The position numbers and the translations under genes are program-made. Below are positions 1 to 64,000 of a DNA stretch of 64,000 bases, in pieces (position 1 is the first letter of the stretch; the number at the start of each line of letters is the position of its first letter). The notes under the pieces were generated by a model. It had not been told where the DNA came from and searched no databases. It saw nothing but the letters and a program-made list of their open reading frames with translations. Source of the stretch: Gluconobacter thailandicus F149-1 = NBRC 100600 (GTDB taxonomy: Bacteria; Pseudomonadota; Alphaproteobacteria; Acetobacterales; Acetobacteraceae); the NCBI RefSeq assembly GCF_000964465.1, contig NZ_BANH01000011.1:1-64000 (forward strand), read 5' to 3'.

Positions 1-315
1 GTCACATCAGACATCAGTAACGCCGTCTCCAAATCTCATCAAACATTCCACAGAAACAAGCCCGTTTTTCTTGTTACGGCCTTTAAAACCCGTACAGTTT
101 CGATAACTAAAAAAGTATTGTCAAATCTAAATGGAAGACGAGCCGATCAGGATTTGTTCGTTCAAGCCGGAATACGAAAAATTTTAGCGAATATCCGGAA
201 ATATCTTTGCGGTGACTAAAATATGCGCTCACCACATCCAGATCATTTAACAAAGCCGCTCTGCTTCCGCACAATCGTTTCCTGATCTGAAATGCTGTGC
301 GATAGGAGAAGCATC
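1..315. other. Intergenic region left of guaD
   Basis: I see no credible gene in this stretch. It is fairly AT-rich with stops in all frames. It should hold the promoter of the guanine deaminase gene, but I cannot point to a convincing -35/-10 pair or operator. The window edge may cut off an upstream gene. Confidence 0.5.
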
Positions 316-1626
316 ATGACCGATCACACTGCCATCCGCGGCCCCTTCCTGACCTTCCACGCAGACCCCTTCACAGTTGATCCCATGGAGGCTGTCACGT
401 ACCAGCCCGATGGTCTGATCCTGTGCAGGAACGGCATCATCACCGCTGCTGGCGCTTGGGACGATCTGAAAAGTCAGATCCCGGATGGCATCACTGTCGA
501 TCATTATCCTGATCATCTGATCTGTGCTGGAATGGTAGACACACACGTTCATTACCCGCAGCTTCCCGTCATTGCCTCTTATGGCGAGCAGCTTCTCGAA
601 TGGCTGGAAACCTACGTCTTCCCGGCTGAAGCCCGCTATACTGACATCACCTATGCCCGCCAGATCGCCCGAACCTTTTTGAAGGAACTGCTCCGAGCCG
701 GAACGACGACCGCAGCCGTTTACTGCACGGTTCATCCGGAATCCGTTGATGCATTCTTTGAGGAATCCGAACGTCTCAACACCTGTATGATTGCTGGAAA
801 AGTCCTGATGGACCGAAATGCCCCGGCCAACCTGCGGGATACAGCCCAGTCAGGCTATGACCAGTCGGCCGCCCTGATCGAGCGCTGGCACGGTCGCGGT
901 CGTCAGCTCTATGCCATCACGCCCCGCTTTGCACCCACCAGCACCCCCGAACAGCTTGATCTGGCCGGTTCACTTCTGGCCACACGGTCCGACCTCTTCA
1001 TGCAAACCCACCTGCTTGAAAACCAGTCCGAAATCGAATGGGTCAAGGAACTCTTCCCAAACCGCAATTCCTATCTGGACGTGTACGATAAAGCTGGCCT
1101 GCTGCGCCCCCGCGCCATTCTGGCGCACGGTGTGCACGCACAGGAAGAAGACTTCCAGCGCTGCCATGATACCGGCTGTTCAATCGCTCATTGCCCCGGC
1201 TCCAATCAGTTCCTCGGCAGCGGCTCTTTCCCGCTATTTAATGCCCTGAAACCAGAACGCCGCGTCAAAATCGGCATTGGAAGTGATGTTGGGGCAGGCC
1301 CATCCCTCTCGCTGCTTCAGGTTCTGTCAGACGGCTACAAGGTCGCACAGGGGTTAGGAACAAAACTCCATCCTGCACAGGGCCTTTGGCTGGCCACAGC
1401 CGGGGGCGCGCAATCTCTCGGGCTTGAGCACCAGATTGGGACCATCAAGCCCGGCCTGCACGCCGACCTCTGCGTGTTTGACCCCTCAGCCACGCCCTTG
1501 GGGAAAATTCGCACCCAAACGGCGGAAAGCCTGTCCGATATTCTGTTTGCCTTGACCATGCTGGGTGACGACCGAAGCGTTCAGGCGACCTATGTCGCGG
1601 GACGGAAGCTACATAGCCGGGACTGA
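316..1626 (+). CDS. guaD: Guanine deaminase
   Basis: Cytosolic Zn-dependent amidohydrolase that deaminates guanine to xanthine and ammonia, feeding purine degradation. The protein has 436 residues, a normal family length. The amidohydrolase metal motif AGMVDTHVH is at about residues 71-79 (H77 and H79). Further motifs are GTTT, QTHLLEN, LAHGVH and the late GSDVGAG block with the metal-binding Asp. I chose the ATG at 316, not the one at 292, because AGGAG at 304-308 is well spaced for it. The gene converges on the purine permease operon with a gap of only 16 bp. Neighbouring ureide genes support guanine rather than another substrate. TRZ/ATZ-type deaminases are the alternative, but the motif set fits GuaD well. 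Confidence 0.93.
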   Translation: MTDHTAIRGPFLTFHADPFTVDPMEAVTYQPDGLILCRNGIITAAGAWDDLKSQIPDGITVDHYPDHLICAGMVDTHVHYPQLPVIASYGEQLLEWLETYVFPAEARYTDITYARQIARTFLKELLRAGTTTAAVYCTVHPESVDAFFEESERLNTCMIAGKVLMDRNAPANLRDTAQSGYDQSAALIERWHGRGRQLYAITPRFAPTSTPEQLDLAGSLLATRSDLFMQTHLLENQSEIEWVKELFPNRNSYLDVYDKAGLLRPRAILAHGVHAQEEDFQRCHDTGCSIAHCPGSNQFLGSGSFPLFNALKPERRVKIGIGSDVGAGPSLSLLQVLSDGYKVAQGLGTKLHPAQGLWLATAGGAQSLGLEHQIGTIKPGLHADLCVFDPSATPLGKIRTQTAESLSDILFALTMLGDDRSVQATYVAGRKLHSRD

Positions 1627-1636
1627 AATCCCGGCT
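1615..1636. terminator. Hairpin over the guaD stop codon
   Basis: A perfect 8-bp inverted repeat AGCCGGGA/TCCCGGCT with a 6-nt loop that contains the guaD TGA. It lies between the convergent guaD and permease genes. There is no U-tract on either strand, so it is at best an imperfect bidirectional terminator or a 3'-end stabiliser. Confidence 0.4.
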
Positions 1637-1642
1637 GATGTC

Positions 1643-3088
1643 CTATCCAAACCCCCGTTGTCGCTCAGTTTCTTCGCTTTTCCGCGCCTCAACGGGCAAT
1701 CCCATAAGAATACGCTCATCCGGCAGGTCTGCCGGCACAATCTCAGCATCCGGATCAACAGCCAAAGTGCGGCGCACATTGAACAGCAGATGCAGAAAGA
1801 TCGCGGACAGAGCCCCGAGCGTAATGCCGCTTCCAAACACGATCTGCGCCCAAGCCGGGAACGTATCCGAAATATGAGGCTGTGCCGTCGCCAGCATCCC
1901 CAGACCAATGCTGGTCCCCACAATGATGACGTTACTCTGACGGTTGAAATCCACCCGCGTCAGGGTCTGCACCCCAACTACTGCCACCGTCGCGAACATC
2001 GCCAATGCTGCCCCACCCAGAACGGGTGATGGAACAGCCGCAACAATCGCCCCGAGCTTTGGCAGACACCCCAGCAGCATCATGATCACAGCCGCGGCAG
2101 CCACAACCCAGCGGCTTTTCACACCCGTCATCCGGACCAGACCAACGTTTTCCGCAAAGCAGGTATAGGGAAAGGAATTGAAGACCCCACCCAGCAGCGT
2201 AGCAATGCCATCCGCACGCAACGTCCGCGCGATATCCTCACGGGTAATGGTTTTCCCGACGATTTCACCAGTCGCATAAACGTTGCCGATCGTCTCAACC
2301 ATCGTGATGACCATAACGATCACCATGGAAAGGATCGGCACCACATGAAAAACCGGCGTCCCGAAGAAAAACGGCCGCGTGACGGACACCAGCGGCGCAG
2401 ACGCCACGCCCCCGAAGCGGGCATCGCCCAATAGCCAGGCCGCCAGTGTTCCCACGCACAGCCCAATCAACACGGCAATCGTGGCAATGAACCCGCGAAA
2501 CAGGCGCTGCACGATCACAATGCTCGCCAGTGTTCCCAACCCGTAACACAGGCTCCGCAGCGGAACGCGGTCCTGCACCATGCCGGGCCCATGACCAGAC
2601 ACGATATCATTGGCAGCCACCGGCAAAAGCGCCAGCCCAATCACCAGAATGATCGACCCCGTCACGACAGGTGGGAAAAACCGAACCAGCTTCGCAAAAT
2701 AGGGTGCGATGAGCAGACTGACGATCCCGGCAACAATCACCGATCCATAGATCGACAAAAGCCCCGGCGTTCCACCACCAACAGCCGACCCAATCGCAAT
2801 CATCGGGCCAACGGCCGTAAACGTCACACCTTGCAGAAGCGGCAGCCGTACACCCACCGGCCCGAAGCCCACAGCCTGCAACAGGGATGCGATCCCGCAG
2901 GTGAACAGGTCAGCATCAATCAGATGGATCAGCGTCTCCTGTGGCAAGTGCAAAGCCCCTGCCACCAGGATCGGAACAATCACTGCTGCGGAATAGAACG
3001 CCAGGATATGCTGAAAACCATAAGCCCCCAGACGCCAGAGCGGGAGCTTCTCATCAACCGGATGAATCGCAGAAGTATCAGACGCCAT
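1643..3088 (-). CDS. NCS2 xanthine/urate permease
   Basis: Inner-membrane nucleobase:cation symporter of the NCS2 (nucleobase-ascorbate transporter) family, 481 residues with about 12-14 hydrophobic segments. Two family hallmarks are visible: the Gln-His pair in TM1 (GFQHILAF) and the NCS2 signature ENVGLVRMTG following NSFPYTCFA. The xanthine/urate (UapA/XanP) branch is more likely than the uracil branch because the gene is the last of a ureide-pathway operon, 6 bp after the hydroxyisourate hydrolase gene. It probably imports xanthine and/or urate for the enzymes encoded beside it. The exact substrate cannot be settled from sequence alone. Confidence 0.88.
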   Translation of the reverse strand: MASDTSAIHPVDEKLPLWRLGAYGFQHILAFYSAAVIVPILVAGALHLPQETLIHLIDADLFTCGIASLLQAVGFGPVGVRLPLLQGVTFTAVGPMIAIGSAVGGGTPGLLSIYGSVIVAGIVSLLIAPYFAKLVRFFPPVVTGSIILVIGLALLPVAANDIVSGHGPGMVQDRVPLRSLCYGLGTLASIVIVQRLFRGFIATIAVLIGLCVGTLAAWLLGDARFGGVASAPLVSVTRPFFFGTPVFHVVPILSMVIVMVITMVETIGNVYATGEIVGKTITREDIARTLRADGIATLLGGVFNSFPYTCFAENVGLVRMTGVKSRWVVAAAAVIMMLLGCLPKLGAIVAAVPSPVLGGAALAMFATVAVVGVQTLTRVDFNRQSNVIIVGTSIGLGMLATAQPHISDTFPAWAQIVFGSGITLGALSAIFLHLLFNVRRTLAVDPDAEIVPADLPDERILMGLPVEARKSEETERQRGFG

Positions 3089-3094
3089 CAGGTC

Positions 3095-3427
3095 TCAGCT
3101 TCCACGATATGTGGAATATCCATAAGGCGCAGCGAGCAGCGGAACATGCGCATGCGTACCCTCACCCAGACCAAACACAATCGGCACAACATCCAGAAAA
3201 GGCGGATCAGACAGCACATGCCCTCCCGCCCGGAAATAGGCACCAATCTCGAACTCCAGACGATAAGTACCACGCTCCAGCGGGATCTCCCGCAAGGCAG
3301 GACACCGTCCGTCATGGTCCGTCACGCCTTCGAAAAGAACAGCATCTTCCTGAAAAAGCCGGAAAGACACCCCAGCCGCCGGACGGCCCGACACCGTATC
3401 CAGAATATGCGTGGATAATGAGCTCAT
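3095..3427 (-). CDS. uraH: 5-hydroxyisourate hydrolase
   Basis: Transthyretin-like enzyme that hydrolyses 5-hydroxyisourate to OHCU, the second step of urate degradation. At 110 residues it is the usual size. Family marks are the N-terminal HILD (His7), the internal GRCPAL region and the invariant C-terminal tetrapeptide YRGS, which separates the enzyme from true transthyretins. It has no signal peptide, so it acts in the cytoplasm. Its ATG overlaps the stop of uraD by 4 bp (ATGA), so the two successive enzymes are translationally coupled. Confidence 0.95.
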   Translation of the reverse strand: MSSLSTHILDTVSGRPAAGVSFRLFQEDAVLFEGVTDHDGRCPALREIPLERGTYRLEFEIGAYFRAGGHVLSDPPFLDVVPIVFGLGEGTHAHVPLLAAPYGYSTYRGS

Positions 3428-3948
3428 GATGTCACCAGATCTTTCAGTCTCAGCCCTGCAATCGCATCGATCTGCGACAGAGCCTCTTTCAGTTCCGCCT
3501 CAGGCGTCCCGCTCAGACGACGTTCCATTTCATCCATGATAACCGTCTTGGCCACCTGCCCCGGTGCTGCCACTTTACGCACGCAGATGACAAACGGCAT
3601 GGAAAAAGCCTTTCCATAAGCCGCATTCAACGTCTTAAATCGCTCATATTCCGCAGGCGTGAGGCGATCCAACCCAGCAGACGCCTGCTCGGACGCAGAC
3701 TCCGCAGTCAGGTCTGGATCGATCCCCGCACGATGACCCAATTCAGGGTGCGCCCGAACCAGTGCCAACTGAGCCTCCTCGCCCGCATTCCGCACAACGT
3801 CAGAAAACGTCGCAAGCATGACACCCACATCCGCAAATGGCCGCGCTGCCAGAGCCCCCTCAGCTATCCAGGGCGAATGTTCGTAAAGTCCGCCAAACGT
3901 CTGGACGAAAACATCCGGCGTCATGGCATTTACATCAGAAATCTTCAT
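3424..3948 (-). CDS. uraD: OHCU decarboxylase
   Basis: 2-oxo-4-hydroxy-4-carboxy-5-ureidoimidazoline decarboxylase, 174 residues, which converts OHCU to S-allantoin. The HPELGHRAG block holds the family's catalytic His, and NAAYGKAFSMPFVICVR is the conserved strand near the active site. The gene overlaps its neighbours on both sides by 4 bp (puuE upstream, uraH downstream), giving a tightly coupled puuE-uraD-uraH set that covers three consecutive ureide steps. Confidence 0.94.
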   Translation of the reverse strand: MKISDVNAMTPDVFVQTFGGLYEHSPWIAEGALAARPFADVGVMLATFSDVVRNAGEEAQLALVRAHPELGHRAGIDPDLTAESASEQASAGLDRLTPAEYERFKTLNAAYGKAFSMPFVICVRKVAAPGQVAKTVIMDEMERRLSGTPEAELKEALSQIDAIAGLRLKDLVTS

Positions 3949-4844
3949 GCGGGGTGCACACTCATCCAGTGCCGGGCAATATCAAGCCGGGACGCGACCC
4001 AGACATCCTCATGGGACGCCACATGCTCCAGAAAACGCTGAAGCGCCAGCGCACGCGCAGGCTTGCCAGCTAGACGGCAATGCAGCCCGATAGACATCAT
4101 ACGCCCCCCTTCCGCATACAGCATGTCAAACGCATCCCGCAGATACTGGAAGAACTGCTCGCCCTCAGTAAAGCCATTGAGCGCTGCGAACTTCATGTCA
4201 TTGGCATCAAGTGTGTAAGGTACGATCAACTGCGGCTTGCCATGGGAGCGATCGTAATACGGGAGATCATCCGCATAAGAATCGGCATCATAAACAAAGC
4301 CGCCTTCTTCCACGACCAGACGGGCCGTATTCGGGCTGGTCCGGCCCTGATACCACCCCAGCGGGCGCTCCCCGACTACTTCCGTATGAAGCGCAATCGC
4401 CTCTCGGATATGCTCGCGCTCCACGTCTTCCGGAAAATCCTGATAATCAATCCAGCGCAAACCGTGCGTGGCAATTTCCCAGCCGCTTTCCTGCATGGCA
4501 GCTACGGCATCCGGATTACGCGCCAGAGCCTTGGCCACACCAAACACGGTTGTGGTCATGCCAGCCTTTTCAAACAGGCGCTGCAAACGCCAGAACCCAG
4601 CGCGACTGCCGTACTCATAAAGGCTTTCCATCTGCGCACAGCGCGCACCAATGATGGACTTCGTCCCGACCATTTCAGATAGGAAAGCCTCCGATCCCGC
4701 ATCTCCATGCAGAACCGAATTTTCCGCGCCTTCTTCATAGTTGATGACGAACTGAACCGCGATCCGCGCACCATTTGGCCATTTCGGATCAGGTGGCGTT
4801 CGGCCATAGCCGATCATGTCACGGGGATAAGTCTTCGTGCTCAT
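3945..4844 (-). CDS. puuE: Allantoinase, polysaccharide-deacetylase type
   Basis: Cytosolic allantoinase of the PuuE type (NodB/polysaccharide deacetylase fold), not the amidohydrolase-type AllB. It hydrolyses allantoin to allantoate. Length is 299 residues. Typical blocks are YGRTPPDPKWP, VINYEEG, WEIATHGLRWIDYQD and WYQGRTSPNTARL. I chose the ATG at 4844: it is preceded by GGGGGAGG and gives the usual N-terminus, whereas the longer frame would run into the flavoprotein gene. Its start lies 17 bp after that gene's stop. No allantoate-processing gene is in the window, so later steps must be encoded elsewhere. Confidence 0.92.
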   Translation of the reverse strand: MSTKTYPRDMIGYGRTPPDPKWPNGARIAVQFVINYEEGAENSVLHGDAGSEAFLSEMVGTKSIIGARCAQMESLYEYGSRAGFWRLQRLFEKAGMTTTVFGVAKALARNPDAVAAMQESGWEIATHGLRWIDYQDFPEDVEREHIREAIALHTEVVGERPLGWYQGRTSPNTARLVVEEGGFVYDADSYADDLPYYDRSHGKPQLIVPYTLDANDMKFAALNGFTEGEQFFQYLRDAFDMLYAEGGRMMSIGLHCRLAGKPARALALQRFLEHVASHEDVWVASRLDIARHWMSVHPA

Positions 4845-4860
4845 CTGTGCTGCCTCCCCC

Positions 4861-6312
4861 TCAAACCGTTGGCGGATCAAGGCTGATCAGTTCTTCCGTG
4901 TCATAGGACAGCAGGCTTTCCAGATGCTTCTCGCCGTCTTCCACGAAAAGATCACGCGCAATACCGCGCGTCAGCTTCTCGACACCGAAGCGCATCCCAC
5001 TGATGGATGCCCCTGAAAGACCCATGCTGGGCATTGATGCAAACGTGAAATTGTAGATTGCCGCCAGCATCGGCGCTTTCGGATCGGACGGATCTTTCGG
5101 CAGGAACTGGAAACGCTGCCCCAGATATGGATGGCTGGACAGCAGCGTGCTTTCCTCCCCCTCCGGTGGAGCGAAATGATCGCTCCATAGCATCACGGAA
5201 TCCGCAAAATCCTGCGTTTCCGGACGGTGCTTCAGATCAATAGAGAAACCTGTTCCGATAATGAGGAAGTCAAAGCGCATCTCACCATTGGGCGTTTCGA
5301 CCACCACCTCGTCACCATCCATCCGCGCAGACGTCCAGAGCGTACCGGGATGGAAAGCGAAGTTCTCATGCTTGCGGCAGCGCCAGAACGTATCCTGTGG
5401 CGGCGGCTGGTTCAGATTGTAGATGCAACGCATGAAGCGCCAGCGAGTCAGATCCGGAAGCTCCGAGAAATGCGCAAGGAAGCCCGCATTTTCCATCCAG
5501 CGATACGGATTGATGGCTGGAATCTTCGTGCGACGCAGACACAGATCCACACGCCCCACACCGGATTCCAGTGCCGTCGCAGCATTATCAAAAGCAGACG
5601 CACCAGCACCCAAGACGCCGATCCGCTTACCCTTCAGAGCGTCGAAATCAATATTCTCATGCGTATGGGCATAAACCGACTTCGGAAGGTTCTCCGAAAT
5701 GAATGGGGGAACGAACCAGGCTCCGCCACCATCAATTCCCGTAGCCAGAACCATCCGGCGCGCCCAACGCTTTGTCTCGACACCAGCAGCATTCCGGAAC
5801 GTCAGACGCAGAAGCCCGCCCGTCCACTCCACATGAACGAGTTCCTGATCGTTGACGACCGGCAGTTCGAGCGTGTCACGCACCCAGTCCAGATAAGACT
5901 GCCAGTCGTGCCGCGAGATCTTGTCGAGCGACTGCCAGGCTGCCTTGCCATAGCGGGCTTCATACCAGGACTGCGGCGTCAGATTCGGAATTCCCAGATC
6001 CGGCCCCGTCACATGCTTTGGCGTCCGCAACGTGATCATCCGGGCGAACGTGACCCACGGGCCTTCTCCACCCTTTGCAGCGCGCTCAAAAATTTGCGTA
6101 TTCGTCACGCCCTGACGACGCAGCCCGAAACAGGCCGTCAGACCACCCTGTCCGCCGCCAATAATGGCAACATCCAGAACATCCTCACCCTCTTTCTGAA
6201 CCGGAATATTCCAGTTCCCGGTCGCATACCTGATCTTCGCAAGATCCTCATGAACCTGCGCCGAAAGGGTGGCCAGGCCGTCAGTCGGGGAAGGAGAACG
6301 TGTCATGAGCAT
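4861..6312 (-). CDS. Two-dinucleotide-binding flavoprotein, possible urate-pathway oxidase
   Basis: FAD/NAD(P)-binding oxidoreductase of 483 residues. It has an N-terminal FAD Rossmann motif GGGQGG (52-57), a second Rossmann motif GVLGAGASA at about 233-241 for NAD(P)H, MVLATG at 187-192, and a late IIGTGF motif. This is the layout of class B-like flavin monooxygenases. It is the first gene of the ureide operon and directly precedes puuE. No uricase, PuuD or HpxO-type gene is visible, so by position this protein is a candidate for urate hydroxylation or another purine oxidation; that is inference only. ATG at 6312 and ATG at 6306 are both usable; AGGA lies 4 nt and 10 nt upstream of them respectively. 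Confidence 0.72.
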   Translation of the reverse strand: MLMTRSPSPTDGLATLSAQVHEDLAKIRYATGNWNIPVQKEGEDVLDVAIIGGGQGGLTACFGLRRQGVTNTQIFERAAKGGEGPWVTFARMITLRTPKHVTGPDLGIPNLTPQSWYEARYGKAAWQSLDKISRHDWQSYLDWVRDTLELPVVNDQELVHVEWTGGLLRLTFRNAAGVETKRWARRMVLATGIDGGGAWFVPPFISENLPKSVYAHTHENIDFDALKGKRIGVLGAGASAFDNAATALESGVGRVDLCLRRTKIPAINPYRWMENAGFLAHFSELPDLTRWRFMRCIYNLNQPPPQDTFWRCRKHENFAFHPGTLWTSARMDGDEVVVETPNGEMRFDFLIIGTGFSIDLKHRPETQDFADSVMLWSDHFAPPEGEESTLLSSHPYLGQRFQFLPKDPSDPKAPMLAAIYNFTFASMPSMGLSGASISGMRFGVEKLTRGIARDLFVEDGEKHLESLLSYDTEELISLDPPTV

Positions 6313-6351
6313 CTTATCCTAAAGAACAGGCACAGGATCGTGGTCTTCCAT

Positions 6352-6389
6352 AAGAAATGACCAGAGTTTCTTCCTGTGTCAAAATGACA
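6352..6389. promoter_or_regulatory. Two dyads in the LysR/purine operon divergent region
   Basis: Between the divergent flavoprotein and lysR genes lies a perfect inverted repeat AAGAAA-N9-TTTCTT (6352-6372). Next to it is TGTCA-AAA-TGACA (6377-6389). The first contains a T-N11-A core and has the size of a LysR-type box. Position and symmetry suggest these are the binding sites of the adjacent LysR protein. Confidence 0.5.
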
Positions 6390-6484
6390 GGGTTCACCTG
6401 CCTCTCTGAAGTGTTTCATAGAGGGGTATTCTCGTATATCTCAGAAAAACGTCCCTACCGTTCTCGAAAAAAGAGCGTATCTCC

Positions 6485-7393
6485 ATGCCGGCTTTCTCAC
6501 GCTTCCTCCGTTACTTCCTGTCCGTTGCCCAGTACGGCTCGATCCGGAAGGCCTCCGAACATCTCCGGATCGCGGCATCGGCCATCGACCGGCAGATCCT
6601 TCACGGTGAGGACGCTCTCGGCACCCCACTCTTCGAGCGCCTCCCCAGCGGCTTGCGCCTGACAGCCGCCGGGGAGCTTCTCTATACAAACGGCAAGCAG
6701 TGGATGCGGGAGATGCAGGAAGTCCGCACACAGCTTGAAGACATGCGCGGACTAAGACGCGGGCAGGTCGATATCGCCCTGCCAGATGCCCTGACCACCG
6801 GCTTCCTCCCCCGCATCCTGAAAGACCTTCGCAAAAGTCATCCTGGCATCACCATCTGCACACACGTTCTGGATAATGCCGTTATCCAGCAAGCACTCAT
6901 CAGTGGAGAAGTGGACTTCGCGCTCCTCCTCAACCCCACACAGGCCCGTGGCCTGCTAGTAAGAACCCATATCGATTATCCGCTCGGCTTCATCTGCCTG
7001 CCCGATCACCCGGTAGCCCAGCAGAAAAGCGCAAGATTCAGCATCTGTGCAGAATACCCAATGGTCATGCCGCAGCAGCCGCTCGCTCTGCAAAGACAGA
7101 TCGAAATTCTGGAAATCGACAGCAACGTCAGCGTTCAGCCTGTCGCCTCGTCCGACAACATCCAGATGATCAAGTCTCTGGTGCTGGAAGGTGTGGGCTT
7201 GGGCATTCTCAGCATGCTGGATGTCATGAAGGAAGTGACAAGCGGAGAACTGGCGTTCGTTCCCATTTCCAACCGAGATGTCTCACCTCTGACGCTGGCC
7301 CTGTGCGTCGATCAGGCCCGTCAGCTTTCCGGCGCCGCACGGCTGGTCATTGCCGAAGTCGAAAAAACCTTTTTGGCGCCCCTGGAAACATAA
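6485..7393 (+). CDS. LysR-family transcriptional regulator
   Basis: Regulator of 302 residues with an N-terminal winged helix-turn-helix (FLRYFLSVAQYGSIRKASEHL followed by a recognition helix to about residue 60, then LFERLPSGLRLTAAGELL). A LysR substrate-binding domain follows at about 90-295. It is transcribed divergently from the purine degradation operon, with two dyads in the 172-bp gap, so it most likely controls that operon in response to a purine intermediate. The effector cannot be told from sequence. Confidence 0.9.
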   Translation: MPAFSRFLRYFLSVAQYGSIRKASEHLRIAASAIDRQILHGEDALGTPLFERLPSGLRLTAAGELLYTNGKQWMREMQEVRTQLEDMRGLRRGQVDIALPDALTTGFLPRILKDLRKSHPGITICTHVLDNAVIQQALISGEVDFALLLNPTQARGLLVRTHIDYPLGFICLPDHPVAQQKSARFSICAEYPMVMPQQPLALQRQIEILEIDSNVSVQPVASSDNIQMIKSLVLEGVGLGILSMLDVMKEVTSGELAFVPISNRDVSPLTLALCVDQARQLSGAARLVIAEVEKTFLAPLET

Positions 7394-7475
7394 CACCTCA
7401 TCCAAGTGCTGAACGGCAGGTCGGCCTCCGCGTTAAGTGCGACAGGCACACGCCAGCATACATGAGGAACAGACA

Positions 7476-7961
7476 ATGTTTTCCTTCAGGACACTCTCTG
7501 CCGCAGCTTTGATCTGCACTCTGGCAGGAGGCTCCGCCCTCGCTCAGACGGGCAACGACGTTCGCATTATTCCGGGCGCCGACACTATAGCCTGGCAGCC
7601 AGCACCGCCCATGTTCCCGAGCGGAACACGCATGTCTTTCCTGTATGGCTCCGCTGACAAGGCCGGACCATTCACCCTACGCGTCATGATGCCGGCCGGA
7701 TCTGTCATCCCGCCCCATACCCACAATATGGACGAAATGCTGACCGTTCTGGGCGGCAGCATCCATCACTATATCGGCCCAACCATCACAACCGACCAAG
7801 ACAAGGTTCTGGCGGCAGGCGGCTTCGTCCATTTACCACCCAATGTCCCACACGCACTTAAAGCCGGAACCCAGGGTGCCATCGTACAGGTGTCTGGCAC
7901 TGGCCCGTTCACCATGACCTACGTCAATCCGCAGGATGACCCCCGCCACACCAATCGCTGA
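7476..7961 (+). CDS. Exported cupin-domain protein
   Basis: Small periplasmic protein of 161 residues. It has a clear Sec signal peptide (hydrophobic AALICTLAGGSALA, cleavage after ALA-Q) and a single cupin barrel. Cupin motif 1 is seen as PPHTHNMDEMLTVLGG and motif 2 as GGFVHLPPNVPHAL, with the metal-binding His and Glu residues present. The ATG at 7476 is preferred because GAGGAA precedes it and it starts the signal peptide. Many cupins of this type bind a metal, but the substrate is unknown. It ends just before a strong bidirectional terminator. Confidence 0.8.
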   Translation: MFSFRTLSAAALICTLAGGSALAQTGNDVRIIPGADTIAWQPAPPMFPSGTRMSFLYGSADKAGPFTLRVMMPAGSVIPPHTHNMDEMLTVLGGSIHHYIGPTITTDQDKVLAAGGFVHLPPNVPHALKAGTQGAIVQVSGTGPFTMTYVNPQDDPRHTNR

Positions 7962-7966
7962 AACAT

Positions 7967-8003
7967 AAAAAAAGCCCTGCCTCCCCAAGGAAGCAGGGCT
8001 TTT
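7967..8003. terminator. Bidirectional rho-independent terminator
   Basis: The stem AAGCCCTGC.../...GCAGGGCTT is followed by TTTT on the plus strand and has an A-run on its 5' side, which is the U-tract for the minus strand. It separates the convergent cupin and dsbD-like genes. Confidence 0.85.
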
Positions 8004-8029
8004 CCACATTCCGGGCTGAAACAGAAAAA

Positions 8030-10159
8030 TCAGTGCCCGATAATATCCAGAACCATTCCTGGTGTCAGGATCTGAGGAAGCACCACTTCCGTGCCATGCT
8101 TTGGCGGATAATAGACATACAGTGGCACGCCATCCCGCCCATGGTCCTTCAGGTAGGCTGAAATACCGGCATCCCGGTTCGTCCAGTCGCCCTTGAGATA
8201 GGCCACATGCCGCTCGGAAAACGCCTGACGAACGGAAGCAACATCCAGCGCAACACGCTCGTTTACCATACAGGTGATGCACCAGGACGCGGTCATATCC
8301 ACAAAGGCAGGTTTTCCTTCAGCACGCAGGTCGGCAAGCGCCTTGTCCGAAAACGGCTGGATAAGATTATCCGCAGAGGTCATTGTCGTCGAAGCAGCAG
8401 AAACCGGCTCGCCTAGACTCCGCGCCAGAAAACCACCGCAGAAGGCCATGCACAGCACAGCAACAACACGGCAGAACAGAACTGTTCCGCGGCCACCTTC
8501 ACGCATCGCGCGATGCTGTCCCATTCCATAAATCCAGGCGGCAAAGCCCAGCAGAACCAGCCCGCCTCCAGCTACGACAACGAAATTCGTGCCACGCTCA
8601 ATTGTCGCAACCCACAGAAGCCAAACACAGGTTGCCAGCAGCGGGAAGGCGAGTGCCTGCTTCAGAACACCCATCCAGGCCCCAGGCTTCGGCATCCGGG
8701 ACGCAAGCCCCGGAACGCTCGCCACAAGAACATAAGGCGCAGCCAACCCAAGCCCCATCGACAGGAACACAAGAAGCCCCATCAGAGGTGGTCCACCCAA
8801 AGCGCCCGCAATGGCAACGCCCATGAAAGGCGCGGTGCAAGGCGTAGCAACAATCACAGCTAAAAGGCCCGTCAGCATATCACCCGCATGCCCGGCGCCA
8901 TGAGGATGCAACTGCGCCAGACGCCCCGCACTGATTTCAAAAACTCCCAACAGGTTCAGCGCCATGCCAAACAGCAACCAGCAGACACCCACCACGAATC
9001 CGGCCGACTGGAACTGGAAGCCCCACCCAGCGGCAGACCCCGCAATACGCAGCCCGATCATCACGATCCCAAGAGCCGCAAACGCCCCCGTTACGCCCAG
9101 CGTGTAAAAGAAAGCGCTCTGAAAATGCACACTGCGCCCCACTCCGCCCATTCTGGCCAGAGACAGAGCCTTCATGGCCAGGACTGGGAAAACACAAGGC
9201 ATGAGGTTCAGAATGAGACCGCCAACAAAAGCAAAAGCCAGCACCCGTATCCAGCCAGCCCCTGTCGGAATGGCATCTGCGGAAACATGGGCGGGTAAAG
9301 CCGCCGGCACAGTCGCCGCTGCTGCCACAGTCTGGTCTGCCGAAATTTCGATCGGACTTTCCTGTCCAGCCTCATCTTTCAGAACAACCAACCCTTGAAG
9401 CGGATGATCGCGATGCGCTGTCTTCAGAAATTTCAACTGCAATGACAGACGTTCGTCCTTCACCTTGAAAGACTGGGACGCAACCTGATCGATCATTCCC
9501 CCCTCGGCGGGCAGGAACCACGCATCCGAAACTGCCGCTGACGACAGACCTTTGCCCTCCAGCGTCAAAAGCCCTTCAGCTGAGACCTGGGCCTTGAATG
9601 GAGAAGGAATTGGCATCTTCGCATCAACAGCCTGAAACAGACCGGCCTGTGCGCCCGCAGGAGCTGCACCTTCTGCTGCAGGCAGATTCAATGTGAAGTC
9701 ACCGCTTTCGGGAATGCAGACTTCCGCACAGACAAGCCACTCAGCATGAGCACGAAGCGTCGTCGGCCCCGTCCCCTGCAGGGCCATATCGGCAGGCAAC
9801 AACACATCCCCGACATAAGCGTAGGACATAAGGCCGCCCTCGCTCAAACGCACAGGCATGGGCCAGTGAATTGTGGATGTCTTGCCCGTCGCATTGCCCT
9901 GCGCCGTCACATCCAATGTCGGCGTGTCACCTGCGTCGCCGGGATTAACCCAGTATGTGTGCCATCCGGGCTTAAGCTGAAGTCTCAGCCCAACCCGCAG
10001 CTTCTGGTCCGGCCCAACGGCATCCCTGTCCGTGACCAGCGTGGCCGTGTCATTGGCAGAAGCCACCGCCGGGCTTTCTGCCGCAAAAGACGACCCACCG
10101 GCCCCCAGACCACATATCCCCACCGCTAGCAGGGCCAACAGACTTAATACGCGACGCAA
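8030..10159 (-). CDS. DsbD/ScsB-like protein-disulfide reductase
   Basis: Inner-membrane protein of 709 residues that carries electrons from cytoplasmic thioredoxin to periplasmic thiol proteins. Order of parts: signal peptide; periplasmic DsbD-alpha-like domain with VCAEVCIPESGDF; a CcdA-type membrane domain of about 8 segments with the redox cysteines in LMPCVFPVLAMKAL (near residue 320) and ATPCTAPFMGVA; and a C-terminal thioredoxin-fold domain with WCITC (Cys627, Cys630). The long alpha domain resembles ScsB (suppressor of copper sensitivity) more than E. coli DsbD. No copper gene is adjacent. It is transcribed alone, with hairpins on both sides. Confidence 0.88.
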   Translation of the reverse strand: MRRVLSLLALLAVGICGLGAGGSSFAAESPAVASANDTATLVTDRDAVGPDQKLRVGLRLQLKPGWHTYWVNPGDAGDTPTLDVTAQGNATGKTSTIHWPMPVRLSEGGLMSYAYVGDVLLPADMALQGTGPTTLRAHAEWLVCAEVCIPESGDFTLNLPAAEGAAPAGAQAGLFQAVDAKMPIPSPFKAQVSAEGLLTLEGKGLSSAAVSDAWFLPAEGGMIDQVASQSFKVKDERLSLQLKFLKTAHRDHPLQGLVVLKDEAGQESPIEISADQTVAAAATVPAALPAHVSADAIPTGAGWIRVLAFAFVGGLILNLMPCVFPVLAMKALSLARMGGVGRSVHFQSAFFYTLGVTGAFAALGIVMIGLRIAGSAAGWGFQFQSAGFVVGVCWLLFGMALNLLGVFEISAGRLAQLHPHGAGHAGDMLTGLLAVIVATPCTAPFMGVAIAGALGGPPLMGLLVFLSMGLGLAAPYVLVASVPGLASRMPKPGAWMGVLKQALAFPLLATCVWLLWVATIERGTNFVVVAGGGLVLLGFAAWIYGMGQHRAMREGGRGTVLFCRVVAVLCMAFCGGFLARSLGEPVSAASTTMTSADNLIQPFSDKALADLRAEGKPAFVDMTASWCITCMVNERVALDVASVRQAFSERHVAYLKGDWTNRDAGISAYLKDHGRDGVPLYVYYPPKHGTEVVLPQILTPGMVLDIIGH

Positions 10160-10233
10160 GGCAGTCCCATTCCCTCAGGATAAAACAGGACAGCCTGCAT
10201 AACACTCTGTGTCAGAGAAAACAGCGCCTTTTC

Positions 10234-10264
10234 GCAAAACAGGACTAATTAAATCCTGTTTTGC
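10234..10264. terminator. Perfect 11-bp hairpin between the reductase and dsbD-like genes
   Basis: The arms GCAAAACAGGA and TCCTGTTTTGC pair perfectly around a 9-nt AT loop. The stem base supplies A4 and T4 runs, so it can act as a modest terminator for the minus-strand reductase gene, which ends at 10275. An operator for the dsbD-like gene is the alternative. Confidence 0.5.
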
Positions 10265-10274
10265 GCTTATCCCC

Positions 10275-11339
10275 TCAGGGAATCAGTTTCTCAGCCCGCA
10301 AACGCTCGAACAGATCGAGGAACGAGTCTGGTGTGTATTGCCATCCGTCGAAGCCAGCCAGACGGCTCTTGGACAGATCCGTCACACACTCAACAGGGCG
10401 TCCCAGATCAGCATCCGTGTGCCAAGCGGAGGCCAGTCTTTCGATCTGGCTTTCAACCAATCCGTATTTGGTACTGATCTGTTTCCAAAGATCTCCATCC
10501 TGAGACAGGATCCCTTCAAGCGGCGTCTCATGCCCAGGATAAGGAGCAGCTTCCAGCCCGAACCAGGCCGCCAGACGCGGCCAGAGCCATTTCCAACGGA
10601 AGACATCGCCATTGACGACATTGAACGCCTCATTACGGCCACCATCAGACGTCGAAGCCCAAAGCAGCTGTCGCGCCAACTGACGTGCATCTGTCAGATC
10701 CGTCAGGCTGTTCCACTGAACATCTGAGCCTGGGAAGACAAACGGACGCCCCGTTTCACGGCAAATCGTCGCATAAACAGCCAAGGTGCTCCCCATGTTC
10801 ATCGCATTCCCCACCGCATATCCGATAATGGTATGGGGACGATGCACACTCCAGGAGAAGCCATACTTTTCTGCGGCGGCATACAGCTCGTCTTCCTGAT
10901 CATAATAGAAATTGGCCAGCGGAAGACGTGGCATTTCTTCACGGAAAGGCGTCTGAGGGGGCTCACCGGAAGCATAAGCCTCAAAGGGGCCAAGATAGTG
11001 CTTCATTCCGGTTGTAAGCACGGCGTGTTCCAGTTTTTCCGGTTCAGGAAGGGCCTCGAACACGTTTCGAACCATCGCTGAATTGACGCGGCAGTTCTCT
11101 TCTTCTGTCTCCTGCCTGAGCCAGGAGCAGAAAAACACATGCGTAGGCGTCAAAGCCTTCAGAGCAGATTTCAGGTTTTGCAGATCCAGCAGATCTGCCG
11201 CAATCGGCAGAACACCCGCCATGTCATGACGCGGGCGACGGGCCAGCCCATAAACCGTCCAGCCTTCTGCAACGAGGCGGGCGGCCAGATTTTGTCCAAC
11301 AATACCTGTCGATCCAACAACAAGAGCAATCCGGGACAT
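10275..11339 (-). CDS. PRISE-type NAD(P)-dependent enone reductase
   Basis: Atypical short-chain dehydrogenase of 354 residues in the progesterone 5-beta-reductase/iridoid synthase-like (PRISE) group. These enzymes reduce activated C=C bonds of enones. The Rossmann motif GSTGIVG is at 9-15, and the PRISE catalytic signature is present: Lys113 in TGMKHYLGP and Tyr145/146 in NFYYDQED. It is divergent from an HxlR regulator, a classic arrangement for stress-induced NAD(P)H oxidoreductases that remove reactive electrophiles. The physiological substrate is unknown. Confidence 0.85.
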   Translation of the reverse strand: MSRIALVVGSTGIVGQNLAARLVAEGWTVYGLARRPRHDMAGVLPIAADLLDLQNLKSALKALTPTHVFFCSWLRQETEEENCRVNSAMVRNVFEALPEPEKLEHAVLTTGMKHYLGPFEAYASGEPPQTPFREEMPRLPLANFYYDQEDELYAAAEKYGFSWSVHRPHTIIGYAVGNAMNMGSTLAVYATICRETGRPFVFPGSDVQWNSLTDLTDARQLARQLLWASTSDGGRNEAFNVVNGDVFRWKWLWPRLAAWFGLEAAPYPGHETPLEGILSQDGDLWKQISTKYGLVESQIERLASAWHTDADLGRPVECVTDLSKSRLAGFDGWQYTPDSFLDLFERLRAEKLIP

Positions 11340-11405
11340 CAGGGTCTCCTCTCCGGAAAAGTGGTTCGCCCTTCATTTGACCGCTTGGCGAACAGACTTC
11401 CAGAC

Positions 11406-11421
11406 GGCACCATATTGTGCC
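11406..11421. promoter_or_regulatory. Candidate HxlR operator (palindrome)
   Basis: A 16-bp near-perfect palindrome GGCACCATATTGTGCC (arms GGCAC/GTGCC around ATAT) lies in the gap between the divergent reductase and HxlR genes. A GTG codon at 11417 lies inside it, which argues for the later ATG as the start of the regulator. HxlR-family regulators act as dimers on such dyads. Confidence 0.55.
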
Positions 11422-11446
11422 CTGGATACCAAAAGGTTCCCATGAA

Positions 11447-11863
11447 ATGACCCGCTCTCTCCCCGCACATTACCGGCAGGCCCCGTTCGCCGAAGACTGT
11501 GTTCCCCGTAGAATCCTGAGACTTTTCAGCGGGAAATGGACCACGATGATCCTCCACACGCTGCATCTTCTTGGCGGCTCTTCCCGCCCCGGGCAGCTTC
11601 AGCGCAGCATTCCCGGTCTTTCAAAAAAAATGATGACCCAGACACTACGTGAACTTGAAGAGAAAGGCCTCATCGACCGACAGATCCATCAGATCATGCC
11701 CCCCAATGTGGAATACAGCCTGACACCACTCGGGAAAGTCTTTGTAGAGCCCATCGAGCAGCTTTACCTCTGGGGGATCGATCATGCCGATGCACTCGAA
11801 GCTCTTGAAGCAAACGAGCAGTTGGCTGCCACAACAACGGATCCAATGGAAGCGGCAGAATAG
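11447..11863 (+). CDS. HxlR-family transcriptional regulator
   Basis: Small winged-helix regulator of 138 residues. The HxlR features are an early Cys (DCVPRRILRLFSGKWTTMIL), then RPGQLQRSIPGLSKKMMTQTLRELEEKGLI as the recognition region, and VEYSLTPLGK for the wing. The Cys near residue 16 (EDCVPRR) matches the redox- or electrophile-sensing cysteine known in HypR/QorR/YodB-type members. I start at ATG 11447, since the upstream GTG lies in the palindrome. It probably controls itself and the divergent PRISE reductase. Confidence 0.88.
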   Translation: MTRSLPAHYRQAPFAEDCVPRRILRLFSGKWTTMILHTLHLLGGSSRPGQLQRSIPGLSKKMMTQTLRELEEKGLIDRQIHQIMPPNVEYSLTPLGKVFVEPIEQLYLWGIDHADALEALEANEQLAATTTDPMEAAE

Positions 11864-11995
11864 GGCATCACGTCTTGGACAGAAGACCTCATCCTGTGGC
11901 ACTCCTGCTGAAAATGGCGCGTGCAGACACGGCACTCCCGCCTCCCTTTCCCCGGACCGCTCCGGCTCCACGGCATACAAGGAAATTTCAGAGCG

Positions 11996-14407
11996 ATGTG
12001 TTCCCCCTTACGGCCCGCTCCGTCACGGATACTCCCTAGAAAGATCCATCATTCCTTCACGGCTTTCCTGATTTTCCTGACGGCCGTGTTCGCGGCACCT
12101 GCTGCCCAGGCGGAGACACCCGCGGCCAAACCCGTGCCACAGACCGCAGTTGCGGCCCCATTGTCTGCACAGGAAGCACAGCAGCTTCTGAATGTTCTGA
12201 ATGATCCCAAACAGCGTGACGCCTTTACTCACACGCTGTCGCTCATGGCCCGGGGCATCAAGGAAACACCTTCTCCCAAAGCACCGGCTCCCGAGACGAA
12301 AGCCCTGCCGGAAGTCTCCCCGGAAATCGGCAACGGCCTGAACAGCGTCCGGACACAGTCTCTGGGCTATGTTCACAACTTCCTCAGCCTCTTCAAAGAT
12401 CTGGGTCTCGTCGGGCACTGGTTCCGTACGCAGCTCGCCTCCGCTGAAACGCGCGCACCAATCCTGCATGCTTTCGGAATCGCCTTTATCGTTATCGCCT
12501 GCGGCCTTGCGGTAGAACGTGGCGTAGCGCTGATGCTCCGAAATCCGCTTCAGGAAACAACCCGTAAGGCACAGGCACAGGAAGCTCGCAACGCCCGCGA
12601 ACCGATCGAAACCGATGCGGAAATTGCCGCCGCAACCGCGACCAGCACATCCAGCCAGACCCGCGCGGAAGACCAGCGCAGGCAGGTGGAGACACTCCGT
12701 TTCCTCGCCCGTATTCCGTATTCCCTGATGCATTTGCTGCTGAAAGCCGTTCCGGTTCTGGCCTTTCTGCTGCTGACAGTACCATCCATCTGGATTCTCC
12801 CCATCAGTGACCAAACGGCCAATGTCATTCTCACGCTGGCTTACTGCTATGCAGGTGCCCGGGGCCTTTATCTTCTGGTAGAGACAGGCTTTACACCACG
12901 TTCTCCAACCATCCGCCTGCTTCCCGCCAGCAACCCTACGGCTTTCCTGGTGACGCGCTGGTGGAATGTACTGGTTGCAGCGCCCGCCATTGTCATCTGC
13001 CTGTCTGAGCTCGGTGCTCAGTTCAACCTGACCCCACGCGGCACGAATGCCATGATCCGTGGTGTGGTTCTGGTCGAACATATTCTGATGGCCGCCTTCA
13101 TCTGGCGCATCCGGCATATTGTAAGCCGCGCCCTCCAGCCAAGCACCATTGGCAAGAAAACCGGAATATGGACGGCCATCGCAGCCATTACCCGCCTGTG
13201 GTGGGTTCCAGCCATGTTCCTGGATATTTCCCTGTGGATCGTGTGGGCTGCCCATCTTCAGGGCGGCTATACATGGATTCTGAAAACTACAGGCACAACC
13301 ATTGCCGTACTGGTAGCCTCCCGCCTTGGCGCAGTGCTCGCCTATGGCCTTCAGGACCGCTTCTTCCGGGTCAACCCACAGCTTGAAGAGCGCTTTCCCG
13401 AGCTCCAGAAACGCGCGGACCGCTACTACCCCGCAGCCCGCACGGTTCTGACCGGCATGATCCTGTTCCTGACACTTGTCGCCATCACGGAAGCATGGGG
13501 GCTGCCAACCTTCGGCTTCTTCATCAAGAACGCCCTGGGCCGACGTCTGATGGACACCGTGCTGACGATGCTGATTGCCGTAACTGTGGCTGCGGCCATC
13601 TGGGAAGTCGTCAACATTGTCCTGAACCGTCAGCTGACGTCCTTCGAAAACTCAGGCCAGCGTTCACGCGCAACACGTTTGCGGACTGTCCTGCCCATTA
13701 TCCGCACGGTCCTGCTGGCCATCATCATCATCATCGTTGCCGTCACGACGCTGTCCCAGATCGGGATCAACGTGACCCCACTTCTGACAGGTGCGGGTAT
13801 CCTGGGTGCCGCCATTGCTTTCGGTTCGCAAAGCCTTGTGAAGGACTTCATCACCGGCTTCTTCATGCTGGTGGAAGACGCTATTCAGGTAGGTGACTGG
13901 GTGACAACAGGCGGCGTCTCGGGAACCGTGGAAAACCTCTCCATCCGCACCGTAAAGGTGCGCGATATTACGGGTGATCTGCACATCATCCCGTTCTCGT
14001 CCGTGTCGTCGATTGCCAATACCGCGCGTGGCTACAACCAGATCGTCATCAAGCAGCAGCTTGACCTGTCCGAGGACTTACCGCGCGTCTCGGCAATCAT
14101 GTCCAAAGCCGTCAAGGAAATGCGCTCCGATCCGGTCTTCGGCCCGATGATCCTGTCCGATTATACGGATCTCGGCGTGGATCAGAGCGATAGTGGCGGC
14201 GCGACTTTGATCGGAAGCATCCGCACGACGCCCATGATGAAGTGGAAGGTCAAGCGCGAGTTCAACCGCATCGTAACCAACCGTTTTGCGGAAGAAGGCG
14301 TCAGATTCTACACACCAACTGCATATACAACGACGCCCCCCGGCAATGCCATGCAGTTCCATGTCGCCAATGACACGGCTCCACAGCCAGCTCCAAAGGC
14401 CCCCTGA
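11996..14407 (+). CDS. Large MscS-family mechanosensitive channel
   Basis: Inner-membrane channel of about 803 residues. The ATG at 11996 gives a signal peptide ending at AQA; the longer frame has no better start. A periplasmic segment of about 150 residues is followed by many membrane segments. The conserved MscS pore and beta domain then appear: GAGILGAAIAFGSQSLVKDFITG, FFMLVEDAIQVGDWV, and VENLSIRTVKVRD...IPFSSV. The Gly/Ala-rich pore helix is intact. A charged stretch (about residues 175-230) lies between the first helices. Size places it with multi-TM MscS paralogues such as YbdG/YnaI/MscK rather than MscS itself. It presumably releases solutes on hypo-osmotic shock. Confidence 0.87.
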   Translation: MCSPLRPAPSRILPRKIHHSFTAFLIFLTAVFAAPAAQAETPAAKPVPQTAVAAPLSAQEAQQLLNVLNDPKQRDAFTHTLSLMARGIKETPSPKAPAPETKALPEVSPEIGNGLNSVRTQSLGYVHNFLSLFKDLGLVGHWFRTQLASAETRAPILHAFGIAFIVIACGLAVERGVALMLRNPLQETTRKAQAQEARNAREPIETDAEIAAATATSTSSQTRAEDQRRQVETLRFLARIPYSLMHLLLKAVPVLAFLLLTVPSIWILPISDQTANVILTLAYCYAGARGLYLLVETGFTPRSPTIRLLPASNPTAFLVTRWWNVLVAAPAIVICLSELGAQFNLTPRGTNAMIRGVVLVEHILMAAFIWRIRHIVSRALQPSTIGKKTGIWTAIAAITRLWWVPAMFLDISLWIVWAAHLQGGYTWILKTTGTTIAVLVASRLGAVLAYGLQDRFFRVNPQLEERFPELQKRADRYYPAARTVLTGMILFLTLVAITEAWGLPTFGFFIKNALGRRLMDTVLTMLIAVTVAAAIWEVVNIVLNRQLTSFENSGQRSRATRLRTVLPIIRTVLLAIIIIIVAVTTLSQIGINVTPLLTGAGILGAAIAFGSQSLVKDFITGFFMLVEDAIQVGDWVTTGGVSGTVENLSIRTVKVRDITGDLHIIPFSSVSSIANTARGYNQIVIKQQLDLSEDLPRVSAIMSKAVKEMRSDPVFGPMILSDYTDLGVDQSDSGGATLIGSIRTTPMMKWKVKREFNRIVTNRFAEEGVRFYTPTAYTTTPPGNAMQFHVANDTAPQPAPKAP

Positions 14408-14416
14408 AATGACTTG

Positions 14417-14450
14417 AGGCGGAAATGCCGGTTCAGCAGCATTCCGCCTT
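14417..14450. terminator. Hairpin between convergent genes
   Basis: The arms AGGCGGAAATGC and GCATTCCGCCT pair with one bulged A. The structure sits just after the mechanosensitive channel gene and before the end of a convergent small-membrane-protein gene. It lacks a long U-tract but is in the right place to stop transcription from both sides. Confidence 0.5.
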
Positions 14451-14460
14451 AAAGACACGC

Positions 14461-14802
14461 CTAGAAATTCGGAAACAGCGTGATGGAAACCAGTGATATA
14501 TAAAACATGACCGCCAAAAGAATATGGCACACATACAGCGGCGCAATCAGGTAACCCTTTTTCCGCGCCCAGCTCATGAGAACACCAAACGCCACCACGG
14601 CAACCGCCAGCGCGACGTTCAGCATAAGCCCCTGCTCGCCATTGATCAGAGCAACAATCATGAAGATTGATCCGATTAGCGCTGCACCAACATGGATGGG
14701 CTTCATGATCCGGAGAGGTCGTCGCCCTTGCAGAACATTAATCCCAAGCCAGGTTCCTGCAATCACTGCGACAGTAAAGCACAATGTTGAAATACCCAGC
14801 AT
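14461..14802 (-). CDS. Small four-helix membrane protein of unknown function
   Basis: Hydrophobic protein of 113 residues with about four membrane segments separated by short basic loops (QGRRPLRIMK, ARKKGY). I start at ATG 14802 because AGGTGG lies 7 nt upstream; a TTG two codons earlier is less likely. I do not recognise the family with confidence. It stands alone on the minus strand, convergent with the channel gene. Confidence 0.65.
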   Translation of the reverse strand: MLGISTLCFTVAVIAGTWLGINVLQGRRPLRIMKPIHVGAALIGSIFMIVALINGEQGLMLNVALAVAVVAFGVLMSWARKKGYLIAPLYVCHILLAVMFYISLVSITLFPNF

Positions 14803-15083
14803 AATCAATCCACCTTTTCAGTATGCATCAAGACAATAGCGGATCTGCGATTAAAATGGACGCAAGTGTTCGTGTTCCCAGGTTATTTAACGACTATCTG
14901 GATATCGCTCAGACGACCCAGACACTCAGAAAACAGGGAAGACAGTCGGAATACAGCTCCCTTAGGAACGGTACGTCCATTTCTATTTTTAACGAAGAAA
15001 GACCTCTGGATGCTGCGTAAAGAAACAGGCTGACAAACCAGAAAAAACAGGGAGGCCAAAACCTCCCTGCAAAAAGCGTCAGA
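14803..15083. other. Intergenic region with a widely spaced inverted repeat
   Basis: About 280 bp without a supported gene. It holds 9-bp inverted repeats AAATGGACG (14854-14862) and CGTCCATTT (14974-14982) about 110 bp apart. A 65-codon frame runs through it, but it has no ribosome binding site and no recognisable product. The promoter of the small membrane protein should be at the left end. Confidence 0.4.
15042..15070 (-). terminator. Rho-independent terminator of the propeller gene
   Basis: Read on the minus strand, CAGGGAGG-TTTTGG-CCTCCCTG is followed by TTTTTT. It lies about 14 bp after the stop of the beta-propeller gene, so it ends the creatininase/propeller operon. Confidence 0.88.
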
Positions 15084-16361
15084 TCAACGCAGAATACCTG
15101 TGTGACCCACACTGTAACGGCCCGGCTGCGGCCAGACCGTCAGACCATGCGGCTCAGCACCAACCGGAATTTTGCGGACAGCACCGGTATCGGTATCGAT
15201 CGCATAAACCACATCGTCAAAACGGCCGGACAGCCAGAGCAGCTTCCCGTCAGCGCTGACATTGCCCATGTCCGGGCTACCGCCATCAGGAATCATCCAG
15301 GTCTTGATGACCTTGTCCGTCGCAAAGTCGATGATGGACACACCACCCGGACCACCACGCTTGCCATGAATACGGTGGGAACCACGGTTCGCCACATACA
15401 TCACCTTGCCATCACGGCTCGGGTACAGACCATGCGTGCCAATACCTGTCGGGATGAAGCCGGTTTCCGTAAAGGAATCGCCGTCCACAACAAACACACC
15501 GTCAGCCATCATGTCTGCAACGTAGAACTTGTGTCCGTCTGGTGCGGTCAGGATGTCCTGCGGCATTCCACCCTTGGACAGCTTTAGCATCCCGATCATC
15601 TTCAGGTTCACGGTGTCGACCTTGGCAACATAACCGCCAAACTCGCAGGTGAAGATCGCGTACTTGCCATCAATGGAGAAGTCAGCGTGATTGACGCCCT
15701 TGCACTCCGGCGTCTCCACGGAGCCCTTCAGTTCCATCGTGTGCGGGTCACGGAAATCAAGGCGCTTGTGAGCTTCAGCGACCGTGATGGCGTACTTGCC
15801 ATCGGGCGTGAAATACATGTTGTACGGATCATCCACAGCCACGTTCGGGCCGGGCTTGGTCGTAGCCGGATCAATCGGCGTCAGCGAACCATCCGGGCGG
15901 CCTTCACTGTTATTCGTGACCCACAGCGTGCGCAGATCCCAGGACGGAACAACATGCTGCGGTGAGCGACCGACCGGGTAGGTGTCAACAACCTGAAAGG
16001 ATGCCGGATCAATGACGGATACGCTGTTTCCGCGCAAATTCGGCACGTACACACGAGCCGGATCATGAGCGATGGCCGGGGAAATGTGAGAAGGCGTGGT
16101 CTCACTGTAGATATTGTGAGGGTCGATGACCGGCGGCATGCCCGGGATTGTCTGTACAGCATCTGAAGACGCCTGTGCTGACACAGGAGCAGACGCGGCG
16201 GGAGCCGAGACAGGCACCATGGCTGGTGGGGCTGCTGGAGCGGCCGGCGCCGGAGGCACAGGAATCGGTGCATTTGCATCGGCAGGAGCCGTGGTCTGGG
16301 CGTGAGCCGCAGAGGCTCCCAGCAGCGTTAATGCTGCCAGAAGGGGTGTCTTGAAATTCAT
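15084..16361 (-). CDS. Exported YVTN/YncE-like beta-propeller protein
   Basis: Periplasmic protein of 425 residues. A signal peptide (ending AHAQ) is followed by an Ala/Pro-rich linker (about 23-70) and a seven-bladed propeller made of repeats such as ARVYVPNLRGNSVSVID, GKYAITVAEA, HKFYVADMMADGVFVVD, GKVMYVANRGSHR and GKLLWLSGRFDDVVYAID. Such proteins are often encoded near PQQ- or quinone-linked periplasmic oxidation systems, but none is seen here. Its ATG overlaps the stop of the upstream exported creatininase-like gene by 4 bp (ATGA), so the two are translationally coupled and likely act together in the periplasm. Substrate unknown. Confidence 0.83.
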   Translation of the reverse strand: MNFKTPLLAALTLLGASAAHAQTTAPADANAPIPVPPAPAAPAAPPAMVPVSAPAASAPVSAQASSDAVQTIPGMPPVIDPHNIYSETTPSHISPAIAHDPARVYVPNLRGNSVSVIDPASFQVVDTYPVGRSPQHVVPSWDLRTLWVTNNSEGRPDGSLTPIDPATTKPGPNVAVDDPYNMYFTPDGKYAITVAEAHKRLDFRDPHTMELKGSVETPECKGVNHADFSIDGKYAIFTCEFGGYVAKVDTVNLKMIGMLKLSKGGMPQDILTAPDGHKFYVADMMADGVFVVDGDSFTETGFIPTGIGTHGLYPSRDGKVMYVANRGSHRIHGKRGGPGGVSIIDFATDKVIKTWMIPDGGSPDMGNVSADGKLLWLSGRFDDVVYAIDTDTGAVRKIPVGAEPHGLTVWPQPGRYSVGHTGILR

Positions 16362-17203
16362 GGATGGCTCCTGTTGAAGGACTGAAGTGCCGTTACAGCG
16401 GTGCGTATCTGCATATCCGTGCCGATACGTCCCAGTCCGGGCGTGGCCTGGCGCGGATCACCGCCATAGACGCCATCAGCGGCACCGGGTTTCGGTGCGG
16501 TTCTCAACGCATCCTGACGCACCAGAGACGGATCAACCGCCAGCATCAGGGATGTATCGCTCAGTTCCGCATGCATTCCCACTTCCGCCGCATGACCCTG
16601 CGCTTTGAGGGTATCGACATACTGGTGGGGTATGACCTCGTAATAATCGCGCAGATCCAGAACAGCCACCTGACCTTTCCAGCGTCTGTTCAGATCCTGC
16701 GCGACATGAGACATGGCCGCCTGATAGCCACCATGATCTCCAATAAAGACGATTTTCTGAAAGCCCTGAACCCGAAAGCTCTCGGCAGCTCCCTTCAGAA
16801 GCCCCTCGAACACAGCCGGTGGGACGGAAATTGTTCCTGCAAAGCGCATATGAGAGGTACGAGGCTCTGTTGAGCCTTCCGGCACATAAGCCACGACGGG
16901 AGCCACAAGGGTATTCCCGGCCTGTCGGGCAATTTCGTCAGCCAGAACCTGCGCACGGACATTATGCTTGCCGACGGCCATGTAAGGCCCGCTCTGCTCC
17001 GTTCCGCCTATCGGGATGATGACAGTGTCCGTTCCGGATCGGACAGCGTGATCAATCTCAGTCCAGGTCTGGCACGCAAACTCAACCTGTCGTGCAGTCC
17101 CGGAACAGTGAGCAGTCTCCTGAGCAGAGGCAGAAGAGGCAGCGATCATTGCAGACCCAAGCAACGTGCAGACGGGGCGAAACAGACGGGCAATGATCGG
17201 CAT
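16358..17203 (-). CDS. Exported creatininase-family protein
   Basis: Protein of 281 residues with a signal peptide (LLGSAMIAASSASA-QE) and a creatininase/MftE-like domain. Creatininases are metal-dependent amidohydrolases, normally cytosolic. The metal-binding motifs are recognisable but altered: IPIGGTEQSGPYMAVGKHN replaces the usual GS.EQHGPHLPL.TD block, so a His and an Asp ligand are changed, while the HGG of IGDHGGYQ and the acidic HAELSDTS motif remain. Export and changed ligands suggest a distinct periplasmic activity. It is the first gene of a two-gene operon with the propeller protein. Confidence 0.82.
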   Translation of the reverse strand: MPIIARLFRPVCTLLGSAMIAASSASAQETAHCSGTARQVEFACQTWTEIDHAVRSGTDTVIIPIGGTEQSGPYMAVGKHNVRAQVLADEIARQAGNTLVAPVVAYVPEGSTEPRTSHMRFAGTISVPPAVFEGLLKGAAESFRVQGFQKIVFIGDHGGYQAAMSHVAQDLNRRWKGQVAVLDLRDYYEVIPHQYVDTLKAQGHAAEVGMHAELSDTSLMLAVDPSLVRQDALRTAPKPGAADGVYGGDPRQATPGLGRIGTDMQIRTAVTALQSFNRSHP

Positions 17204-17310
17204 GTAGTGCGTATCTCTGAAAATGGCTGCTTTTCCCTACTCCATATCAAGGGATGTTTTCCAGAGCATCCCGCCTTTTCGCTGTCGGAAGATACAGTAT
17301 AAAAAGCCTC

Positions 17311-17814
17311 ATGCCTTTTCCTGTTTCTTATGATCCCGACGCGGTCGACAGTGCCGCCCACCTGATTCAAGTGGCTCTCACGCCCGTTTTCATGCTTTCA
17401 GGCATCGGAACATTAATCAACGTCTTCAATACACGTCTGGCACGCGTGGCCGATCATCTCGAAGACGTGCGCAAACGGCTGTCGACTCCTCCCTCGGACA
17501 CAGAGACGCCAGACCCTTTTTATACGCCCGAACGCTTGGCAGCCCATGAGATCAGACTCCATCGGCGAATCTTCGTTCTGGATGTCGCTATCATGCTGAA
17601 TGCAATCGGCGGGGCCGCAACTTGCGGGGCCGCGATGGCTCTTTTTGTTGGTTCTCTGCGCGATGCAAGCACATCCACATGGCTGCTAGCCTTTTTTGGC
17701 ATAGCTCTGGTCTGCACTGTGGGGGCTCTTTCCTTCTTTCTGGCAGATACTTTTCTCAGCTGGCACGGTCTCCGCAGAGACCGGCTCTCTCTTCCGCACC
17801 CGAACGCAAAATAA
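17311..17814 (+). CDS. DUF2721 family membrane protein
   Basis: Protein of about 167 residues. An N-terminal membrane helix (LIQVALTPVFMLSGIGTLINVFNTRLARV) is followed by a charged cytoplasmic segment with LEDVRKRL and HEIRLHRRI, then two more membrane helices. This matches the DUF2721 layout. The ATG at 17311 is chosen because the domain starts there; an earlier ATG at 17254 has no usable ribosome binding site. The function of the family is unknown. It is divergent from the creatininase-like gene. Confidence 0.75.
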   Translation: MPFPVSYDPDAVDSAAHLIQVALTPVFMLSGIGTLINVFNTRLARVADHLEDVRKRLSTPPSDTETPDPFYTPERLAAHEIRLHRRIFVLDVAIMLNAIGGAATCGAAMALFVGSLRDASTSTWLLAFFGIALVCTVGALSFFLADTFLSWHGLRRDRLSLPHPNAK

Positions 17815-18092
17815 GGCCAGACGCAATTTTATTGCGCAAACAAGGCCCCTACTTGGATTTTGGTGACAAAGAAAACCCAGTTAGGCGGAATAGAACACTT
17901 CCCGACCGAGAGCGAAATAATCCTCTTTCAAGAACAACCTGTCCGTTCTCGCCAAATGTGGAAAAGTTCTGGCAGAGGTTCATGCGTCAAACGCAGAGCA
18001 GATCCCGCATCTTCATTTGTTGCCTTGAAGGGTACTTCTGGAGTTTCTCCCGTCCCACGCCATCAACGGCAAGTAAAACGGAGATAACTTCC

Positions 18093-18233
18093 ATGACGTC
18101 CATGACCCTGATCCACCTGATCGGCCTTCCAACCAGCCTTCTCGCTGAATTTTCGATGATCGCCTTCGTGCCCGTCATCGGCGCTCTGATGATTGCTACG
18201 GTTGCTGCTGACCGCGTTTCTTCCAAAGGCTGA
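18093..18233 (+). CDS. 46-residue hydrophobic peptide
   Basis: A short gene with a well placed ribosome binding site (GGAG, 9 nt before ATG 18093). It encodes a 46-residue peptide with one strongly hydrophobic segment (FSMIAFVPVIGALMIATVAA) ending in DRVSSKG. Its stop codon lies in the 5' part of a strong terminator stem. A leader of about 270 bp precedes it without a gene. It looks like a small single-pass inner-membrane protein; I do not recognise the family. Confidence 0.6.
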   Translation: MTSMTLIHLIGLPTSLLAEFSMIAFVPVIGALMIATVAADRVSSKG

Positions 18234-18256
18234 TTTCCCCAGCCTTTGGTTTTCTC
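18223..18256 (+). terminator. Rho-independent terminator of the small peptide gene
   Basis: The perfect 10-bp stem CCAAAGGCTG/CAGCCTTTGG is followed by TTTTCTC. The stem begins inside the last codons of the 46-residue gene, a layout that supports a real short transcript ending here. Confidence 0.85.
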
Positions 18257-18266
18257 ACTCCCGAAA

Positions 18267-19584
18267 TCAGTGACGAACTGAAAGATAGGAGTCCGGATCC
18301 AGTCTGCGACGCCAGAGATCACTGACCCAGCAGCCCAGAATTCCGATCAGCATACCCACTGACGTGGACCCGACCCAGTGTGACGGCAGCAGCGCCATCA
18401 AAACGCCTGCACCTCCTGCAATGGTCCAGTTCAGTGTCCCAATGAGGGCAGAGGCTGCACCGGCCTGATGTCCGTGGTGTGTCAGGGCCAGAACACCCGC
18501 ATTTGGCCCAACAAACCCCAGGCATGTCGTCGTGCAGAAGATAAGCCCGCAGAGCGGCCATGGGTTCTGTGGGCCAACGAGCCCGAGAGAACAGACAAGC
18601 ACGCCAAGCACCGTGAAGGTCAGTACGGCCATCATGCCGTACTCCATGACCCGGGTGAAAAGGAACCTGTGCGCTAGCCGCGCATTGATCTGTGAGCCGA
18701 TCACGAACCCTACCGCGTTCAGCCCAAAGAACATGGCAAAGAGACGCGGCGAGAAATGCAGTATTCCCTCAAAAAGGGCCGGTGCATTGGAAAGATAGGC
18801 AAACATGGTGAACGTACCAAAGCTTGCCACCATTGCGGCTGAACAGAAGAGTGGTTCAGTGATCAGGTCTCTGTAACGAGCAACCACGCCTGTAAAGGGA
18901 AGCGCGAAACGCTTTTCAGGCGGAAAAGTATCCGGCAGCAGAAACCAGGTCCCCAGAAACAGGAGGACGCCAAACCCGGCGCCCACCCAGAAAATGAGGC
19001 GCCATTCGCCAAGATCCAGCAGGAAGCTGCCGATTGATGGCGCCAGCAAAGGCCCCAGCCCAAAAATCAGCATCAGCTGGGACATCAGCTTAACACCAGC
19101 TGTACCGGTCGCCACATCGCGCACCATGGCACGTGGCGCAACGGACGTTGTCGCACCCCCCCATCGCAGCAATGAAACGCAGAACGCAGAAAAGATGGAA
19201 ATTCGTGACGACAGCCAGCAGGGCCGAAGCAATCACGTAAACCACCAGCCCAAGCAGTAATGGCAACTTGCGGCCATATCGATCGCAGAGCGGCCCAAGC
19301 GTGAACTGCCCGATGGCGAGACCCGCCAGCCATGCCGTCAGTGTAAGCTGTGCTGAGCCAGCCCCCTGCCCCAGATCATGCTCCAACATGGGAAATGCTG
19401 GCAGATACATATCTGTTGAAACAGGCCCCAGAATAAAAATCAGCCCGATCAGAATTCGGACAACCGGGGAAAGAGTCCCTACAGGGGCAGCAGGCTTGGA
19501 GGAAACGGGCAAAATCGCACCATGTCTGGGCAAGGCAAAACAGGAAAGCGGGCTTTCCTCAGATGAAGAAGCCCGCTCCCGCAC
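18267..19584 (-). pseudogene. Bcr/CflA-type MFS exporter, frameshifted in a G-tract
   Basis: Drug-resistance transporter of the Bcr/CflA subfamily, split into two frames. The N-terminal part (GTG 19584, AAGG 6-7 nt upstream) has LGPVSTDMYLPAFP and DRYGRKLPLLLG, then runs to LRFIAAMGG. The C-terminal part continues with ATTSVAPRAMVRD and about nine more membrane segments. The break is at a run of seven G on the coding strand (19156-19162). With six G the protein reads MGGATTSVAPRAM without interruption and would have about 438 residues. Everything else is intact, so this is a recent mutation, a phase-variable switch or a base-calling error in a homopolymer. Confidence 0.88.
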
Positions 19585-19657
19585 TCAACGCCTTTTTGCA
19601 TGACCTGACTATCCCCCAATTGAGAGAAACAGCACGTCAGACAAGGAAAACGGGGGA

Positions 19658-20674
19658 TTACTGACCCCAGCCCGCCAGAACGGCATCCTTCACATTCTGC
19701 GGAAGGCCAACATAGTCGAGACGGGTATTATCCGCGTCGCCATGCTGAAAACCCCAGGCAAAAAAGTCACGGACTGCCTTGGCGGTTGTGGCGTCTTTCG
19801 GATTGGTCGGAACCAGCACAAATGTCGCCGTGACAATCGGCCAAGCACCTGGACCAGCCGTATCCAGCAGGTTCACGGCATAATGGTCTGCATGGATCCA
19901 GTCCGCAGCATTTGCAGCTTCCTCGAAGCTCTTCAGCGTCGGGGAAATAAATGCCCCCGTGTGATTTTTCATCTGGGCAATGTTGAGGTGGTTCTGGGCT
20001 GCATAGGAATACTCGACGTATCCAATGCCACCTTCGGTCTGCTTGACCATGGCAGCAACGCCATCGTTTCCACGGGCACCCGAACCGCCCGGCCATGCGA
20101 CGGACGTACCAGCACCCAGCTTCTGCTTCCACTCAGGAGACACCTGGGACAGATACGACGTGAAAACAAAGCTCGTGCCAGAACCGTCCGCACGATGAAC
20201 CGGAGCTACGTCCGTTTCCGGGAGCTTCAGCCCCGGATTGAGGGCCTTGATGCGGTCATCATCCCATTCCGTGATTTCACCATCGTACAGCCCGGCGAGG
20301 GTAGGCCCATCGAGACGAAGGGTGCCAGGCTCGATGCCCGGAACGTTCACAACGACAACGATACCGCTCATGACCGTCGGAAACTGATACAGATGTTCGG
20401 AAGCCAGACGCTCGGCAGCCATCGGCTTGTCAGAAGCGCCAAAATCAACCGTGCGGGCCACAACCTGATCCTGACCGGCGCTGGAACCGACGCTCTGGTA
20501 GTTCACATTCACACCGATCTGATGCTTGGCGCCTTCGCCCCATGCTCCATAGATGGGAGCGGCAAAGCTGGAGCCGGCTCCCGTGATTTCCGCAGCCTGT
20601 GCGGAAGACAGGGAAGCGGACCCAAGGGCCGTCATTGCGACAAAGCCGAAAAGCGCAAGCTTGCTCTTAATCAT
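19658..20674 (-). CDS. pstS: Phosphate ABC transporter substrate-binding protein
   Basis: Periplasmic phosphate-binding protein of 338 residues. A signal peptide ending SAQAAE is followed by the PstS phosphate-loop motifs: ITGAGSSFAAPIYGAW, DFGASDKPM, HRADGSGTSFVFTSYLS and GSGARGNDGVAAMVKQTEGGIGYVEY. PstS delivers phosphate to PstCAB, but no pstC, pstA, pstB or phoU is adjacent, so the permease must be encoded elsewhere. A PhoB-box-like sequence lies upstream, and two porins of the phosphate-selective family are encoded on the other side of the divergent promoter region. Confidence 0.95.
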   Translation of the reverse strand: MIKSKLALFGFVAMTALGSASLSSAQAAEITGAGSSFAAPIYGAWGEGAKHQIGVNVNYQSVGSSAGQDQVVARTVDFGASDKPMAAERLASEHLYQFPTVMSGIVVVVNVPGIEPGTLRLDGPTLAGLYDGEITEWDDDRIKALNPGLKLPETDVAPVHRADGSGTSFVFTSYLSQVSPEWKQKLGAGTSVAWPGGSGARGNDGVAAMVKQTEGGIGYVEYSYAAQNHLNIAQMKNHTGAFISPTLKSFEEAANAADWIHADHYAVNLLDTAGPGAWPIVTATFVLVPTNPKDATTAKAVRDFFAWGFQHGDADNTRLDYVGLPQNVKDAVLAGWGQ

Positions 20675-20750
20675 GATGATCCCTCATCGGGCATTGAAAA
20701 ACCGAAGTATGTACTAGACCCAGCCTGCTGCGAGAAACAGTAGCCCCTGC

Positions 20751-20768
20751 ATGATAGTTTCATGACAC
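20751..20768 (-). promoter_or_regulatory. PhoB box upstream of pstS
   Basis: On the coding strand of pstS the sequence reads GTGTCAT-GAAA-CTATCAT. This matches the PhoB box (two CTGTCAT repeats 11 bp apart) at 12 of 14 repeat positions. It lies about 80 bp before the pstS start, so phosphate-starvation control is likely. Confidence 0.72.
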
Positions 20769-20887
20769 GCCCCGGGAAGGTCTGTGCAGAAATGCAACAC
20801 CCTGATCCGAGTTGCATTTTGCCCAGAATCACACCTCCAGATCACCTTCCAGGGAAAAGACACATATTTTCAAATAGATGACATGGT

Positions 20888-20920
20888 TCGTCATAAAAGA
20901 GTCTTTTATCCGTCATCAAA
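20888..20920 (+). promoter_or_regulatory. Tandem PhoB-box-like repeats upstream of porin 1
   Basis: Three heptamers at exact 11-bp steps, TCGTCAT (20888), GAGTCTT (20899) and CCGTCAT (20910), are separated by AT-rich tetramers. The first and third fit CTGTCAT well and the middle one is weaker. The spacing matches tandem PhoB sites and lies about 80 bp before the porin start. Confidence 0.5.
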
Positions 20921-21000
20921 CCTTCCCACTCCCCCAGAAACGGAATCGGATACCTCCGCTGTGGACAACCTGCCATTCACGCAAGGGATGCACCGCGGCA

Positions 21001-22692
21001 ATGACCCTCTCTTTCCGAAGAACAACCGCTCTTCTGGCAACTTCAACTCTGATGTCTATCGGCGCTCTTACCGGCCATGCGCATGCCGCCGACCAGATGG
21101 AAATCATGGAACGTCAGATCCGCGCCATGCAGGCGCAACTGAACGTCATGAAGAAAGAACACAACGAAGATATCAAACGGGCACGCGCCGTTCTTGCCCG
21201 ACAGCGTGAAGAGGCAGAAAACAATCCCTACGGACAGCGCAACAGCTATATTGGCTCTCATTCACAGTCCAACGCCCCTCTGATGACCGTTCGAAAAGGA
21301 ACCGGCGGCCCCGATAGCGGTCGCCCCGCCTCCGATCGTGCAGACATCACCACATGGTCTGATTTTCAGCGTGCCACGGCTCAGGATGAAGAAGTTACGG
21401 TTGGCGGCGTGAAGATCGGCTTCCCAAAAGGACGCCCGACCATCCAGTCTTCTGATGGAGCCTATGCCCTCTCCATCGGCCTGGCCTTCCATGAAGACTT
21501 TGGCGGGTTCTTCAATTCCGGCCCACGCGCGGGTGAGGCTCGTGGTGCGTTCAACAGCTTCACGTCCAACATGCGCCGCCTGCGTATTCCGTTCATGTTC
21601 CGCTACAAGAATTGGGTCGCGGCCGTCACGCCTGACTTCGGCGCGAACCATAACGATGGTTATGTTGGACTATACGAAGGCAACCTGAACTATACGGGCT
21701 TCCGCAACACGATCCTGACCGCCGGTTATTTCCAGCCACGCGTGACGGAAGAGGATTCCGAAAGCTCCAACGACTTCTTCACGCTGGAACGTCCCAGCAT
21801 CACCGACATGGTCCGCAACATCGCTGCTGGCGATGCACGCTTCAGCGTCGGTGGGTTGCACTATGAAAAGCGCTGGTGGGTTGCGGGCTACTTCACAGGC
21901 CAGGAATGGGGACACCGCAACGGCTCTGACAACAGCAGCACCTATTACGGCGGCGGTAGCAGCAATACGGTCGACAGCCAGACAGGCGGGACCCTCCGTG
22001 TCGCCGGTCGTCCGGTTGCCACGAAGGACTGGGATGTCCACGTTGGCGTGTCAGGGATCTCGGCGTTCCGCGTAGCCTGTAATACCGGGACAAGCACGAC
22101 ATCCTGCTCTCGATCCACATCATTTGGCCAGCGTCCTGAATTCGACATCGGAGAAGCCAACCTTGCTGCTACGGGCAGTATCACAAATGCCGCACAGGTC
22201 TGGGCTGCCGGTCCGGAACTGGGTGTGCGCTGGAAGCGCCTGGTCGTGAAGGGTGAATACTACCATGTGGGCGTTCAGCGTTCCGGCGCAGGCCTGAAAT
22301 CCGCCGGTTTCCAAGGCTGGTATGGCTCAGCCGCCTATACGATCCTCGGCGATCCTCGCATGTACAACTATAAGGAAGGTGCTTTTGGGGCTCCTGGCGT
22401 CAAATCTTCCGAAGAGTTTAACCCGGCTCTCAACCAGTGGGGTGCTCTTGAGGTTGTCGGCCACTACAGCGTGATCGACCTCAACAGCAATCTCAATGAC
22501 CTCAATCCGCACAATGTCATTCGTGGGGGTCAGCAGACCGTCTGGACCGGCGGCCTGAACTGGTACCCCAACCGTCATTTCCGCCTGATGCTGGACTACA
22601 GCCGCTTCATCGTGTCCCGCAGCATGCAGGCCACCAACCTGTACGGTCGTACGGGTAATTCCATTGCAGCCCGAATCCAGGCTGGTTTCTAA
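21001..22692 (+). CDS. Porin_O_P family porin (phosphate-selective type), copy 1
   Basis: Outer-membrane porin of 563 residues. I start at ATG 21001, which gives a signal peptide ending GHAHA-AD. After it comes a coiled coil of about 50 residues (MEIMERQIRAMQAQLNVMKKE...), then a barrel with repeated aromatic strands ending in ARIQAGF with a terminal Phe, as outer-membrane proteins require. The OprO/OprP family is recognised by the coiled coil plus the VTEEDSESSNDFFTLERP and LNWYPNRHFRLMLDYSRF blocks. OprP/OprO take up phosphate and polyphosphate; the divergent pstS supports that role here. The next gene is a close paralogue. Confidence 0.85.
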   Translation: MTLSFRRTTALLATSTLMSIGALTGHAHAADQMEIMERQIRAMQAQLNVMKKEHNEDIKRARAVLARQREEAENNPYGQRNSYIGSHSQSNAPLMTVRKGTGGPDSGRPASDRADITTWSDFQRATAQDEEVTVGGVKIGFPKGRPTIQSSDGAYALSIGLAFHEDFGGFFNSGPRAGEARGAFNSFTSNMRRLRIPFMFRYKNWVAAVTPDFGANHNDGYVGLYEGNLNYTGFRNTILTAGYFQPRVTEEDSESSNDFFTLERPSITDMVRNIAAGDARFSVGGLHYEKRWWVAGYFTGQEWGHRNGSDNSSTYYGGGSSNTVDSQTGGTLRVAGRPVATKDWDVHVGVSGISAFRVACNTGTSTTSCSRSTSFGQRPEFDIGEANLAATGSITNAAQVWAAGPELGVRWKRLVVKGEYYHVGVQRSGAGLKSAGFQGWYGSAAYTILGDPRMYNYKEGAFGAPGVKSSEEFNPALNQWGALEVVGHYSVIDLNSNLNDLNPHNVIRGGQQTVWTGGLNWYPNRHFRLMLDYSRFIVSRSMQATNLYGRTGNSIAARIQAGF

Positions 22693-22711
22693 CAACTCCC
22701 CGTCTCTATCG

Positions 22712-22746
22712 GGCGGAAACGGCGCAGGCTGTTTCCGCCTTTTTTG
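22712..22746 (+). terminator. Rho-independent terminator after porin 1
   Basis: The 9-bp stem GGCGGAAAC/GTTTCCGCC with a 10-nt loop is followed by TTTTTTG. It separates the two porin genes into distinct transcription units. Confidence 0.9.
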
Positions 22747-22965
22747 TGTCTGGCAAAGCATCAGGGTGAGGCGAACAGCACACTCTGTTTGAAGCACACC
22801 ACTCCCCTCAGAAATCGTGTCGCACAATGACACGCACACCATCGCCGTTTGTGGTTAGAGAATAGGTTTCGCTCTTTAATAGAAGCTTCCCGCTTTCTTG
22901 AGCGTTTCACCTCCGGCATTTCCCTGTCAGAGTGACTTGACTGTTTCCAGGACGCTTTTCCGCCC

Positions 22966-24612
22966 ATGCCTGCTTTCCTTTCCAGACTGACGCTGTTCGC
23001 CACAACGACACTCCTTCTCTCCGGCATACTGGAAGCAGACGCATTTGCCGCAGACCGTCTGGAACTCATGGAAAAGCAGATCCGGGCCATGCAGGCCGAA
23101 GTCCAGGAGCTTAAGAAAGAGCGTGCGGCAGAACGCAAACGCACCAGCGCAGCCTTGGCCAGACAACGCGAAGAAACGGAAGCCAATCCCTTCCGGCAGC
23201 GGGCCAGTTACCTGCCTCCCGCTCCCCTGAATCCTGTAGTCGCCCCGATTTCCGTTCTTCGCAGAAGTGTAACATCGCAGGACACGCCACCATCCGACCG
23301 CGGCATCGTGTCTTCATGGAAAGACTTTCAACAGGCTTCGACACAGGACGAGGAAGTCACGATCGGTGGGATGAAAATCGGATTCCCCAATGGAAGGCCG
23401 ACCTTCAAGACCGCCGATGGGGCTTATGCCCTCTCCATCGGCCTCGCATTCCAGGAAGATTTTGGAGGCTTTCCAGGCATTTCCCAACGCAACGGGGAAA
23501 GCCGGGGCAATTTTAATTCTTTCACATCAAACAGTCGTCGGCTGCGTATTCCTTTCACCTTTCGGTACAAGGACTGGATCGCAAACGTCACACCCGATTT
23601 CGGGCATGGAAATTTCGATGGTCAGGTCGGGCTGTATGAAGCGAACATCAACTATGCAGGCCTCCACAATACAGTCCTGACAGTCGGCTACTTCCAGCCG
23701 CGTGTCACGGAAGAAGACGCAGAAAGCTCAAACGACTTCCTTCTGCTTGAACGTCCTGCAATCGTTGATCTGGTACGCACAATTGCCGCCAACGATGCCC
23801 GCTTCAGCATCGGCGGCATGCATTATGCAGATCGGTGGTGGATTGGCGGATACTTTACCGGGCAAAGCTGGGGTAACCGCGCCGAAAACCAGTATTACCT
23901 GCCAATCGGCAAGAACGTGACGGACAGTCAGACAGGCGGAACATTCCGTGTTGCTGGCCGCCCCATCGCAACCAAAGACGTGGACCTGCATGTGGGCGTT
24001 TCGTCCATTGCCTCCTTCAAAGTCGCCCAGACAGCAGACGGCCGCAGCTACATCTTTGCCCAGCGCCCTGAAGTCAATATCGGGGAATCCGTCCTGCAAA
24101 CGACAGGCGCAATCCAGAACGTCACTCAGGTCTGGGCCGCCGGTCCCGAATTTGCCATGCGCTGGAAACGCCTGATGCTCAAGGCCGAGTACTACCGCAT
24201 CGGGATCGAACGCTCAGGCGGACTCCCTTCCCTCGCCTTTCAGGGCTGGTACAGCGCTCTCGGATACACGATCTTCGGGAATCCGCGCCGCTATAGCATT
24301 CAGGAAGGCGGCTTTCTGGCACCGGGCGTGCCAGCAGATGGAGAATTCGATCCAGCCCGCAATCAGTGGGGCGCACTGGAAATCGCTGCCCGCTACAGTG
24401 TGGCTGACCTGAACAGCCGCCTCAACCGGGCAGACGGGGTGCGCGGAGGACAGCAGACCGTCTGGGCTACAGGGCTGAACTGGTACCCCAACCGTCATTT
24501 CAAATTCATGGTGGACTACAACCACTTCATTGTCAGCCGCAGTACCACAGCCGTCAACCAGAATGGCCGAACGGGCGATGCGCTTGTCGGTCGTGTTCAG
24601 GCAGCATTCTGA
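22966..24612 (+). CDS. Porin_O_P family porin, copy 2
   Basis: A 548-residue paralogue of the preceding porin with the same order of parts: signal peptide (ending ADAFA), coiled coil MEKQIRAMQAEVQELKKE, WKDFQQASTQDEEVTIGGMKIGFP, RVTEEDAESSNDFLLLERP, LNWYPNRHFKFMVDYNHF and a terminal Phe. Differences cluster in presumed surface loops: the Asn/Ser/Gly-rich loop with Cys residues in copy 1 is shorter and cysteine-free here. A terminator and a 220-bp gap separate the copies, so this copy has its own promoter. I find no PhoB box as clear as the one before copy 1. Confidence 0.85.
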   Translation: MPAFLSRLTLFATTTLLLSGILEADAFAADRLELMEKQIRAMQAEVQELKKERAAERKRTSAALARQREETEANPFRQRASYLPPAPLNPVVAPISVLRRSVTSQDTPPSDRGIVSSWKDFQQASTQDEEVTIGGMKIGFPNGRPTFKTADGAYALSIGLAFQEDFGGFPGISQRNGESRGNFNSFTSNSRRLRIPFTFRYKDWIANVTPDFGHGNFDGQVGLYEANINYAGLHNTVLTVGYFQPRVTEEDAESSNDFLLLERPAIVDLVRTIAANDARFSIGGMHYADRWWIGGYFTGQSWGNRAENQYYLPIGKNVTDSQTGGTFRVAGRPIATKDVDLHVGVSSIASFKVAQTADGRSYIFAQRPEVNIGESVLQTTGAIQNVTQVWAAGPEFAMRWKRLMLKAEYYRIGIERSGGLPSLAFQGWYSALGYTIFGNPRRYSIQEGGFLAPGVPADGEFDPARNQWGALEIAARYSVADLNSRLNRADGVRGGQQTVWATGLNWYPNRHFKFMVDYNHFIVSRSTTAVNQNGRTGDALVGRVQAAF

Positions 24613-24734
24613 ATACTCACTCTTTTGCAACACCTTAGAGCCACAGCGAATATTTTCCTTTCTGAAACACTCCCTTTCACGGACTCTTCAAGCTATTAAA
24701 GCTCATCTTCTCTGATCTTTGGAAAGACCAAATC

Positions 24735-26615
24735 TTGCTTCGCTGGGTTCTTGGATCACTACTTGCGCTTCTTGTCCTGCTCTGTGCTGCCGTCACAGGC
24801 GGATGGTTCTGGATCCAGCACAAGGACTTCGCCACCCTGGCGTCCGCGAAACTTTCCAAGCTGAGCCACAGAGACGTCCATATCAGTCATCTTCATATCC
24901 ACCCGGGACAGTGGGTGACTGTGGACGGCGAAGACCTGCGTGTCTCCAATATTCCCGGGGGCAGCCGACCCGACATGATGACGGCCGGGTCCGTACACGC
25001 CAGACTGCGTCTGATGTCCCTGCTCCACGGCCCCATCAAAACCAGTGACGTTATCGTTGATCATTTCTCGGGCCTGTTTGAACGTACCCCTGACCGCATC
25101 CCGAATTGGCGATTTGTGCCTTTTGAGGATCTGAAGCGCCCACATCCCGCCAGAACCACCGAGGAAAAGCCGGATCTTCACAGCTTTCCGGGCCTTCGGA
25201 ACGTAACCATCAAGAACAGTGACGTCACTTACCGATCCGCCAAGGGCGCATCCTATCAGGTCACGATGACGCAGGTCATCATTCAGTCCAGGGACGACAC
25301 CTCCCCGGTCAATATGTCTTTCCAGGGAGGCTATAATGGAACCGCCATCAGTCTCGATACGACCATGCAGCCTCTTTCCGTCCTCCGTCATGCGCCAGAG
25401 CCTTATGGTGCCAAAGCTCACATCACGTCTGGTGACCTCACCCTCGATTTCGACGGAACACTGACGGACACTCTGAATTTCGATGGCGTCAAAGGCGACG
25501 TCGCCCTCTCAACACCGACATCCGCGCCAGTTTTCGCCCTTGCCGGCCTGTCCGGAACGCACCCAACTATACCGCTCTCACTTAAAGGCACATTCAGTCA
25601 CGCCGGAGACAACTGGCATTTCATCCATGCGAGCGGTGCCCTCAAAGACAGTCAGATAAAAGATGGTACCTTTGACCTTGAGGAAGGCGGAAACGGGAAG
25701 CCAGATAACATCACCACCGACCTGACATTCGGTCGTGTTGACCTCAACAGCGTGACGAAAGCCTTGTCATCCGGGAAATCCGCCGGCCCGACCGACATTC
25801 CCCTTGTCGCGCCCGACAAGCCGGACCCTGTCCTGCATGTCAAACTGGTTGCGGACGAAGTGCTCTATAACGCCCTGACGTTCTCGAAATTCCGGTTCGA
25901 CGCCTCCCAGACACCAGGACGCATCAATGTGTCCACCCTGACCCTGGGGTATCTGGGAGCAAGCCTTCAGGCCAATGGCCAGATTGAAGGCAATGGAAAC
26001 CGGTCCCGCATCAACGCCTCCATTTTCCTCTCCCACGGGGACATCGACCGTCTGCGTCGCACGGCAGGACTGGCACCCGTGCCCATCAAGGGTTCGCTGT
26101 CCATCCGTATCATCGCCAAAGCCGCCAATGTCAGCACGCTGAACGAAGCCACACGCAAGGCGGATCTGGTGGCGGCGGTCAGTATGGAGAAAGGCGAGAT
26201 CGCCAGGGAAATCGTCGAAACGGCCTCCATGGATCTGCGACTGCTGGTCCGTCATGCCAAAGGCACCACGCCCGTCACCTGCATGCTGGGTGTTCTGGAC
26301 ATGCATCAGGGGATCGGAACCATTGCGCCGCTCCGCCTCCGGACGGACGCCGGAATCATTGCAGCAAAAGCGGATGTCGACCTCAACAGGCGTTGGCTGG
26401 ACCTTGTTTTTGCAAGCCGCCCATTCTCAACCAGCTTCTTTGCCCTCGATATTCCAGTGCGCGTCAGCGGACGGTTCGACAATCCGGATCTCAGTCTGGC
26501 CAGATGGTCCAAACGCGGGCGCGGCCTTCTGGCTGATTCCAACGAACTGACCATTCTGCCTCCAGCTCTTCGCGCCTTTGCAGCCTCCAACCCGTGCGCT
26601 CGTCCGACGAAGTGA
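24735..26615 (+). CDS. AsmA-family envelope protein
   Basis: Protein of 626 residues with an N-terminal membrane anchor (WVLGSLLALLVLLCAAVTGGWFW) and a large periplasmic beta-rich part. A C-terminal AsmA_2-like segment reads GIIAAKADVDLNRRWLDLVFASRPFSTSFFALDIPVRVSGRFDNPDLS. AsmA/TamB-type proteins form long lipid-conducting grooves between the membranes. The start is TTG at 24735 with GGAAAG about 9 nt upstream; no ATG fits. It lies 82 bp before ugd and may be co-transcribed. Confidence 0.8.
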   Translation: MLRWVLGSLLALLVLLCAAVTGGWFWIQHKDFATLASAKLSKLSHRDVHISHLHIHPGQWVTVDGEDLRVSNIPGGSRPDMMTAGSVHARLRLMSLLHGPIKTSDVIVDHFSGLFERTPDRIPNWRFVPFEDLKRPHPARTTEEKPDLHSFPGLRNVTIKNSDVTYRSAKGASYQVTMTQVIIQSRDDTSPVNMSFQGGYNGTAISLDTTMQPLSVLRHAPEPYGAKAHITSGDLTLDFDGTLTDTLNFDGVKGDVALSTPTSAPVFALAGLSGTHPTIPLSLKGTFSHAGDNWHFIHASGALKDSQIKDGTFDLEEGGNGKPDNITTDLTFGRVDLNSVTKALSSGKSAGPTDIPLVAPDKPDPVLHVKLVADEVLYNALTFSKFRFDASQTPGRINVSTLTLGYLGASLQANGQIEGNGNRSRINASIFLSHGDIDRLRRTAGLAPVPIKGSLSIRIIAKAANVSTLNEATRKADLVAAVSMEKGEIAREIVETASMDLRLLVRHAKGTTPVTCMLGVLDMHQGIGTIAPLRLRTDAGIIAAKADVDLNRRWLDLVFASRPFSTSFFALDIPVRVSGRFDNPDLSLARWSKRGRGLLADSNELTILPPALRAFAASNPCARPTK

Positions 26616-26697
26616 AGAGCCCTGTTCGGGACGGACAGATTTGCTCCCGCCCGGCGCGCCGGTTATGCAGTCCGCATAGCGCCAGGAGAGTTCTGTT

Positions 26698-28023
26698 ATG
26701 CGTATAGCAATGATCGGTGGTGGTTACGTCGGGCTGGTCTCCGGCGCCTGTTTTGCCGAATTCGGATCAGACGTTGCCATTGTCGAGCGGGACCCAAAGA
26801 AACTGGCGGCCCTGCGGAATGGTCGAATTCCCATCTACGAGCCGGGACTGGACGCCATTGTCAGCAAGAACGTCGAGACGGGTCGCCTGACCTTCGAAGA
26901 CGATCTGGCGACTGCCGTCAATGGTGCAGATGCCGTATTCATTGCGGTGGGCACCCCGACCCGCCGTGGCGACGGGCATGCAGATCTCACCTATGTCTAT
27001 GCCGCGACAAAAGAAATCGCCCTTGCCGCCAAAGACGGCCTGCTGGTCGTCACCAAATCCACGGTACCTGTCGGCACAGGTCGCGAAGTAGCGCGCATCC
27101 TGAAGGAAACACGCCCCGACCTGACGTTTGACGTTGCCTCCAATCCGGAATTTCTGCGCGAAGGCAACGCCATCGGGGACTTCATGCGGCCAGATCGCGT
27201 GATCATCGGCATTGATACGTCCGGGCCTGACGAGGGCGAACGCGCCACCAGAATCATGCGTGAAGTCTATCGCCCGATCCATCTTATCGAAGCACCCATA
27301 GTCATTACGGATCTGGAAACCGCAGAGCTCACCAAATATGCCGCCAATGCCTTTCTGGCCATGAAGGTGACCTTCATCAACGAAATGGCAGATCTCTGTG
27401 AAAAGGTTGGCGGCAATATCCATGATGTTGCCCGCGGCATGGGACTGGATCAACGCATCGGGCAACGCTTCCTGCATGCGGGCCCCGGCTATGGCGGCTC
27501 ATGCTTTCCCAAGGATACGCGCGCCCTGACGGCAATCGCACGCGATGCCGGAGCCCCCTCCCGCCTGGTGGAAGCGACCGTTGACGTCAACGAGAACCGC
27601 AAGAGCCGGATGGCGGAACGGATCATTGCGCAGGCCGGTGGAAGCATTCAGGGCAAGACAGTCGGCGTTCTGGGCCTGACCTTCAAACCTGATACGGACG
27701 ACATGCGCGAAGCCGCCTCGCTCCCGATCCTGACACATCTTCATGAGGCAGGCGCCCACATTCAGGCCTTTGATCCGGAAGGCATGGAACCTGCCCGCGA
27801 GCTTCTGCCTGCAGAAATCCGGTACTGCACAGATGCACTGGAAGCCGCGACGGGAGCGGATATTCTTGTCGTACTGACAGAATGGAACGTATTCCGCGCG
27901 ATTGACCCGGAGCGCCTGCGCAATGCCATGCGCGGCAATGCCATCGCAGATCTTCGGAATATCTGGAGCCCGGACAGTATGCGTGCCGCTGGCTTTGATT
28001 ACAGTTCAATCGGGCGCAGCTGA
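26698..28023 (+). CDS. ugd: UDP-glucose 6-dehydrogenase
   Basis: Cytosolic enzyme of 441 residues that oxidises UDP-glucose to UDP-glucuronate with two NAD+, for exopolysaccharide or lipid A-type sugars. The NAD-binding motif is GGGYVGL (7-13). The catalytic Cys269 sits in GPGYGGSCFPKDTRAL. FKPDTDDMREAASLPIL marks the C-terminal UDP-binding domain. AGGAGAG precedes the ATG. No polysaccharide operon adjoins it; the gene ends at a strong terminator. Confidence 0.95.
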   Translation: MRIAMIGGGYVGLVSGACFAEFGSDVAIVERDPKKLAALRNGRIPIYEPGLDAIVSKNVETGRLTFEDDLATAVNGADAVFIAVGTPTRRGDGHADLTYVYAATKEIALAAKDGLLVVTKSTVPVGTGREVARILKETRPDLTFDVASNPEFLREGNAIGDFMRPDRVIIGIDTSGPDEGERATRIMREVYRPIHLIEAPIVITDLETAELTKYAANAFLAMKVTFINEMADLCEKVGGNIHDVARGMGLDQRIGQRFLHAGPGYGGSCFPKDTRALTAIARDAGAPSRLVEATVDVNENRKSRMAERIIAQAGGSIQGKTVGVLGLTFKPDTDDMREAASLPILTHLHEAGAHIQAFDPEGMEPARELLPAEIRYCTDALEAATGADILVVLTEWNVFRAIDPERLRNAMRGNAIADLRNIWSPDSMRAAGFDYSSIGRS

Positions 28024-28032
28024 GAGCTACAT

Positions 28033-28065
28033 AAAAAAAGCCAGCCCATAAGAGCTGGCTTTTCT
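28033..28065. terminator. Bidirectional terminator between ugd and the sugar porter
   Basis: The stem AAGCCAGC/GCTGGCTT has an A7 run on its left and TTTTC on its right. It therefore works for both the plus-strand ugd and the minus-strand sugar transporter. Confidence 0.88.
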
Positions 28066-28093
28066 TGTGAGGAGGAGCCAAAGCTCCCCTTTT

Positions 28094-29476
28094 TCATGAC
28101 TTGTGAACGGGGGCGAATGTTCCGTCACGCAGGCTTCTTTCAAGCTGCTCCAGAGACTGTCCCTTTGTTTCCGGGACGTAGCGAAGCACGAAAAAGACCG
28201 CAAAAGCATTGACGAGCGCAAACAGCCAGAACGTCATGTGTGCACCCAGTCCCTGCACCAGAGAAAGGGTCGTGAGAGAAATAATCAGATCTGCCCCCCA
28301 ATGGCTTCCGGCAACAAGGCTCATCCCCTTGCCACGGCAGGACAACGGATAGACCTCGGCGCCAACCAGCCAAACCGCCACAGACAGACTGCCCGTGTTG
28401 CAGACAGTGTAACCTATGATGGCCAGAACCGTGATCCAGGCCCCTGTGCCGCTCGTCATATGCAGAGCAAACATTGCCCCCAGAACGATAAGAGAAATAA
28501 CCGCACCCGGCAAAAGTCGCAGAATCAGTGTTCGACGTCCCCAGGTATCAACAGCCCAACCGCCGAAAATCGTTGCGCAAACCATGGAAAGCCCAACGGC
28601 CACCGAAGTCAGCAGAGCAGAGTCCTGACCAAAACCTGCATCCGAGAAAATAGCCGGTGCATAGTACATGATAGCGTTAATACCCGTGAACTGGCACAAT
28701 AACGCAATACCCGTAGAAGCGATCAGTGCAGGCCGTACCCAGGGTTTGGCCAACTCAGACCATGATGCCTGTTCGTCATGATTATCAACAATATCCTGAA
28801 GTTCGCGTCGTGCTGCTTCCTCCGAAGAACGGACGCGGCACAGAACAGCCAATGCTTCGTCTGTTCTACCCTTGAGAGCAAGCCACCGAGGGCTGTTTGG
28901 CAGAAACGCCATTCCGATAAAAAGAATGAGGGCAGGCAACATGCCAATGCCAAACATGATCCGCCAGCTACTGTCGCGCAGAAAATATCCTGTCAGGAAG
29001 GAAATCGTCACCCCGGACACAACAGCCAGCTGGAAGCCAACCACCAGCCGCCCACGGCGATTAGGAGGGGATATTTCAGCAATATAAATTGGTACGATCT
29101 GCGACGCAGCGCCAATCGCTAATCCCAGGATCAGACGTGAACCGATCAAAACCGCAACACTCTGAGCCGCAGCAGCCAGAACGGTACCCACGACAAAAAG
29201 TGCAGCCGCAATCATAACGGTACGACGTCGACCAAACCGGTCCGAAATACCGCCAGCCCCAAGACACCCTAACAGGGCGCCCAGAATAATTGCGGATGTG
29301 ACAATCTCGGAGCCAAACGTGTCGAGATGAAACTGCTCACGGAGTTGCAGCAGGGCGGACGAAATAATCCCCGTGTCATATCCAAAGAGGAGGCCACCTG
29401 TAGCGGAGATGGTCGCAATGAAGTTCATCAGCGCATCTCCGCTGAGCTTTCGTGAAACATCAAGAGACTGCGTCAT
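28094..29476 (-). CDS. MFS sugar porter (sugar:H+ symporter)
   Basis: Inner-membrane transporter of 460 residues and 12 predicted helices, in the GalP/XylE/AraE-like sugar porter family. Signatures are GGLLFGYDTGIISSAL in TM1, GGISDRFGRRRTV after TM2, SPPNRRGRLV in TM4-5, PNSPRWLALKGR, GWAVDTWGRRTLIL and the C-terminal PETKGQSLEQLE. The ATG at 29476 is chosen because GGAAGAAGG precedes it and it begins the conserved N-terminus; the frame upstream is AT-rich leader. Glucose, galactose, arabinose or xylose are possible substrates. A palindrome lies about 100 bp upstream. Confidence 0.9.
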   Translation of the reverse strand: MTQSLDVSRKLSGDALMNFIATISATGGLLFGYDTGIISSALLQLREQFHLDTFGSEIVTSAIILGALLGCLGAGGISDRFGRRRTVMIAAALFVVGTVLAAAAQSVAVLIGSRLILGLAIGAASQIVPIYIAEISPPNRRGRLVVGFQLAVVSGVTISFLTGYFLRDSSWRIMFGIGMLPALILFIGMAFLPNSPRWLALKGRTDEALAVLCRVRSSEEAARRELQDIVDNHDEQASWSELAKPWVRPALIASTGIALLCQFTGINAIMYYAPAIFSDAGFGQDSALLTSVAVGLSMVCATIFGGWAVDTWGRRTLILRLLPGAVISLIVLGAMFALHMTSGTGAWITVLAIIGYTVCNTGSLSVAVWLVGAEVYPLSCRGKGMSLVAGSHWGADLIISLTTLSLVQGLGAHMTFWLFALVNAFAVFFVLRYVPETKGQSLEQLERSLRDGTFAPVHKS

Positions 29477-29576
29477 ATAGCCTTCTTCCGCCTGTGAGCA
29501 GATACGTTTGTAGGGCGTGGTCTTTAACGTTACAGCATCAAAAAACACATCATAAAAGTTACTATTTTCGTATTTT

Positions 29577-29594
29577 GATAATATTAATGTTATC
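29577..29594. promoter_or_regulatory. 18-bp palindrome upstream of the sugar porter
   Basis: GATAATATTAATGTTATC is a palindrome with one mismatched pair, about 100 bp before the sugar porter start. It is a plausible operator. A second dyad, TTTATC-C-GATAAA (29694-29706), uses the same GATAA/TTATC halves in the opposite order. Confidence 0.5.
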
Positions 29595-29727
29595 TTTTTA
29601 GGAGATGTGACATTCGACCCTGCAAGCAGATCACATCTCGCATGGTCTGTCCCCATGGAGACCCTTAACAGAATGACCCTACTTTCGGTTTGCTTTATCC
29701 GATAAACGCAATTTCGTGAGGCGCCGA

Positions 29728-30132
29728 CTATCTTCCGTATTTCGCACCGCAGAGAAACGAAGGCTCAGCCCCCCTTTTTCCGGACTGTATCCATTGGCAT
29801 TTCGCCTGAAGATACTGAATCAACATTTCAATTTCAGAAGCTTTTTCAGCAAGTCGTTCAATCTGTTCCTGCATGAGCACCACAGCACGTTCATCTGAAA
29901 GACCCTCCTGCAACATCTCATCATTGATCGCTGCCAGCTCTTTCAGACTCATCCCAAGAGACTGGCCAAAACGAACAATCCGGGCAGTCTGCAGGTCCCG
30001 CTCCGTAAATTCCTGATAGGGGTTCCGACCGCCACGCGAACCTGTCAGAGGCCGCAGCAGTCCTTTACGCACATAAAACCGTATCGTGTCCTGACTTAAG
30101 CCCGCTCTTTGAGAAAATTCGCCAATCAGCAT
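29728..30132 (-). CDS. MerR-family transcriptional regulator
   Basis: Regulator of 134 residues. The N-terminal MerR helix-turn-helix and wing are LIGEFSQRAGLSQDTIRFYVRKGLLRP and GRNPYQEFTERDLQTARIVRFGQSLGMSLKEL. A C-terminal dimerisation coiled coil follows (QEQIERLAEKASEIEMLIQYLQAK). Cys residues in the tail (AKCQW, FLCGAK) could sense metal or redox, but the spacing is not diagnostic. I start at ATG 30132, preceded by AAGGAAGAG. Its likely target is the divergent epimerase gene, whose promoter has the MerR-type long spacer. Confidence 0.88.
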   Translation of the reverse strand: MLIGEFSQRAGLSQDTIRFYVRKGLLRPLTGSRGGRNPYQEFTERDLQTARIVRFGQSLGMSLKELAAINDEMLQEGLSDERAVVLMQEQIERLAEKASEIEMLIQYLQAKCQWIQSGKRGAEPSFLCGAKYGR

Positions 30133-30147
30133 GACAGTCTCTCTTCC

Positions 30148-30178
30148 TTGACCATGGACCAAGGTCCAGCCTTATAGA
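30148..30178 (+). promoter_or_regulatory. MerR-type promoter with 19-bp spacer
   Basis: The -35 TTGACC (30148-30153) and -10 TATAGA (30173-30178) are separated by 19 bp instead of 17. The spacer carries the dyad TGGACC-AA-GGTCCA. This is the arrangement MerR proteins act on by untwisting DNA. It faces the epimerase gene at 30210. Confidence 0.75.
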
Positions 30179-30209
30179 CGATGCTCCCTTTCTTGACGGA
30201 GCACTTCTG

Positions 30210-31196
30210 ATGACCCCCTCCTCACAGAACAAAAATACACCCGCGCCTCTTGCCTTCGTGACAGGGGCCACGGGTCTCCTCGGCAATAATCTGGTTCGCG
30301 CACTTCTGGCGGAAGGCTTTCAGGTCCGTGCGCTCGCACGATCAGAAGCCAAGGCCAGGCAGCAGTTCGAGCGTCTGCCCATTGAGATCGTCTCTGGAGA
30401 CCTTCACTCCATTCCAAGCTTCAGTGCTGCCCTGTCCGGCGTAGATGTGCTGTTCCATACGGCCGCATATTTCCGGGACTCCTACACAGGCGGCAACCAC
30501 GCCCACGAACTGGAAGCCATCAATGTCAAAGCCATGAAGGAACTTCTGGATGCCTCATGGAAAGCAGGGATTCGTCGCATGGTTCATGCAAGTTCCATTG
30601 CCGTCCTGAAAGGGGCGAAGGGACAGACCGTGGACGAGACAATGCTTCGGCGGGAACACGATGCTGATCCCTATTTTCGAAGCAAAATCCGGTCTGAGAG
30701 AGTTCTGAATAACTTTCTGGCTGACCATCCGGAATTCTGGGCCTGTATGGTTCTTCCCGGCTGGATGCACGGACCTGGTGATCGAGGACCAACCTCCGCC
30801 GGTCAAACGGTCCTTGATGTAGCTCGCGGAAAACTGCCTGGCCTTCCGCCCGGCTCAGTCAGCCTTGTCGATGCACGGGACGTCGCAGTGGCAATGATTG
30901 CCTGTCTCAGCAAAGGGAAGCGCGGGGAACGCTATCTGGCAGCGGGCAGGCACCTGACAATGACTGACCTCATTCCCATGATTGCCAGACTGACAAGCAG
31001 CGAAGTGCGGGCCCGTCTCACACGCAAGCCCGTCCTGATGAGCTGGGCAACGGCAAAGGCCCTCGCTTCGGAAAATGACCGCTCCCATTTCAGTGCCCAC
31101 AGATTTCATCATGATCTCGGCCTGACCTTCAGACCTCTTGAAGAAACCCTGACTGACGGAATCAACTGGTTCCGCAAGGCCGGCTTTCTCCCCTGA
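30210..31196 (+). CDS. Extended SDR NAD-dependent epimerase/reductase
   Basis: Cytosolic oxidoreductase of 328 residues in the extended short-chain dehydrogenase class, resembling dihydroflavonol-4-reductase-like proteins. It has an NAD(P) motif GATGLLGNN (19-27), HTAAYF, the active-site YxxxK in DPYFRSK, and LPGWMHGPGD. GGAG precedes the ATG. The promoter suggests MerR control, so the enzyme may detoxify an aldehyde or ketone. The substrate is not predictable. Confidence 0.84.
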   Translation: MTPSSQNKNTPAPLAFVTGATGLLGNNLVRALLAEGFQVRALARSEAKARQQFERLPIEIVSGDLHSIPSFSAALSGVDVLFHTAAYFRDSYTGGNHAHELEAINVKAMKELLDASWKAGIRRMVHASSIAVLKGAKGQTVDETMLRREHDADPYFRSKIRSERVLNNFLADHPEFWACMVLPGWMHGPGDRGPTSAGQTVLDVARGKLPGLPPGSVSLVDARDVAVAMIACLSKGKRGERYLAAGRHLTMTDLIPMIARLTSSEVRARLTRKPVLMSWATAKALASENDRSHFSAHRFHHDLGLTFRPLEETLTDGINWFRKAGFLP

Positions 31197-31200
31197 AACG

Positions 31201-31231
31201 AAAAACGGCGGGCCAAAGCCCGCCGTCTCTT
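31201..31231. terminator. Bidirectional terminator between the SDR and cys genes
   Basis: The 9-bp perfect stem ACGGCGGGC/GCCCGCCGT has a 4-nt loop. An A5 run on its left forms the U-tract for the minus-strand cys operon; CTCTTTC follows on the plus strand. It separates the two convergent units. Confidence 0.87.
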
Positions 31232-31252
31232 TCAGGTGAGATTATCCCACGC

Positions 31253-33133
31253 TCAGGGCTGAACAACCCGCAGAACAAACCCGGTCAGTTCGCTAACGGT
31301 CTCGGCTTCCGTCCGGTCCGCTCCGAGACGAAGCTCCGGAGACAAAGGTGCTTCATAAGGAGCTGAAACACCCGTAAATTCCGGGATCTTTCCGGCACGT
31401 GCCGCCGCATACAGTCCCTTCGGGTCACGCTGCTCACAGGTTGCCAGCGGTGTATCCACGAACACTTCATGGAAGCCCTCACCAACAATCTGTCGGGCCA
31501 GATCACGGTCCGCCTGTAGCGGTGAAACCAGTGCCACGATGACAGCCTGACCGCTCTCGGACAGGATCTTCGCGACATGCGCCGCACGGCGAATGTTTTC
31601 CCGACGATCTTCCGGCGAGAAACCCAGATCACTGCACAGACCGGCGCGAAGCGTGTCGCCGTCCAGCACGGTCGCTTTCACGTTCTGAGCCGCCAGCGAC
31701 ACTTCCGCCACCCGCGCCACAGTACTCTTGCCGGAACCCGGCAGACCCGTCAGCCAGAACACACCGCTCTTGTGCCCACGAGCCTGCGCCTGCTGCCCTG
31801 CGGAAATGCGGCTCGCCGTCGGATGAATGGCATGAACGCCGTCTTCCAGATCAGCCGGACCAATCAGCGGTGCACCGCCGACAATGCGCTGATGACGATC
31901 CACCAGCACACCACGACCGTCACCAAAGCCCGGAGAGAACGGGTCGAACAGTACGGCATGAGAGGCTGCCAGCGTGATTTCAGCAAATCCGTCTGGCGGA
32001 ACCTCGTCACCCTGACGCAACGTCAGATCATCGAGATCAACAACCGCATCAATGGATGCCACCGTCACATCATGTTCGGCCGTAGCAAGACGAAGCGTGA
32101 AGCTCTCCCCAACCCGTAGCGGCTCACCGCGAAGCCAGAACAGACGGGTACGAATACGTGCCGAGCGCTCCGGGGCCGCAGCCTTGTCATCCGCCGGAAA
32201 CAGCAGATCCCCACGATCCGGCACCAGATCCGGCTCCAGACGCAGCGCAATGGACTCGCCTGCCCCGGCAACCGGCAACTCGGGCGCGTGCCAGCGACAG
32301 ACTTCCGCAACCGTGGCAATCTGGCCCTGAGCACCAATCGTCAGGCGATCACCCGCACGCACCGTGCCACGCTCGATCCGCCCTGCGACATAGCGCACAC
32401 CATCAAAGCGATAGACGTCCTGAACCGGCATACGGAACGGCAACGCCAGACGAGACGCCGGAGGCGGCACATTAGCCAAAGCCTCAATCAGCGTTGGCCC
32501 CTTGTACCAGGCAGACCGCTCGGACCGGCTGGCGATATTGTCACCATCACGTGCGGACGCCGGAACAACGGCTTCAACCTCGATTTCCAGACGCCCAAGC
32601 AACTGACGCACATCAGATTCAGCCTGAACAATCTTCGACTCATCAAAGCCAAGAACGTCCGACTTGTTCAGCAGCACGATCACGTGCCGGATGCCGATCA
32701 GACGCAGCAACATGGCATGACGCCGCGTCTGCTCCTGCGCGCCTTCCTGAGCATCCACCACCAGAACGGCGGCTTCCGCGTCGGCGGCACCCGTAATCAT
32801 GTTGCGCAGGAACTGGCGATGGCCCGGCGCATCCACGATCACGAATTCACGCGAGCCCAGACGGAAGGGAATACGCGTGGAATCAACCGTCACACCCTGA
32901 TCGCGCTCAATCTGAAGGGAGTCGAGCAGGAAGCTCCACTCCACGGCCAGACCACGCTTGCGGCTGCTTTCAACGATCTGCGCCAGCTTGCCGTCCTGAA
33001 GGCTGTCGGTGTCGTACAGCAGACGACCGATCAGCGTGGATTTGCCATGATCGACATGGCCAACAATCACGATTGGCGTGGCTGCAGCACGGTGTGCCGC
33101 AGAAAGAGTCTGGGTTGCGATATGATCACCCAT
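31253..33133 (-). CDS. cysNC: Bifunctional sulfate adenylyltransferase subunit 1 / APS kinase
   Basis: Fusion of 626 residues. The N-terminal CysN GTPase has its G1 motif GHVDHGKST near residues 25-33, DAPGH and NKSD, and stimulates ATP sulfurylase. It is followed by elongation factor-like barrels. The C-terminal CysC APS kinase starts near 456 with Walker [10 protein letters not shown] (463-471) and [16 protein letters not shown]. Together with CysD it makes APS from sulfate, then PAPS. The ATG at 33133 starts right after the cysD stop; longer readings run into cysD. It is the last gene of the cysH-cysD-cysNC operon. Confidence 0.95.
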
Positions 33134-33134
33134 T

Positions 33135-33965
33135 TTACAGATACCCCGCCACGCGGAGACGCTCGAACGCATCTTCCGACTCATGATCCATGGCACGCCC
33201 GGCACGCTCGGACGTCTTGCTGCTTTCCAGCTCGGCAATCACTTCGGCCACCGTGGCCGCATTGCTCTCGATCGGGCTTGTGATGTCCTGATCGCCCAGC
33301 GAGCGATACCGCTTGCCATCCTTGGCGAAATACAGGTCCACAAGGGGAATGCCCTCGCGCTCGATGTAACGCCAGATGTCAATTTCACGCCAGGCCAGCA
33401 GCGGATGCACACGGATATGCATGCCATCTTCATACGGCGTGGCATACTGGTCCCAGAACTCAGGCGGCTGATTACGCACATCCCAGCGATGACCCGCGCC
33501 ACGTGGGCTGAACACGCGCTCCTTGGCCCGCGTAGCCTGCTCGTCACGGCGGATACCGGCAATCACACCACGCAGCTTGTGCTTGTCGATCATGGCCGCC
33601 AGACCCGCTGTCTTGCGGGCTGCAGAGCGCGCAGCAGGCGGGAGGGACGGATCGATTTCTTCAACCGGCGGGCAGTACCCCAGAAGCAGATCCAGATTCC
33701 ACTTCTTCGTGTACTCATCCCGGAAGGCATACATTTCCGGGAATTTCTTCTCAGTATCGACATGCATGACCGGGAACGGCACACGCCCCATGAAAGCCTT
33801 CCGCGCCAGCCAAACCATAACGTTGCTGTCCTTCCCGAGAGACCACAGCAGCGAAAGGGGTTTCAGTTTCCGGTAGGCTTCACGCAGGATGAAAATGCTC
33901 TGAGCTTCGAGCTGGTCAAGATCATCCATGACGCGCGGTTCCGCCAGGGTGTGTGTCCGCGTCAT
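33135..33965 (-). CDS. cysD: Sulfate adenylyltransferase subunit 2
   Basis: Catalytic ATP sulfurylase subunit of 276 residues, of the PP-loop ATP pyrophosphatase fold: [20 protein letters not shown] is the PP-loop region, followed by [18 protein letters not shown] and [17 protein letters not shown]. It ends RLRVAGYL, as family members do. I prefer ATG 33965, which has GGAG 6 nt before it and gives the usual MTxTHTL start. An ATG at 33983 overlapping the cysH stop is the alternative. It forms a heterodimer with CysN. Confidence 0.94.
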
Positions 33966-33979
33966 TGTCCGCTCCATGT

Positions 33980-34660
33980 TCATGCTGGCCGATGAATGCC
34001 GCATTCTGTCTTGGTCAGACCGGCCCAACGACCTGCCCGCCCGTCTTCTCCGTCTCCCACCGGCCGTGTGCAAGGCGCACAGCCAATCGAAGTGTATCCT
34101 TTTGAAACCAGAGGATGCCGCGGCAGATGCCGACGACGCATTTCGGCTTCAATCTTTTCCGGTCCCCACCCCGCCAGAGGGTTGAGTTTCACGGTTCCAT
34201 CCGGCTGAGGCTCCACCACAGGAAGCGCAGCCCGCGTGGATGCCTGACTGCGCTTGCGCCCCGTCAGCCAGACATCGAATTCCGGCAAGACCAGCTCCAG
34301 AGGCTCGACCTTACGCAAGGCGCAACACGCATCAGGGTCGAAAGCCGCCAATTGATCCTGCGGATCCCTGTTCTTCAGTTCCCGCGCTGCCGGAGAAATG
34401 GTTCGAACGTCCTGCAAGCCCAGCACATCGGAAAGCTCATCACGATAGGAGAGCGTTTCCGGAAAGTGACGGCGTGTATCGAGAAAGAAAACCGGTACAG
34501 AAGGATCAATTCGGGCAATTTCATCCAGCAGGATCGCGGATTCCGCCCCAAATGAGGAAATAACGGCAACGCGCCCTTTCAGACTCACCAGCGCTTCCTC
34601 AAGCGCGTGACTTTCCGGCGTCTCCACAAGATGTCGAAGTTCGGATTGTGAAAGAGGCAT
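33980..34660 (-). CDS. cysH: Assimilatory APS/PAPS reductase (Fe-S type)
   Basis: Reductase of 226 residues that releases sulfite from activated sulfate using thioredoxin. It has the four cysteines of the [4Fe-4S] group, CC at 112-113 (DACCALRKVEPL) and CAPC at 194-197, plus the catalytic Cys220 in KTECGIH. This set marks APS-using enzymes, whereas classical PAPS reductases lack the CC/CxxC pairs. The operon nevertheless also encodes an APS kinase. It is the first gene of the operon; the next start overlaps or closely follows its stop. Confidence 0.93.
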   Translation of the reverse strand: MPLSQSELRHLVETPESHALEEALVSLKGRVAVISSFGAESAILLDEIARIDPSVPVFFLDTRRHFPETLSYRDELSDVLGLQDVRTISPAARELKNRDPQDQLAAFDPDACCALRKVEPLELVLPEFDVWLTGRKRSQASTRAALPVVEPQPDGTVKLNPLAGWGPEKIEAEMRRRHLPRHPLVSKGYTSIGCAPCTRPVGDGEDGRAGRWAGLTKTECGIHRPA

Positions 34661-34946
34661 TCACTGCACCCATATCCATGTTCAGACGCGCCAGAATCAC
34701 GACGTGTAAGGAGACATAGGCCCGTGCCGAGCATTATTCAACTATTTTATTTTGTATAACTATAATAAATAGTTTATTTGAGAAATTCTCATTGGTCCGA
34801 TGCCCGAAAAGACAGTTGTGGCCAATTTCGCCAACCCATGGCCATTTTCTCCCGAAAACGCCTTATTTTTTAAGATTCCAAACGAAAAATCTCCAGATAC
34901 CGGATTTGGCACGCTTCGTGCATCAAATACAGGCATGAACGCACGT
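34661..34946. promoter_or_regulatory. Cys operon upstream region with two dyads
   Basis: A 286-bp region, strongly AT-rich in the middle, between cysH (-) and the 3' end of pspF (-). It holds an inverted repeat AACTATTT (34740-34747)/AAATAGTT (34767-34774) and a perfect GAGAAATTCTC (34780-34790). No gene is supported. The dyads are candidate sites for a sulfur regulator of the cys promoter. Confidence 0.45.
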
Positions 34947-35999
34947 CTATCCTTTTCGGGTCAAAGCCTTCCGCGCTTCCTTGTCTGCAAGACCATGCAG
35001 CCGCAGGTGATGGCGGAACTGATAGTAGGTCAGCCCCAGAAGCTCCGCAGCCTGTCGTTGACTGAACTGCGCCTCACGCAGGGCAGCCTCCAGAAGGGTG
35101 CGTTCATGGCTTTTGACCGTTTCAGAAAAGTCCAGCGGGAACGTCCGGGGAATGTCCGTAGTCGCATTGGACGTAGTGATTGGCGGCGTAGTCACGCGCG
35201 CGTTCCAGTCCGGCGTCACAAATGGATCAAGGACAATCTCGTCCAGCCGACGCTCCGGCTGTTCCATCCGGTAGACACTACGCTCCACCACATTTCGCAG
35301 CTCTCGCACATTGCCCGGCCAGTCATGATCCATGAGGCATTGCAGCGCTTTCTGGGAAAAGCCGGAAAAAAGTTTGCGCCCCAGCTCGGCACTCATCTTC
35401 GTAGCGAAATGCTCAGCCAGAAGAGGAATATCCTCTTCGCGCGCTCTCAGCGGCGGAACATTGACCACATCAAAGGCCAGACGGTCCAGAAGGTCCGGTC
35501 GGAAAGTGCCTTCCTGCGCCATAGCAGGCAGATCCGCATTAGTCGCACCAATCAGGCGTACATCCACCCGGATTGTCTCACTGCCACCAACGCGTTCAAA
35601 ACTGCCATACTCAATAACGCGAAGCAGTTTTTCCTGCACAGCCAGCGAAGCGGTGCCGATTTCGTCCAGAAACAGCGTACCGCCGTCCGCACGCTCGAAA
35701 CGAGACAGACGCCGCTTCTGCGCACCGGTAAACGCGCCAGCCTCATGTCCGAACAGTTCGCTGTCCAACAGGGCTTCCGGCAACGCTGCACAGTTCAGCT
35801 TCACCAGTGGTGCATCCCAGCGATCCGACAGGAGAGCAAGGCGGGCAGCCACCAGTTCCTTGCCCGTCCCGCGCTCCCCGATCACCAGAACAGGACGCTT
35901 CAGCGGCGCAAGACGGGAGATCTGATCCAGCATCGCCAGAAATGCCGGAGCCCGCCCGATGGGTGTCGGAACTTCGTCCGCTTGGGTGGATCTCGCCAT
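34947..35999 (-). CDS. pspF: Sigma-54-dependent activator of the phage shock operon
   Basis: AAA+ enhancer-binding protein of 350 residues without an N-terminal receiver domain, as expected for PspF. Walker A GERGTGKE (41-48), the sigma-54 contact loop GAFTGA (88-93, intact) and Walker B GGTLFLDE (106-113) are all present. A Fis-type helix-turn-helix lies at the C-terminus (FSQRQAAELLGLTYYQFRHHLRLHGL). It is divergent from pspA, the E. coli arrangement, where PspA inhibits PspF by direct contact. I could not find a convincing -24/-12 sigma-54 promoter in the 112-bp gap. Confidence 0.93.
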   Translation of the reverse strand: MARSTQADEVPTPIGRAPAFLAMLDQISRLAPLKRPVLVIGERGTGKELVAARLALLSDRWDAPLVKLNCAALPEALLDSELFGHEAGAFTGAQKRRLSRFERADGGTLFLDEIGTASLAVQEKLLRVIEYGSFERVGGSETIRVDVRLIGATNADLPAMAQEGTFRPDLLDRLAFDVVNVPPLRAREEDIPLLAEHFATKMSAELGRKLFSGFSQKALQCLMDHDWPGNVRELRNVVERSVYRMEQPERRLDEIVLDPFVTPDWNARVTTPPITTSNATTDIPRTFPLDFSETVKSHERTLLEAALREAQFSQRQAAELLGLTYYQFRHHLRLHGLADKEARKALTRKG

Positions 36000-36111
36000 T
36001 TCCGAGCCTCGTTCGCCACTTCAGATTGTCACAACCATAACATCCCCAAAACGAGCCCGCTGACAAGACAGGTCATTGTGCTCTAATCCAGTTCTCAGGA
36101 AGGAAAGCGTC

Positions 36112-36795
36112 ATGGGTATTTTTTCTCGGCTCGCCGATATCGTGAACTCCAATCTCAATGCGATTCTCGCCACGGCCGAGGACCCGCAGAAAATGATCCG
36201 TCTCGTAATCCAGGAGATGGAAGACACACTTGTTGAGGTCCGCAGTCAGGCCGTCCGCACCATTGCGGAGCGCAAGCAGCTCGAACGCCGTGTGCGGACC
36301 ATGATGCACGAGGAAGACGAATGGCACCGCAAAGCCACCCTCGCCATTGAGCGTGACCGAGACGATCTCGCCAAGGCGGCCCTTGCCGCCCGTCATACGG
36401 TTGAGCAGTCCCGCGAAGGGCTGGAGCGTCAGATCGCGCAGGTGACGGAAGGGCTGGAACACCAGAACGACGATATCGCCAAACTTCAGGCCAAGCTGGC
36501 GGATGCAAAATCCCGCGAGAAGACCCTGACCATGCGTGCCCGCACAGCGGAAGGTCGCCTCAAGACGCGTGAAAAGCTTTATGATACCCGCATTGACGAC
36601 ACGCTGGGTCGTTTCGAGCAGGTGGAGCGGGCGTTGGATGAACTTGAAGGCAAGGCGGAAGCCTATGATCTGGGTCGCAGATCCGGTCGTCCTTCCCTGC
36701 ATGATGAATTGGCTGCGCTGGAAACGGATGCGGCGGTAGAAGATGAATTTGAAGCGTTAAAGCGCCGGATTGCCGAAAAGAAGCGTGACGCCTGA
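36112..36795 (+). CDS. pspA: Phage shock protein A
   Basis: ESCRT-III-like membrane-remodelling protein of 227 residues, largely alpha-helical coiled coil. The N-terminal amphipathic region MGIFSRLADIVNSNLNAILATAEDPQKMIRLVIQEMEDTLVEVR is the PspA/IM30 signature. I start at ATG 36112, preceded by AAGGAAAG. PspA binds stressed inner membrane and in other bacteria restrains PspF. It is the first gene of an operon that continues with a PspB-like protein and two exported beta-rich proteins. Confidence 0.95.
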   Translation: MGIFSRLADIVNSNLNAILATAEDPQKMIRLVIQEMEDTLVEVRSQAVRTIAERKQLERRVRTMMHEEDEWHRKATLAIERDRDDLAKAALAARHTVEQSREGLERQIAQVTEGLEHQNDDIAKLQAKLADAKSREKTLTMRARTAEGRLKTREKLYDTRIDDTLGRFEQVERALDELEGKAEAYDLGRRSGRPSLHDELAALETDAAVEDEFEALKRRIAEKKRDA

Positions 36796-36820
36796 TGAGA
36801 GCAGGAAGAAAGTCTGACTT

Positions 36821-37072
36821 ATGAATGAGGACTTTGTTGGCCTTGTCGCCGTCGTCCTGACCCTGGGGTTCATCCCGGCGCTTGTCCTAGGGCCGCGCCT
36901 GCTTCGTGCGCGTGCAGGTGGCGCTATGAATCAGGGGATACCAGACCCACATCTTCAGGCTGCCCTGACACAGGCCGAAGCCCATGCTACGCGTCTGGAA
37001 GAAAGGATCGACCAGCTCGAACGCATCCTCGACGAGGATATCCCGGGCTGGAGAGCTAGGAGTTCACGATGA
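36821..37072 (+). CDS. pspB: PspB-like envelope stress membrane protein
   Basis: Small protein of 83 residues with one N-terminal membrane helix (FVGLVAVVLTLGFIPALVL) and a cytoplasmic coiled coil (ALTQAEAHATRLEERIDQLERIL). It ends DEDIPGWRARSSR; the acidic-PGWR ending is characteristic of PspB. The ribosome binding site is GGAAGAAAG. Its stop overlaps the ATG of the next gene by 4 bp, which couples their translation. In the known system PspB works with PspC to relieve PspA inhibition. Confidence 0.85.
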   Translation: MNEDFVGLVAVVLTLGFIPALVLGPRLLRARAGGAMNQGIPDPHLQAALTQAEAHATRLEERIDQLERILDEDIPGWRARSSR

Positions 37073-38301
37073 CGTCCCGCACCGCCCTGCGCATACTGCT
37101 GCTGGCCACGCTGGCAGGGACAGCTTCTGTCCATCCGGCCGAGGCTGCGCGCGTCTCCATGTCCGGCGAAGATCTGGATCTGGCGATTCCGTGCACAGGT
37201 CAGGTGCGGATCGTCGTGGACACCACCATGAAAGACGGCGCCACGCTCGACAGCAGCAGCGCCACTCAGGTCACCATGCGAACGGGCAAGGAAGACGGGG
37301 ACAGCCGCATTTCCATTGCTACCAAAAGCTGTGCGCCCAGTGGCAAGCTGACCATCAGCGTCTCGCCCTATACCGGCGTCTCAATCCACGACAGCCATGA
37401 CACAAACTTCGTGATCAAGGGAAAGCTTGCCTCGCTGGATGCCAGTCTCGACTCCACTTCAATGGACATCGAGAACACCCAGTCGCTGGACCTGAGCATG
37501 CATGGGGCCTCGAACGTCCATATCGGATCGCTTGAGAGAGCCGCCCAGATCGTTGCATCCGGGACATCAACCTTCACAGCCGACTCCGCGAAGCTGACGG
37601 CCCTTTCAGCGCAGTTGACCAATCAAGCCTCGTTCACGATCTCCCAGGGCGACATCGAGGCCCTGACGATCGTCACGGCCGATAACGCATCTGCAACGGT
37701 TCTGGGCAATGCCTCCGTTGCCACCGTCACAGCCAATGGCACAGGCGCGGTCAATATCGAGCGCGTGTCCGGCCCCATCGTCCGGTCTGGCAATGGTTCT
37801 GTCCGTGTGGGAGCCCAAAACGGTGTGGTCTATCGCCCGACCGAAGCCTCCCCCACGCCACCAACACCCCCTACAGTTCAGCCTCAGGCTCCGGTTGCCC
37901 CTCCAGCCGTACCAACAAATTCTCCAACAGCACCCGAGACATCGCCTCCACCACCCGTTCTGGCTCCCGCCCCTCAGCCCAGTTCACAAGCTGCGCCACA
38001 GGAGATGCCAGCTCCCTCAAAAGAACCTGCAGCGCCCCCTTCTCAGCCTATCCCGCAAGCTACCCCGCCTGCGTCAACCATTTCACCTGAGGTTCAGGCC
38101 CCCATTCCTGAAACAGCGGCGCCCGCGACAAAACTTCCTGCTACAAACCAGCAGGAACCTTCCGCACCTCAGCCGGTATCGCCCCCCACGACCACCGGGT
38201 CTAACGCTCCCGAAACACCCCATACTGATCCGGCACCATCCACCCCGGCCCCAGCGGCTTCAAAACCAGCCTCGGATGAGGCTGGCAAGCAGGGAGGCTG
38301 A
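37069..38301 (+). CDS. Exported GIN/toastrack-like protein with Pro-rich tail
   Basis: Protein of 410 residues. It consists of a signal peptide (ending AEAA), a beta-rich repeat domain at about 28-255 of the GIN/DUF2807 ('toastrack') kind with short Ser/Thr/Asp strands, and a very Pro/Ala/Thr-rich tail (about 258-410) without a membrane anchor or sorting motif. Two cysteines (C42, C88) near the domain start may form a disulfide. The next gene encodes a paralogue with an equivalent pair. Translational coupling to pspB and a 2-bp gap to the next gene place it in the psp operon. Toastrack-type domains are known partners of PspC-like proteins. The role of the tail is unknown; spanning the cell wall is one possibility. 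Confidence 0.7.
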   Translation: MTSRTALRILLLATLAGTASVHPAEAARVSMSGEDLDLAIPCTGQVRIVVDTTMKDGATLDSSSATQVTMRTGKEDGDSRISIATKSCAPSGKLTISVSPYTGVSIHDSHDTNFVIKGKLASLDASLDSTSMDIENTQSLDLSMHGASNVHIGSLERAAQIVASGTSTFTADSAKLTALSAQLTNQASFTISQGDIEALTIVTADNASATVLGNASVATVTANGTGAVNIERVSGPIVRSGNGSVRVGAQNGVVYRPTEASPTPPTPPTVQPQAPVAPPAVPTNSPTAPETSPPPPVLAPAPQPSSQAAPQEMPAPSKEPAAPPSQPIPQATPPASTISPEVQAPIPETAAPATKLPATNQQEPSAPQPVSPPTTTGSNAPETPHTDPAPSTPAPAASKPASDEAGKQGG

Positions 38302-38303
38302 CC

Positions 38304-39707
38304 ATGGCCAGACACAGGTCCCTGCGGAACCTTGGGCAAGGGTGTGCGGCTTTTGTCCTGAGCGCGGTGTTCACGACTTCGGCTCTGGCACAGACGCCTC
38401 CCCTCCCACCTGAACCACCGCCCCCTCCCAGCCCGCCTGCATCCACCGGCGTGAATACACCGCCTGGGCGGTTTCTGGATCTGGCGCCCAGTTGTCTCAC
38501 AGACCTGCATATCCGCGCGGGCGTTACGCCCTCCGTCCTGAGCGGAAACGCTGTTCTCACCATTGACGGTCACGACAAGCTGGAACTCAGCCTCAAGGAT
38601 CATTCCTGCGATACGGATGGGAGCGCGGAAATTGAAGTTCCGATGGGAACGAATATTGGTTTCCGGGGCAATGAAACCCACGTTATTGCCACGGGTATCC
38701 TAGGACGCATGAGCGGGTTTACCGCGAATGGCGACGTTGGAATCGAACAGGCCTCCGACATTTCGCTCCGGATGACGGGCAATGGAAATGTTTCGATCGA
38801 CAGAGTGTTCGGCAATGTCAAAGTTCAGAATTTTTCCAACGGTGACCTTTCTATTGGCACAGCCCAATCTCCTGACGTTGAGCTTGTGGCCACGTCCAGC
38901 GGTGATCTGACCATAAAAGGCGGCTGGATCGACACGCTCTCCATCCGTGACATGGGATCTTCCGACATTACAGCCCATGTCTGGGCGAAGGCTGCACATC
39001 TTGCAGTTTATGGAAGTGGAAACGTGACGGTTGATCGTGTCACAAAGACACTCTCGCAAACACATTTTGGTAGCGGTGCATTGAATGTCGAGGCTACCGG
39101 CGGGGCTCATGTCGAGACGACGAACAAGGTTGATGGAGACGCGATTGCCAGGGATGTTCTGGCCAGTCTTGGAAGTCATCTGTCCGCTACAGAGGCCAGT
39201 CACCTCGGAAACGTTCCAATACTCCTGAACACCCATTCGTCGCATCATCACAGCCTCATACGGCTGATCATCACACTGGTGATCATCGGGCTCATACTAC
39301 GTCGGGCCCGTCGCTACCGTGAGCGAACTGGCCAATCGTTTTTCGCAAATCTCTGGACGGATGCTTCAGAGGGATACGCCTCATTTGTCCGCAACTGGGA
39401 AGCGCGGATGCGGGAACGTCGTGGTGAAGGGGCGCATACAACCGTTGAACCACCCCATATCCATTATACCCGCCGTGCCGTCGATCTTTATGAAGAAGTC
39501 GTGCACACCGCTCGCGAACAGAAGCAGCGTCATGCCAGCCGGGTGCACCCTTCCGCTCCGGATGCCGTATCCCTCAGCCCGGCACTGATCCGCCTGAACG
39601 AACGGCTCGCCCGTCTTGAACCAAGGCTTGCGCGGATGGAACAGTTCGTCACGTCTCCGGATTTCGCTCTGGAACGGCAATTCCGGGACCTGGAACGCTC
39701 CGCTTGA
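38304..39707 (+). CDS. Toastrack-type protein with membrane anchor and PspC-like C-terminus
   Basis: Protein of 467 residues. A signal peptide and a Pro-rich stretch (30-47) come first, then a periplasmic beta-repeat domain (about 58-275) homologous to the preceding protein, with cysteines C64 and C102. One membrane helix follows (about 318-333, after HHHSLIR). The cytoplasmic tail ends in a coiled coil LSPALIRLNERLARLEPRLARMEQFVTSPDF... RQFRDLE (425-463). That final segment closely resembles the C-terminus of PspC (RMExYVTS..F.L...FRDL). GGAGG precedes the ATG. It probably takes the place of PspC, linking a periplasmic sensor to PspA/PspB. No canonical PspC is present here. Confidence 0.72.
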   Translation: MARHRSLRNLGQGCAAFVLSAVFTTSALAQTPPLPPEPPPPPSPPASTGVNTPPGRFLDLAPSCLTDLHIRAGVTPSVLSGNAVLTIDGHDKLELSLKDHSCDTDGSAEIEVPMGTNIGFRGNETHVIATGILGRMSGFTANGDVGIEQASDISLRMTGNGNVSIDRVFGNVKVQNFSNGDLSIGTAQSPDVELVATSSGDLTIKGGWIDTLSIRDMGSSDITAHVWAKAAHLAVYGSGNVTVDRVTKTLSQTHFGSGALNVEATGGAHVETTNKVDGDAIARDVLASLGSHLSATEASHLGNVPILLNTHSSHHHSLIRLIITLVIIGLILRRARRYRERTGQSFFANLWTDASEGYASFVRNWEARMRERRGEGAHTTVEPPHIHYTRRAVDLYEEVVHTAREQKQRHASRVHPSAPDAVSLSPALIRLNERLARLEPRLARMEQFVTSPDFALERQFRDLERSA

Positions 39708-39755
39708 GCAAGACAGACTTTGACGTAACCGAGCGGTCAGGGTAGGGGCAGAAGG

Positions 39756-40541
39756 GTGAATGCCGTTCTTGATCCCATAGCGGCCCTTGGCCGTGCCGTC
39801 CTCGGCCTCGTCCGTCAGTCGGGCGCTCTCGCCATGTTTGCGCTGGAGGCGCTGTCGCATCTGGTGCGACCGCCGTTCTACTGGCGCATCTTCCTGTCCA
39901 CGCTGATCGAAACGGGATTTTTCTCCCTGCCGGTCGTCGCGCTGACGGCCCTGTTCTCGGGAGCGGTCATCGCCCTTCAGTCCTATGTCGGGTTCGGGCA
40001 GTACCATGTGCAAAGCGCGATTGCCGGAATTGTGGTGCTGGCTGTCACCCGTGAACTCGGTCCTGTTCTGGCCGGCCTGATGGTCGCCGGGCGTGTTGGC
40101 GCGGCAATGTCCGCCCAGATCGGCACCATGCGCGTCACGGATCAGATCGACGCGCTCACGACACTTTCGACCAACCCAATGAAATATCTGGTGACGCCCC
40201 GCCTGCTCGCCGGAACAATCGCCCTGCCCTGCCTTGTCGTCGTGGCGGACGTGCTGGGTGTTCTGGGTGGCTTCACCGTTTCGGTGGCAAAGCTGGGCTT
40301 CTCACCCTCCACGTACATCACGGCCACGCTGGAGTCCCTGAAGACCATCGACGTCGTCGTTGGCCTGGTCAAAGCCGCTGTCTTCGGTTTCCTGATCGCG
40401 CTGCTGGGCTGCTATCATGGCTATAACAGCCGTGGCGGCGCAGAAGGCGTTGGCTCTGCGACAACCGCCGCTGTGGTGGGAGCATCCATCCTGCTTCTGC
40501 TGTTCGATTACCTCCTGACAGATCTGTTCTTCTCTCAATGA
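39756..40541 (+). CDS. mlaE: MlaE-type lipid ABC transporter permease
   Basis: Inner-membrane permease of 261 residues of the MlaE/YrbE family, which moves phospholipids (or related lipids) between inner and outer membrane. The family block ELGPVLAGLMVAGRVGAAMSAQIGTMRVTDQIDAL is clear, as is LFSGAVIALQSYVGF. The start is GTG 39756 with TAGGGG about 8 nt upstream. It follows the psp genes by 48 bp on the same strand and overlaps mlaF by 4 bp (ATGA). Confidence 0.92.
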   Translation: MNAVLDPIAALGRAVLGLVRQSGALAMFALEALSHLVRPPFYWRIFLSTLIETGFFSLPVVALTALFSGAVIALQSYVGFGQYHVQSAIAGIVVLAVTRELGPVLAGLMVAGRVGAAMSAQIGTMRVTDQIDALTTLSTNPMKYLVTPRLLAGTIALPCLVVVADVLGVLGGFTVSVAKLGFSPSTYITATLESLKTIDVVVGLVKAAVFGFLIALLGCYHGYNSRGGAEGVGSATTAAVVGASILLLLFDYLLTDLFFSQ

Positions 40542-41326
40542 GCACACCAAAAATCCGCATCCGCGGCCTCTCCAAGGCCTTCGGCTCCAAGGTCGTGCTC
40601 GATGGAATTGATCTCGACGTCGAAACCGGCACATCCATGGTCATCATCGGAGGTTCCGGATCAGGAAAATCCGTTCTTCTACGGTGTATTCTTGGCCTGA
40701 TCGAACCTGATACTGGCACGATCGAGATCGACGGCGAGAATATCCTCACAGCGTCCCGCAGCCGTCAGGAAGCCATTCGCCGACAGATCGGCATGCTGTT
40801 CCAGAATGCTGCCCTGTTCGACAGCATGAGCGTTGCAGACAACATCGCCTTCGGTCTGCGTGCCAAGCACTCAGATCGTGATGGCCCCGTCCCGTCCCGT
40901 GCCAAGGCACGTGAACTGGCAGGCGGCATTCTCGAGCAGGTGGGACTGGATCCGTCTGTTGGACAACTCAGCCCGTCCGAGCTTTCAGGCGGGATGCAGA
41001 AGCGCGTCGGGTTGGCACGCGCCATCGCCGGACAGCCCAATATTCTGTTCTTTGACGAACCAACAACCGGGCTGGATCCGATCATGGGGGCTGTCATCGA
41101 TGGCCTGATCGTGGATTGTGTCCAGAAACTCGGTTCAACCGCCATCGCCATTACGCATGACATGGCCTCTGCCCAGCGCATCGGTAACCGGGCAGCGATG
41201 CTCTATCATGGCAAACTGGTCTGGCAGGGACTGGCCGCGGACCTGATGCACTCTGGCAATGCCATGGTGGACCAGTTCACCCATGGGCGCCGGGAAGGGC
41301 CGATCACCATGGAACTGCGGAAGTGA
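40538..41326 (+). CDS. mlaF: MlaF-type lipid ABC transporter ATPase
   Basis: Cytoplasmic ATPase of 262 residues. Walker A is GGSGSGKS, the signature is LSGGMQKRVGLARA, and Walker B is ILFFDEPTTGLDP followed by the H-loop in AITHDM. The Met-Gln-Lys-Arg after the signature Gly is typical of MlaF. It energises the MlaE permease encoded upstream. Its stop overlaps the GTG of a small membrane protein where mlaD normally follows. Confidence 0.93.
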   Translation: MSTPKIRIRGLSKAFGSKVVLDGIDLDVETGTSMVIIGGSGSGKSVLLRCILGLIEPDTGTIEIDGENILTASRSRQEAIRRQIGMLFQNAALFDSMSVADNIAFGLRAKHSDRDGPVPSRAKARELAGGILEQVGLDPSVGQLSPSELSGGMQKRVGLARAIAGQPNILFFDEPTTGLDPIMGAVIDGLIVDCVQKLGSTAIAITHDMASAQRIGNRAAMLYHGKLVWQGLAADLMHSGNAMVDQFTHGRREGPITMELRK

Positions 41327-41526
41327 ACGAGTTCCGCCGTCCACCCATCTCCCGCACAGTGTGGCAGCGTCTTGGTCTGACCTATGTCATTGCACTGCCG
41401 ATGCTACTCATCCTGTTCATGCATCCGCCCAAGACCCAGAACCTGCTCATCCAGGCGCTCATACTGCTCCTGATCGTTACGGCTGCCCGAATCATGGCAA
41501 GGCTCATCATCCGCTCCGACGATTGA
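41323..41526 (+). CDS. 67-residue membrane protein coupled to mlaF
   Basis: Small protein with two hydrophobic segments (VIALPMLLILFM and LLIQALILLLIVTAA) and a basic N-terminus (NEFRRPPISRTVWQR). The GTG at 41323 overlaps the mlaF stop (GTGA), so it is translated by coupling. I do not recognise the family. The usual MlaD (single anchor plus MCE domain) is absent at this position, and this protein has no MCE domain. Confidence 0.65.
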   Translation: MNEFRRPPISRTVWQRLGLTYVIALPMLLILFMHPPKTQNLLIQALILLLIVTAARIMARLIIRSDD

Positions 41527-41607
41527 CGCACTCGCTGACTGGATCATAACGGGAACACTCCCTATATCGGGAAGGCATCCCGGACATCCATCCAGCGAGA
41601 CATCCCT

Positions 41608-43017
41608 TTGGCCAAGAAACCTACCGCACGTTTTGTCTGCCAGTCCTGCGGGGCAGTCTATTCCAAATGGGCCGGGAAGTGCGAAGCCTGTGGAGAATGG
41701 AACACGCTGGTCGAGGAAGCCGCTGAACCGACCGCTCGCAAGACCGGAAAACTGAGCGCAGGTCGCCTCCAGACGGTCAGGCTTGACGGGGAAGCCAAAC
41801 CGCCGCCGCGTATTACAACCAGTATTGCAGAACTGGACCGCGTTCTCGGTGGCGGCCTTGTGCCTGCATCCGTGGTGCTGGTGGGCGGTGATCCAGGGAT
41901 CGGCAAATCCACCCTGATGCTCCAGACAACCTGCGCTCTGGCCCGAAGCGGCCACAAAGTCCTGTATGTCTCGGGCGAAGAATCCGTGGATCAGATCCGC
42001 ATCCGGGCGCAGAGACTGGAACTGGCCAAAGATAGCAAGACGCTGGACTCGCTGGCTCTCGCAGCCTCCATCAATGTCGGAGACATTGTGGGATCACTGG
42101 AAAACGATCGCTCCCACACGGTGGTTGTCATCGATTCCATCCAGACCATGTGGCTGGAGAGCGTGGAAAGCTCACCAGGCTCTGTCGCACAGGTTCGGGC
42201 CAGCGCCTTCGAACTGATCCGGCTTGCGAAGACGCTCGGTTTTGCCCTGATCCTAATCGGACATGTCACCAAGGAAGGCTCTCTGGCCGGTCCGCGCGTT
42301 CTGGAACACATGGTCGATGCGGTCATGTATTTCGAAGGCGACCGTGGCCATCAATTCCGTATCCTGCGCGCCGCCAAGAACCGTTTTGGCGCAACAGACG
42401 AAATCGGCGTCTTCGCCATGACCGATACCGGTTTGACACAGGTTCCCAATCCTTCCGCCCTGTTCCTTGCGGAACGACGGGGCAACATCGCAGGATCGGC
42501 CGTTTTCGCAGGACTTGAGGGAACACGACCAGTCCTCCTGGAAGTACAGGCTCTTCTCTCACCCAAAGCCGGCGACGGCGCCCCACGTCGTGCCGTCGTG
42601 GGATGGGACACGTCCCGCCTCAACATGCTTCTGGCTGTCCTGGATGCACGATGCGGCCTTAAACTGGCCAACATGGATGTTCACCTTAATGTCGCAGGCG
42701 GTCTGCGCGTGAACGAACCTGCTGCGGATATGGCCGTTGCCGCCGCGCTGATTTCCGCCGCAACAGGACAACCCACCTCCTCAACAGCGGCTTATTTCGG
42801 TGAAGTTGGACTTTCTGGTGAGATCAGACAGGTTAGCCAAGCAGATCTGCGGCTGAAAGAAGTGGCGAAGCTGGGGTTTGGTGAAACGATTCTTCCAAGA
42901 CGGGTATCGACCGCATCCGCACGCGTAAAGCCTCCCGCAGGCCTTCGGCTCCACGAGATCGGTCACCTGACTGATCTCGTAGAAATGCTGACGGAAGACA
43001 AGAAAAGTTCCCAATAA
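41608..43017 (+). CDS. radA: DNA repair protein RadA
   Basis: Branch-migration protein of 469 residues that helps process recombination intermediates. The N-terminal zinc finger is CQSCGAVYSKWAGKCEACG (Cys 11, 14, 25, 28). The RecA-like ATPase has Walker A GDPGIGKS (94-101) and the RadA-specific KNRFG motif in AAKNRFGATDEIG. A C-terminal Lon-protease-like domain follows (VAGGLRVNEPAADMAVAAALIS). The start is TTG 41608; a shorter ATG start would cut into the zinc finger. Confidence 0.95.
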   Translation: MAKKPTARFVCQSCGAVYSKWAGKCEACGEWNTLVEEAAEPTARKTGKLSAGRLQTVRLDGEAKPPPRITTSIAELDRVLGGGLVPASVVLVGGDPGIGKSTLMLQTTCALARSGHKVLYVSGEESVDQIRIRAQRLELAKDSKTLDSLALAASINVGDIVGSLENDRSHTVVVIDSIQTMWLESVESSPGSVAQVRASAFELIRLAKTLGFALILIGHVTKEGSLAGPRVLEHMVDAVMYFEGDRGHQFRILRAAKNRFGATDEIGVFAMTDTGLTQVPNPSALFLAERRGNIAGSAVFAGLEGTRPVLLEVQALLSPKAGDGAPRRAVVGWDTSRLNMLLAVLDARCGLKLANMDVHLNVAGGLRVNEPAADMAVAAALISAATGQPTSSTAAYFGEVGLSGEIRQVSQADLRLKEVAKLGFGETILPRRVSTASARVKPPAGLRLHEIGHLTDLVEMLTEDKKSSQ

Positions 43018-43081
43018 CCAAACATAATAATTTCAAAGTTTAACGAATTATTACCGATCAATACTACCGCGAAGTGTTCTA

Positions 43082-43115
43082 GCATGCCTGAAGAAAATCT
43101 TACTTCTTGGCATGC
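43082..43115. terminator. Hairpin between radA and the AIDA/Hint gene
   Basis: GCATGCC and GGCATGC form a perfect 7-bp stem with an inner GAAG/CTTC pairing. No U-tract follows. It could end radA transcription weakly or form part of the leader of the next gene, which starts 56 bp later. Confidence 0.4.
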
Positions 43116-43170
43116 AGCATTCCGAAGCTGACCTGTCGACTGTTCCTTCTCATTTAATAAAGGAATTCTT

Positions 43171-44796
43171 ATGTCGATATCTTCTGATATACTGATCAGT
43201 ACATCTGTTTTGACCGTATCTTCAGGTGGACAGATCCAGAGTCTGTCAGGAGATCCTAACCCCACTGAAATTCCAGCCGGAACGACCGTTTCTGGAGGTT
43301 ATGCCTCCGGAATCACACAGACTGTCGCTGGTTCTGCTGTGGGTTTTACAGTAAAAGGCCAGGACCAGCCCTATAATTTCAATAACATGTATTACCCTGG
43401 ACTGCAGATTGTGCAGTCTGGCGGAGTGGTCATTGATACAAATGTTATTGCCGAAACCTATCGAGTAGGTGGTGCTTTCAATTCCAGTGCAGCATCCGGT
43501 ACCCAGATTGTCCTTAATGGGGGTTCAGCCCTGAATACAACGCTTCAGGGAGAAGAATATATTGTTACTGCTGGAATGCGAAATCCCTATATACTCAGCA
43601 TCAATTCGGCCGTTCAGCATATTTCTTCTGGTGGATATGCAAGTGGTATTAACGTCCAGACGGCGGGCGTTTCCATCGTGTCCGCGGGCGGCTACGCCAC
43701 AGGTACCACAATCAGCGGGGTCACAAAAAATCTGGCCCTTTATAATATCAATACCAATCCGATGGACGTAGCTTATCCCGTTCAAATCAGCGGCGAGCAG
43801 ATTGTCTATGGCACGTCTGAGGATGTTACCCTCCTGTCAGATGGGCTGCTTGATGTCACTGGAATCGCCCGCCACGTCACTGTCTCCAGCGGAGGCGAGT
43901 TGATCGGGGAAAATGATGCCACGCTTTCAGACATAACCGTCAGAGGGGGAGGCATTATTATGCTCGGGTCCTCAACAACATTCACGGACCCGATAACTGT
44001 ACAGAGCAGTGCGGTATTTATTTTCAACGACATTGATAACTCTAGCAACCTCGTCAGCGCGGCTGTCGTTTCAACGAGCGGCACATCCGGAACACTGGAA
44101 GTCATCTCCGCAGGAACTGTAGTTCAAGACCTTGCTATTCAGGGAGATTTCTCCTCCCCGCTCTATTTTACAAAAGCGGCATCCGGAAATCGCTTCGAGA
44201 TGGGTTTTGGAACCCCCTGCTACTGCCCGGGAACGCTGATTGCGACCGAGACTGAAGAACTTCCCATCGAAGAATTGAAAATCGGCACACCTGTTCGCAC
44301 AGCTTCTGGTCAATTACGTCCAATTTCTTGGATTGGCCGCCGATCCTATGATCCCATCTTTGCTTATGGAAACCGGGATGTCCTGCCAATCCTGATTCGC
44401 AAAGGGGCTCTTGGAAACAACCTCCCACGTCGGGATCTTACCGTGTCCCCCCTCCATGCCATGTTTCTGGATGGGTATCTCATTCCAGCACTTCATCTGG
44501 TCAACGATCTAACCATTATCCAGATCGAAAAACCCAACGAAATCAACTACATTCACCTTGAGCTGGAAACCCATGACATTCTTCTGGCCGAGGGCGCACC
44601 CTCCGAAAGTTTTCTGGATGACAGTTCGCGCGGGATGTTTCACAACGCTCACGAATATAACGAACTCTATCCGGATGCTCCCGTTATGCCCCCGCAGTAT
44701 TGCGCCCCGCGTCTGGAAGATGGGGCAGAGTTGGCCCGTATTCATCAACGCCTGAAGAACTACGCCCAGCAAGTTCTCTCTGAGAAGGCCGCCTGA
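43171..44796 (+). CDS. AIDA-repeat protein with C-terminal Hint domain
   Basis: Protein of 541 residues. Residues 1 to about 340 are AIDA-like beta-helix repeats with recurring SSGG and AGGYA elements (VSSGGQIQSL, ISSGGYASGINV, VSAGGYATGTTI, VSSGGELIGE). From about 350 a Hint_2 (hedgehog/intein-type) domain begins: CYCPGTLIATETEELPIEEL, VRTASGQLRPISWIGRRSY, LTVSPLHAMFLDGYLIPA, ETHDILLAEG. Hint domains can cleave at their first Cys. There is no Sec signal peptide and no autotransporter barrel, so export is by another route. Base use is more AT-rich than in the neighbours, suggesting transfer. A glycosyltransferase gene follows at 23 bp. Confidence 0.78.
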   Translation: MSISSDILISTSVLTVSSGGQIQSLSGDPNPTEIPAGTTVSGGYASGITQTVAGSAVGFTVKGQDQPYNFNNMYYPGLQIVQSGGVVIDTNVIAETYRVGGAFNSSAASGTQIVLNGGSALNTTLQGEEYIVTAGMRNPYILSINSAVQHISSGGYASGINVQTAGVSIVSAGGYATGTTISGVTKNLALYNINTNPMDVAYPVQISGEQIVYGTSEDVTLLSDGLLDVTGIARHVTVSSGGELIGENDATLSDITVRGGGIIMLGSSTTFTDPITVQSSAVFIFNDIDNSSNLVSAAVVSTSGTSGTLEVISAGTVVQDLAIQGDFSSPLYFTKAASGNRFEMGFGTPCYCPGTLIATETEELPIEELKIGTPVRTASGQLRPISWIGRRSYDPIFAYGNRDVLPILIRKGALGNNLPRRDLTVSPLHAMFLDGYLIPALHLVNDLTIIQIEKPNEINYIHLELETHDILLAEGAPSESFLDDSSRGMFHNAHEYNELYPDAPVMPPQYCAPRLEDGAELARIHQRLKNYAQQVLSEKAA

Positions 44797-44819
44797 AGAC
44801 CAAAGGATAAGCCGGAACT

Positions 44820-46772
44820 GTGCCGAAGCCTCTGATCGGTTACATTGATGTCTGTGACCGAGAACGCGTCGCGGGATGGGTTGTCGATCTGGAAGCAGCA
44901 GACCACCCCGTGCGTCTTCATATCCTGATGGACGGACGGCTTGTTGATGACATTGAAGCCGATACGTTCCGTGTCGATCTGGCTGGCCTTCCCAGAGAGG
45001 GCCAATGCGCTTTCGAATGTGTATGGCCGGAGCCACTTCCCCATGAAGGATGTTTGATAGAAATCCTGGATTCCCTTCTTGATCGGCCAGTCAACGGATC
45101 ACCGTTTTATATCGAACCACTCCCCAGTGTTCTTTCGGGATCCGTAGACAAGACCGACCGCCTGCATATCGCGGGTTGGGTGCGTGATGAACTCAACATG
45201 GAACGCACAGTCTGGCTGACAGCCATTATTGATGGAAACCCCACCACCCGTTTCCCAGCCAATCAGTTTCGGCGGGATCTACGAGAAGCCGGTCTGGGGT
45301 CAGGACGCTACGGCTTCGACTATGTTTTCAGTGCTGCGTTGGACCCTTTCAAAGACCACGATATTCAACTGTTTCATGGTCAGGAACGGTTCGGCTCCCC
45401 TATCCACATCCCCCAGTCTCAAGTGCTGGATGACTCGTTCAAACGCCATTTCTCCACACTGATGCAGAGCCTCACAACGGATCAGGCCCGCAGTGACGCC
45501 TTGTCTTTTCTCACATCCACGGCTGATGCACTCCGCAGTGAGAGTGGGGGGGACATTGTGAGGCTCAAAGAGAGAGGCCTGAAACAGCGGGCTGCACGTC
45601 GTCAGGAAACTGCCAAACCTGTCGCGCCCTGTGCCCTTTTCGTTGATGACCGCGCACCCGATCCGACATTTGATGCAGGGTCTGTCGCGTTGCTGTCTCA
45701 TATCCGGGCTGCGCAGGCTCTCGGCTATGACTGTAGCTTCATTGCTTCCCGACAGCCTCCCTCAGAACGGGATCAGCACCGTCTGGCGAAAGCGGGCATT
45801 ACCTGCCTCATGCCACCTGTTTTCACTGGCCCAGAAGAGGCTCTCAAGCGCCTCGGAACAGGCCTGGAAGTCGTTTATCTGCATCGACTGAACAATGCCG
45901 AGAGCTACGCCGCTCTGACACGTGCCTTCGCCCCAACAGCCACACTGGTCTGGAACATCGCAGATCTGGCATCGCTGCGCCTGCGTCGGCAGGCCAGCAT
46001 CGAGCATCGACCGGAACTTGATCGGGTCGCAACACATATCGCGGTACGCGAAAACATGTGTGCCTGGATTTCCGATCATGTCCTGACACATTCACCCGTC
46101 GAAGCCGAGTTACTCAAGCGGGTGGTACCAACCGCAGATGTGCATATCGTGCCTTGGGCCGTCCCTGTCAGACCTCGCCCTCGTCAGAAAACCCAGAAGC
46201 CGATCATCGCATTCGTCGCGCATTTTGGTCATGCTCCCAATACGGATGCTGCCAAATGGCTGGTTCTGAATATTCTCCCCCACCTGAAGAAACTCGTTCC
46301 GGATCTTGTCTGCCGTTTGATTGGAAGCGCCATGCCACACGCTGTTCATATGCTGGCTGAAAAGGGTGTGGAAATTATCGGGCATGTTCCCAATCTTGAA
46401 GAAGCCCTGGCAGACGTCTCTCTTTGCGTAGCCCCCCTCCGATATGGCGCTGGCATCAAGGGAAAGGTTCTGGAAGCATGGTCTGCGGGTTTGCCGATCA
46501 TCATGACGCCCATAGCCGCCGAAGGTCTGATCGACAGCGACGATCCCGTTTGGCGGAAAGCCGTCGCTGATACGGACGAGGATTTTGCGCAGAAAACTGC
46601 GGCGCTTCTGAAACCTACCGCAGCACGGGCGCAGGTCACAGCCGCCAGAAAGCTGCTCCGCGAACATTTTTCAGACGCTGCAGTTCAGAACCGGCTAGAA
46701 GATATTTTCCCTCCTGTCACGGAGAATATGACACCCCTGCCAGAAGATACGTCCAAACAGGTTCTGAACTGA
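44820..46772 (+). CDS. GT4-type glycosyltransferase with duplicated N-terminal domain
   Basis: Protein of 650 residues. The N-terminus has two copies of a domain of about 90 residues, each with GxxD...R...(V/I)AGWV.D followed by ADxFRxDL or ANQFRRDL. From about 265 to 635 a GT-B glycosyltransferase of the GT4 type follows, with the C-terminal nucleotide-sugar site RLIGS.MP, GHVPNLEEALADVSLCVAPLRYGAGIKGKVLEAWSAGLPIIMT. The start is GTG 44820. It lies 23 bp after the AIDA/Hint gene, so it may glycosylate that protein or make a surface glycan. The stop is 6 bp from the convergent porin gene; AGGTTCT/AGAACCT arms (46759-46787) span the junction. Confidence 0.78.
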   Translation: MPKPLIGYIDVCDRERVAGWVVDLEAADHPVRLHILMDGRLVDDIEADTFRVDLAGLPREGQCAFECVWPEPLPHEGCLIEILDSLLDRPVNGSPFYIEPLPSVLSGSVDKTDRLHIAGWVRDELNMERTVWLTAIIDGNPTTRFPANQFRRDLREAGLGSGRYGFDYVFSAALDPFKDHDIQLFHGQERFGSPIHIPQSQVLDDSFKRHFSTLMQSLTTDQARSDALSFLTSTADALRSESGGDIVRLKERGLKQRAARRQETAKPVAPCALFVDDRAPDPTFDAGSVALLSHIRAAQALGYDCSFIASRQPPSERDQHRLAKAGITCLMPPVFTGPEEALKRLGTGLEVVYLHRLNNAESYAALTRAFAPTATLVWNIADLASLRLRRQASIEHRPELDRVATHIAVRENMCAWISDHVLTHSPVEAELLKRVVPTADVHIVPWAVPVRPRPRQKTQKPIIAFVAHFGHAPNTDAAKWLVLNILPHLKKLVPDLVCRLIGSAMPHAVHMLAEKGVEIIGHVPNLEEALADVSLCVAPLRYGAGIKGKVLEAWSAGLPIIMTPIAAEGLIDSDDPVWRKAVADTDEDFAQKTAALLKPTAARAQVTAARKLLREHFSDAAVQNRLEDIFPPVTENMTPLPEDTSKQVLN

Positions 46773-46778
46773 CGTCCC

Positions 46779-48473
46779 CTAGAACCTGAACGTCACATTG
46801 GACTGCGCATAACTCCCGCTCTGCGCACCTGCAGCCCGCAGACTTTTCGAAGCCATGAACCTCGCACCGTAGATTTGCCAGGTCAGATGATGGTCCAGCT
46901 GTAATGTCAGAGAAGCCTGCGGCACGACCCCCACATATCCACCGCGATAAGGCCGGGCGAATGTATAGGCGCCAGACGAACTCCAGATCGCTCCATTCGC
47001 GTTCTGCCGCCACATGAAAGGCGCTTTCAGCCGCAGGGACGCGAAGCCTTTCCACGGGGTAATGCTTACAACAGGAGACAGACTGACCAGATTGGATGGC
47101 GAAATATAGGTCGTGGTGTCCAGATAGTTCGTCTGTGGATTGAACGGTGCCATATAAGTGTGAATTGTGCCGTTCTGACCGTTCGATCCGCCGGAATACA
47201 CATCGGCCTGTACCCCCAGAAAGGGATGCAGGGGTGACGGCGTATGACGGTATCCTACGATTGTATTGACCGCCCAGGCGCGAACACTGCTTTTACGTTC
47301 AGTACCCGCATACTGGAATGTACCGCTCTGATAGAGCGCGCCCACGGAATATTCGACCGAAGCCGATGTACCATACCACCGAAAGCCCAGATTTCCCCGG
47401 GACGACGTCCCCTTGAGAACGCGAGAGGCTGTCGGTACGGCGGAAAGGCCGCTGCTATAGCGATACCGGATATAAAACAGATCCAGAAATGAATGTACTT
47501 TCTCCCCGCCAACCGAAAAGGCCGGGACAATCATCGTGGTATTCCCACCGTACAGGCGCGTTCCGTAATCCTCGGTATTGTGGAACATCAGATAACTATC
47601 CGTCTTGGTCTGGACGAAATCGTAAGCATCCACCCGAATACGAGGCCAGAGCGCATAAAACCGGCCACCATTCCAGGACAGCGGAACGTTTGGCGTTTCA
47701 CGATTATACAGCATGTAGGAGGGGGCATCGAGAAACTGCTGGCGACCAAACATGATGCCAGTCTGCGCTCCGGCAACCTTGCCTTTCAGCTCGACAAAAG
47801 CCTGTTGCAGATCCAGCCTTTTCCGGTAAGTCGAACTGTACCCATACCCTCGCCAGCCCCCGGCATCCGCATTGATGAGCTGCCCGAAAAGCCGCACATG
47901 CTCGCCCAGATGAAGGTCTGCTCCCAGAAGGTTACGGACGCCGAAACGACCCGACTGCGCCTTGCCACTTCTGCCCAGAAATGGCGCTTCCTCGTACCAG
48001 TTCCTCAGGCGCGATTCTCCTGACAGGGTCAGCCAGATGGTGCGACTGCTATTCAGCGCGATGAATTTCAGTGGATCGAAAAAATCTGTGCGTTTGCTCT
48101 TGTCCCGCAGGTAACTCCAATCCTCTGCCCAGGCCGCCGCACCGTAGCGACCTACTGGACCAAACCCTGCTGCCTCGCCATTCCCATAGTTGAAGTCCCC
48201 CCAAGGCCCCTGATGCCCATTGGGTGCACGATTCTGCTTTGCCGTGATGCGTCGCGGCTGCCCCACGACACCGGCATGAGGATAATCCTGAATGATCGGC
48301 CGTTCGGTTGATGGAACCTTGATCCATTCCTCATCGCCCGGAGGCTGCTCCAATGGGCTGGTTTTCAGGATAACGGTCTGAGCGTACGCCTGACTCCCAA
48401 GCCCCGCGACCAGAACAAACAGCCCGGCAGAAAGACTTCTTTCCTGACGGCAACGAAGAACAGAAAAAACCAT
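46779..48473 (-). CDS. Alginate-export-like outer-membrane porin
   Basis: Outer-membrane protein of about 564 residues with a signal peptide (LSAGLFVLVAGLGSQAYA-QT). A long barrel domain like Alginate_exp (AlgE family) follows: LNSSRTIWLTLSGESRLRNWYEE, GVRNLLGADLHLGEHVRLFGQL, FGRQQFLDAPSYMLYNRETPNVP. It ends VTFRF with the terminal Phe. ATG 48473 is preferred over TTG 48506. No alginate genes adjoin, so an acidic polysaccharide or another anionic substrate is only possible. A 15-bp palindrome lies about 50 bp upstream. Confidence 0.8.
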   Translation of the reverse strand: MVFSVLRCRQERSLSAGLFVLVAGLGSQAYAQTVILKTSPLEQPPGDEEWIKVPSTERPIIQDYPHAGVVGQPRRITAKQNRAPNGHQGPWGDFNYGNGEAAGFGPVGRYGAAAWAEDWSYLRDKSKRTDFFDPLKFIALNSSRTIWLTLSGESRLRNWYEEAPFLGRSGKAQSGRFGVRNLLGADLHLGEHVRLFGQLINADAGGWRGYGYSSTYRKRLDLQQAFVELKGKVAGAQTGIMFGRQQFLDAPSYMLYNRETPNVPLSWNGGRFYALWPRIRVDAYDFVQTKTDSYLMFHNTEDYGTRLYGGNTTMIVPAFSVGGEKVHSFLDLFYIRYRYSSGLSAVPTASRVLKGTSSRGNLGFRWYGTSASVEYSVGALYQSGTFQYAGTERKSSVRAWAVNTIVGYRHTPSPLHPFLGVQADVYSGGSNGQNGTIHTYMAPFNPQTNYLDTTTYISPSNLVSLSPVVSITPWKGFASLRLKAPFMWRQNANGAIWSSSGAYTFARPYRGGYVGVVPQASLTLQLDHHLTWQIYGARFMASKSLRAAGAQSGSYAQSNVTFRF

Positions 48474-48524
48474 TGAGACCCACGGATTGGCAGGAAGAAA
48501 CCACAACCGTGAGTGAGCCCCACA

Positions 48525-48539
48525 TTACACAATGTGTAA
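48525..48539. promoter_or_regulatory. 15-bp palindrome upstream of the alginate-export-like gene
   Basis: TTACACA-A-TGTGTAA is a perfect odd-centred palindrome in the short AT-rich gap before the porin gene. It is a likely regulator binding site; the regulator is not identifiable. Confidence 0.5.
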
Positions 48540-48574
48540 AGTATGATTTTATTTATCACTTTTATATATAGTTA

Positions 48575-49174
48575 TTATAAATCCGGTCGGCTGATGACCA
48601 TCTGCCCGCGTGTCAGGTCACGGAGATAGTCCGTCACTGCCTCTGCATCCTCAACCGGAACGGCGAGCGTCAACCAGGCTCCCTCGGCATCGAAATCGCA
48701 AAGGGTTTTTTCCGCCCGCCATCCAGGCAGCTTGGCTTCCACCTGAGCATAGATCGAGAAAGGGCAATGGAACCGTAAAGGCAGTGTTTCAATACGCTCG
48801 ATTTTGGCCGCTTCACGCAGGCAGGCCGCCGCAGCCCCACCATAAGCCCGGACAAGCCCTCCCGCCCCAAGTTTTACGCCCCCGAACCAGCGCGTCACAA
48901 CGACCATCACATTATCGAAATCCTGCCCTTCGATGGCAGACAGGATCGGGCGCCCTGCCGTACCAGAAGGTTCGCCGTCGTCGCTCGTGCGATAGCGCTG
49001 TCCCGTCCGGAAAGCCCAGCAGTTATGCGTCGCATCCGGAACCGCAACTTCATTAAAGAACGCCAGAGCCGCTGTTTCGTCTGGCACAGGGGCAGCACGG
49101 GCAAGGAAAGTACTTCCCTTGATCACACTTTCATGTTCAGCCATGCCATCGAGAGTCCACGTCATGGCTTCCAT
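48575..49174 (-). CDS. YigZ/IMPACT family protein
   Basis: Protein of about 199 residues of the YigZ/IMPACT family, cytosolic and linked to translation or ribosome-related stress in other organisms. The conserved core is KGSTFLARAAPV, CWAFRTG, DDGEPSGTAGRPIL and VVVTRWFGGVKLGAGGLVRAYGGAA. ATG 49174 and ATG 49165 are both plausible starts; the longer frame to 49345 overlaps hpnN on the other strand and lacks family similarity. It is divergent from hpnN. Confidence 0.88.
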   Translation of the reverse strand: MEAMTWTLDGMAEHESVIKGSTFLARAAPVPDETAALAFFNEVAVPDATHNCWAFRTGQRYRTSDDGEPSGTAGRPILSAIEGQDFDNVMVVVTRWFGGVKLGAGGLVRAYGGAAAACLREAAKIERIETLPLRFHCPFSIYAQVEAKLPGWRAEKTLCDFDAEGAWLTLAVPVEDAEAVTDYLRDLTRGQMVISRPDL

Positions 49175-49245
49175 TGTGCCCCATGATGGCGGAAATGTCA
49201 GGTTGGGGTAGGGAAATGCTGCCCGTTCTGTTAAGGGTAGGCCCC

Positions 49246-51834
49246 ATGTTTTCGGATCTGATCGGCCGGCTGAATGCCGCCTGTGCACGTCGTGCGCCAC
49301 TGGTGGTGGTTCTGTTTGCGCTTCTCTGTGCGGGATGTGTCGCACTGAGTTATATGCGCCTCAGTGTGACAACTGACACGGGCAAGATGTTTGCCAGCAG
49401 TCTGCCCTGGAAACAGCGGACGGACGAGATGAATCGTCTCTTCCCTCAGGATGATAACCAGCTGGTTGCTATCATCGACAGCCAGATTCCGGAACAGGGT
49501 CGGGCAACGGCTCGGGCACTCGCAGCAAAGCTGAGTCAGGATCATGACCATTTCGAGATGGTCAGCCTGCCGGGCGACAACCCCTTTTTCAACAGCCATG
49601 GCTTCCTGTTTCTCGACAAGAAAGACCTTGAGCCACTTCTGGACTCCATCGTCTCTGCCCAGCCCTTCCTCGGAACTCTCGCAGCTGACCCGTCTGCCCG
49701 CGGTCTGTTTGGCGCACTCGGTCTGATCGGCGACGGCATCAAGGCTGGCCAAGGCATCCCGACCGGCTTTAATGGCGCTCTGGACGGGTTTGCAGATTCC
49801 TTGACGAAAGCTGCTGCAAGTCATCCTCAGGACCTGTCATGGCAAAACCTTCTGGTCGGACGACTGGCTGAGCTAGGAAGCCGCTACGAGTTTGTGGTTA
49901 CGAAACCGAAGCTCGATTACAGCTCCCTTCAGCCAGGTCAGGGCGCAACAACCGCAATGCGCAAGGCCATCGACAGCCTTGAGTTTGTGAAAGCCGGTCA
50001 AGCCTCTGGTGCCATTACAGGTGAAGTCAAACTGAACGACGAGGAATTCTCGACTGTCGCGCACGGCATGGTTCTGGGTCTGGTGATCTCACTGGTTCTG
50101 GTCGCGTTATGGCTCGTGCTTGCCGTTCATTCGATCCGCGTCATCGTTCCCATTCTGCTGACGCTGATTTCCGGACTACTCCTCACAACAGGCTTTGCGG
50201 CTCTGACCGTGAAAGAGCTGAACCTCATTTCTGTAGCCTTCGCGATCCTGTTCGTTGGTATCGCCGTGGATTTTGCCATTCAGTACAGCGTGCGTTTCCG
50301 CGGGCAACGTCATGACAACGGCACCATGCCTAGCCTCCATGACGCCATTATGCTGACAGGTCGTGAGAGCGGGGCTCAGATCCTCGTGGCGTCCCTCGCG
50401 ACGGCTGCGGGCTTCCTTGCTTTTACTCCGACCAGCTTTATCGGCGTCGCCCAGCTCGGCCTGATCGCCGGGTTTGGCATGCTGATCGCATTTTTCTGCA
50501 CCATGACGCTGCTGCCAGCGCTGCTCTTTCTCTTCAGGGCAAAGCTGGGCTCTGGTGAGCCAGGCTTCACGTTCATGGCGCCTGTAGACCAGTTGTTGCG
50601 CCACAAGCGAAAGAAGGTTGTCGGGGTATTTGCACTTCTTGGCGTTGTCGGCGTGGCTCTCATGCCGCTCCTGAAGTTTGATGCAGACCCTCTACACACC
50701 AAAAACCCGGACACAGAAGGAATGCGCGCGCTTCACCTTCTGGAAGACAATCCGATCACCACACCCTATTTCGCACAGCTTCTGGTTCCGAATATTCCAG
50801 ATGCCGCGAAAAATGCTGCAGCGTTCTCGAAGCTTTCCAGCGTGCATGACGTGCTATGGTTAGGCGCACTGGTTCCAGACGACCAGACCGACAAGCTGAC
50901 AATGATCGAGGATACGGCCTCAATCCTGCTGCCAACAATCACGGTTCAGACTCCCGCAGCAGAACCAGATGCCGCTGCCATTCGCGCTGCTGCCGTGGCC
51001 GCAGCAGCCAAGCTGAATGACGTCAAGGCACAGCTCCCCGCCCCCTTGGAAAAGATCCGTCAGGCTCTCACGGTACTTTCAACAGCGCCGGACGCAACGT
51101 TGGTCAACGCCAGCCATGCGCTGACACGCTTCCTGCCCGATCAGCTTTCCATGCTGCGCACGGCATTGCAGCCCCAGGCCATCACGATTGACAATATTCC
51201 CGCATACGTTCGCAGGGATTATGCCCTTCCTGACGGACGTCAGCGCCTGACCATTCACCCGAAAGGTCAGATCTCCGAAACGCCTGTCATGCACCAGTTC
51301 GTGTCACAGTTACGCTCGGTCAGCCCGGATATCAGTGGCCCGGCCATGGAGATCACGGAGAGCGCCAACACGATCGTTCATGCGTTCACGGTTGCTGCAA
51401 TTTCTGCCCTCATCATGATCAGCATCATCCTGCTGGTTGTGCTGCGTCGCATCCTCGATGCAGCCCTTGTCATGGCACCGCTTCTGCTGTCAGCGCTCCT
51501 GACAGTCATCCTGATTGTCACGGTTCCTGAAACGCTGAACTACGCCAACATCATTGCCCTGCCGCTTCTGCTGGGCGTCGGCGTCTCGTTCAACATCTAC
51601 TTCGTGATGAACTGGCGTGAAGGAATCAAAGGCCCGCTAACCTCCCCGACAGCCCGCGCTGTCCTGTTCTCAGCCCTGACGACAGCAACAGCATTCGGAT
51701 CTTTGGCAACTTCGGCACATCCGGGGACAGCCAGCATGGGCCGGCTTCTGCTCATGTCTCTGGGATGCACCCTGATCTGCACCCTTTTCTTCGTGCCAGC
51801 CCTGCTGCCCAAGCGCCCCATCGACGAAGCCTGA
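49246..51834 (+). CDS. hpnN: Hopanoid-associated RND transporter HpnN
   Basis: MMPL/RND-type inner-membrane transporter of 862 residues that moves hopanoids to the outer membrane. It has an N-terminal helix, a periplasmic loop (TDTGKMFASSLPWKQRTDEMNRLFPQDDNQLVAIID), a five- to six-helix SSD-like block (FAILFVGIAVDFAIQYSVRFRGQ), a second periplasmic loop and a second helix block (ANIIALPLLLGVGVSFNIYFVMNWREG). The family differs from AcrB by shorter loops. I start at ATG 49246, preceded by AAGGG. No other hopanoid gene is in the window. Confidence 0.88.
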   Translation: MFSDLIGRLNAACARRAPLVVVLFALLCAGCVALSYMRLSVTTDTGKMFASSLPWKQRTDEMNRLFPQDDNQLVAIIDSQIPEQGRATARALAAKLSQDHDHFEMVSLPGDNPFFNSHGFLFLDKKDLEPLLDSIVSAQPFLGTLAADPSARGLFGALGLIGDGIKAGQGIPTGFNGALDGFADSLTKAAASHPQDLSWQNLLVGRLAELGSRYEFVVTKPKLDYSSLQPGQGATTAMRKAIDSLEFVKAGQASGAITGEVKLNDEEFSTVAHGMVLGLVISLVLVALWLVLAVHSIRVIVPILLTLISGLLLTTGFAALTVKELNLISVAFAILFVGIAVDFAIQYSVRFRGQRHDNGTMPSLHDAIMLTGRESGAQILVASLATAAGFLAFTPTSFIGVAQLGLIAGFGMLIAFFCTMTLLPALLFLFRAKLGSGEPGFTFMAPVDQLLRHKRKKVVGVFALLGVVGVALMPLLKFDADPLHTKNPDTEGMRALHLLEDNPITTPYFAQLLVPNIPDAAKNAAAFSKLSSVHDVLWLGALVPDDQTDKLTMIEDTASILLPTITVQTPAAEPDAAAIRAAAVAAAAKLNDVKAQLPAPLEKIRQALTVLSTAPDATLVNASHALTRFLPDQLSMLRTALQPQAITIDNIPAYVRRDYALPDGRQRLTIHPKGQISETPVMHQFVSQLRSVSPDISGPAMEITESANTIVHAFTVAAISALIMISIILLVVLRRILDAALVMAPLLLSALLTVILIVTVPETLNYANIIALPLLLGVGVSFNIYFVMNWREGIKGPLTSPTARAVLFSALTTATAFGSLATSAHPGTASMGRLLLMSLGCTLICTLFFVPALLPKRPIDEA

Positions 51835-51862
51835 AACAGAAACAGTCCGTCATAAACTCGTG

Positions 51863-51885
51863 AGGGTCATGGAAACCATGACCCT
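51863..51885. terminator. Hairpin after hpnN
   Basis: A perfect 10-bp stem AGGGTCATGG/CCATGACCCT with an AAA loop, 28 bp after hpnN. It lacks a U-tract (TTGTCC follows), so it is a weak terminator or mRNA-end stabiliser. Confidence 0.5.
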
Positions 51886-51927
51886 TGTCCACCTGTTGAG
51901 ACCTTCGCATCAGTGAAGGATCTCTCC

Positions 51928-52476
51928 ATGACCCCAGACCATTCGGGACTACCACGAGGCATAGATCACGTGGGCGTCACCGTTCCAGACATCAACCTTG
52001 CCATCACGTTTTTAGAAGCGGCTCTTGGTGCGATTGCGCTTTATCGCAACGTCACACATGTGTCCCCTCAACAAGGCCCGCAGACAGAAGCAATCCTTGG
52101 TCTGCCGCAAGGAACCGTCGTCTGGGAAATATGTATGATGTCCCTCGGACACGGCCCAGGGATCGAGCTTTTCGAAATACATGGGCCTGATCAGAGAGCG
52201 GCTCTTCGTGCCAATGATTTCGGCCTCCAGCATTTCGCGGTTTACGTCGATGACATTCATGCCGCATGCGCCCGATTTACAAAAGCGGGTGGCGAACTGT
52301 TAACCGAACCACAGGGTCAGCCCTCCCTCGAAGCCGGACCGGGTAACATGTTCTGCTACGGTCGCGCACCATGGGGAATGATCATCGAACTTCTCTCCAC
52401 CCCCAGCCGAGAACGCTTCGACGACATCGCACCGACCAAACGCTATCAGCCACCGCCACGCCATGAGGAATCATAA
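51928..52476 (+). CDS. VOC (glyoxalase-like) protein
   Basis: Cytosolic protein of 182 residues with a vicinal-oxygen-chelate fold: GIDHVGVTVPDINLAITFLEAALGA, then FGLQHFAVYVDDIHAACARFTKAGGEL and GNMFCYGRAPWGMIIELLSTP. The metal-ligand His and Glu positions (DHVG, QHFA, IELL) are retained, so it is probably an active metalloenzyme, resembling methylmalonyl-CoA epimerase or bleomycin-resistance-like proteins. ATG 51928 is preferred, since AAGGA precedes it. It lies 3 bp before the exported cupin gene, so the two are co-transcribed. Confidence 0.82.
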   Translation: MTPDHSGLPRGIDHVGVTVPDINLAITFLEAALGAIALYRNVTHVSPQQGPQTEAILGLPQGTVVWEICMMSLGHGPGIELFEIHGPDQRAALRANDFGLQHFAVYVDDIHAACARFTKAGGELLTEPQGQPSLEAGPGNMFCYGRAPWGMIIELLSTPSRERFDDIAPTKRYQPPPRHEES

Positions 52477-52479
52477 GCC

Positions 52480-52998
52480 ATGCGACGCATCCTGCTCTTC
52501 CTCACCGTCGTTTCTGCAATTTCCACCTTGAGCAATTCGGCGCTGGCAGAAAACCCAACACCTCCAACAGCCTATTACTGGCATAACTGGACGGATCATA
52601 ATGGCACCAGTCACATGACCCGCTGCCCGTTCCACAACTACGTTCTGAAAACCATGTCCAAACCCGCGGGTCCACAATGGCAGGATCGCCTCAAGGAAGG
52701 ACAGGCCCAGATCATTTCTACAGTGCAGCCACCCCACTGGGATGGCAGCTGGCACCCAGACCCGAAAGTCCAATGGATCATTCCACTCAGGGGAACCTGG
52801 TACGTTACGGCAATGGATGGAGCACGCGTTGAAATGGGCCCAGGCGATATTTCTCTCGGGGAAGACCAGATGAGTCGCAAAGACGCAAAGGGTCACGTCG
52901 GACATTTCGCCGGAAATGTCGGGGATGACGCCGTTACCCTGATGGTTATTCAAACGGATGAACAACCCACTGTCGACCAACCCTGTAGATTTAAATAA
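52480..52998 (+). CDS. Exported cupin-like protein
   Basis: Periplasmic protein of 172 residues with a signal peptide (LLFLTVVSAISTLSNSALA-EN) and a single cupin-type barrel (WIIPLRGTWYVTAMDGARVEMGPGDISLGEDQ, then GHVGHFAGN). It resembles cupin proteins without an assigned function. Two cysteines (MTRCPFHNY and QPCRFK) could form a disulfide. Co-transcribed with the VOC gene, 3 bp apart. It is unrelated in sequence to the cupin at 7.5 kb. Confidence 0.72.
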   Translation: MRRILLFLTVVSAISTLSNSALAENPTPPTAYYWHNWTDHNGTSHMTRCPFHNYVLKTMSKPAGPQWQDRLKEGQAQIISTVQPPHWDGSWHPDPKVQWIIPLRGTWYVTAMDGARVEMGPGDISLGEDQMSRKDAKGHVGHFAGNVGDDAVTLMVIQTDEQPTVDQPCRFK

Positions 52999-53170
52999 TA
53001 AGCGTGAGACAGCGGAGTATTCTCCGAACCGCATCCATACACAAACACGCCTAAAATATTGATATAAATTTATGGGTGACTTTACCACTTGTGATAGCAA
53101 ACGCATTCATGATTTACACACTTTGAAATAAATGTGTCAAAACAGACACACGTGGAAAATCTCAATACTT

Positions 53171-53184
53171 GTAACGATTGTTAC
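53171..53184. promoter_or_regulatory. 14-bp palindrome before the TonB receptor
   Basis: GTAACGATTGTTAC is symmetrical with one mismatched pair and lies about 85 bp before the TonB-dependent receptor start. It may be an operator. The surrounding 268-bp gap (52999-53266) is AT-rich and contains no gene. Confidence 0.35.
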
Positions 53185-53266
53185 TATTGCGCCTGTGTGA
53201 CATTTCCTTTCAGTTTCGCAATTGAAGATACATTCAGAAACGTTACTGAAAGGACCACCGCCAGCA

Positions 53267-56200
53267 ATGACCACATCGGTTCCGGGCCACGTTCACGTAA
53301 AATCAGCCAGAAAACCTTCCGCGGCTTTTCTAAAAATCGCCTTGTTGGCTGGCATCTCATATACGGCGCTTCCACTTTCAGAAGCTCGTGCAGACGCAAC
53401 AACGAAACATCATTCCGTTTCCCATAAGGGTGCAGCAAAAAAAACAACAGCTACCCACACGGGCACACCTGCCATTACTGCTCAGCCTTCTGCAAAGGGT
53501 TCGGCTGTCGCAACGAAAGTTACGCCCTCTCCTGCTCAGAAGGTAGCACAATCCGCCCTGCAACAGGCTCCTTCTTCTGCCCCTGAAACTGTCACCGTCA
53601 CGGGAACCAGACTGTCCCAGACACGTCTGACAAACGTCATGGCTGGCACTCGCCTGGATGCAAAGCAACTCGCTGCCCGCGGGTATACCAATCTTGGTCT
53701 GGCACTTCTCCGTGAGAACCCGGCCTTTTCAACCCCATCGAACAGCCCCATCGGCAGCCAGGGGAAATTTGGTGCTGGCCAGACCTTCATGGCCCTCTTC
53801 AACTTGGGTGAGCAAAGAACGCTCACACTAGTCAACGGCATGCGCATGGTTGGCGGCTCTACTGCCTCTATTTTCGGATCTTCAACCGGATCCCAGGTGG
53901 ACGTGGGAACAATTCCCGTTTCCCTTATCAAAAATATTGATACGAAATACGGTGGCGCTGGTGCTGCTTATGGTGCAGACGCAGTAGCAGGTGTGGTCAA
54001 CTTTGAACTGGATGACCATTTCACTGGTGTTGACTTCAATGCTCAGGGAAACTGGACCCAGAATCTAGACGCCCCCCAGGAAAAGATCACGTTTAAAGCT
54101 GGTACAGAATTCGATCACCACAAAGGTGGCGTCGTTTTTGATGTTGAGTACCGCAACAGCGGTGGAATGGTTGGAAATGACCGCCCGAACCTAACAGGAG
54201 AGTACTCTGACTGGTACCGGCGCACTCCTGTCGGTTCGTCATCCCCTTATTCTTATGTCGTGACACCCAACAGCCGCTATATCCAGAGTTCTGTAACAGG
54301 CATCCCGATGACATCGGCGGATTATGGAACAATGCCGCTGCGCAACGGTAGAGCAAACGTCGCACTGTCTTCCCCTACAGGAAACGGCATGATGTTCAGT
54401 CAGGATGGTCGCTCTCTGGTCCCAATCACCTATAATCAGGCTCTCAAGGGTAATTATTACGCCACCGGCGGTAATGGGCTTTCACTCGCCAATTATAAGC
54501 AGCTTTATACCCCTTCAGATTCTCTAAACCTGACGACGCTGGGGCATTACGATTTTACCGATCATCTGCACGCAACATGGCAGGGCTGGTACCAGCGCGG
54601 CTCAGCATCAAGCACGGTTGCACAGGGAACATGGTCTGACAGTGGTTTTGACGACCCGGTATCTCTCGCCAGTTATACAAGCGATTCCATCGTAAACGGT
54701 GCATATACGGTCAGCACGAACAACCCGTATCTGAGCCCGGAAGTCCGTTCACAGATCCGCAGCGCACTGGTTGCCGCAGGTCAATCACCTGACACCTTTT
54801 ACATGAACCGCCTCAACCAGGATCTGGATGGCGGTATGTTCAAGACAACAAACCAGATGTTCCGTTTCCAGGGAGGGCTGAACGGAGACTTTGAGGCGGT
54901 TGGTCGTCGCTTTAACTGGAAGGTTCAGGGAGAGTACAGCAAGTACATGAATGACACGTGGCAACCATCCATTGTCACACAGAACCTCATGAACGCGCTG
55001 AATGCCACTACAGATGGCAATGGCAATATTGTTTGCGCCACACCTTATAACAGTGCGCCAATCGCAACCCGTAGTTCAACCTGCTCCCCGATCAACCTGT
55101 TTGGCTACAACCAAATGACGCCAGCTGCGCGTGATTATGTGATTGCAGACGCGCATCAGAAAAACAGTAACGCTCAACGTGATCTGCAAGCTGAAATCAA
55201 CAGCACAATTGTGAAGCTTCCTGCTGGTAACGTACGTTGGGACATTGGTTACGAGCACCGTCGTGAAAGCTACAACTTCGATCCCGGCAGCTTCTCAAGA
55301 GGCTGGCTTCAGGACGACGGTAGCTACAAGCGTTACGGAAATAGCATTCCCATTACGCCCGTCTCAGGTGCCTACCATACGCATGAAGTTTATGGAGAAC
55401 TCGACATTCCCTTGGTCTCCCCGAACATGAACGTGCCAGGTATTTACAACCTGAGCGCTACGGCAAACGGACGCTTTATCAATAACAGCATTACAGGCAA
55501 TTACTGGACATATATGTTCGGTGGTGCCTGGTGGCCAACGCAGGACTTTGGTCTGTCAGGCAACTATGCACAGTCTGTCCGAAATCCTTCTGTTACCGAG
55601 CTTTTTTCTCCTAACGGACAGCTTTACTCTAGCGCGCACGATCCCTGCTCTCAGGAATACGTAAATTCCGGTCCGAACCCAGCCATTCGTGCCGCCAATT
55701 GCGCCAAAGCAGGCATTCCATCCGGCTTTGAGTCCACTATCGTCAATCAGACAATGCCAGGGACGCACGGCGGCAATACGAGCCTGAAAAATGAAACTTC
55801 CAAAAGCTTCACGGGTACACTGGAACTGCATCCGCACTTCGTTCCAGGGTTCGATCTGACGGCTTCGTTCATCGATATCAAGATCAAGAACGAGATTACG
55901 GACCTGAGTGTCGGCGATCTCATGTCTGCATGCTATGATTCCGCCTCTTACAACCCGAATGACGCATACTGCCAAAGCTTTCAGCGCGGATCCGATCATC
56001 AGATCACCGATTTTCACAGTGGCTATTACAATATTGCCAACCAGCACATGCAGGCTCTTCAGGCTAATCTAAGTTATTATCTGCCGCTGCGCCGTGTTGG
56101 CCTGCCATCAAGCGCAGGAAACCTCGAACTACGTGGGACATATATCCACTATGTTCGCAACGAACAGACCTATCTTGGCAGCACTTACATGCAGGTGGGA

Positions 56201-56539
56201 GATTTGGCCAATCCGGATAACCAGTTCACTCTTAGCCTGAACTACACACGCGGTCCTCTGTTTGTACAGTGGCAGACCGTTTACTATGGAAAGTCAAAAT
56301 ATGCTCTTCAGGTTGCGGATACGACCTACCAGCATAACAGCCGCCCTGACTTTGCTTACTTCAACACAACGATTGGCTATAAGATCACGAAGAATTTCGA
56401 TGCCAACTTCATGATCAACAACATTACGGAAGCTCTTCCGAAATACCCTGGCACAATCATGAATCAAGGCAGTCTGAATCGTTATTACGATGCGATGCTG
56501 GGTCGGTCATTCCAGCTTAGCCTTGGAGTCCATTTCTGA
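53267..56539 (+). CDS. TonB-dependent receptor
   Basis: Outer-membrane active transporter of 1090 residues. A long basic N-terminus precedes a signal region (FLKIALLAGISYTALPLSEARA), then an Ala/Lys/Ser-rich linker. The plug domain is seen as ETVTVTGTRLSQTRLTNVMAGTRLDAKQLAARGYTNLGLALLRENPAF, LVNGMRMVGGS and IDTKYGGAGAAYGADAVAGVVNFEL. A 22-strand-type barrel follows and ends FQLSLGVHF with the terminal Phe. Plug and size fit the RpfA/carbohydrate-like TonB receptor group rather than classical siderophore receptors, but the substrate is open. ATG 53267 is preferred over a TTG at 53222. A hairpin and a strong terminator follow. Confidence 0.88.
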   Translation: MTTSVPGHVHVKSARKPSAAFLKIALLAGISYTALPLSEARADATTKHHSVSHKGAAKKTTATHTGTPAITAQPSAKGSAVATKVTPSPAQKVAQSALQQAPSSAPETVTVTGTRLSQTRLTNVMAGTRLDAKQLAARGYTNLGLALLRENPAFSTPSNSPIGSQGKFGAGQTFMALFNLGEQRTLTLVNGMRMVGGSTASIFGSSTGSQVDVGTIPVSLIKNIDTKYGGAGAAYGADAVAGVVNFELDDHFTGVDFNAQGNWTQNLDAPQEKITFKAGTEFDHHKGGVVFDVEYRNSGGMVGNDRPNLTGEYSDWYRRTPVGSSSPYSYVVTPNSRYIQSSVTGIPMTSADYGTMPLRNGRANVALSSPTGNGMMFSQDGRSLVPITYNQALKGNYYATGGNGLSLANYKQLYTPSDSLNLTTLGHYDFTDHLHATWQGWYQRGSASSTVAQGTWSDSGFDDPVSLASYTSDSIVNGAYTVSTNNPYLSPEVRSQIRSALVAAGQSPDTFYMNRLNQDLDGGMFKTTNQMFRFQGGLNGDFEAVGRRFNWKVQGEYSKYMNDTWQPSIVTQNLMNALNATTDGNGNIVCATPYNSAPIATRSSTCSPINLFGYNQMTPAARDYVIADAHQKNSNAQRDLQAEINSTIVKLPAGNVRWDIGYEHRRESYNFDPGSFSRGWLQDDGSYKRYGNSIPITPVSGAYHTHEVYGELDIPLVSPNMNVPGIYNLSATANGRFINNSITGNYWTYMFGGAWWPTQDFGLSGNYAQSVRNPSVTELFSPNGQLYSSAHDPCSQEYVNSGPNPAIRAANCAKAGIPSGFESTIVNQTMPGTHGGNTSLKNETSKSFTGTLELHPHFVPGFDLTASFIDIKIKNEITDLSVGDLMSACYDSASYNPNDAYCQSFQRGSDHQITDFHSGYYNIANQHMQALQANLSYYLPLRRVGLPSSAGNLELRGTYIHYVRNEQTYLGSTYMQVGDLANPDNQFTLSLNYTRGPLFVQWQTVYYGKSKYALQVADTTYQHNSRPDFAYFNTTIGYKITKNFDANFMINNITEALPKYPGTIMNQGSLNRYYDAMLGRSFQLSLGVHF

Positions 56540-56556
56540 TCTCCAGATCGTAACAT

Positions 56557-56596
56557 GCGAACAGAAAGTGGCGCTACGGCTCCACTTTCTGTTCGC
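56557..56596. repeat. 15-bp perfect inverted repeat after the TonB receptor
   Basis: GCGAACAGAAAGTGG (56557-56571) pairs perfectly with 56582-56596 around a 10-nt loop. It lies 17 bp after the receptor stop and has no U-tract. A separate terminator follows. It may protect the mRNA 3' end or be a protein-binding or REP-like element. Confidence 0.6.
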
Positions 56597-56622
56597 AAAA
56601 GCATTGCAAGATCAATGGCTAT

Positions 56623-56657
56623 AAAAAAGGCCGGGAATTTTCTCCCGGCCTTTTTTA
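56623..56657. terminator. Bidirectional terminator between TonB receptor and SQR genes
   Basis: The stem GGCCGGGA/TCCCGGCC is flanked by A6 on the left and T6 on the right, so it serves both the plus-strand receptor gene and the minus-strand flavoprotein gene. Confidence 0.92.
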
Positions 56658-56676
56658 TTTCTACGCCCTCTAAAGT

Positions 56677-57912
56677 TCAGGCGCTTTCCTTCACCTTGTG
56701 CTTGACCTTCACGTCATATCCTTTGAGCATTCCCTGCCAATAGAGCCGAGGAAAGACCTCGGTCTTCAGCAACCAGGCAAAACGGCTTGGCTTGCGCTGA
56801 TCGTATGGGAAACTGGGAGCAACCTTCCCACCATACAGGAACTCTGCGAGCACAACCTTGCCGTAAGCGACCGTCAGCGGGCAGGCACCATAACCATCGT
56901 AAGCACCCGTCTGCGGCCGACCATCCAGCGAAGCAAGCAGGTTCGTCACGACAACGGGGGCCTGCTCGCGCGCTGCTGCTGCCGTCTTGGCGTTGCTGGT
57001 TCCGATCACGTCACCTGCACCAAACACGGTGTCATACTTCACATGACGCAAACTTGCCGGATCGACATCCAGCCATCCCGCAGCATTAGCCAGCGGGCTT
57101 TTCTTTACGAAATCCGGGGCGCTCTGTGGCGGAACGACATGGAGCATGTCGAACTTACGGACAACGGTTTCGTCCGTACCAACAATCTGGAACGTCGCTT
57201 CCCGTTTCTCGCCATCTACCTTGATGAGATTTTCTTTCTTGTGGAGGTTCACCCCATAGAAATCGATCTGCCGCTGAAGAGACGGGACAAAGTAGCTGAC
57301 ACCAAACAGCGCATCGCCAGCAATGCAGAAATCGACTTCAGTACGGTGAAGTGACCCTTCCTTACGCCAATGATCACTGGCGAGGTACACGATCTTCTGG
57401 GGCGCGCCTGCGCATTTGATCGGCATCGGAGGCTGTGTGAACAGTGCTTTTCCGCCATCCAGATGACGAATGCACTCCCAGGTATAAGCTGCTGTTTCGC
57501 GCGAATAATTGGACGTCACACCATTGCGGCCGAGCGTCTCGGGAAGCCCCTCGATCTTGTCCCAGTCCAGCTGCAAACCGGGGCAGACAACAAGACGGCG
57601 ATATTCCACAACACGACCGCTTTCAAGCGTGACGGTATTGGCGTCTGGCTCGAAAGAAACCGCACTGTCACGAAGCCAGGTGACGTCTTTCGGAATCAGT
57701 CCGCCTTCCTGACGCAGCGTTTCCGCCAGCGTCATGACGCCTGCGCCAACAAGCGTCCAGCCCGGCTGGTAAGCATGTGTTGTTGAAGGTTCGATGATCG
57801 CCACCGAGAGATTTGGCCTCTGGCGCTTCAGCTGTGCGGCAATAGTGATGCCTGCAGCACCACCACCAATGATGACAACGGAGAAGCGATCCTGTGGGGT
57901 CGGGTCTGCCAT
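56677..57912 (-). CDS. Sulfide:quinone oxidoreductase-like flavoprotein
   Basis: FAD enzyme of 411 residues resembling the mitochondrial/type II SQR, which oxidises sulfide and passes electrons to ubiquinone at the membrane. The FAD motif is GGGAAG (16-21), with HAYQPGWTLVGAG near it. The two redox cysteines are in PIKCAGAPQK and YGACPLTVAYGK, and GAGDVIGTSNAKTAAAAREQAPVV is the second FAD motif. The C-terminal basic helix (KGYDVKVKHKVKESA) may attach it to the membrane. It stands alone, 42 bp downstream of the nucleoside hydrolase gene. It likely detoxifies sulfide. Confidence 0.85.
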   Translation of the reverse strand: MADPTPQDRFSVVIIGGGAAGITIAAQLKRQRPNLSVAIIEPSTTHAYQPGWTLVGAGVMTLAETLRQEGGLIPKDVTWLRDSAVSFEPDANTVTLESGRVVEYRRLVVCPGLQLDWDKIEGLPETLGRNGVTSNYSRETAAYTWECIRHLDGGKALFTQPPMPIKCAGAPQKIVYLASDHWRKEGSLHRTEVDFCIAGDALFGVSYFVPSLQRQIDFYGVNLHKKENLIKVDGEKREATFQIVGTDETVVRKFDMLHVVPPQSAPDFVKKSPLANAAGWLDVDPASLRHVKYDTVFGAGDVIGTSNAKTAAAAREQAPVVVTNLLASLDGRPQTGAYDGYGACPLTVAYGKVVLAEFLYGGKVAPSFPYDQRKPSRFAWLLKTEVFPRLYWQGMLKGYDVKVKHKVKESA

Positions 57913-57954
57913 GTTCGATGCTCCAAAGTCACGGGACTGGCGATAGAGAAAACC

Positions 57955-58908
57955 CTATATCAGACGGGCCAGTCGTTCCATCAGAAGGGTGTAGAACGCG
58001 TCAGAATCAACGTTATCAATCCATAACGCATTGGGAGGACGATTGGTTACCTTCCAAAGGTCCACCACACTCTGCCCCAAGCATAACGGGGATTCGACTT
58101 CAATTTCGACATTGCATTCCCGACCGCTGAACAGGTCTGGACGAAGCAGCCAGCCAATCGTCATCGGGTCGTGAAGCGCACCACCTTCCCAGCCATATTT
58201 CATCTTCTCGAAACGGTCTTCCGCTCCCAGCATCCGAACTACCATATCCCCAACAGGCGTTTTCAGATCCGCAATCGGTGCGAGCCTACGTGGTGTGGCA
58301 ATGGCACGGTGGGTCACGTCGAGCGGCAGAAGTGTGGTGGGAATGCCCGCAGCCATCACGATCTTCGCTGCGTGAGGATCAACGAAGAAGTTGAACTCAG
58401 CCGTTGGCGTGATGTTACCACCTTCCCGCTGTGCACCGCCCATCGCCACGAGATGGGCAATTTTCGGCGCAATATCGGGAGCATGCGTCAGGGCGTGGGC
58501 CAGATTTGTCATCGGGCCCAGACAGACAAGTGTGATGGTTCCCGCAGGCTCTTTCCGCAGTACGTCAATGATATGCGTCGCGGCGTCGACAGACCGGGCA
58601 CGAAGATGAGGTTCAGGCAGGTTTGCACCAGCCATTCCCGTTTCCCCATGTACATGCTCGGCGCTGATAGGTGCTTTGTAGAGCGGACGAGCGGCTCCAG
58701 CATAAACAGGCACATCTTCGCGCCCTGCCAACTCAAGCAGAGCACAGGCATTCTTCGTCGTCTGGGAAAGCGGCACGTTACCGGCAACGGTCGTGATCGA
58801 TTCCACCTTCAGTTCTGGCGAGGCCAGCGCCAGCAGAATCGCCACGGCATCGTCCTGACCCGGATCCGTGTCGATGATGATCCGGCGGGGGCTGACCTGC
58901 GTCATCAT
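57955..58908 (-). CDS. Inosine-uridine-type nucleoside hydrolase
   Basis: N-ribohydrolase of 317 residues that cleaves nucleosides to base and ribose. The Ca2+-binding motif DTDPGQDDA is at 13-21. The active-site segments NFFVDPHAAKIV and LDVTHRAI follow, then HDPMTIGWLL, where the second Asp/His set lies. No signal peptide is seen, so it is cytosolic and supplies bases for salvage. Its ATG overlaps the DUF3297 stop by 4 bp (ATGA), so translation is coupled. Confidence 0.9.
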   Translation of the reverse strand: MMTQVSPRRIIIDTDPGQDDAVAILLALASPELKVESITTVAGNVPLSQTTKNACALLELAGREDVPVYAGAARPLYKAPISAEHVHGETGMAGANLPEPHLRARSVDAATHIIDVLRKEPAGTITLVCLGPMTNLAHALTHAPDIAPKIAHLVAMGGAQREGGNITPTAEFNFFVDPHAAKIVMAAGIPTTLLPLDVTHRAIATPRRLAPIADLKTPVGDMVVRMLGAEDRFEKMKYGWEGGALHDPMTIGWLLRPDLFSGRECNVEIEVESPLCLGQSVVDLWKVTNRPPNALWIDNVDSDAFYTLLMERLARLI

Positions 58909-59156
58909 GCGTCTTTCGCGTCGTCCTTGAACCAGGCTTCAACCGGACCCGTGACCTTCAGCGTCATCGGACGGCCTTTGCGATCCACAGCCTTGCCAAC
59001 AGACAGACGGGCCCAGCCTTCGCTGATGCAGTATTCCTCAACGTTGGTCTTTTCTTCGCCCTTGAGACGAACACCAACGCCACGCATCAGAACTTCTTCG
59101 TTGTAGTACGGGCTATCCGGGCTGGCGCACAGACGATCGGGAGGGGTATCGCTCAT
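58905..59156 (-). CDS. DUF3297 family protein
   Basis: Small soluble protein of 83 residues with the conserved DUF3297 blocks: SDTPPDRLCASPDSPYYNEEVLMRGVGVRLKG, NVEEYCISEGWARLSVGKAVDRKGRPMTLKVTGPVEAWF. The family is widespread in proteobacteria and often wrongly labelled glutathione peroxidase. Function is unknown. It is the first gene of a coupled pair with the nucleoside hydrolase, divergent from the lipase-like gene. Confidence 0.88.
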   Translation of the reverse strand: MSDTPPDRLCASPDSPYYNEEVLMRGVGVRLKGEEKTNVEEYCISEGWARLSVGKAVDRKGRPMTLKVTGPVEAWFKDDAKDA

Positions 59157-59284
59157 GGTCTATCCTTTTCTTACTATGCCTCTTCTGTAGCGCCGGATGG
59201 CCCGTCCTCCAAGTCGGGATGGCTCCCCGACAACAACCTCCGCTGCTATGGTGCGTTTCCCTGCGCTGGAGATCACAAGCAGCC

Positions 59285-60475
59285 ATGACCTTTAACCGCT
59301 TTCGCAAAACACTCGGTGTTGCCGCACTTCTCGGTCTGTCATCCTATGCCGCACTTCTTTCTGGCTGTGCGTCTCAGGACGATGGGGATTCCTATTCCCT
59401 GAGCGCACCGGTTGCGGCCGGACAGGCCATTCAGATCGATCACATGATCTCCCATATGCCGGGGCAGGCTTGGCGTCTGACATACCGCAGTTCGGACGCC
59501 CGAAATCCGAAACAGCTTGTGCGTGTTTCTGCCGAAGTCCTGATCCCGCGCGGCACACCTCCCGCTGGCGGCTGGCCGGTTCTGGCCTGGGGACATGGAG
59601 AAAGTGGCCTCCACCTGACCTGCGCACCCTCTGTCATGGGTCTGGGAACCGTGCAGGAGCATTTCTATGCGCCATGGCTCCAACAGGGCTTCGCGATCGT
59701 GGCAACGGATTATCCGGGCCTCGGAGAACCGGGGGATGCCCTGCTGCTTAATGCACGCTCCGAAGGCATGAGCATGCTGGATTCTGTTCGCGCCGCCCAT
59801 GCCCGCTTCCCGGCCATCTCCCTGACAACCGTTCTCAGCGGCCATTCACAGGGCGCGCAGGCTGCCCTTGCAGCATCCGCCATGGCAGCCACTTACGCGC
59901 CACAACTGCATATCGTCGGGACTGTAGCCATCGCTCCACCTTATCTCGACGCACAGGGCGTGCAGGATCTGCTCCATCCACGCAATCCGCACAGCTTCTC
60001 ACCAGCCGTGCCCGAACTTCTGTCTTTAGGTGCTTCCCTGTCGCAGGCCGACCCGTCTTTTGATCCGAACGCCGTGTTCACGACACGGGCACTGGCCCTC
60101 ATGCATGACGCCGCCACGACATGCAGTTCAGACTTCTTTCCCGTGGCACACCGCTCGGGCCTGACACCGGCTACAATGCTGCGTCCCGGAGCGGAAGCTG
60201 TTCTGGCGCCGGCACTGAAATGGGCTGAATATCCGTCCCTGTCACTTTCCACTCCCGTCATGATCGCGACCGGCACACAGGATCTTCACTCCTCCCCGAG
60301 CGAGCAGCAGCGTCTGGTTTCCGCACTCTGTGCTGCCGGTACACCCGTCACCCATCACACCTATGCCGGCGCAAGTCATAACGGCACTCTCAGTTCCGTA
60401 ACGACCGATGCGCATTCGTTTGTCCGCACCCTCATGGCCGGTCAGACACCCCCAGGCAGTTGTACGACACGGTGA
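59285..60475 (+). CDS. Secretory lipase-like alpha/beta hydrolase, lipoprotein
   Basis: Protein of 396 residues with a lipoprotein signal peptide (KTLGVAALLGLSSYAALLSGC, lipobox LSGC) and an alpha/beta-hydrolase domain like the secretory lipase (LIP) family. It has VLAWGHGESGLHLTC, the nucleophile elbow GHSQGAQAAL (Ser188), TGTQDLHSSPSEQQ with the likely acid, and GASHNGTL with the likely His. It should hydrolyse esters in the periplasm while tethered by lipid. ATG 59285 is chosen because GGAG precedes it and it starts the signal peptide. Its stop overlaps the next GTG by 4 bp. Confidence 0.83.
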   Translation: MTFNRFRKTLGVAALLGLSSYAALLSGCASQDDGDSYSLSAPVAAGQAIQIDHMISHMPGQAWRLTYRSSDARNPKQLVRVSAEVLIPRGTPPAGGWPVLAWGHGESGLHLTCAPSVMGLGTVQEHFYAPWLQQGFAIVATDYPGLGEPGDALLLNARSEGMSMLDSVRAAHARFPAISLTTVLSGHSQGAQAALAASAMAATYAPQLHIVGTVAIAPPYLDAQGVQDLLHPRNPHSFSPAVPELLSLGASLSQADPSFDPNAVFTTRALALMHDAATTCSSDFFPVAHRSGLTPATMLRPGAEAVLAPALKWAEYPSLSLSTPVMIATGTQDLHSSPSEQQRLVSALCAAGTPVTHHTYAGASHNGTLSSVTTDAHSFVRTLMAGQTPPGSCTTR

Positions 60476-61275
60476 AGATTCTCATCACCGGAGCTGCCTC
60501 AGGGATCGGTCAAGGACTGGCACGCCGCCTGGGGCGGCCAGGCCAGCACCTTGTGTTGGGAGACTGCCATTCTGAAGGTCTGGACGTGACACGGCGGCTT
60601 TGCGAGACGCAGGGTGCCACGGTCAGAAGTCGTGTCATTGATACCCGGGACCGGCAGGCCATGGCTGAATGGATCCACGAAGAAAGCATTGGCAGGCTGG
60701 ACATGGTCTTCGCCTGCGCTGGCATTACGGGCGGCCTTCCCCCGGCCAGAGGGGCGGCCCCCGCTCCGGAGCGCGAAGAGCATACCCGTCTCATGATTGA
60801 GACAAATCTTCTTGGCTCTTTAAATACGCTCTTCCCAGCCATGGACGTCATGAAGAAGCAGGCACGCGATCAACATGGGCGACGCGGGCAGATCTGCATG
60901 ATGGCGTCTGTAGCCGGTTTTGTATCCTATCCCGGTACCCCGTCCTATTCAGCCTCCAAGGCTGCTCTTGATCGCTTCACGATTGCAACCGCCCCAACGC
61001 TCGAAAAGGCAGGAATTACGCTGACCAGCGTCTGTTGCGGTTTTGTTGATACCCCCATGGTCAAAGAAAATCGTTTCCCCATGCCAGGGCTTGTTTCAAC
61101 AGATGAAGCCGTTCAACGGATACTTCAGGGAACCCTACGTGGCCGACGACGCGTGACTTTCCCCAAATGGCTTGTTTTCGGTGCACGCCTGGCGGACCTT
61201 CTCCCCCCGCGGCTCACAGAACTCTATTACTGCCGACAACCCTCCGCCCAGCCCGAGGGAATGCCCGATTACTGA
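60472..61275 (+). CDS. Short-chain dehydrogenase
   Basis: Classical SDR of 267 residues with the NAD(P) motif TGAASGIGQ near the N-terminus, an NAG-like CAGI motif, and the catalytic YSASK. A basic C-terminal part with GRRRVTFPKWLVFGARLADLLPP may associate with the membrane, as in DHRS7-like or fatty-acyl-handling SDRs. I start at GTG 60472, which overlaps the stop of the lipase-like gene (GTGA), indicating translational coupling. Together with a lipase it may act in lipid turnover; that is inference. The ATGACCCC-type alternatives lie out of frame. Confidence 0.82.
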   Translation: MKILITGAASGIGQGLARRLGRPGQHLVLGDCHSEGLDVTRRLCETQGATVRSRVIDTRDRQAMAEWIHEESIGRLDMVFACAGITGGLPPARGAAPAPEREEHTRLMIETNLLGSLNTLFPAMDVMKKQARDQHGRRGQICMMASVAGFVSYPGTPSYSASKAALDRFTIATAPTLEKAGITLTSVCCGFVDTPMVKENRFPMPGLVSTDEAVQRILQGTLRGRRRVTFPKWLVFGARLADLLPPRLTELYYCRQPSAQPEGMPDY

Positions 61276-61354
61276 CCATATTCATTCAATGAAATGACTT
61301 TTCGTGTCCTAATAGTAATGACCAAAAGGCTGTAATCGAGGATAAGCTGTCGGC

Positions 61355-64000
61355 ATGAATTTCTGCCGCCTGTTCATAGATCGTCCCGTCGCAACGACAC
61401 TGATGTCCATCGCCATCTTCATGGCGGGTCTCATCTGCTATCCTTTACTTCCCGTTGCGACGATGCCGGACGCCACCACAACCAACATCATGGTCGTGGC
61501 CACCCAGCCGGGCGCTGACCCACAACAGATGGCGACCTCCGTCACGACACCGCTGGAGCGACGCCTCGGCTCGATTGCCGATCTGCAACACATCGAGTCT
61601 GATACCAGCCAGGGGCAGGCGCAGATTTTTCTGGAATTTTCCTCTTCCAGAAACATTGATGGCGCCCTGCGAGACGTTCAGGCCGCACTCAGAGCAGCAC
61701 GAAGTGACCTTCCCTCCGGAACCCTGGATGACGATCCACAGGCGTTCAAACTCGATGGAAGTGGCTTTCCAGTCTACCTGCTCAGCATCACAACCGATCA
61801 GCTGACTCAGGCTGAGCTGTATGACGTGGCGAATATTCAGGTCAAACCGTACCTCGCTCAGGTCAAAGGGGTTGGTCGTGTAGAGGTTGTAGGGTCTTCA
61901 AACCCTGCAGTCCGCGTGGAGCTCAACCCCGGCCCGCTCTACAAATGGGGCATCGGATTTGAAGACATCCGTACGGCTCTCGCCTCGGCCAATGCCTTCA
62001 CACCAAAGGGCTTCATCGACAGCCATGGCAAACGGATGCTGCTGTCCACCAACGATCAGGCAGTCAAGGCGGACCAGTATCAGGATCTGATCGTCGGATA
62101 CCGAAACAGCTTCTATCCGGTCCGCCTCAAAGACGTCGCCACGGTCTATGACGGCGTTCAGGACGTTTACCAGACCAGCTACATCAATGGTCATCGCGCC
62201 ATTACGATGGTCGTCTCAGGGCAACCTCACGCCAATACCGTCGAAATCGTCAATGGGATCAACGCCAATCTCGACAAACTGAGAGCCGGCTTGCCCGGAA
62301 GCGTGAAACTGGTCGTAGGGCTGGACACCTCACGCTCCGTCCGGGCTGCACTCGACGATGCCAAGGAAGCCCTGGTGGTTTCCGTCATTCTGGTGGTGCT
62401 GGTCATCCTGTTATTCTTCCGGAAAGTGATGACGACCGTCATTCCTGCCGTCACTGTACCGATCGCCCTGTCAGGCACGCTGGCCGCCATGGCGTATTTC
62501 AACTTTACGCTGGACGTGCTGTCCCTGATGTCCCTCACAATTGCCGTCGGCTTTGTCGTGGACGATGCAATCGTGGTGCTGGAGAATATCGCTCGCCACA
62601 TGGAAAACGGCATGGACCGTTATGAAGCCAGTATCCTCGGTTCCTCCGAGATCGGTTTCACCGTCCTGTCCATCAGCGCTTCCCTCGTGGCCGTCTTCAT
62701 CCCGCTTCTTTTCCTTCCGGGAACGGCAGGCTCGATCATGTTCGAGTTCTGCATGACCATGATTTCCGCCATCGTGATTTCGATGTGGCTTTCCCTCACC
62801 CTGACGCCCATGATGTGCGCCCGCATGCTGGAGATTGACCACGGCACAGGACCACGTACTGGCCTGAGTGGTGCGATCATCCGCATCACGGAAGCAGGAC
62901 TGGACGGCATGGTGCGCCTGTATGCCCGCTCCATGCACTGGTGCCTTCGCCATACGGTCCTGATGGGTCTGACCCTTCCCCTCAGCTTCGTCCTACTGGT
63001 CGGGTCCGTTATTATCATGCCAAAGGAATTTATTCCGGAGCAGGATATTTCCCTGATTGGCGGTCGTATCAAAGGGGATGCTACCATGTCCTTTGATGAA
63101 ATTGACCGTCGGCTGCGGGCTGTAGGCGCGATTGTCCAGAAAGATCCGGATGTCACGTCCACAACCATTTTCAGCGACGACAAGAATTCTGGCGAACTCT
63201 ATCTGCACCTGAAGGAAAAAAGTGAGCGCGCCCCTGTCGCCACAGTTCTCGCGCGTATCCGCAAAGCTGTGCCAGTCCAGCCGGGCGCAGACGTCATGTT
63301 CTGGAATGTCGGCGGGAACAGCCAGGGTGGTAGCAGCCAGAAAAACACCGGCGCTTACCGTTATGTGCTGCGCAGCGAAGATATTGCCAGCCTGACCAAC
63401 TATCTGCCGAAGATGCTTGGCGCTCTGCGAGCTTCCGGAAAGATGATCAACGTCTCATCCGCAACAGAAAGTCAGTCTGTCGCAGCTTACATTACCGTGC
63501 GCCGGGACACCGAAGCGCGATATGGGGTGACACCGCAGCTTATCCAGAATGTGCTGTATGATTCCTACGGTCAGGCCATTGTTTCAACCATCCACCTGCC
63601 GCTTACGACCCACCGTGTCGTCATGGTTCTGGATCCAAAATACCGCACGGATCCGAACATGCTACATCAGATCTGGATCTCCACATCCGCTGGTACCGCG
63701 GCCGGTGGCATAGCTTCGAACCTTGTCCGGGCCAAGGCCTCTACAAGTGCGACGGAAAGTACATTCGCCTCTCTTGCATCATCTTCTATCCAGAACTCAC
63801 TCGCCAACCAGATTTCCGGTAACAAATCGAGCGGTTCAGCCGTCTCGTCTGCCATGGAAACCATGATCCCACTGGATAATGTGGCCTCCGTTCTGTGGAA
63901 GCAGCAGCCACTCGATGTCACCCATCGTTCGGGCTATTATTCGACAGCCATTTCCTTCGATCTGGCTCAGGGCGTGACTTATGCCCAGGGTGTCAAACTG
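61355..64000 (+). CDS. RND efflux permease (AcrB/MdtB-like), cut by window end
   Basis: Tripartite efflux pump inner-membrane component; 882 codons are visible and the frame is open at the right edge. It begins NFCRLFIDRPVATTLMSIAIFMAGLICYPLLPVATMPD, as family members do, and continues with the porter domain, then TM helices 2-6 with SLMSLTIAVGFVVDDAIVVLENIARHMENG, the intramembrane Asp pair used for proton transfer, and RIKGDATMSF in the second porter half. A Ser/Ala-rich insert of roughly 55 residues is unusual. No membrane-fusion gene lies upstream. The multidrug group fits better than the metal group. Confidence 0.92.
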   Translation, partial: MNFCRLFIDRPVATTLMSIAIFMAGLICYPLLPVATMPDATTTNIMVVATQPGADPQQMATSVTTPLERRLGSIADLQHIESDTSQGQAQIFLEFSSSRNIDGALRDVQAALRAARSDLPSGTLDDDPQAFKLDGSGFPVYLLSITTDQLTQAELYDVANIQVKPYLAQVKGVGRVEVVGSSNPAVRVELNPGPLYKWGIGFEDIRTALASANAFTPKGFIDSHGKRMLLSTNDQAVKADQYQDLIVGYRNSFYPVRLKDVATVYDGVQDVYQTSYINGHRAITMVVSGQPHANTVEIVNGINANLDKLRAGLPGSVKLVVGLDTSRSVRAALDDAKEALVVSVILVVLVILLFFRKVMTTVIPAVTVPIALSGTLAAMAYFNFTLDVLSLMSLTIAVGFVVDDAIVVLENIARHMENGMDRYEASILGSSEIGFTVLSISASLVAVFIPLLFLPGTAGSIMFEFCMTMISAIVISMWLSLTLTPMMCARMLEIDHGTGPRTGLSGAIIRITEAGLDGMVRLYARSMHWCLRHTVLMGLTLPLSFVLLVGSVIIMPKEFIPEQDISLIGGRIKGDATMSFDEIDRRLRAVGAIVQKDPDVTSTTIFSDDKNSGELYLHLKEKSERAPVATVLARIRKAVPVQPGADVMFWNVGGNSQGGSSQKNTGAYRYVLRSEDIASLTNYLPKMLGALRASGKMINVSSATESQSVAAYITVRRDTEARYGVTPQLIQNVLYDSYGQAIVSTIHLPLTTHRVVMVLDPKYRTDPNMLHQIWISTSAGTAAGGIASNLVRAKASTSATESTFASLASSSIQNSLANQISGNKSSGSAVSSAMETMIPLDNVASVLWKQQPLDVTHRSGYYSTAISFDLAQGVTYAQGVKL

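Follow-up and report, generated by a model that had tools for sequence, protein, structure and literature searches.

A Psp operon with a putatively rebuilt sensor beside mlaEF in Gluconobacter thailandicus

In Gluconobacter thailandicus F149-1 = NBRC 100600, genes of the phage-shock (Psp) response, two genes for exported proteins and the lipid-transport genes mlaE and mlaF follow one another, which raises the question of whether the locus is one obligate stress unit or a composite. We analysed it in a 64,000-nucleotide stretch of contig NZ_BANH01000011.1 (positions 1 to 64,000; the window) and we lean towards reading it as a Psp operon with a rebuilt sensor that has been joined to an older lipid-transport operon, an arrangement that may couple Psp to lipid transport.

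Layout of the locus

The order is pspF, then pspA-pspB-X1-X2-mlaE-mlaF and a gene for a 67-residue protein, where X1 and X2 denote the two exported proteins, and all eight are open reading frames (Table 1). Recomputed gaps (pspA-pspB 25, pspB-X1 -4, X1-X2 2, X2-mlaE 48, mlaE-mlaF -4 and mlaF to the 67-residue gene -4 bp) were identical to those of a first-pass annotation, and coordinates and strands confirmed its divergent pspF. The pspA product is the sole PF04012 match in the genome, PspB is slightly below its NCBIfam cut-off (49.9 vs 51.7) and MlaF scores 179 bits against PRK11831, well below the cut-off of 441. In MlaE, the closest named relatives are Gluconobacter japonicus and G. frateurii (99% identity). 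MlaD, MlaB and MlaC have no Pfam match among the eight proteins; the genome holds seven MlaD (PF02470) matches on contigs C128, C190, C177 and C164, and none on C181. The 67-residue gene was found in the loci of its own genus group (named members: Gluconobacter and Neokomagataea), and not in L134, a member of that group, nor in the loci of other genera.

Table 1. Features of the psp-mlaEF locus (positions in the window)
Feature	Position	Strand	Description
pspF	34947..35999	-	sigma-54 activator; TIGR02974 508 bits (cut-off 444); GAFTGA motif
CTGACAAG box	36060..36067	+	upstream of pspA; CT(GA/TG)CAAG type
pspA	36112..36795	+	TIGR02977 283 bits (cut-off 243)
pspB	36821..37072	+	PF06667 33.6 bits (cut-off 25.6); type of the orphan pspB-X2 module
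X1	37069..38301	+	exported toastrack protein with a long Pro-rich C-terminal arm
X1 toastrack solenoid	37150..37809	+	residues 28-247; AlphaFold model m4f5d6246bd20
X2	38304..39707	+	proposed stand-in for PspC; exported toastrack, single predicted membrane helix, PspC tail
X2 toastrack solenoid	38472..39122	+	residues 57-273; AlphaFold model m05a99c2dd8b9
X2 predicted membrane helix	39249..39329	+	residues 316-342; hydrophobic run by eye; AlphaFold model
X2 PspC C-terminal tail	39576..39692	+	residues 425-463; TIGR02978 positions 83-121 of 121 (final 39), E 1e-6
mlaE permease	39756..40541	+	GTG start; PF02405 251 bits (cut-off 22.5); TIGR00056 above cut-off
mlaF ATPase	40538..41326	+	ABC_tran 117 bits; best NCBIfam match PRK11831 MlaF
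67-residue membrane protein	41323..41526	+	seen solely in loci of its own genus group

X2, a toastrack protein ending in the tail of PspC

X2 opens with a signal-like start, continues with a toastrack domain (DUF2807, 25.0 bits; cut-off 24.2) and a single predicted membrane helix, and ends in the C-terminal tail of PspC. Its score against the whole PspC family TIGR02978 is far below the cut-off (28.6 vs 104); the PspC protein of locus L032, in which the PspC domain PF04024 is present, likewise stays under it (68.6). The AlphaFold model of X2 (mean pLDDT 75, pTM 0.52) has a confident beta-solenoid, the predicted membrane helix and a helical C terminus; it matched the PDB entries 3LYC, 3PET, 4QRK and 4OPW, none of its PDB matches reaching E <= 1e-3. 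The two toastrack structures among them, 4OPW and 4QRK, took ranks 8 to 13 (E between 5e-3 and 8e-3; probability 0.85-1.00). Six of the ten residues that are invariant in an alignment of 20 X2-type proteins lie in the tail (R441, E446, T450, S451, F454 and L456). TIGR02978 detected the tail in five of six further X2 proteins scanned, the exception being the second L022 copy. Used as a profile, the X2 tail in turn picked up the C terminus of PspC proteins elsewhere in Acetobacteraceae, in which the tail sits after the PF04024 domain, both being matched in one protein in L032.

PF04024 itself had no match in X2 or anywhere else in the G. thailandicus genome, nor in any of 14 genomes in or near the X1 clade (this one included), and matched in 8/8 outgroup psp genomes, seven of them above cut-off. 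A canonical pspC elsewhere in the genome is thereby rejected, in line with the first-pass annotation, and since the PspC domain goes unmatched X2 looks like a PspC whose sensor end has been swapped. The PspA-binding part of Yersinia PspC is its C-terminal tail, and the tail of X2 suggests in itself that this protein, too, may bind PspA. The earlier proposal of a periplasmic sensor wired to PspA finds its architecture in X2 (toastrack, helix, PspC tail). The two paralogues that it called toastrack-type both have toastrack solenoids but are not of one kind, and it missed the PspC tail of X2. The notion that toastrack-PspC-tail proteins are widespread in the class was rejected: when at most four candidates per genome were scored in a 385-genome class sample, both parts occurred in one match only in G. 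thailandicus itself, tail-only and toastrack-only matches being present in other genomes.

The companion PspB is also of a distinct type. In a midpoint-rooted tree of these short proteins, eight canonical PspB separate from three orphan-module and ten X1-clade PspB (support 96/99), and the window PspB falls on the side of the orphan pspB-X2 module known from other Acetobacteraceae, away from the canonical proteins. This module (L038, L039 and L040, the L039 copy being broken by an assembly gap) has the same PspB type and the same X2 architecture as the window, and differs in its place: it and pspA lie on different contigs, and its host genomes have a pspA, a pspB and a PspC domain besides. In genomes G080, G049 and G043, one locus carries pspA-pspB together with a PspC domain, and another contig carries a separate two-gene unit of pspB and an X2-type gene. 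The simplest history would be that an orphan pspB-X2 unit displaced pspB-pspC beside pspA.

Retention of X1 beside mlaE and loss of the psp genes

X1 has a signal-like N terminus (by eye) and, in the window copy, a Pro-rich arm some 150 residues long; no second membrane helix was seen and no PspC tail. Its sequence gives a marginal DUF2807 match (E 0.53), and its AlphaFold model is a confident beta-solenoid whose top two PDB hits, 4OPW and 4QRK, are both toastrack structures (E 1.3e-5). An X1 profile matched 65 of 397 family genomes at E <= 1e-6 (at most four candidates scored per genome). Our counts use the 50 genomes at E <= 1e-30 and leave out 15 weaker ones, among them G362, with an X1-like gene and mlaE on different contigs and entered in the tree as X1-less, and G126, with X1 fragments upstream of mlaE in a region with several broken genes. 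PspA is above cut-off in 23 of these 50 genomes and absent from 27, in which we count G201 and G158 with their sub-cut-off PF04012 matches (24.0 and 22.7 bits vs 33.9) in 535-codon frames. Among the evenly drawn first 120 genomes, clear X1 was present in 18, seven of them with pspA.

Divergent pspF followed by pspA-pspB-X1-X2-mlaE stands on a single contig in 21 of the 23 pspA-positive X1 genomes, contig ends cutting the other two; the order is thus more than chance, and its conservation across several genera supports the first-pass annotation. Nine of these 21 loci contain two X2-tail genes; in G307 and G327, both pspA-positive, the frame of X1 or X2 is interrupted or truncated. mlaE is present in all 50 X1 genomes, with X1 upstream of it on the same strand in 48 and contig ends intervening in G307 and G323; contig breaks aside, X1 was never seen away from mlaE. 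All 27 pspA-less genomes keep X1 upstream of mlaE, in 26 directly adjoining and in 22 of these 26 at a gap of 25-108 bp (full range -158 to 274). They include Neokomagataea (L045, L046) and G022, which retains pspB-X1-X2 with an altered end of the PspC tail. Moreover, purifying selection acts on X1 in each of seven pspA-less pairs analysed (dN/dS 0.040-0.141, compared to 0.033-0.074 in four pspA-positive pairs, several dS values in the set being >1). On the basis of this selection and of its place beside mlaE in pspA-less genomes, X1 has a job without Psp.

By contrast, the X2 tail and PspB occurred at the locus in 23/23 pspA-positive versus 1/27 pspA-less genomes, and RpoN in 23/23 versus 0/27; pspA and RpoN were sought genome-wide, and the search of the 27 for X2 and PspB covered the stretches around the locus. 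A genome-wide X2 search of 120 genomes, which covered 11 of these 27, found the tail in G022 alone of those. In a tree built by a quick search from genes of the same locus with hand-picked outgroups, the presence of X1 requires one change and that of pspA six over the whole tree; X1 without pspA requires four, two of them forced by well-supported branches, and 20 pspA-less genomes of about 1.9-2.4 Mb form one group. Because X2 and PspB track PspA, while X1 stays with mlaE when pspA and rpoN are lost, the locus is better read as two separable parts than as one obligate unit, and the single envelope-stress unit of the first-pass annotation finds partial support.

What could control the Psp part? 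RpoN (PF04552, 186 bits in G. thailandicus) was also found in G042 and G060, two of the other seven genomes searched, and the motif RRTVAKYR, which we take to be the RpoN box, is intact in 8/8 RpoN proteins inspected. The G. thailandicus genome encodes two PF00158 proteins, PspF and a response-regulator-type protein, presumably resembling NtrX, that lacks GAFTGA. Two such proteins were counted in 19 and three in 3 of 22 pspA-positive X1 genomes, and one in each of 13 pspA-less genomes; GAFTGA, inspected in G. thailandicus and G054, is absent from the single protein of G054. From these counts and the GAFTGA pattern, PspF may be the only sigma-54 client here. Sigma-54 control of the pspA promoter stays putative, since a simple consensus for the canonical -24/-12 site found none upstream of pspA in 23 X1-clade loci (best scores <=16 of 21); six of nine distinct outgroup genomes have one. 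In 22 of the 23 X1-clade loci, the 150 bp preceding pspA contain the CT(GA/TG)CAAG box, at -52..-54 or -72/-73, against a chance expectation of 0.08 loci (mononucleotide shuffles, related loci being treated as independent). Sigma-70 and terminator scans gave nothing above shuffles, no terminator-like site was found on the + strand between pspA and mlaE, and two short pairs of inverted repeats were found in and near the pspF-pspA gap.

Outside the X1 genomes, members of the family commonly have mlaEF with neither psp nor X1. This state was found in Acetobacter, with radA inverted upstream or not seen, and as mlaEF-radA in Komagataeibacter, Gluconacetobacter, Commensalibacter and Pseudoroseomonas. 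The 80 named loci comprise eight with the full psp order, one cut by a contig end, two with X1 alone and 69 with none of the psp or X1 genes, some of the stretches being short upstream of mlaE. A family-wide psp-mlaEF linkage was rejected: among the 26 of 120 genomes with a PF04012 match, only 7, all with X1, have pspA no more than 6 kb from their best mlaE match, although contig breaks could hide some.

From the computed features (the X2 architecture, the absence of a PspC-domain match, co-retention, selection on X1 in the pairs tested and conserved order) we infer the signalling steps, the domain locations and the contact between X1 and MlaEF in the following scheme. PspA, PspB and PspF would act as in enterobacteria, to judge from their families, and X2 would take the place of PspC: its toastrack would sense envelope damage in the periplasm and pass the signal along the one membrane helix to a cytoplasmic PspC tail that, gated by PspB, would pull PspA off PspF. 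Sigma-54 transcription would then raise the entire operon, MlaEF included, so that species keeping Psp would step up PspA-mediated membrane repair and MlaEF-driven lipid movement jointly. X1, the second exported toastrack with its Pro-rich arm, is independent of PspA and most likely serves MlaEF in the periplasm; in species that have lost Psp, X1-MlaEF would continue alone. A bolder version, which we put forward tentatively and hold to be rather doubtful, makes X1 a so far undescribed periplasmic part of the MlaEF machinery (a toastrack acting as its regulator or adaptor whether or not Psp is present) around which the Psp operon was built, placing PspA repair and MlaEF under one sigma-54 switch with PspF as its sole client.

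MlaEF is probably, though not certainly, the partner of X1. The tight spacing and the absence of X1 from any other place among the 50 genomes speak for this link; the uncertainty stems from radA, which adjoins mlaF downstream just as faithfully (47/47 stretches long enough to show it) and for which we know of no functional link. The same adjacency would fit a scenario of two neighbourhoods, in which the psp operon landed upstream of mlaEF-radA by chance, X1 was kept for a non-lipid reason and the order reflects inertia; the occurrence of mlaEF without psp or X1 in the five genera named above points the same way. We judge this possible but improbable, given the close packing of the window genes between pspB and mlaE, the short X1-mlaE gaps of the pspA-less genomes, the stretch from pspA to mlaE free of + strand terminator-like sites and the constant company of X1 and mlaE. 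Were X2 instead the main Psp sensor and X1 a co-receptor in the same Psp complex, with MlaEF as a passenger, the place of X1 between pspB and X2 in the 21 one-contig loci and the fold that it shares with X2 would be accounted for. This is the least probable reading, as X1 occurs in 27 pspA-less genomes, of which 26 show neither X2 nor PspB at the locus, and evolves under purifying selection in the seven pspA-less pairs analysed.

X2 as we read it, a natural exchange of the sensing end in which the tail alone of PspC survives, bears on how PspBC senses damage by suggesting which part is output and which is input. The loss of psp genes around a surviving X1-mlaEF is in turn a natural experiment on the role of a toastrack protein, and a lead to a lipid-transport partner for this family.

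Relation to known Psp and Mla systems

That toastrack proteins replace PspC in some Alphaproteobacteria is stated in one sentence of the accessible text of Ravi et al. 2024 (PMC11237479), and the alphaproteobacterial variant given there (ANQ40502.1) is very probably the same operon type. The paper holds the toastrack to be intracellular, in contrast to the exported location proposed here, and its main text does not contain 'mla'; the PspC tail of X2, the link to mlaEF, the persistence of X1 in genomes lacking PspA and the distribution of RpoN go beyond the account as far as it is accessible. The main text of a Popp-type survey of the phyletic distribution of Psp (PMC9239133) does not contain 'acetobacter' or 'DUF2807' in its accessible part. 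In searches that left subscription journals mostly outside, we found no literature on Mla with phage shock in acetic acid bacteria, on DUF2807 joined to MlaE, or on PspF as the only sigma-54 enhancer-binding protein in Acetobacteraceae or Gluconobacter. For E. coli, the accessible text of PMC3068692 reports contact with PspA for just one of three fragments of PspC, the C-terminal one (residues 40-119, which include the membrane part); it discusses two topologies and a possibly periplasmic C-terminal part, a location that counts against a cytoplasmic reading of the X2 tail.

The Lia/LiaG systems and PspC-toastrack fusions of Firmicutes and Actinobacteria likewise bring toastracks together with PspC parts and membrane-stress genes, the toastrack tending to come after the PspC or LiaI-LiaF membrane domain (PMC11237479, accessible text). 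In X2, unlike these fusions, the toastrack precedes the membrane helix and the tail alone of PspC is kept. With the Mla system (MlaFEDBC), the window shares MlaE and MlaF, whereas its operon has no match to MlaD, MlaB or MlaC and the MlaD matches lie on other contigs. Compared to the canonical arrangement of pspF divergent from pspABC in E. coli and Yersinia, the window shares PspF, PspA, PspB and the divergent pspF, and X2 ends in a PspC tail; it differs in having no PspC-domain match, in the canonical -24/-12 site not found upstream of pspA, in the exported toastrack that forms the sensor end and in the addition of X1 and mlaEF.

Sigma-54 and the region upstream of pspA

Among the 50 genomes with a clear orthologue of X1, the first exported toastrack protein of the psp locus, rpoN was present in all 23 that carry pspA versus none of the 27 that lack it, and PspF may be the sole sigma-54 client in the window's Gluconobacter. 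A CTGACAAG box was kept 5' of pspA in 22 of the 23 pspA-bearing loci of the X1 clade, and no canonical -24/-12 site was found 5' of pspA in any of the 23.

Coordinates of the features discussed
Feature	Source	Position
CTGACAAG box	window	36060-36067
541 aa open frame, 3' of radA	window	43171-44796
rpoN observation	own genome (G000), C168	21276-21740
Single-domain MlaD match	own genome (G000), C128	18313-18546
Single-domain MlaD match	own genome (G000), C190	15598-15825
pspB-X1-X2 and X2 tail observation	G022, L028	4900-6201

pspB and toastrack-PspC genes in other genomes

Three genomes of other Acetobacteraceae (loci L038, L039 and L040) hold an orphan module of pspB and a toastrack-PspC-tail gene on a contig other than that of pspA. 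The same three genomes also hold pspA, pspB and a PspC domain, and the canonical -24/-12 site was not found 5' of pspA in any of them. Genome G022 gave no match to pspA and none to rpoN; pspB-X1-X2 is still present there, and the PspC tail of its X2 is missing the usual last residues. X1, mlaF and radA of G126 (L212) are each split into fragments, a pattern as in poor assembly or decay.

The frame 3' of radA and candidate MlaD partners

By eye, the 541 aa frame is repeat-rich in its first part and Hint-like in its last. Neither mlaE nor mlaF was found in 13.0 and 12.5 kb around the C128 and C190 MlaD matches, respectively; each of these single-domain proteins is a candidate for the one that works with the MlaEF encoded in the window.
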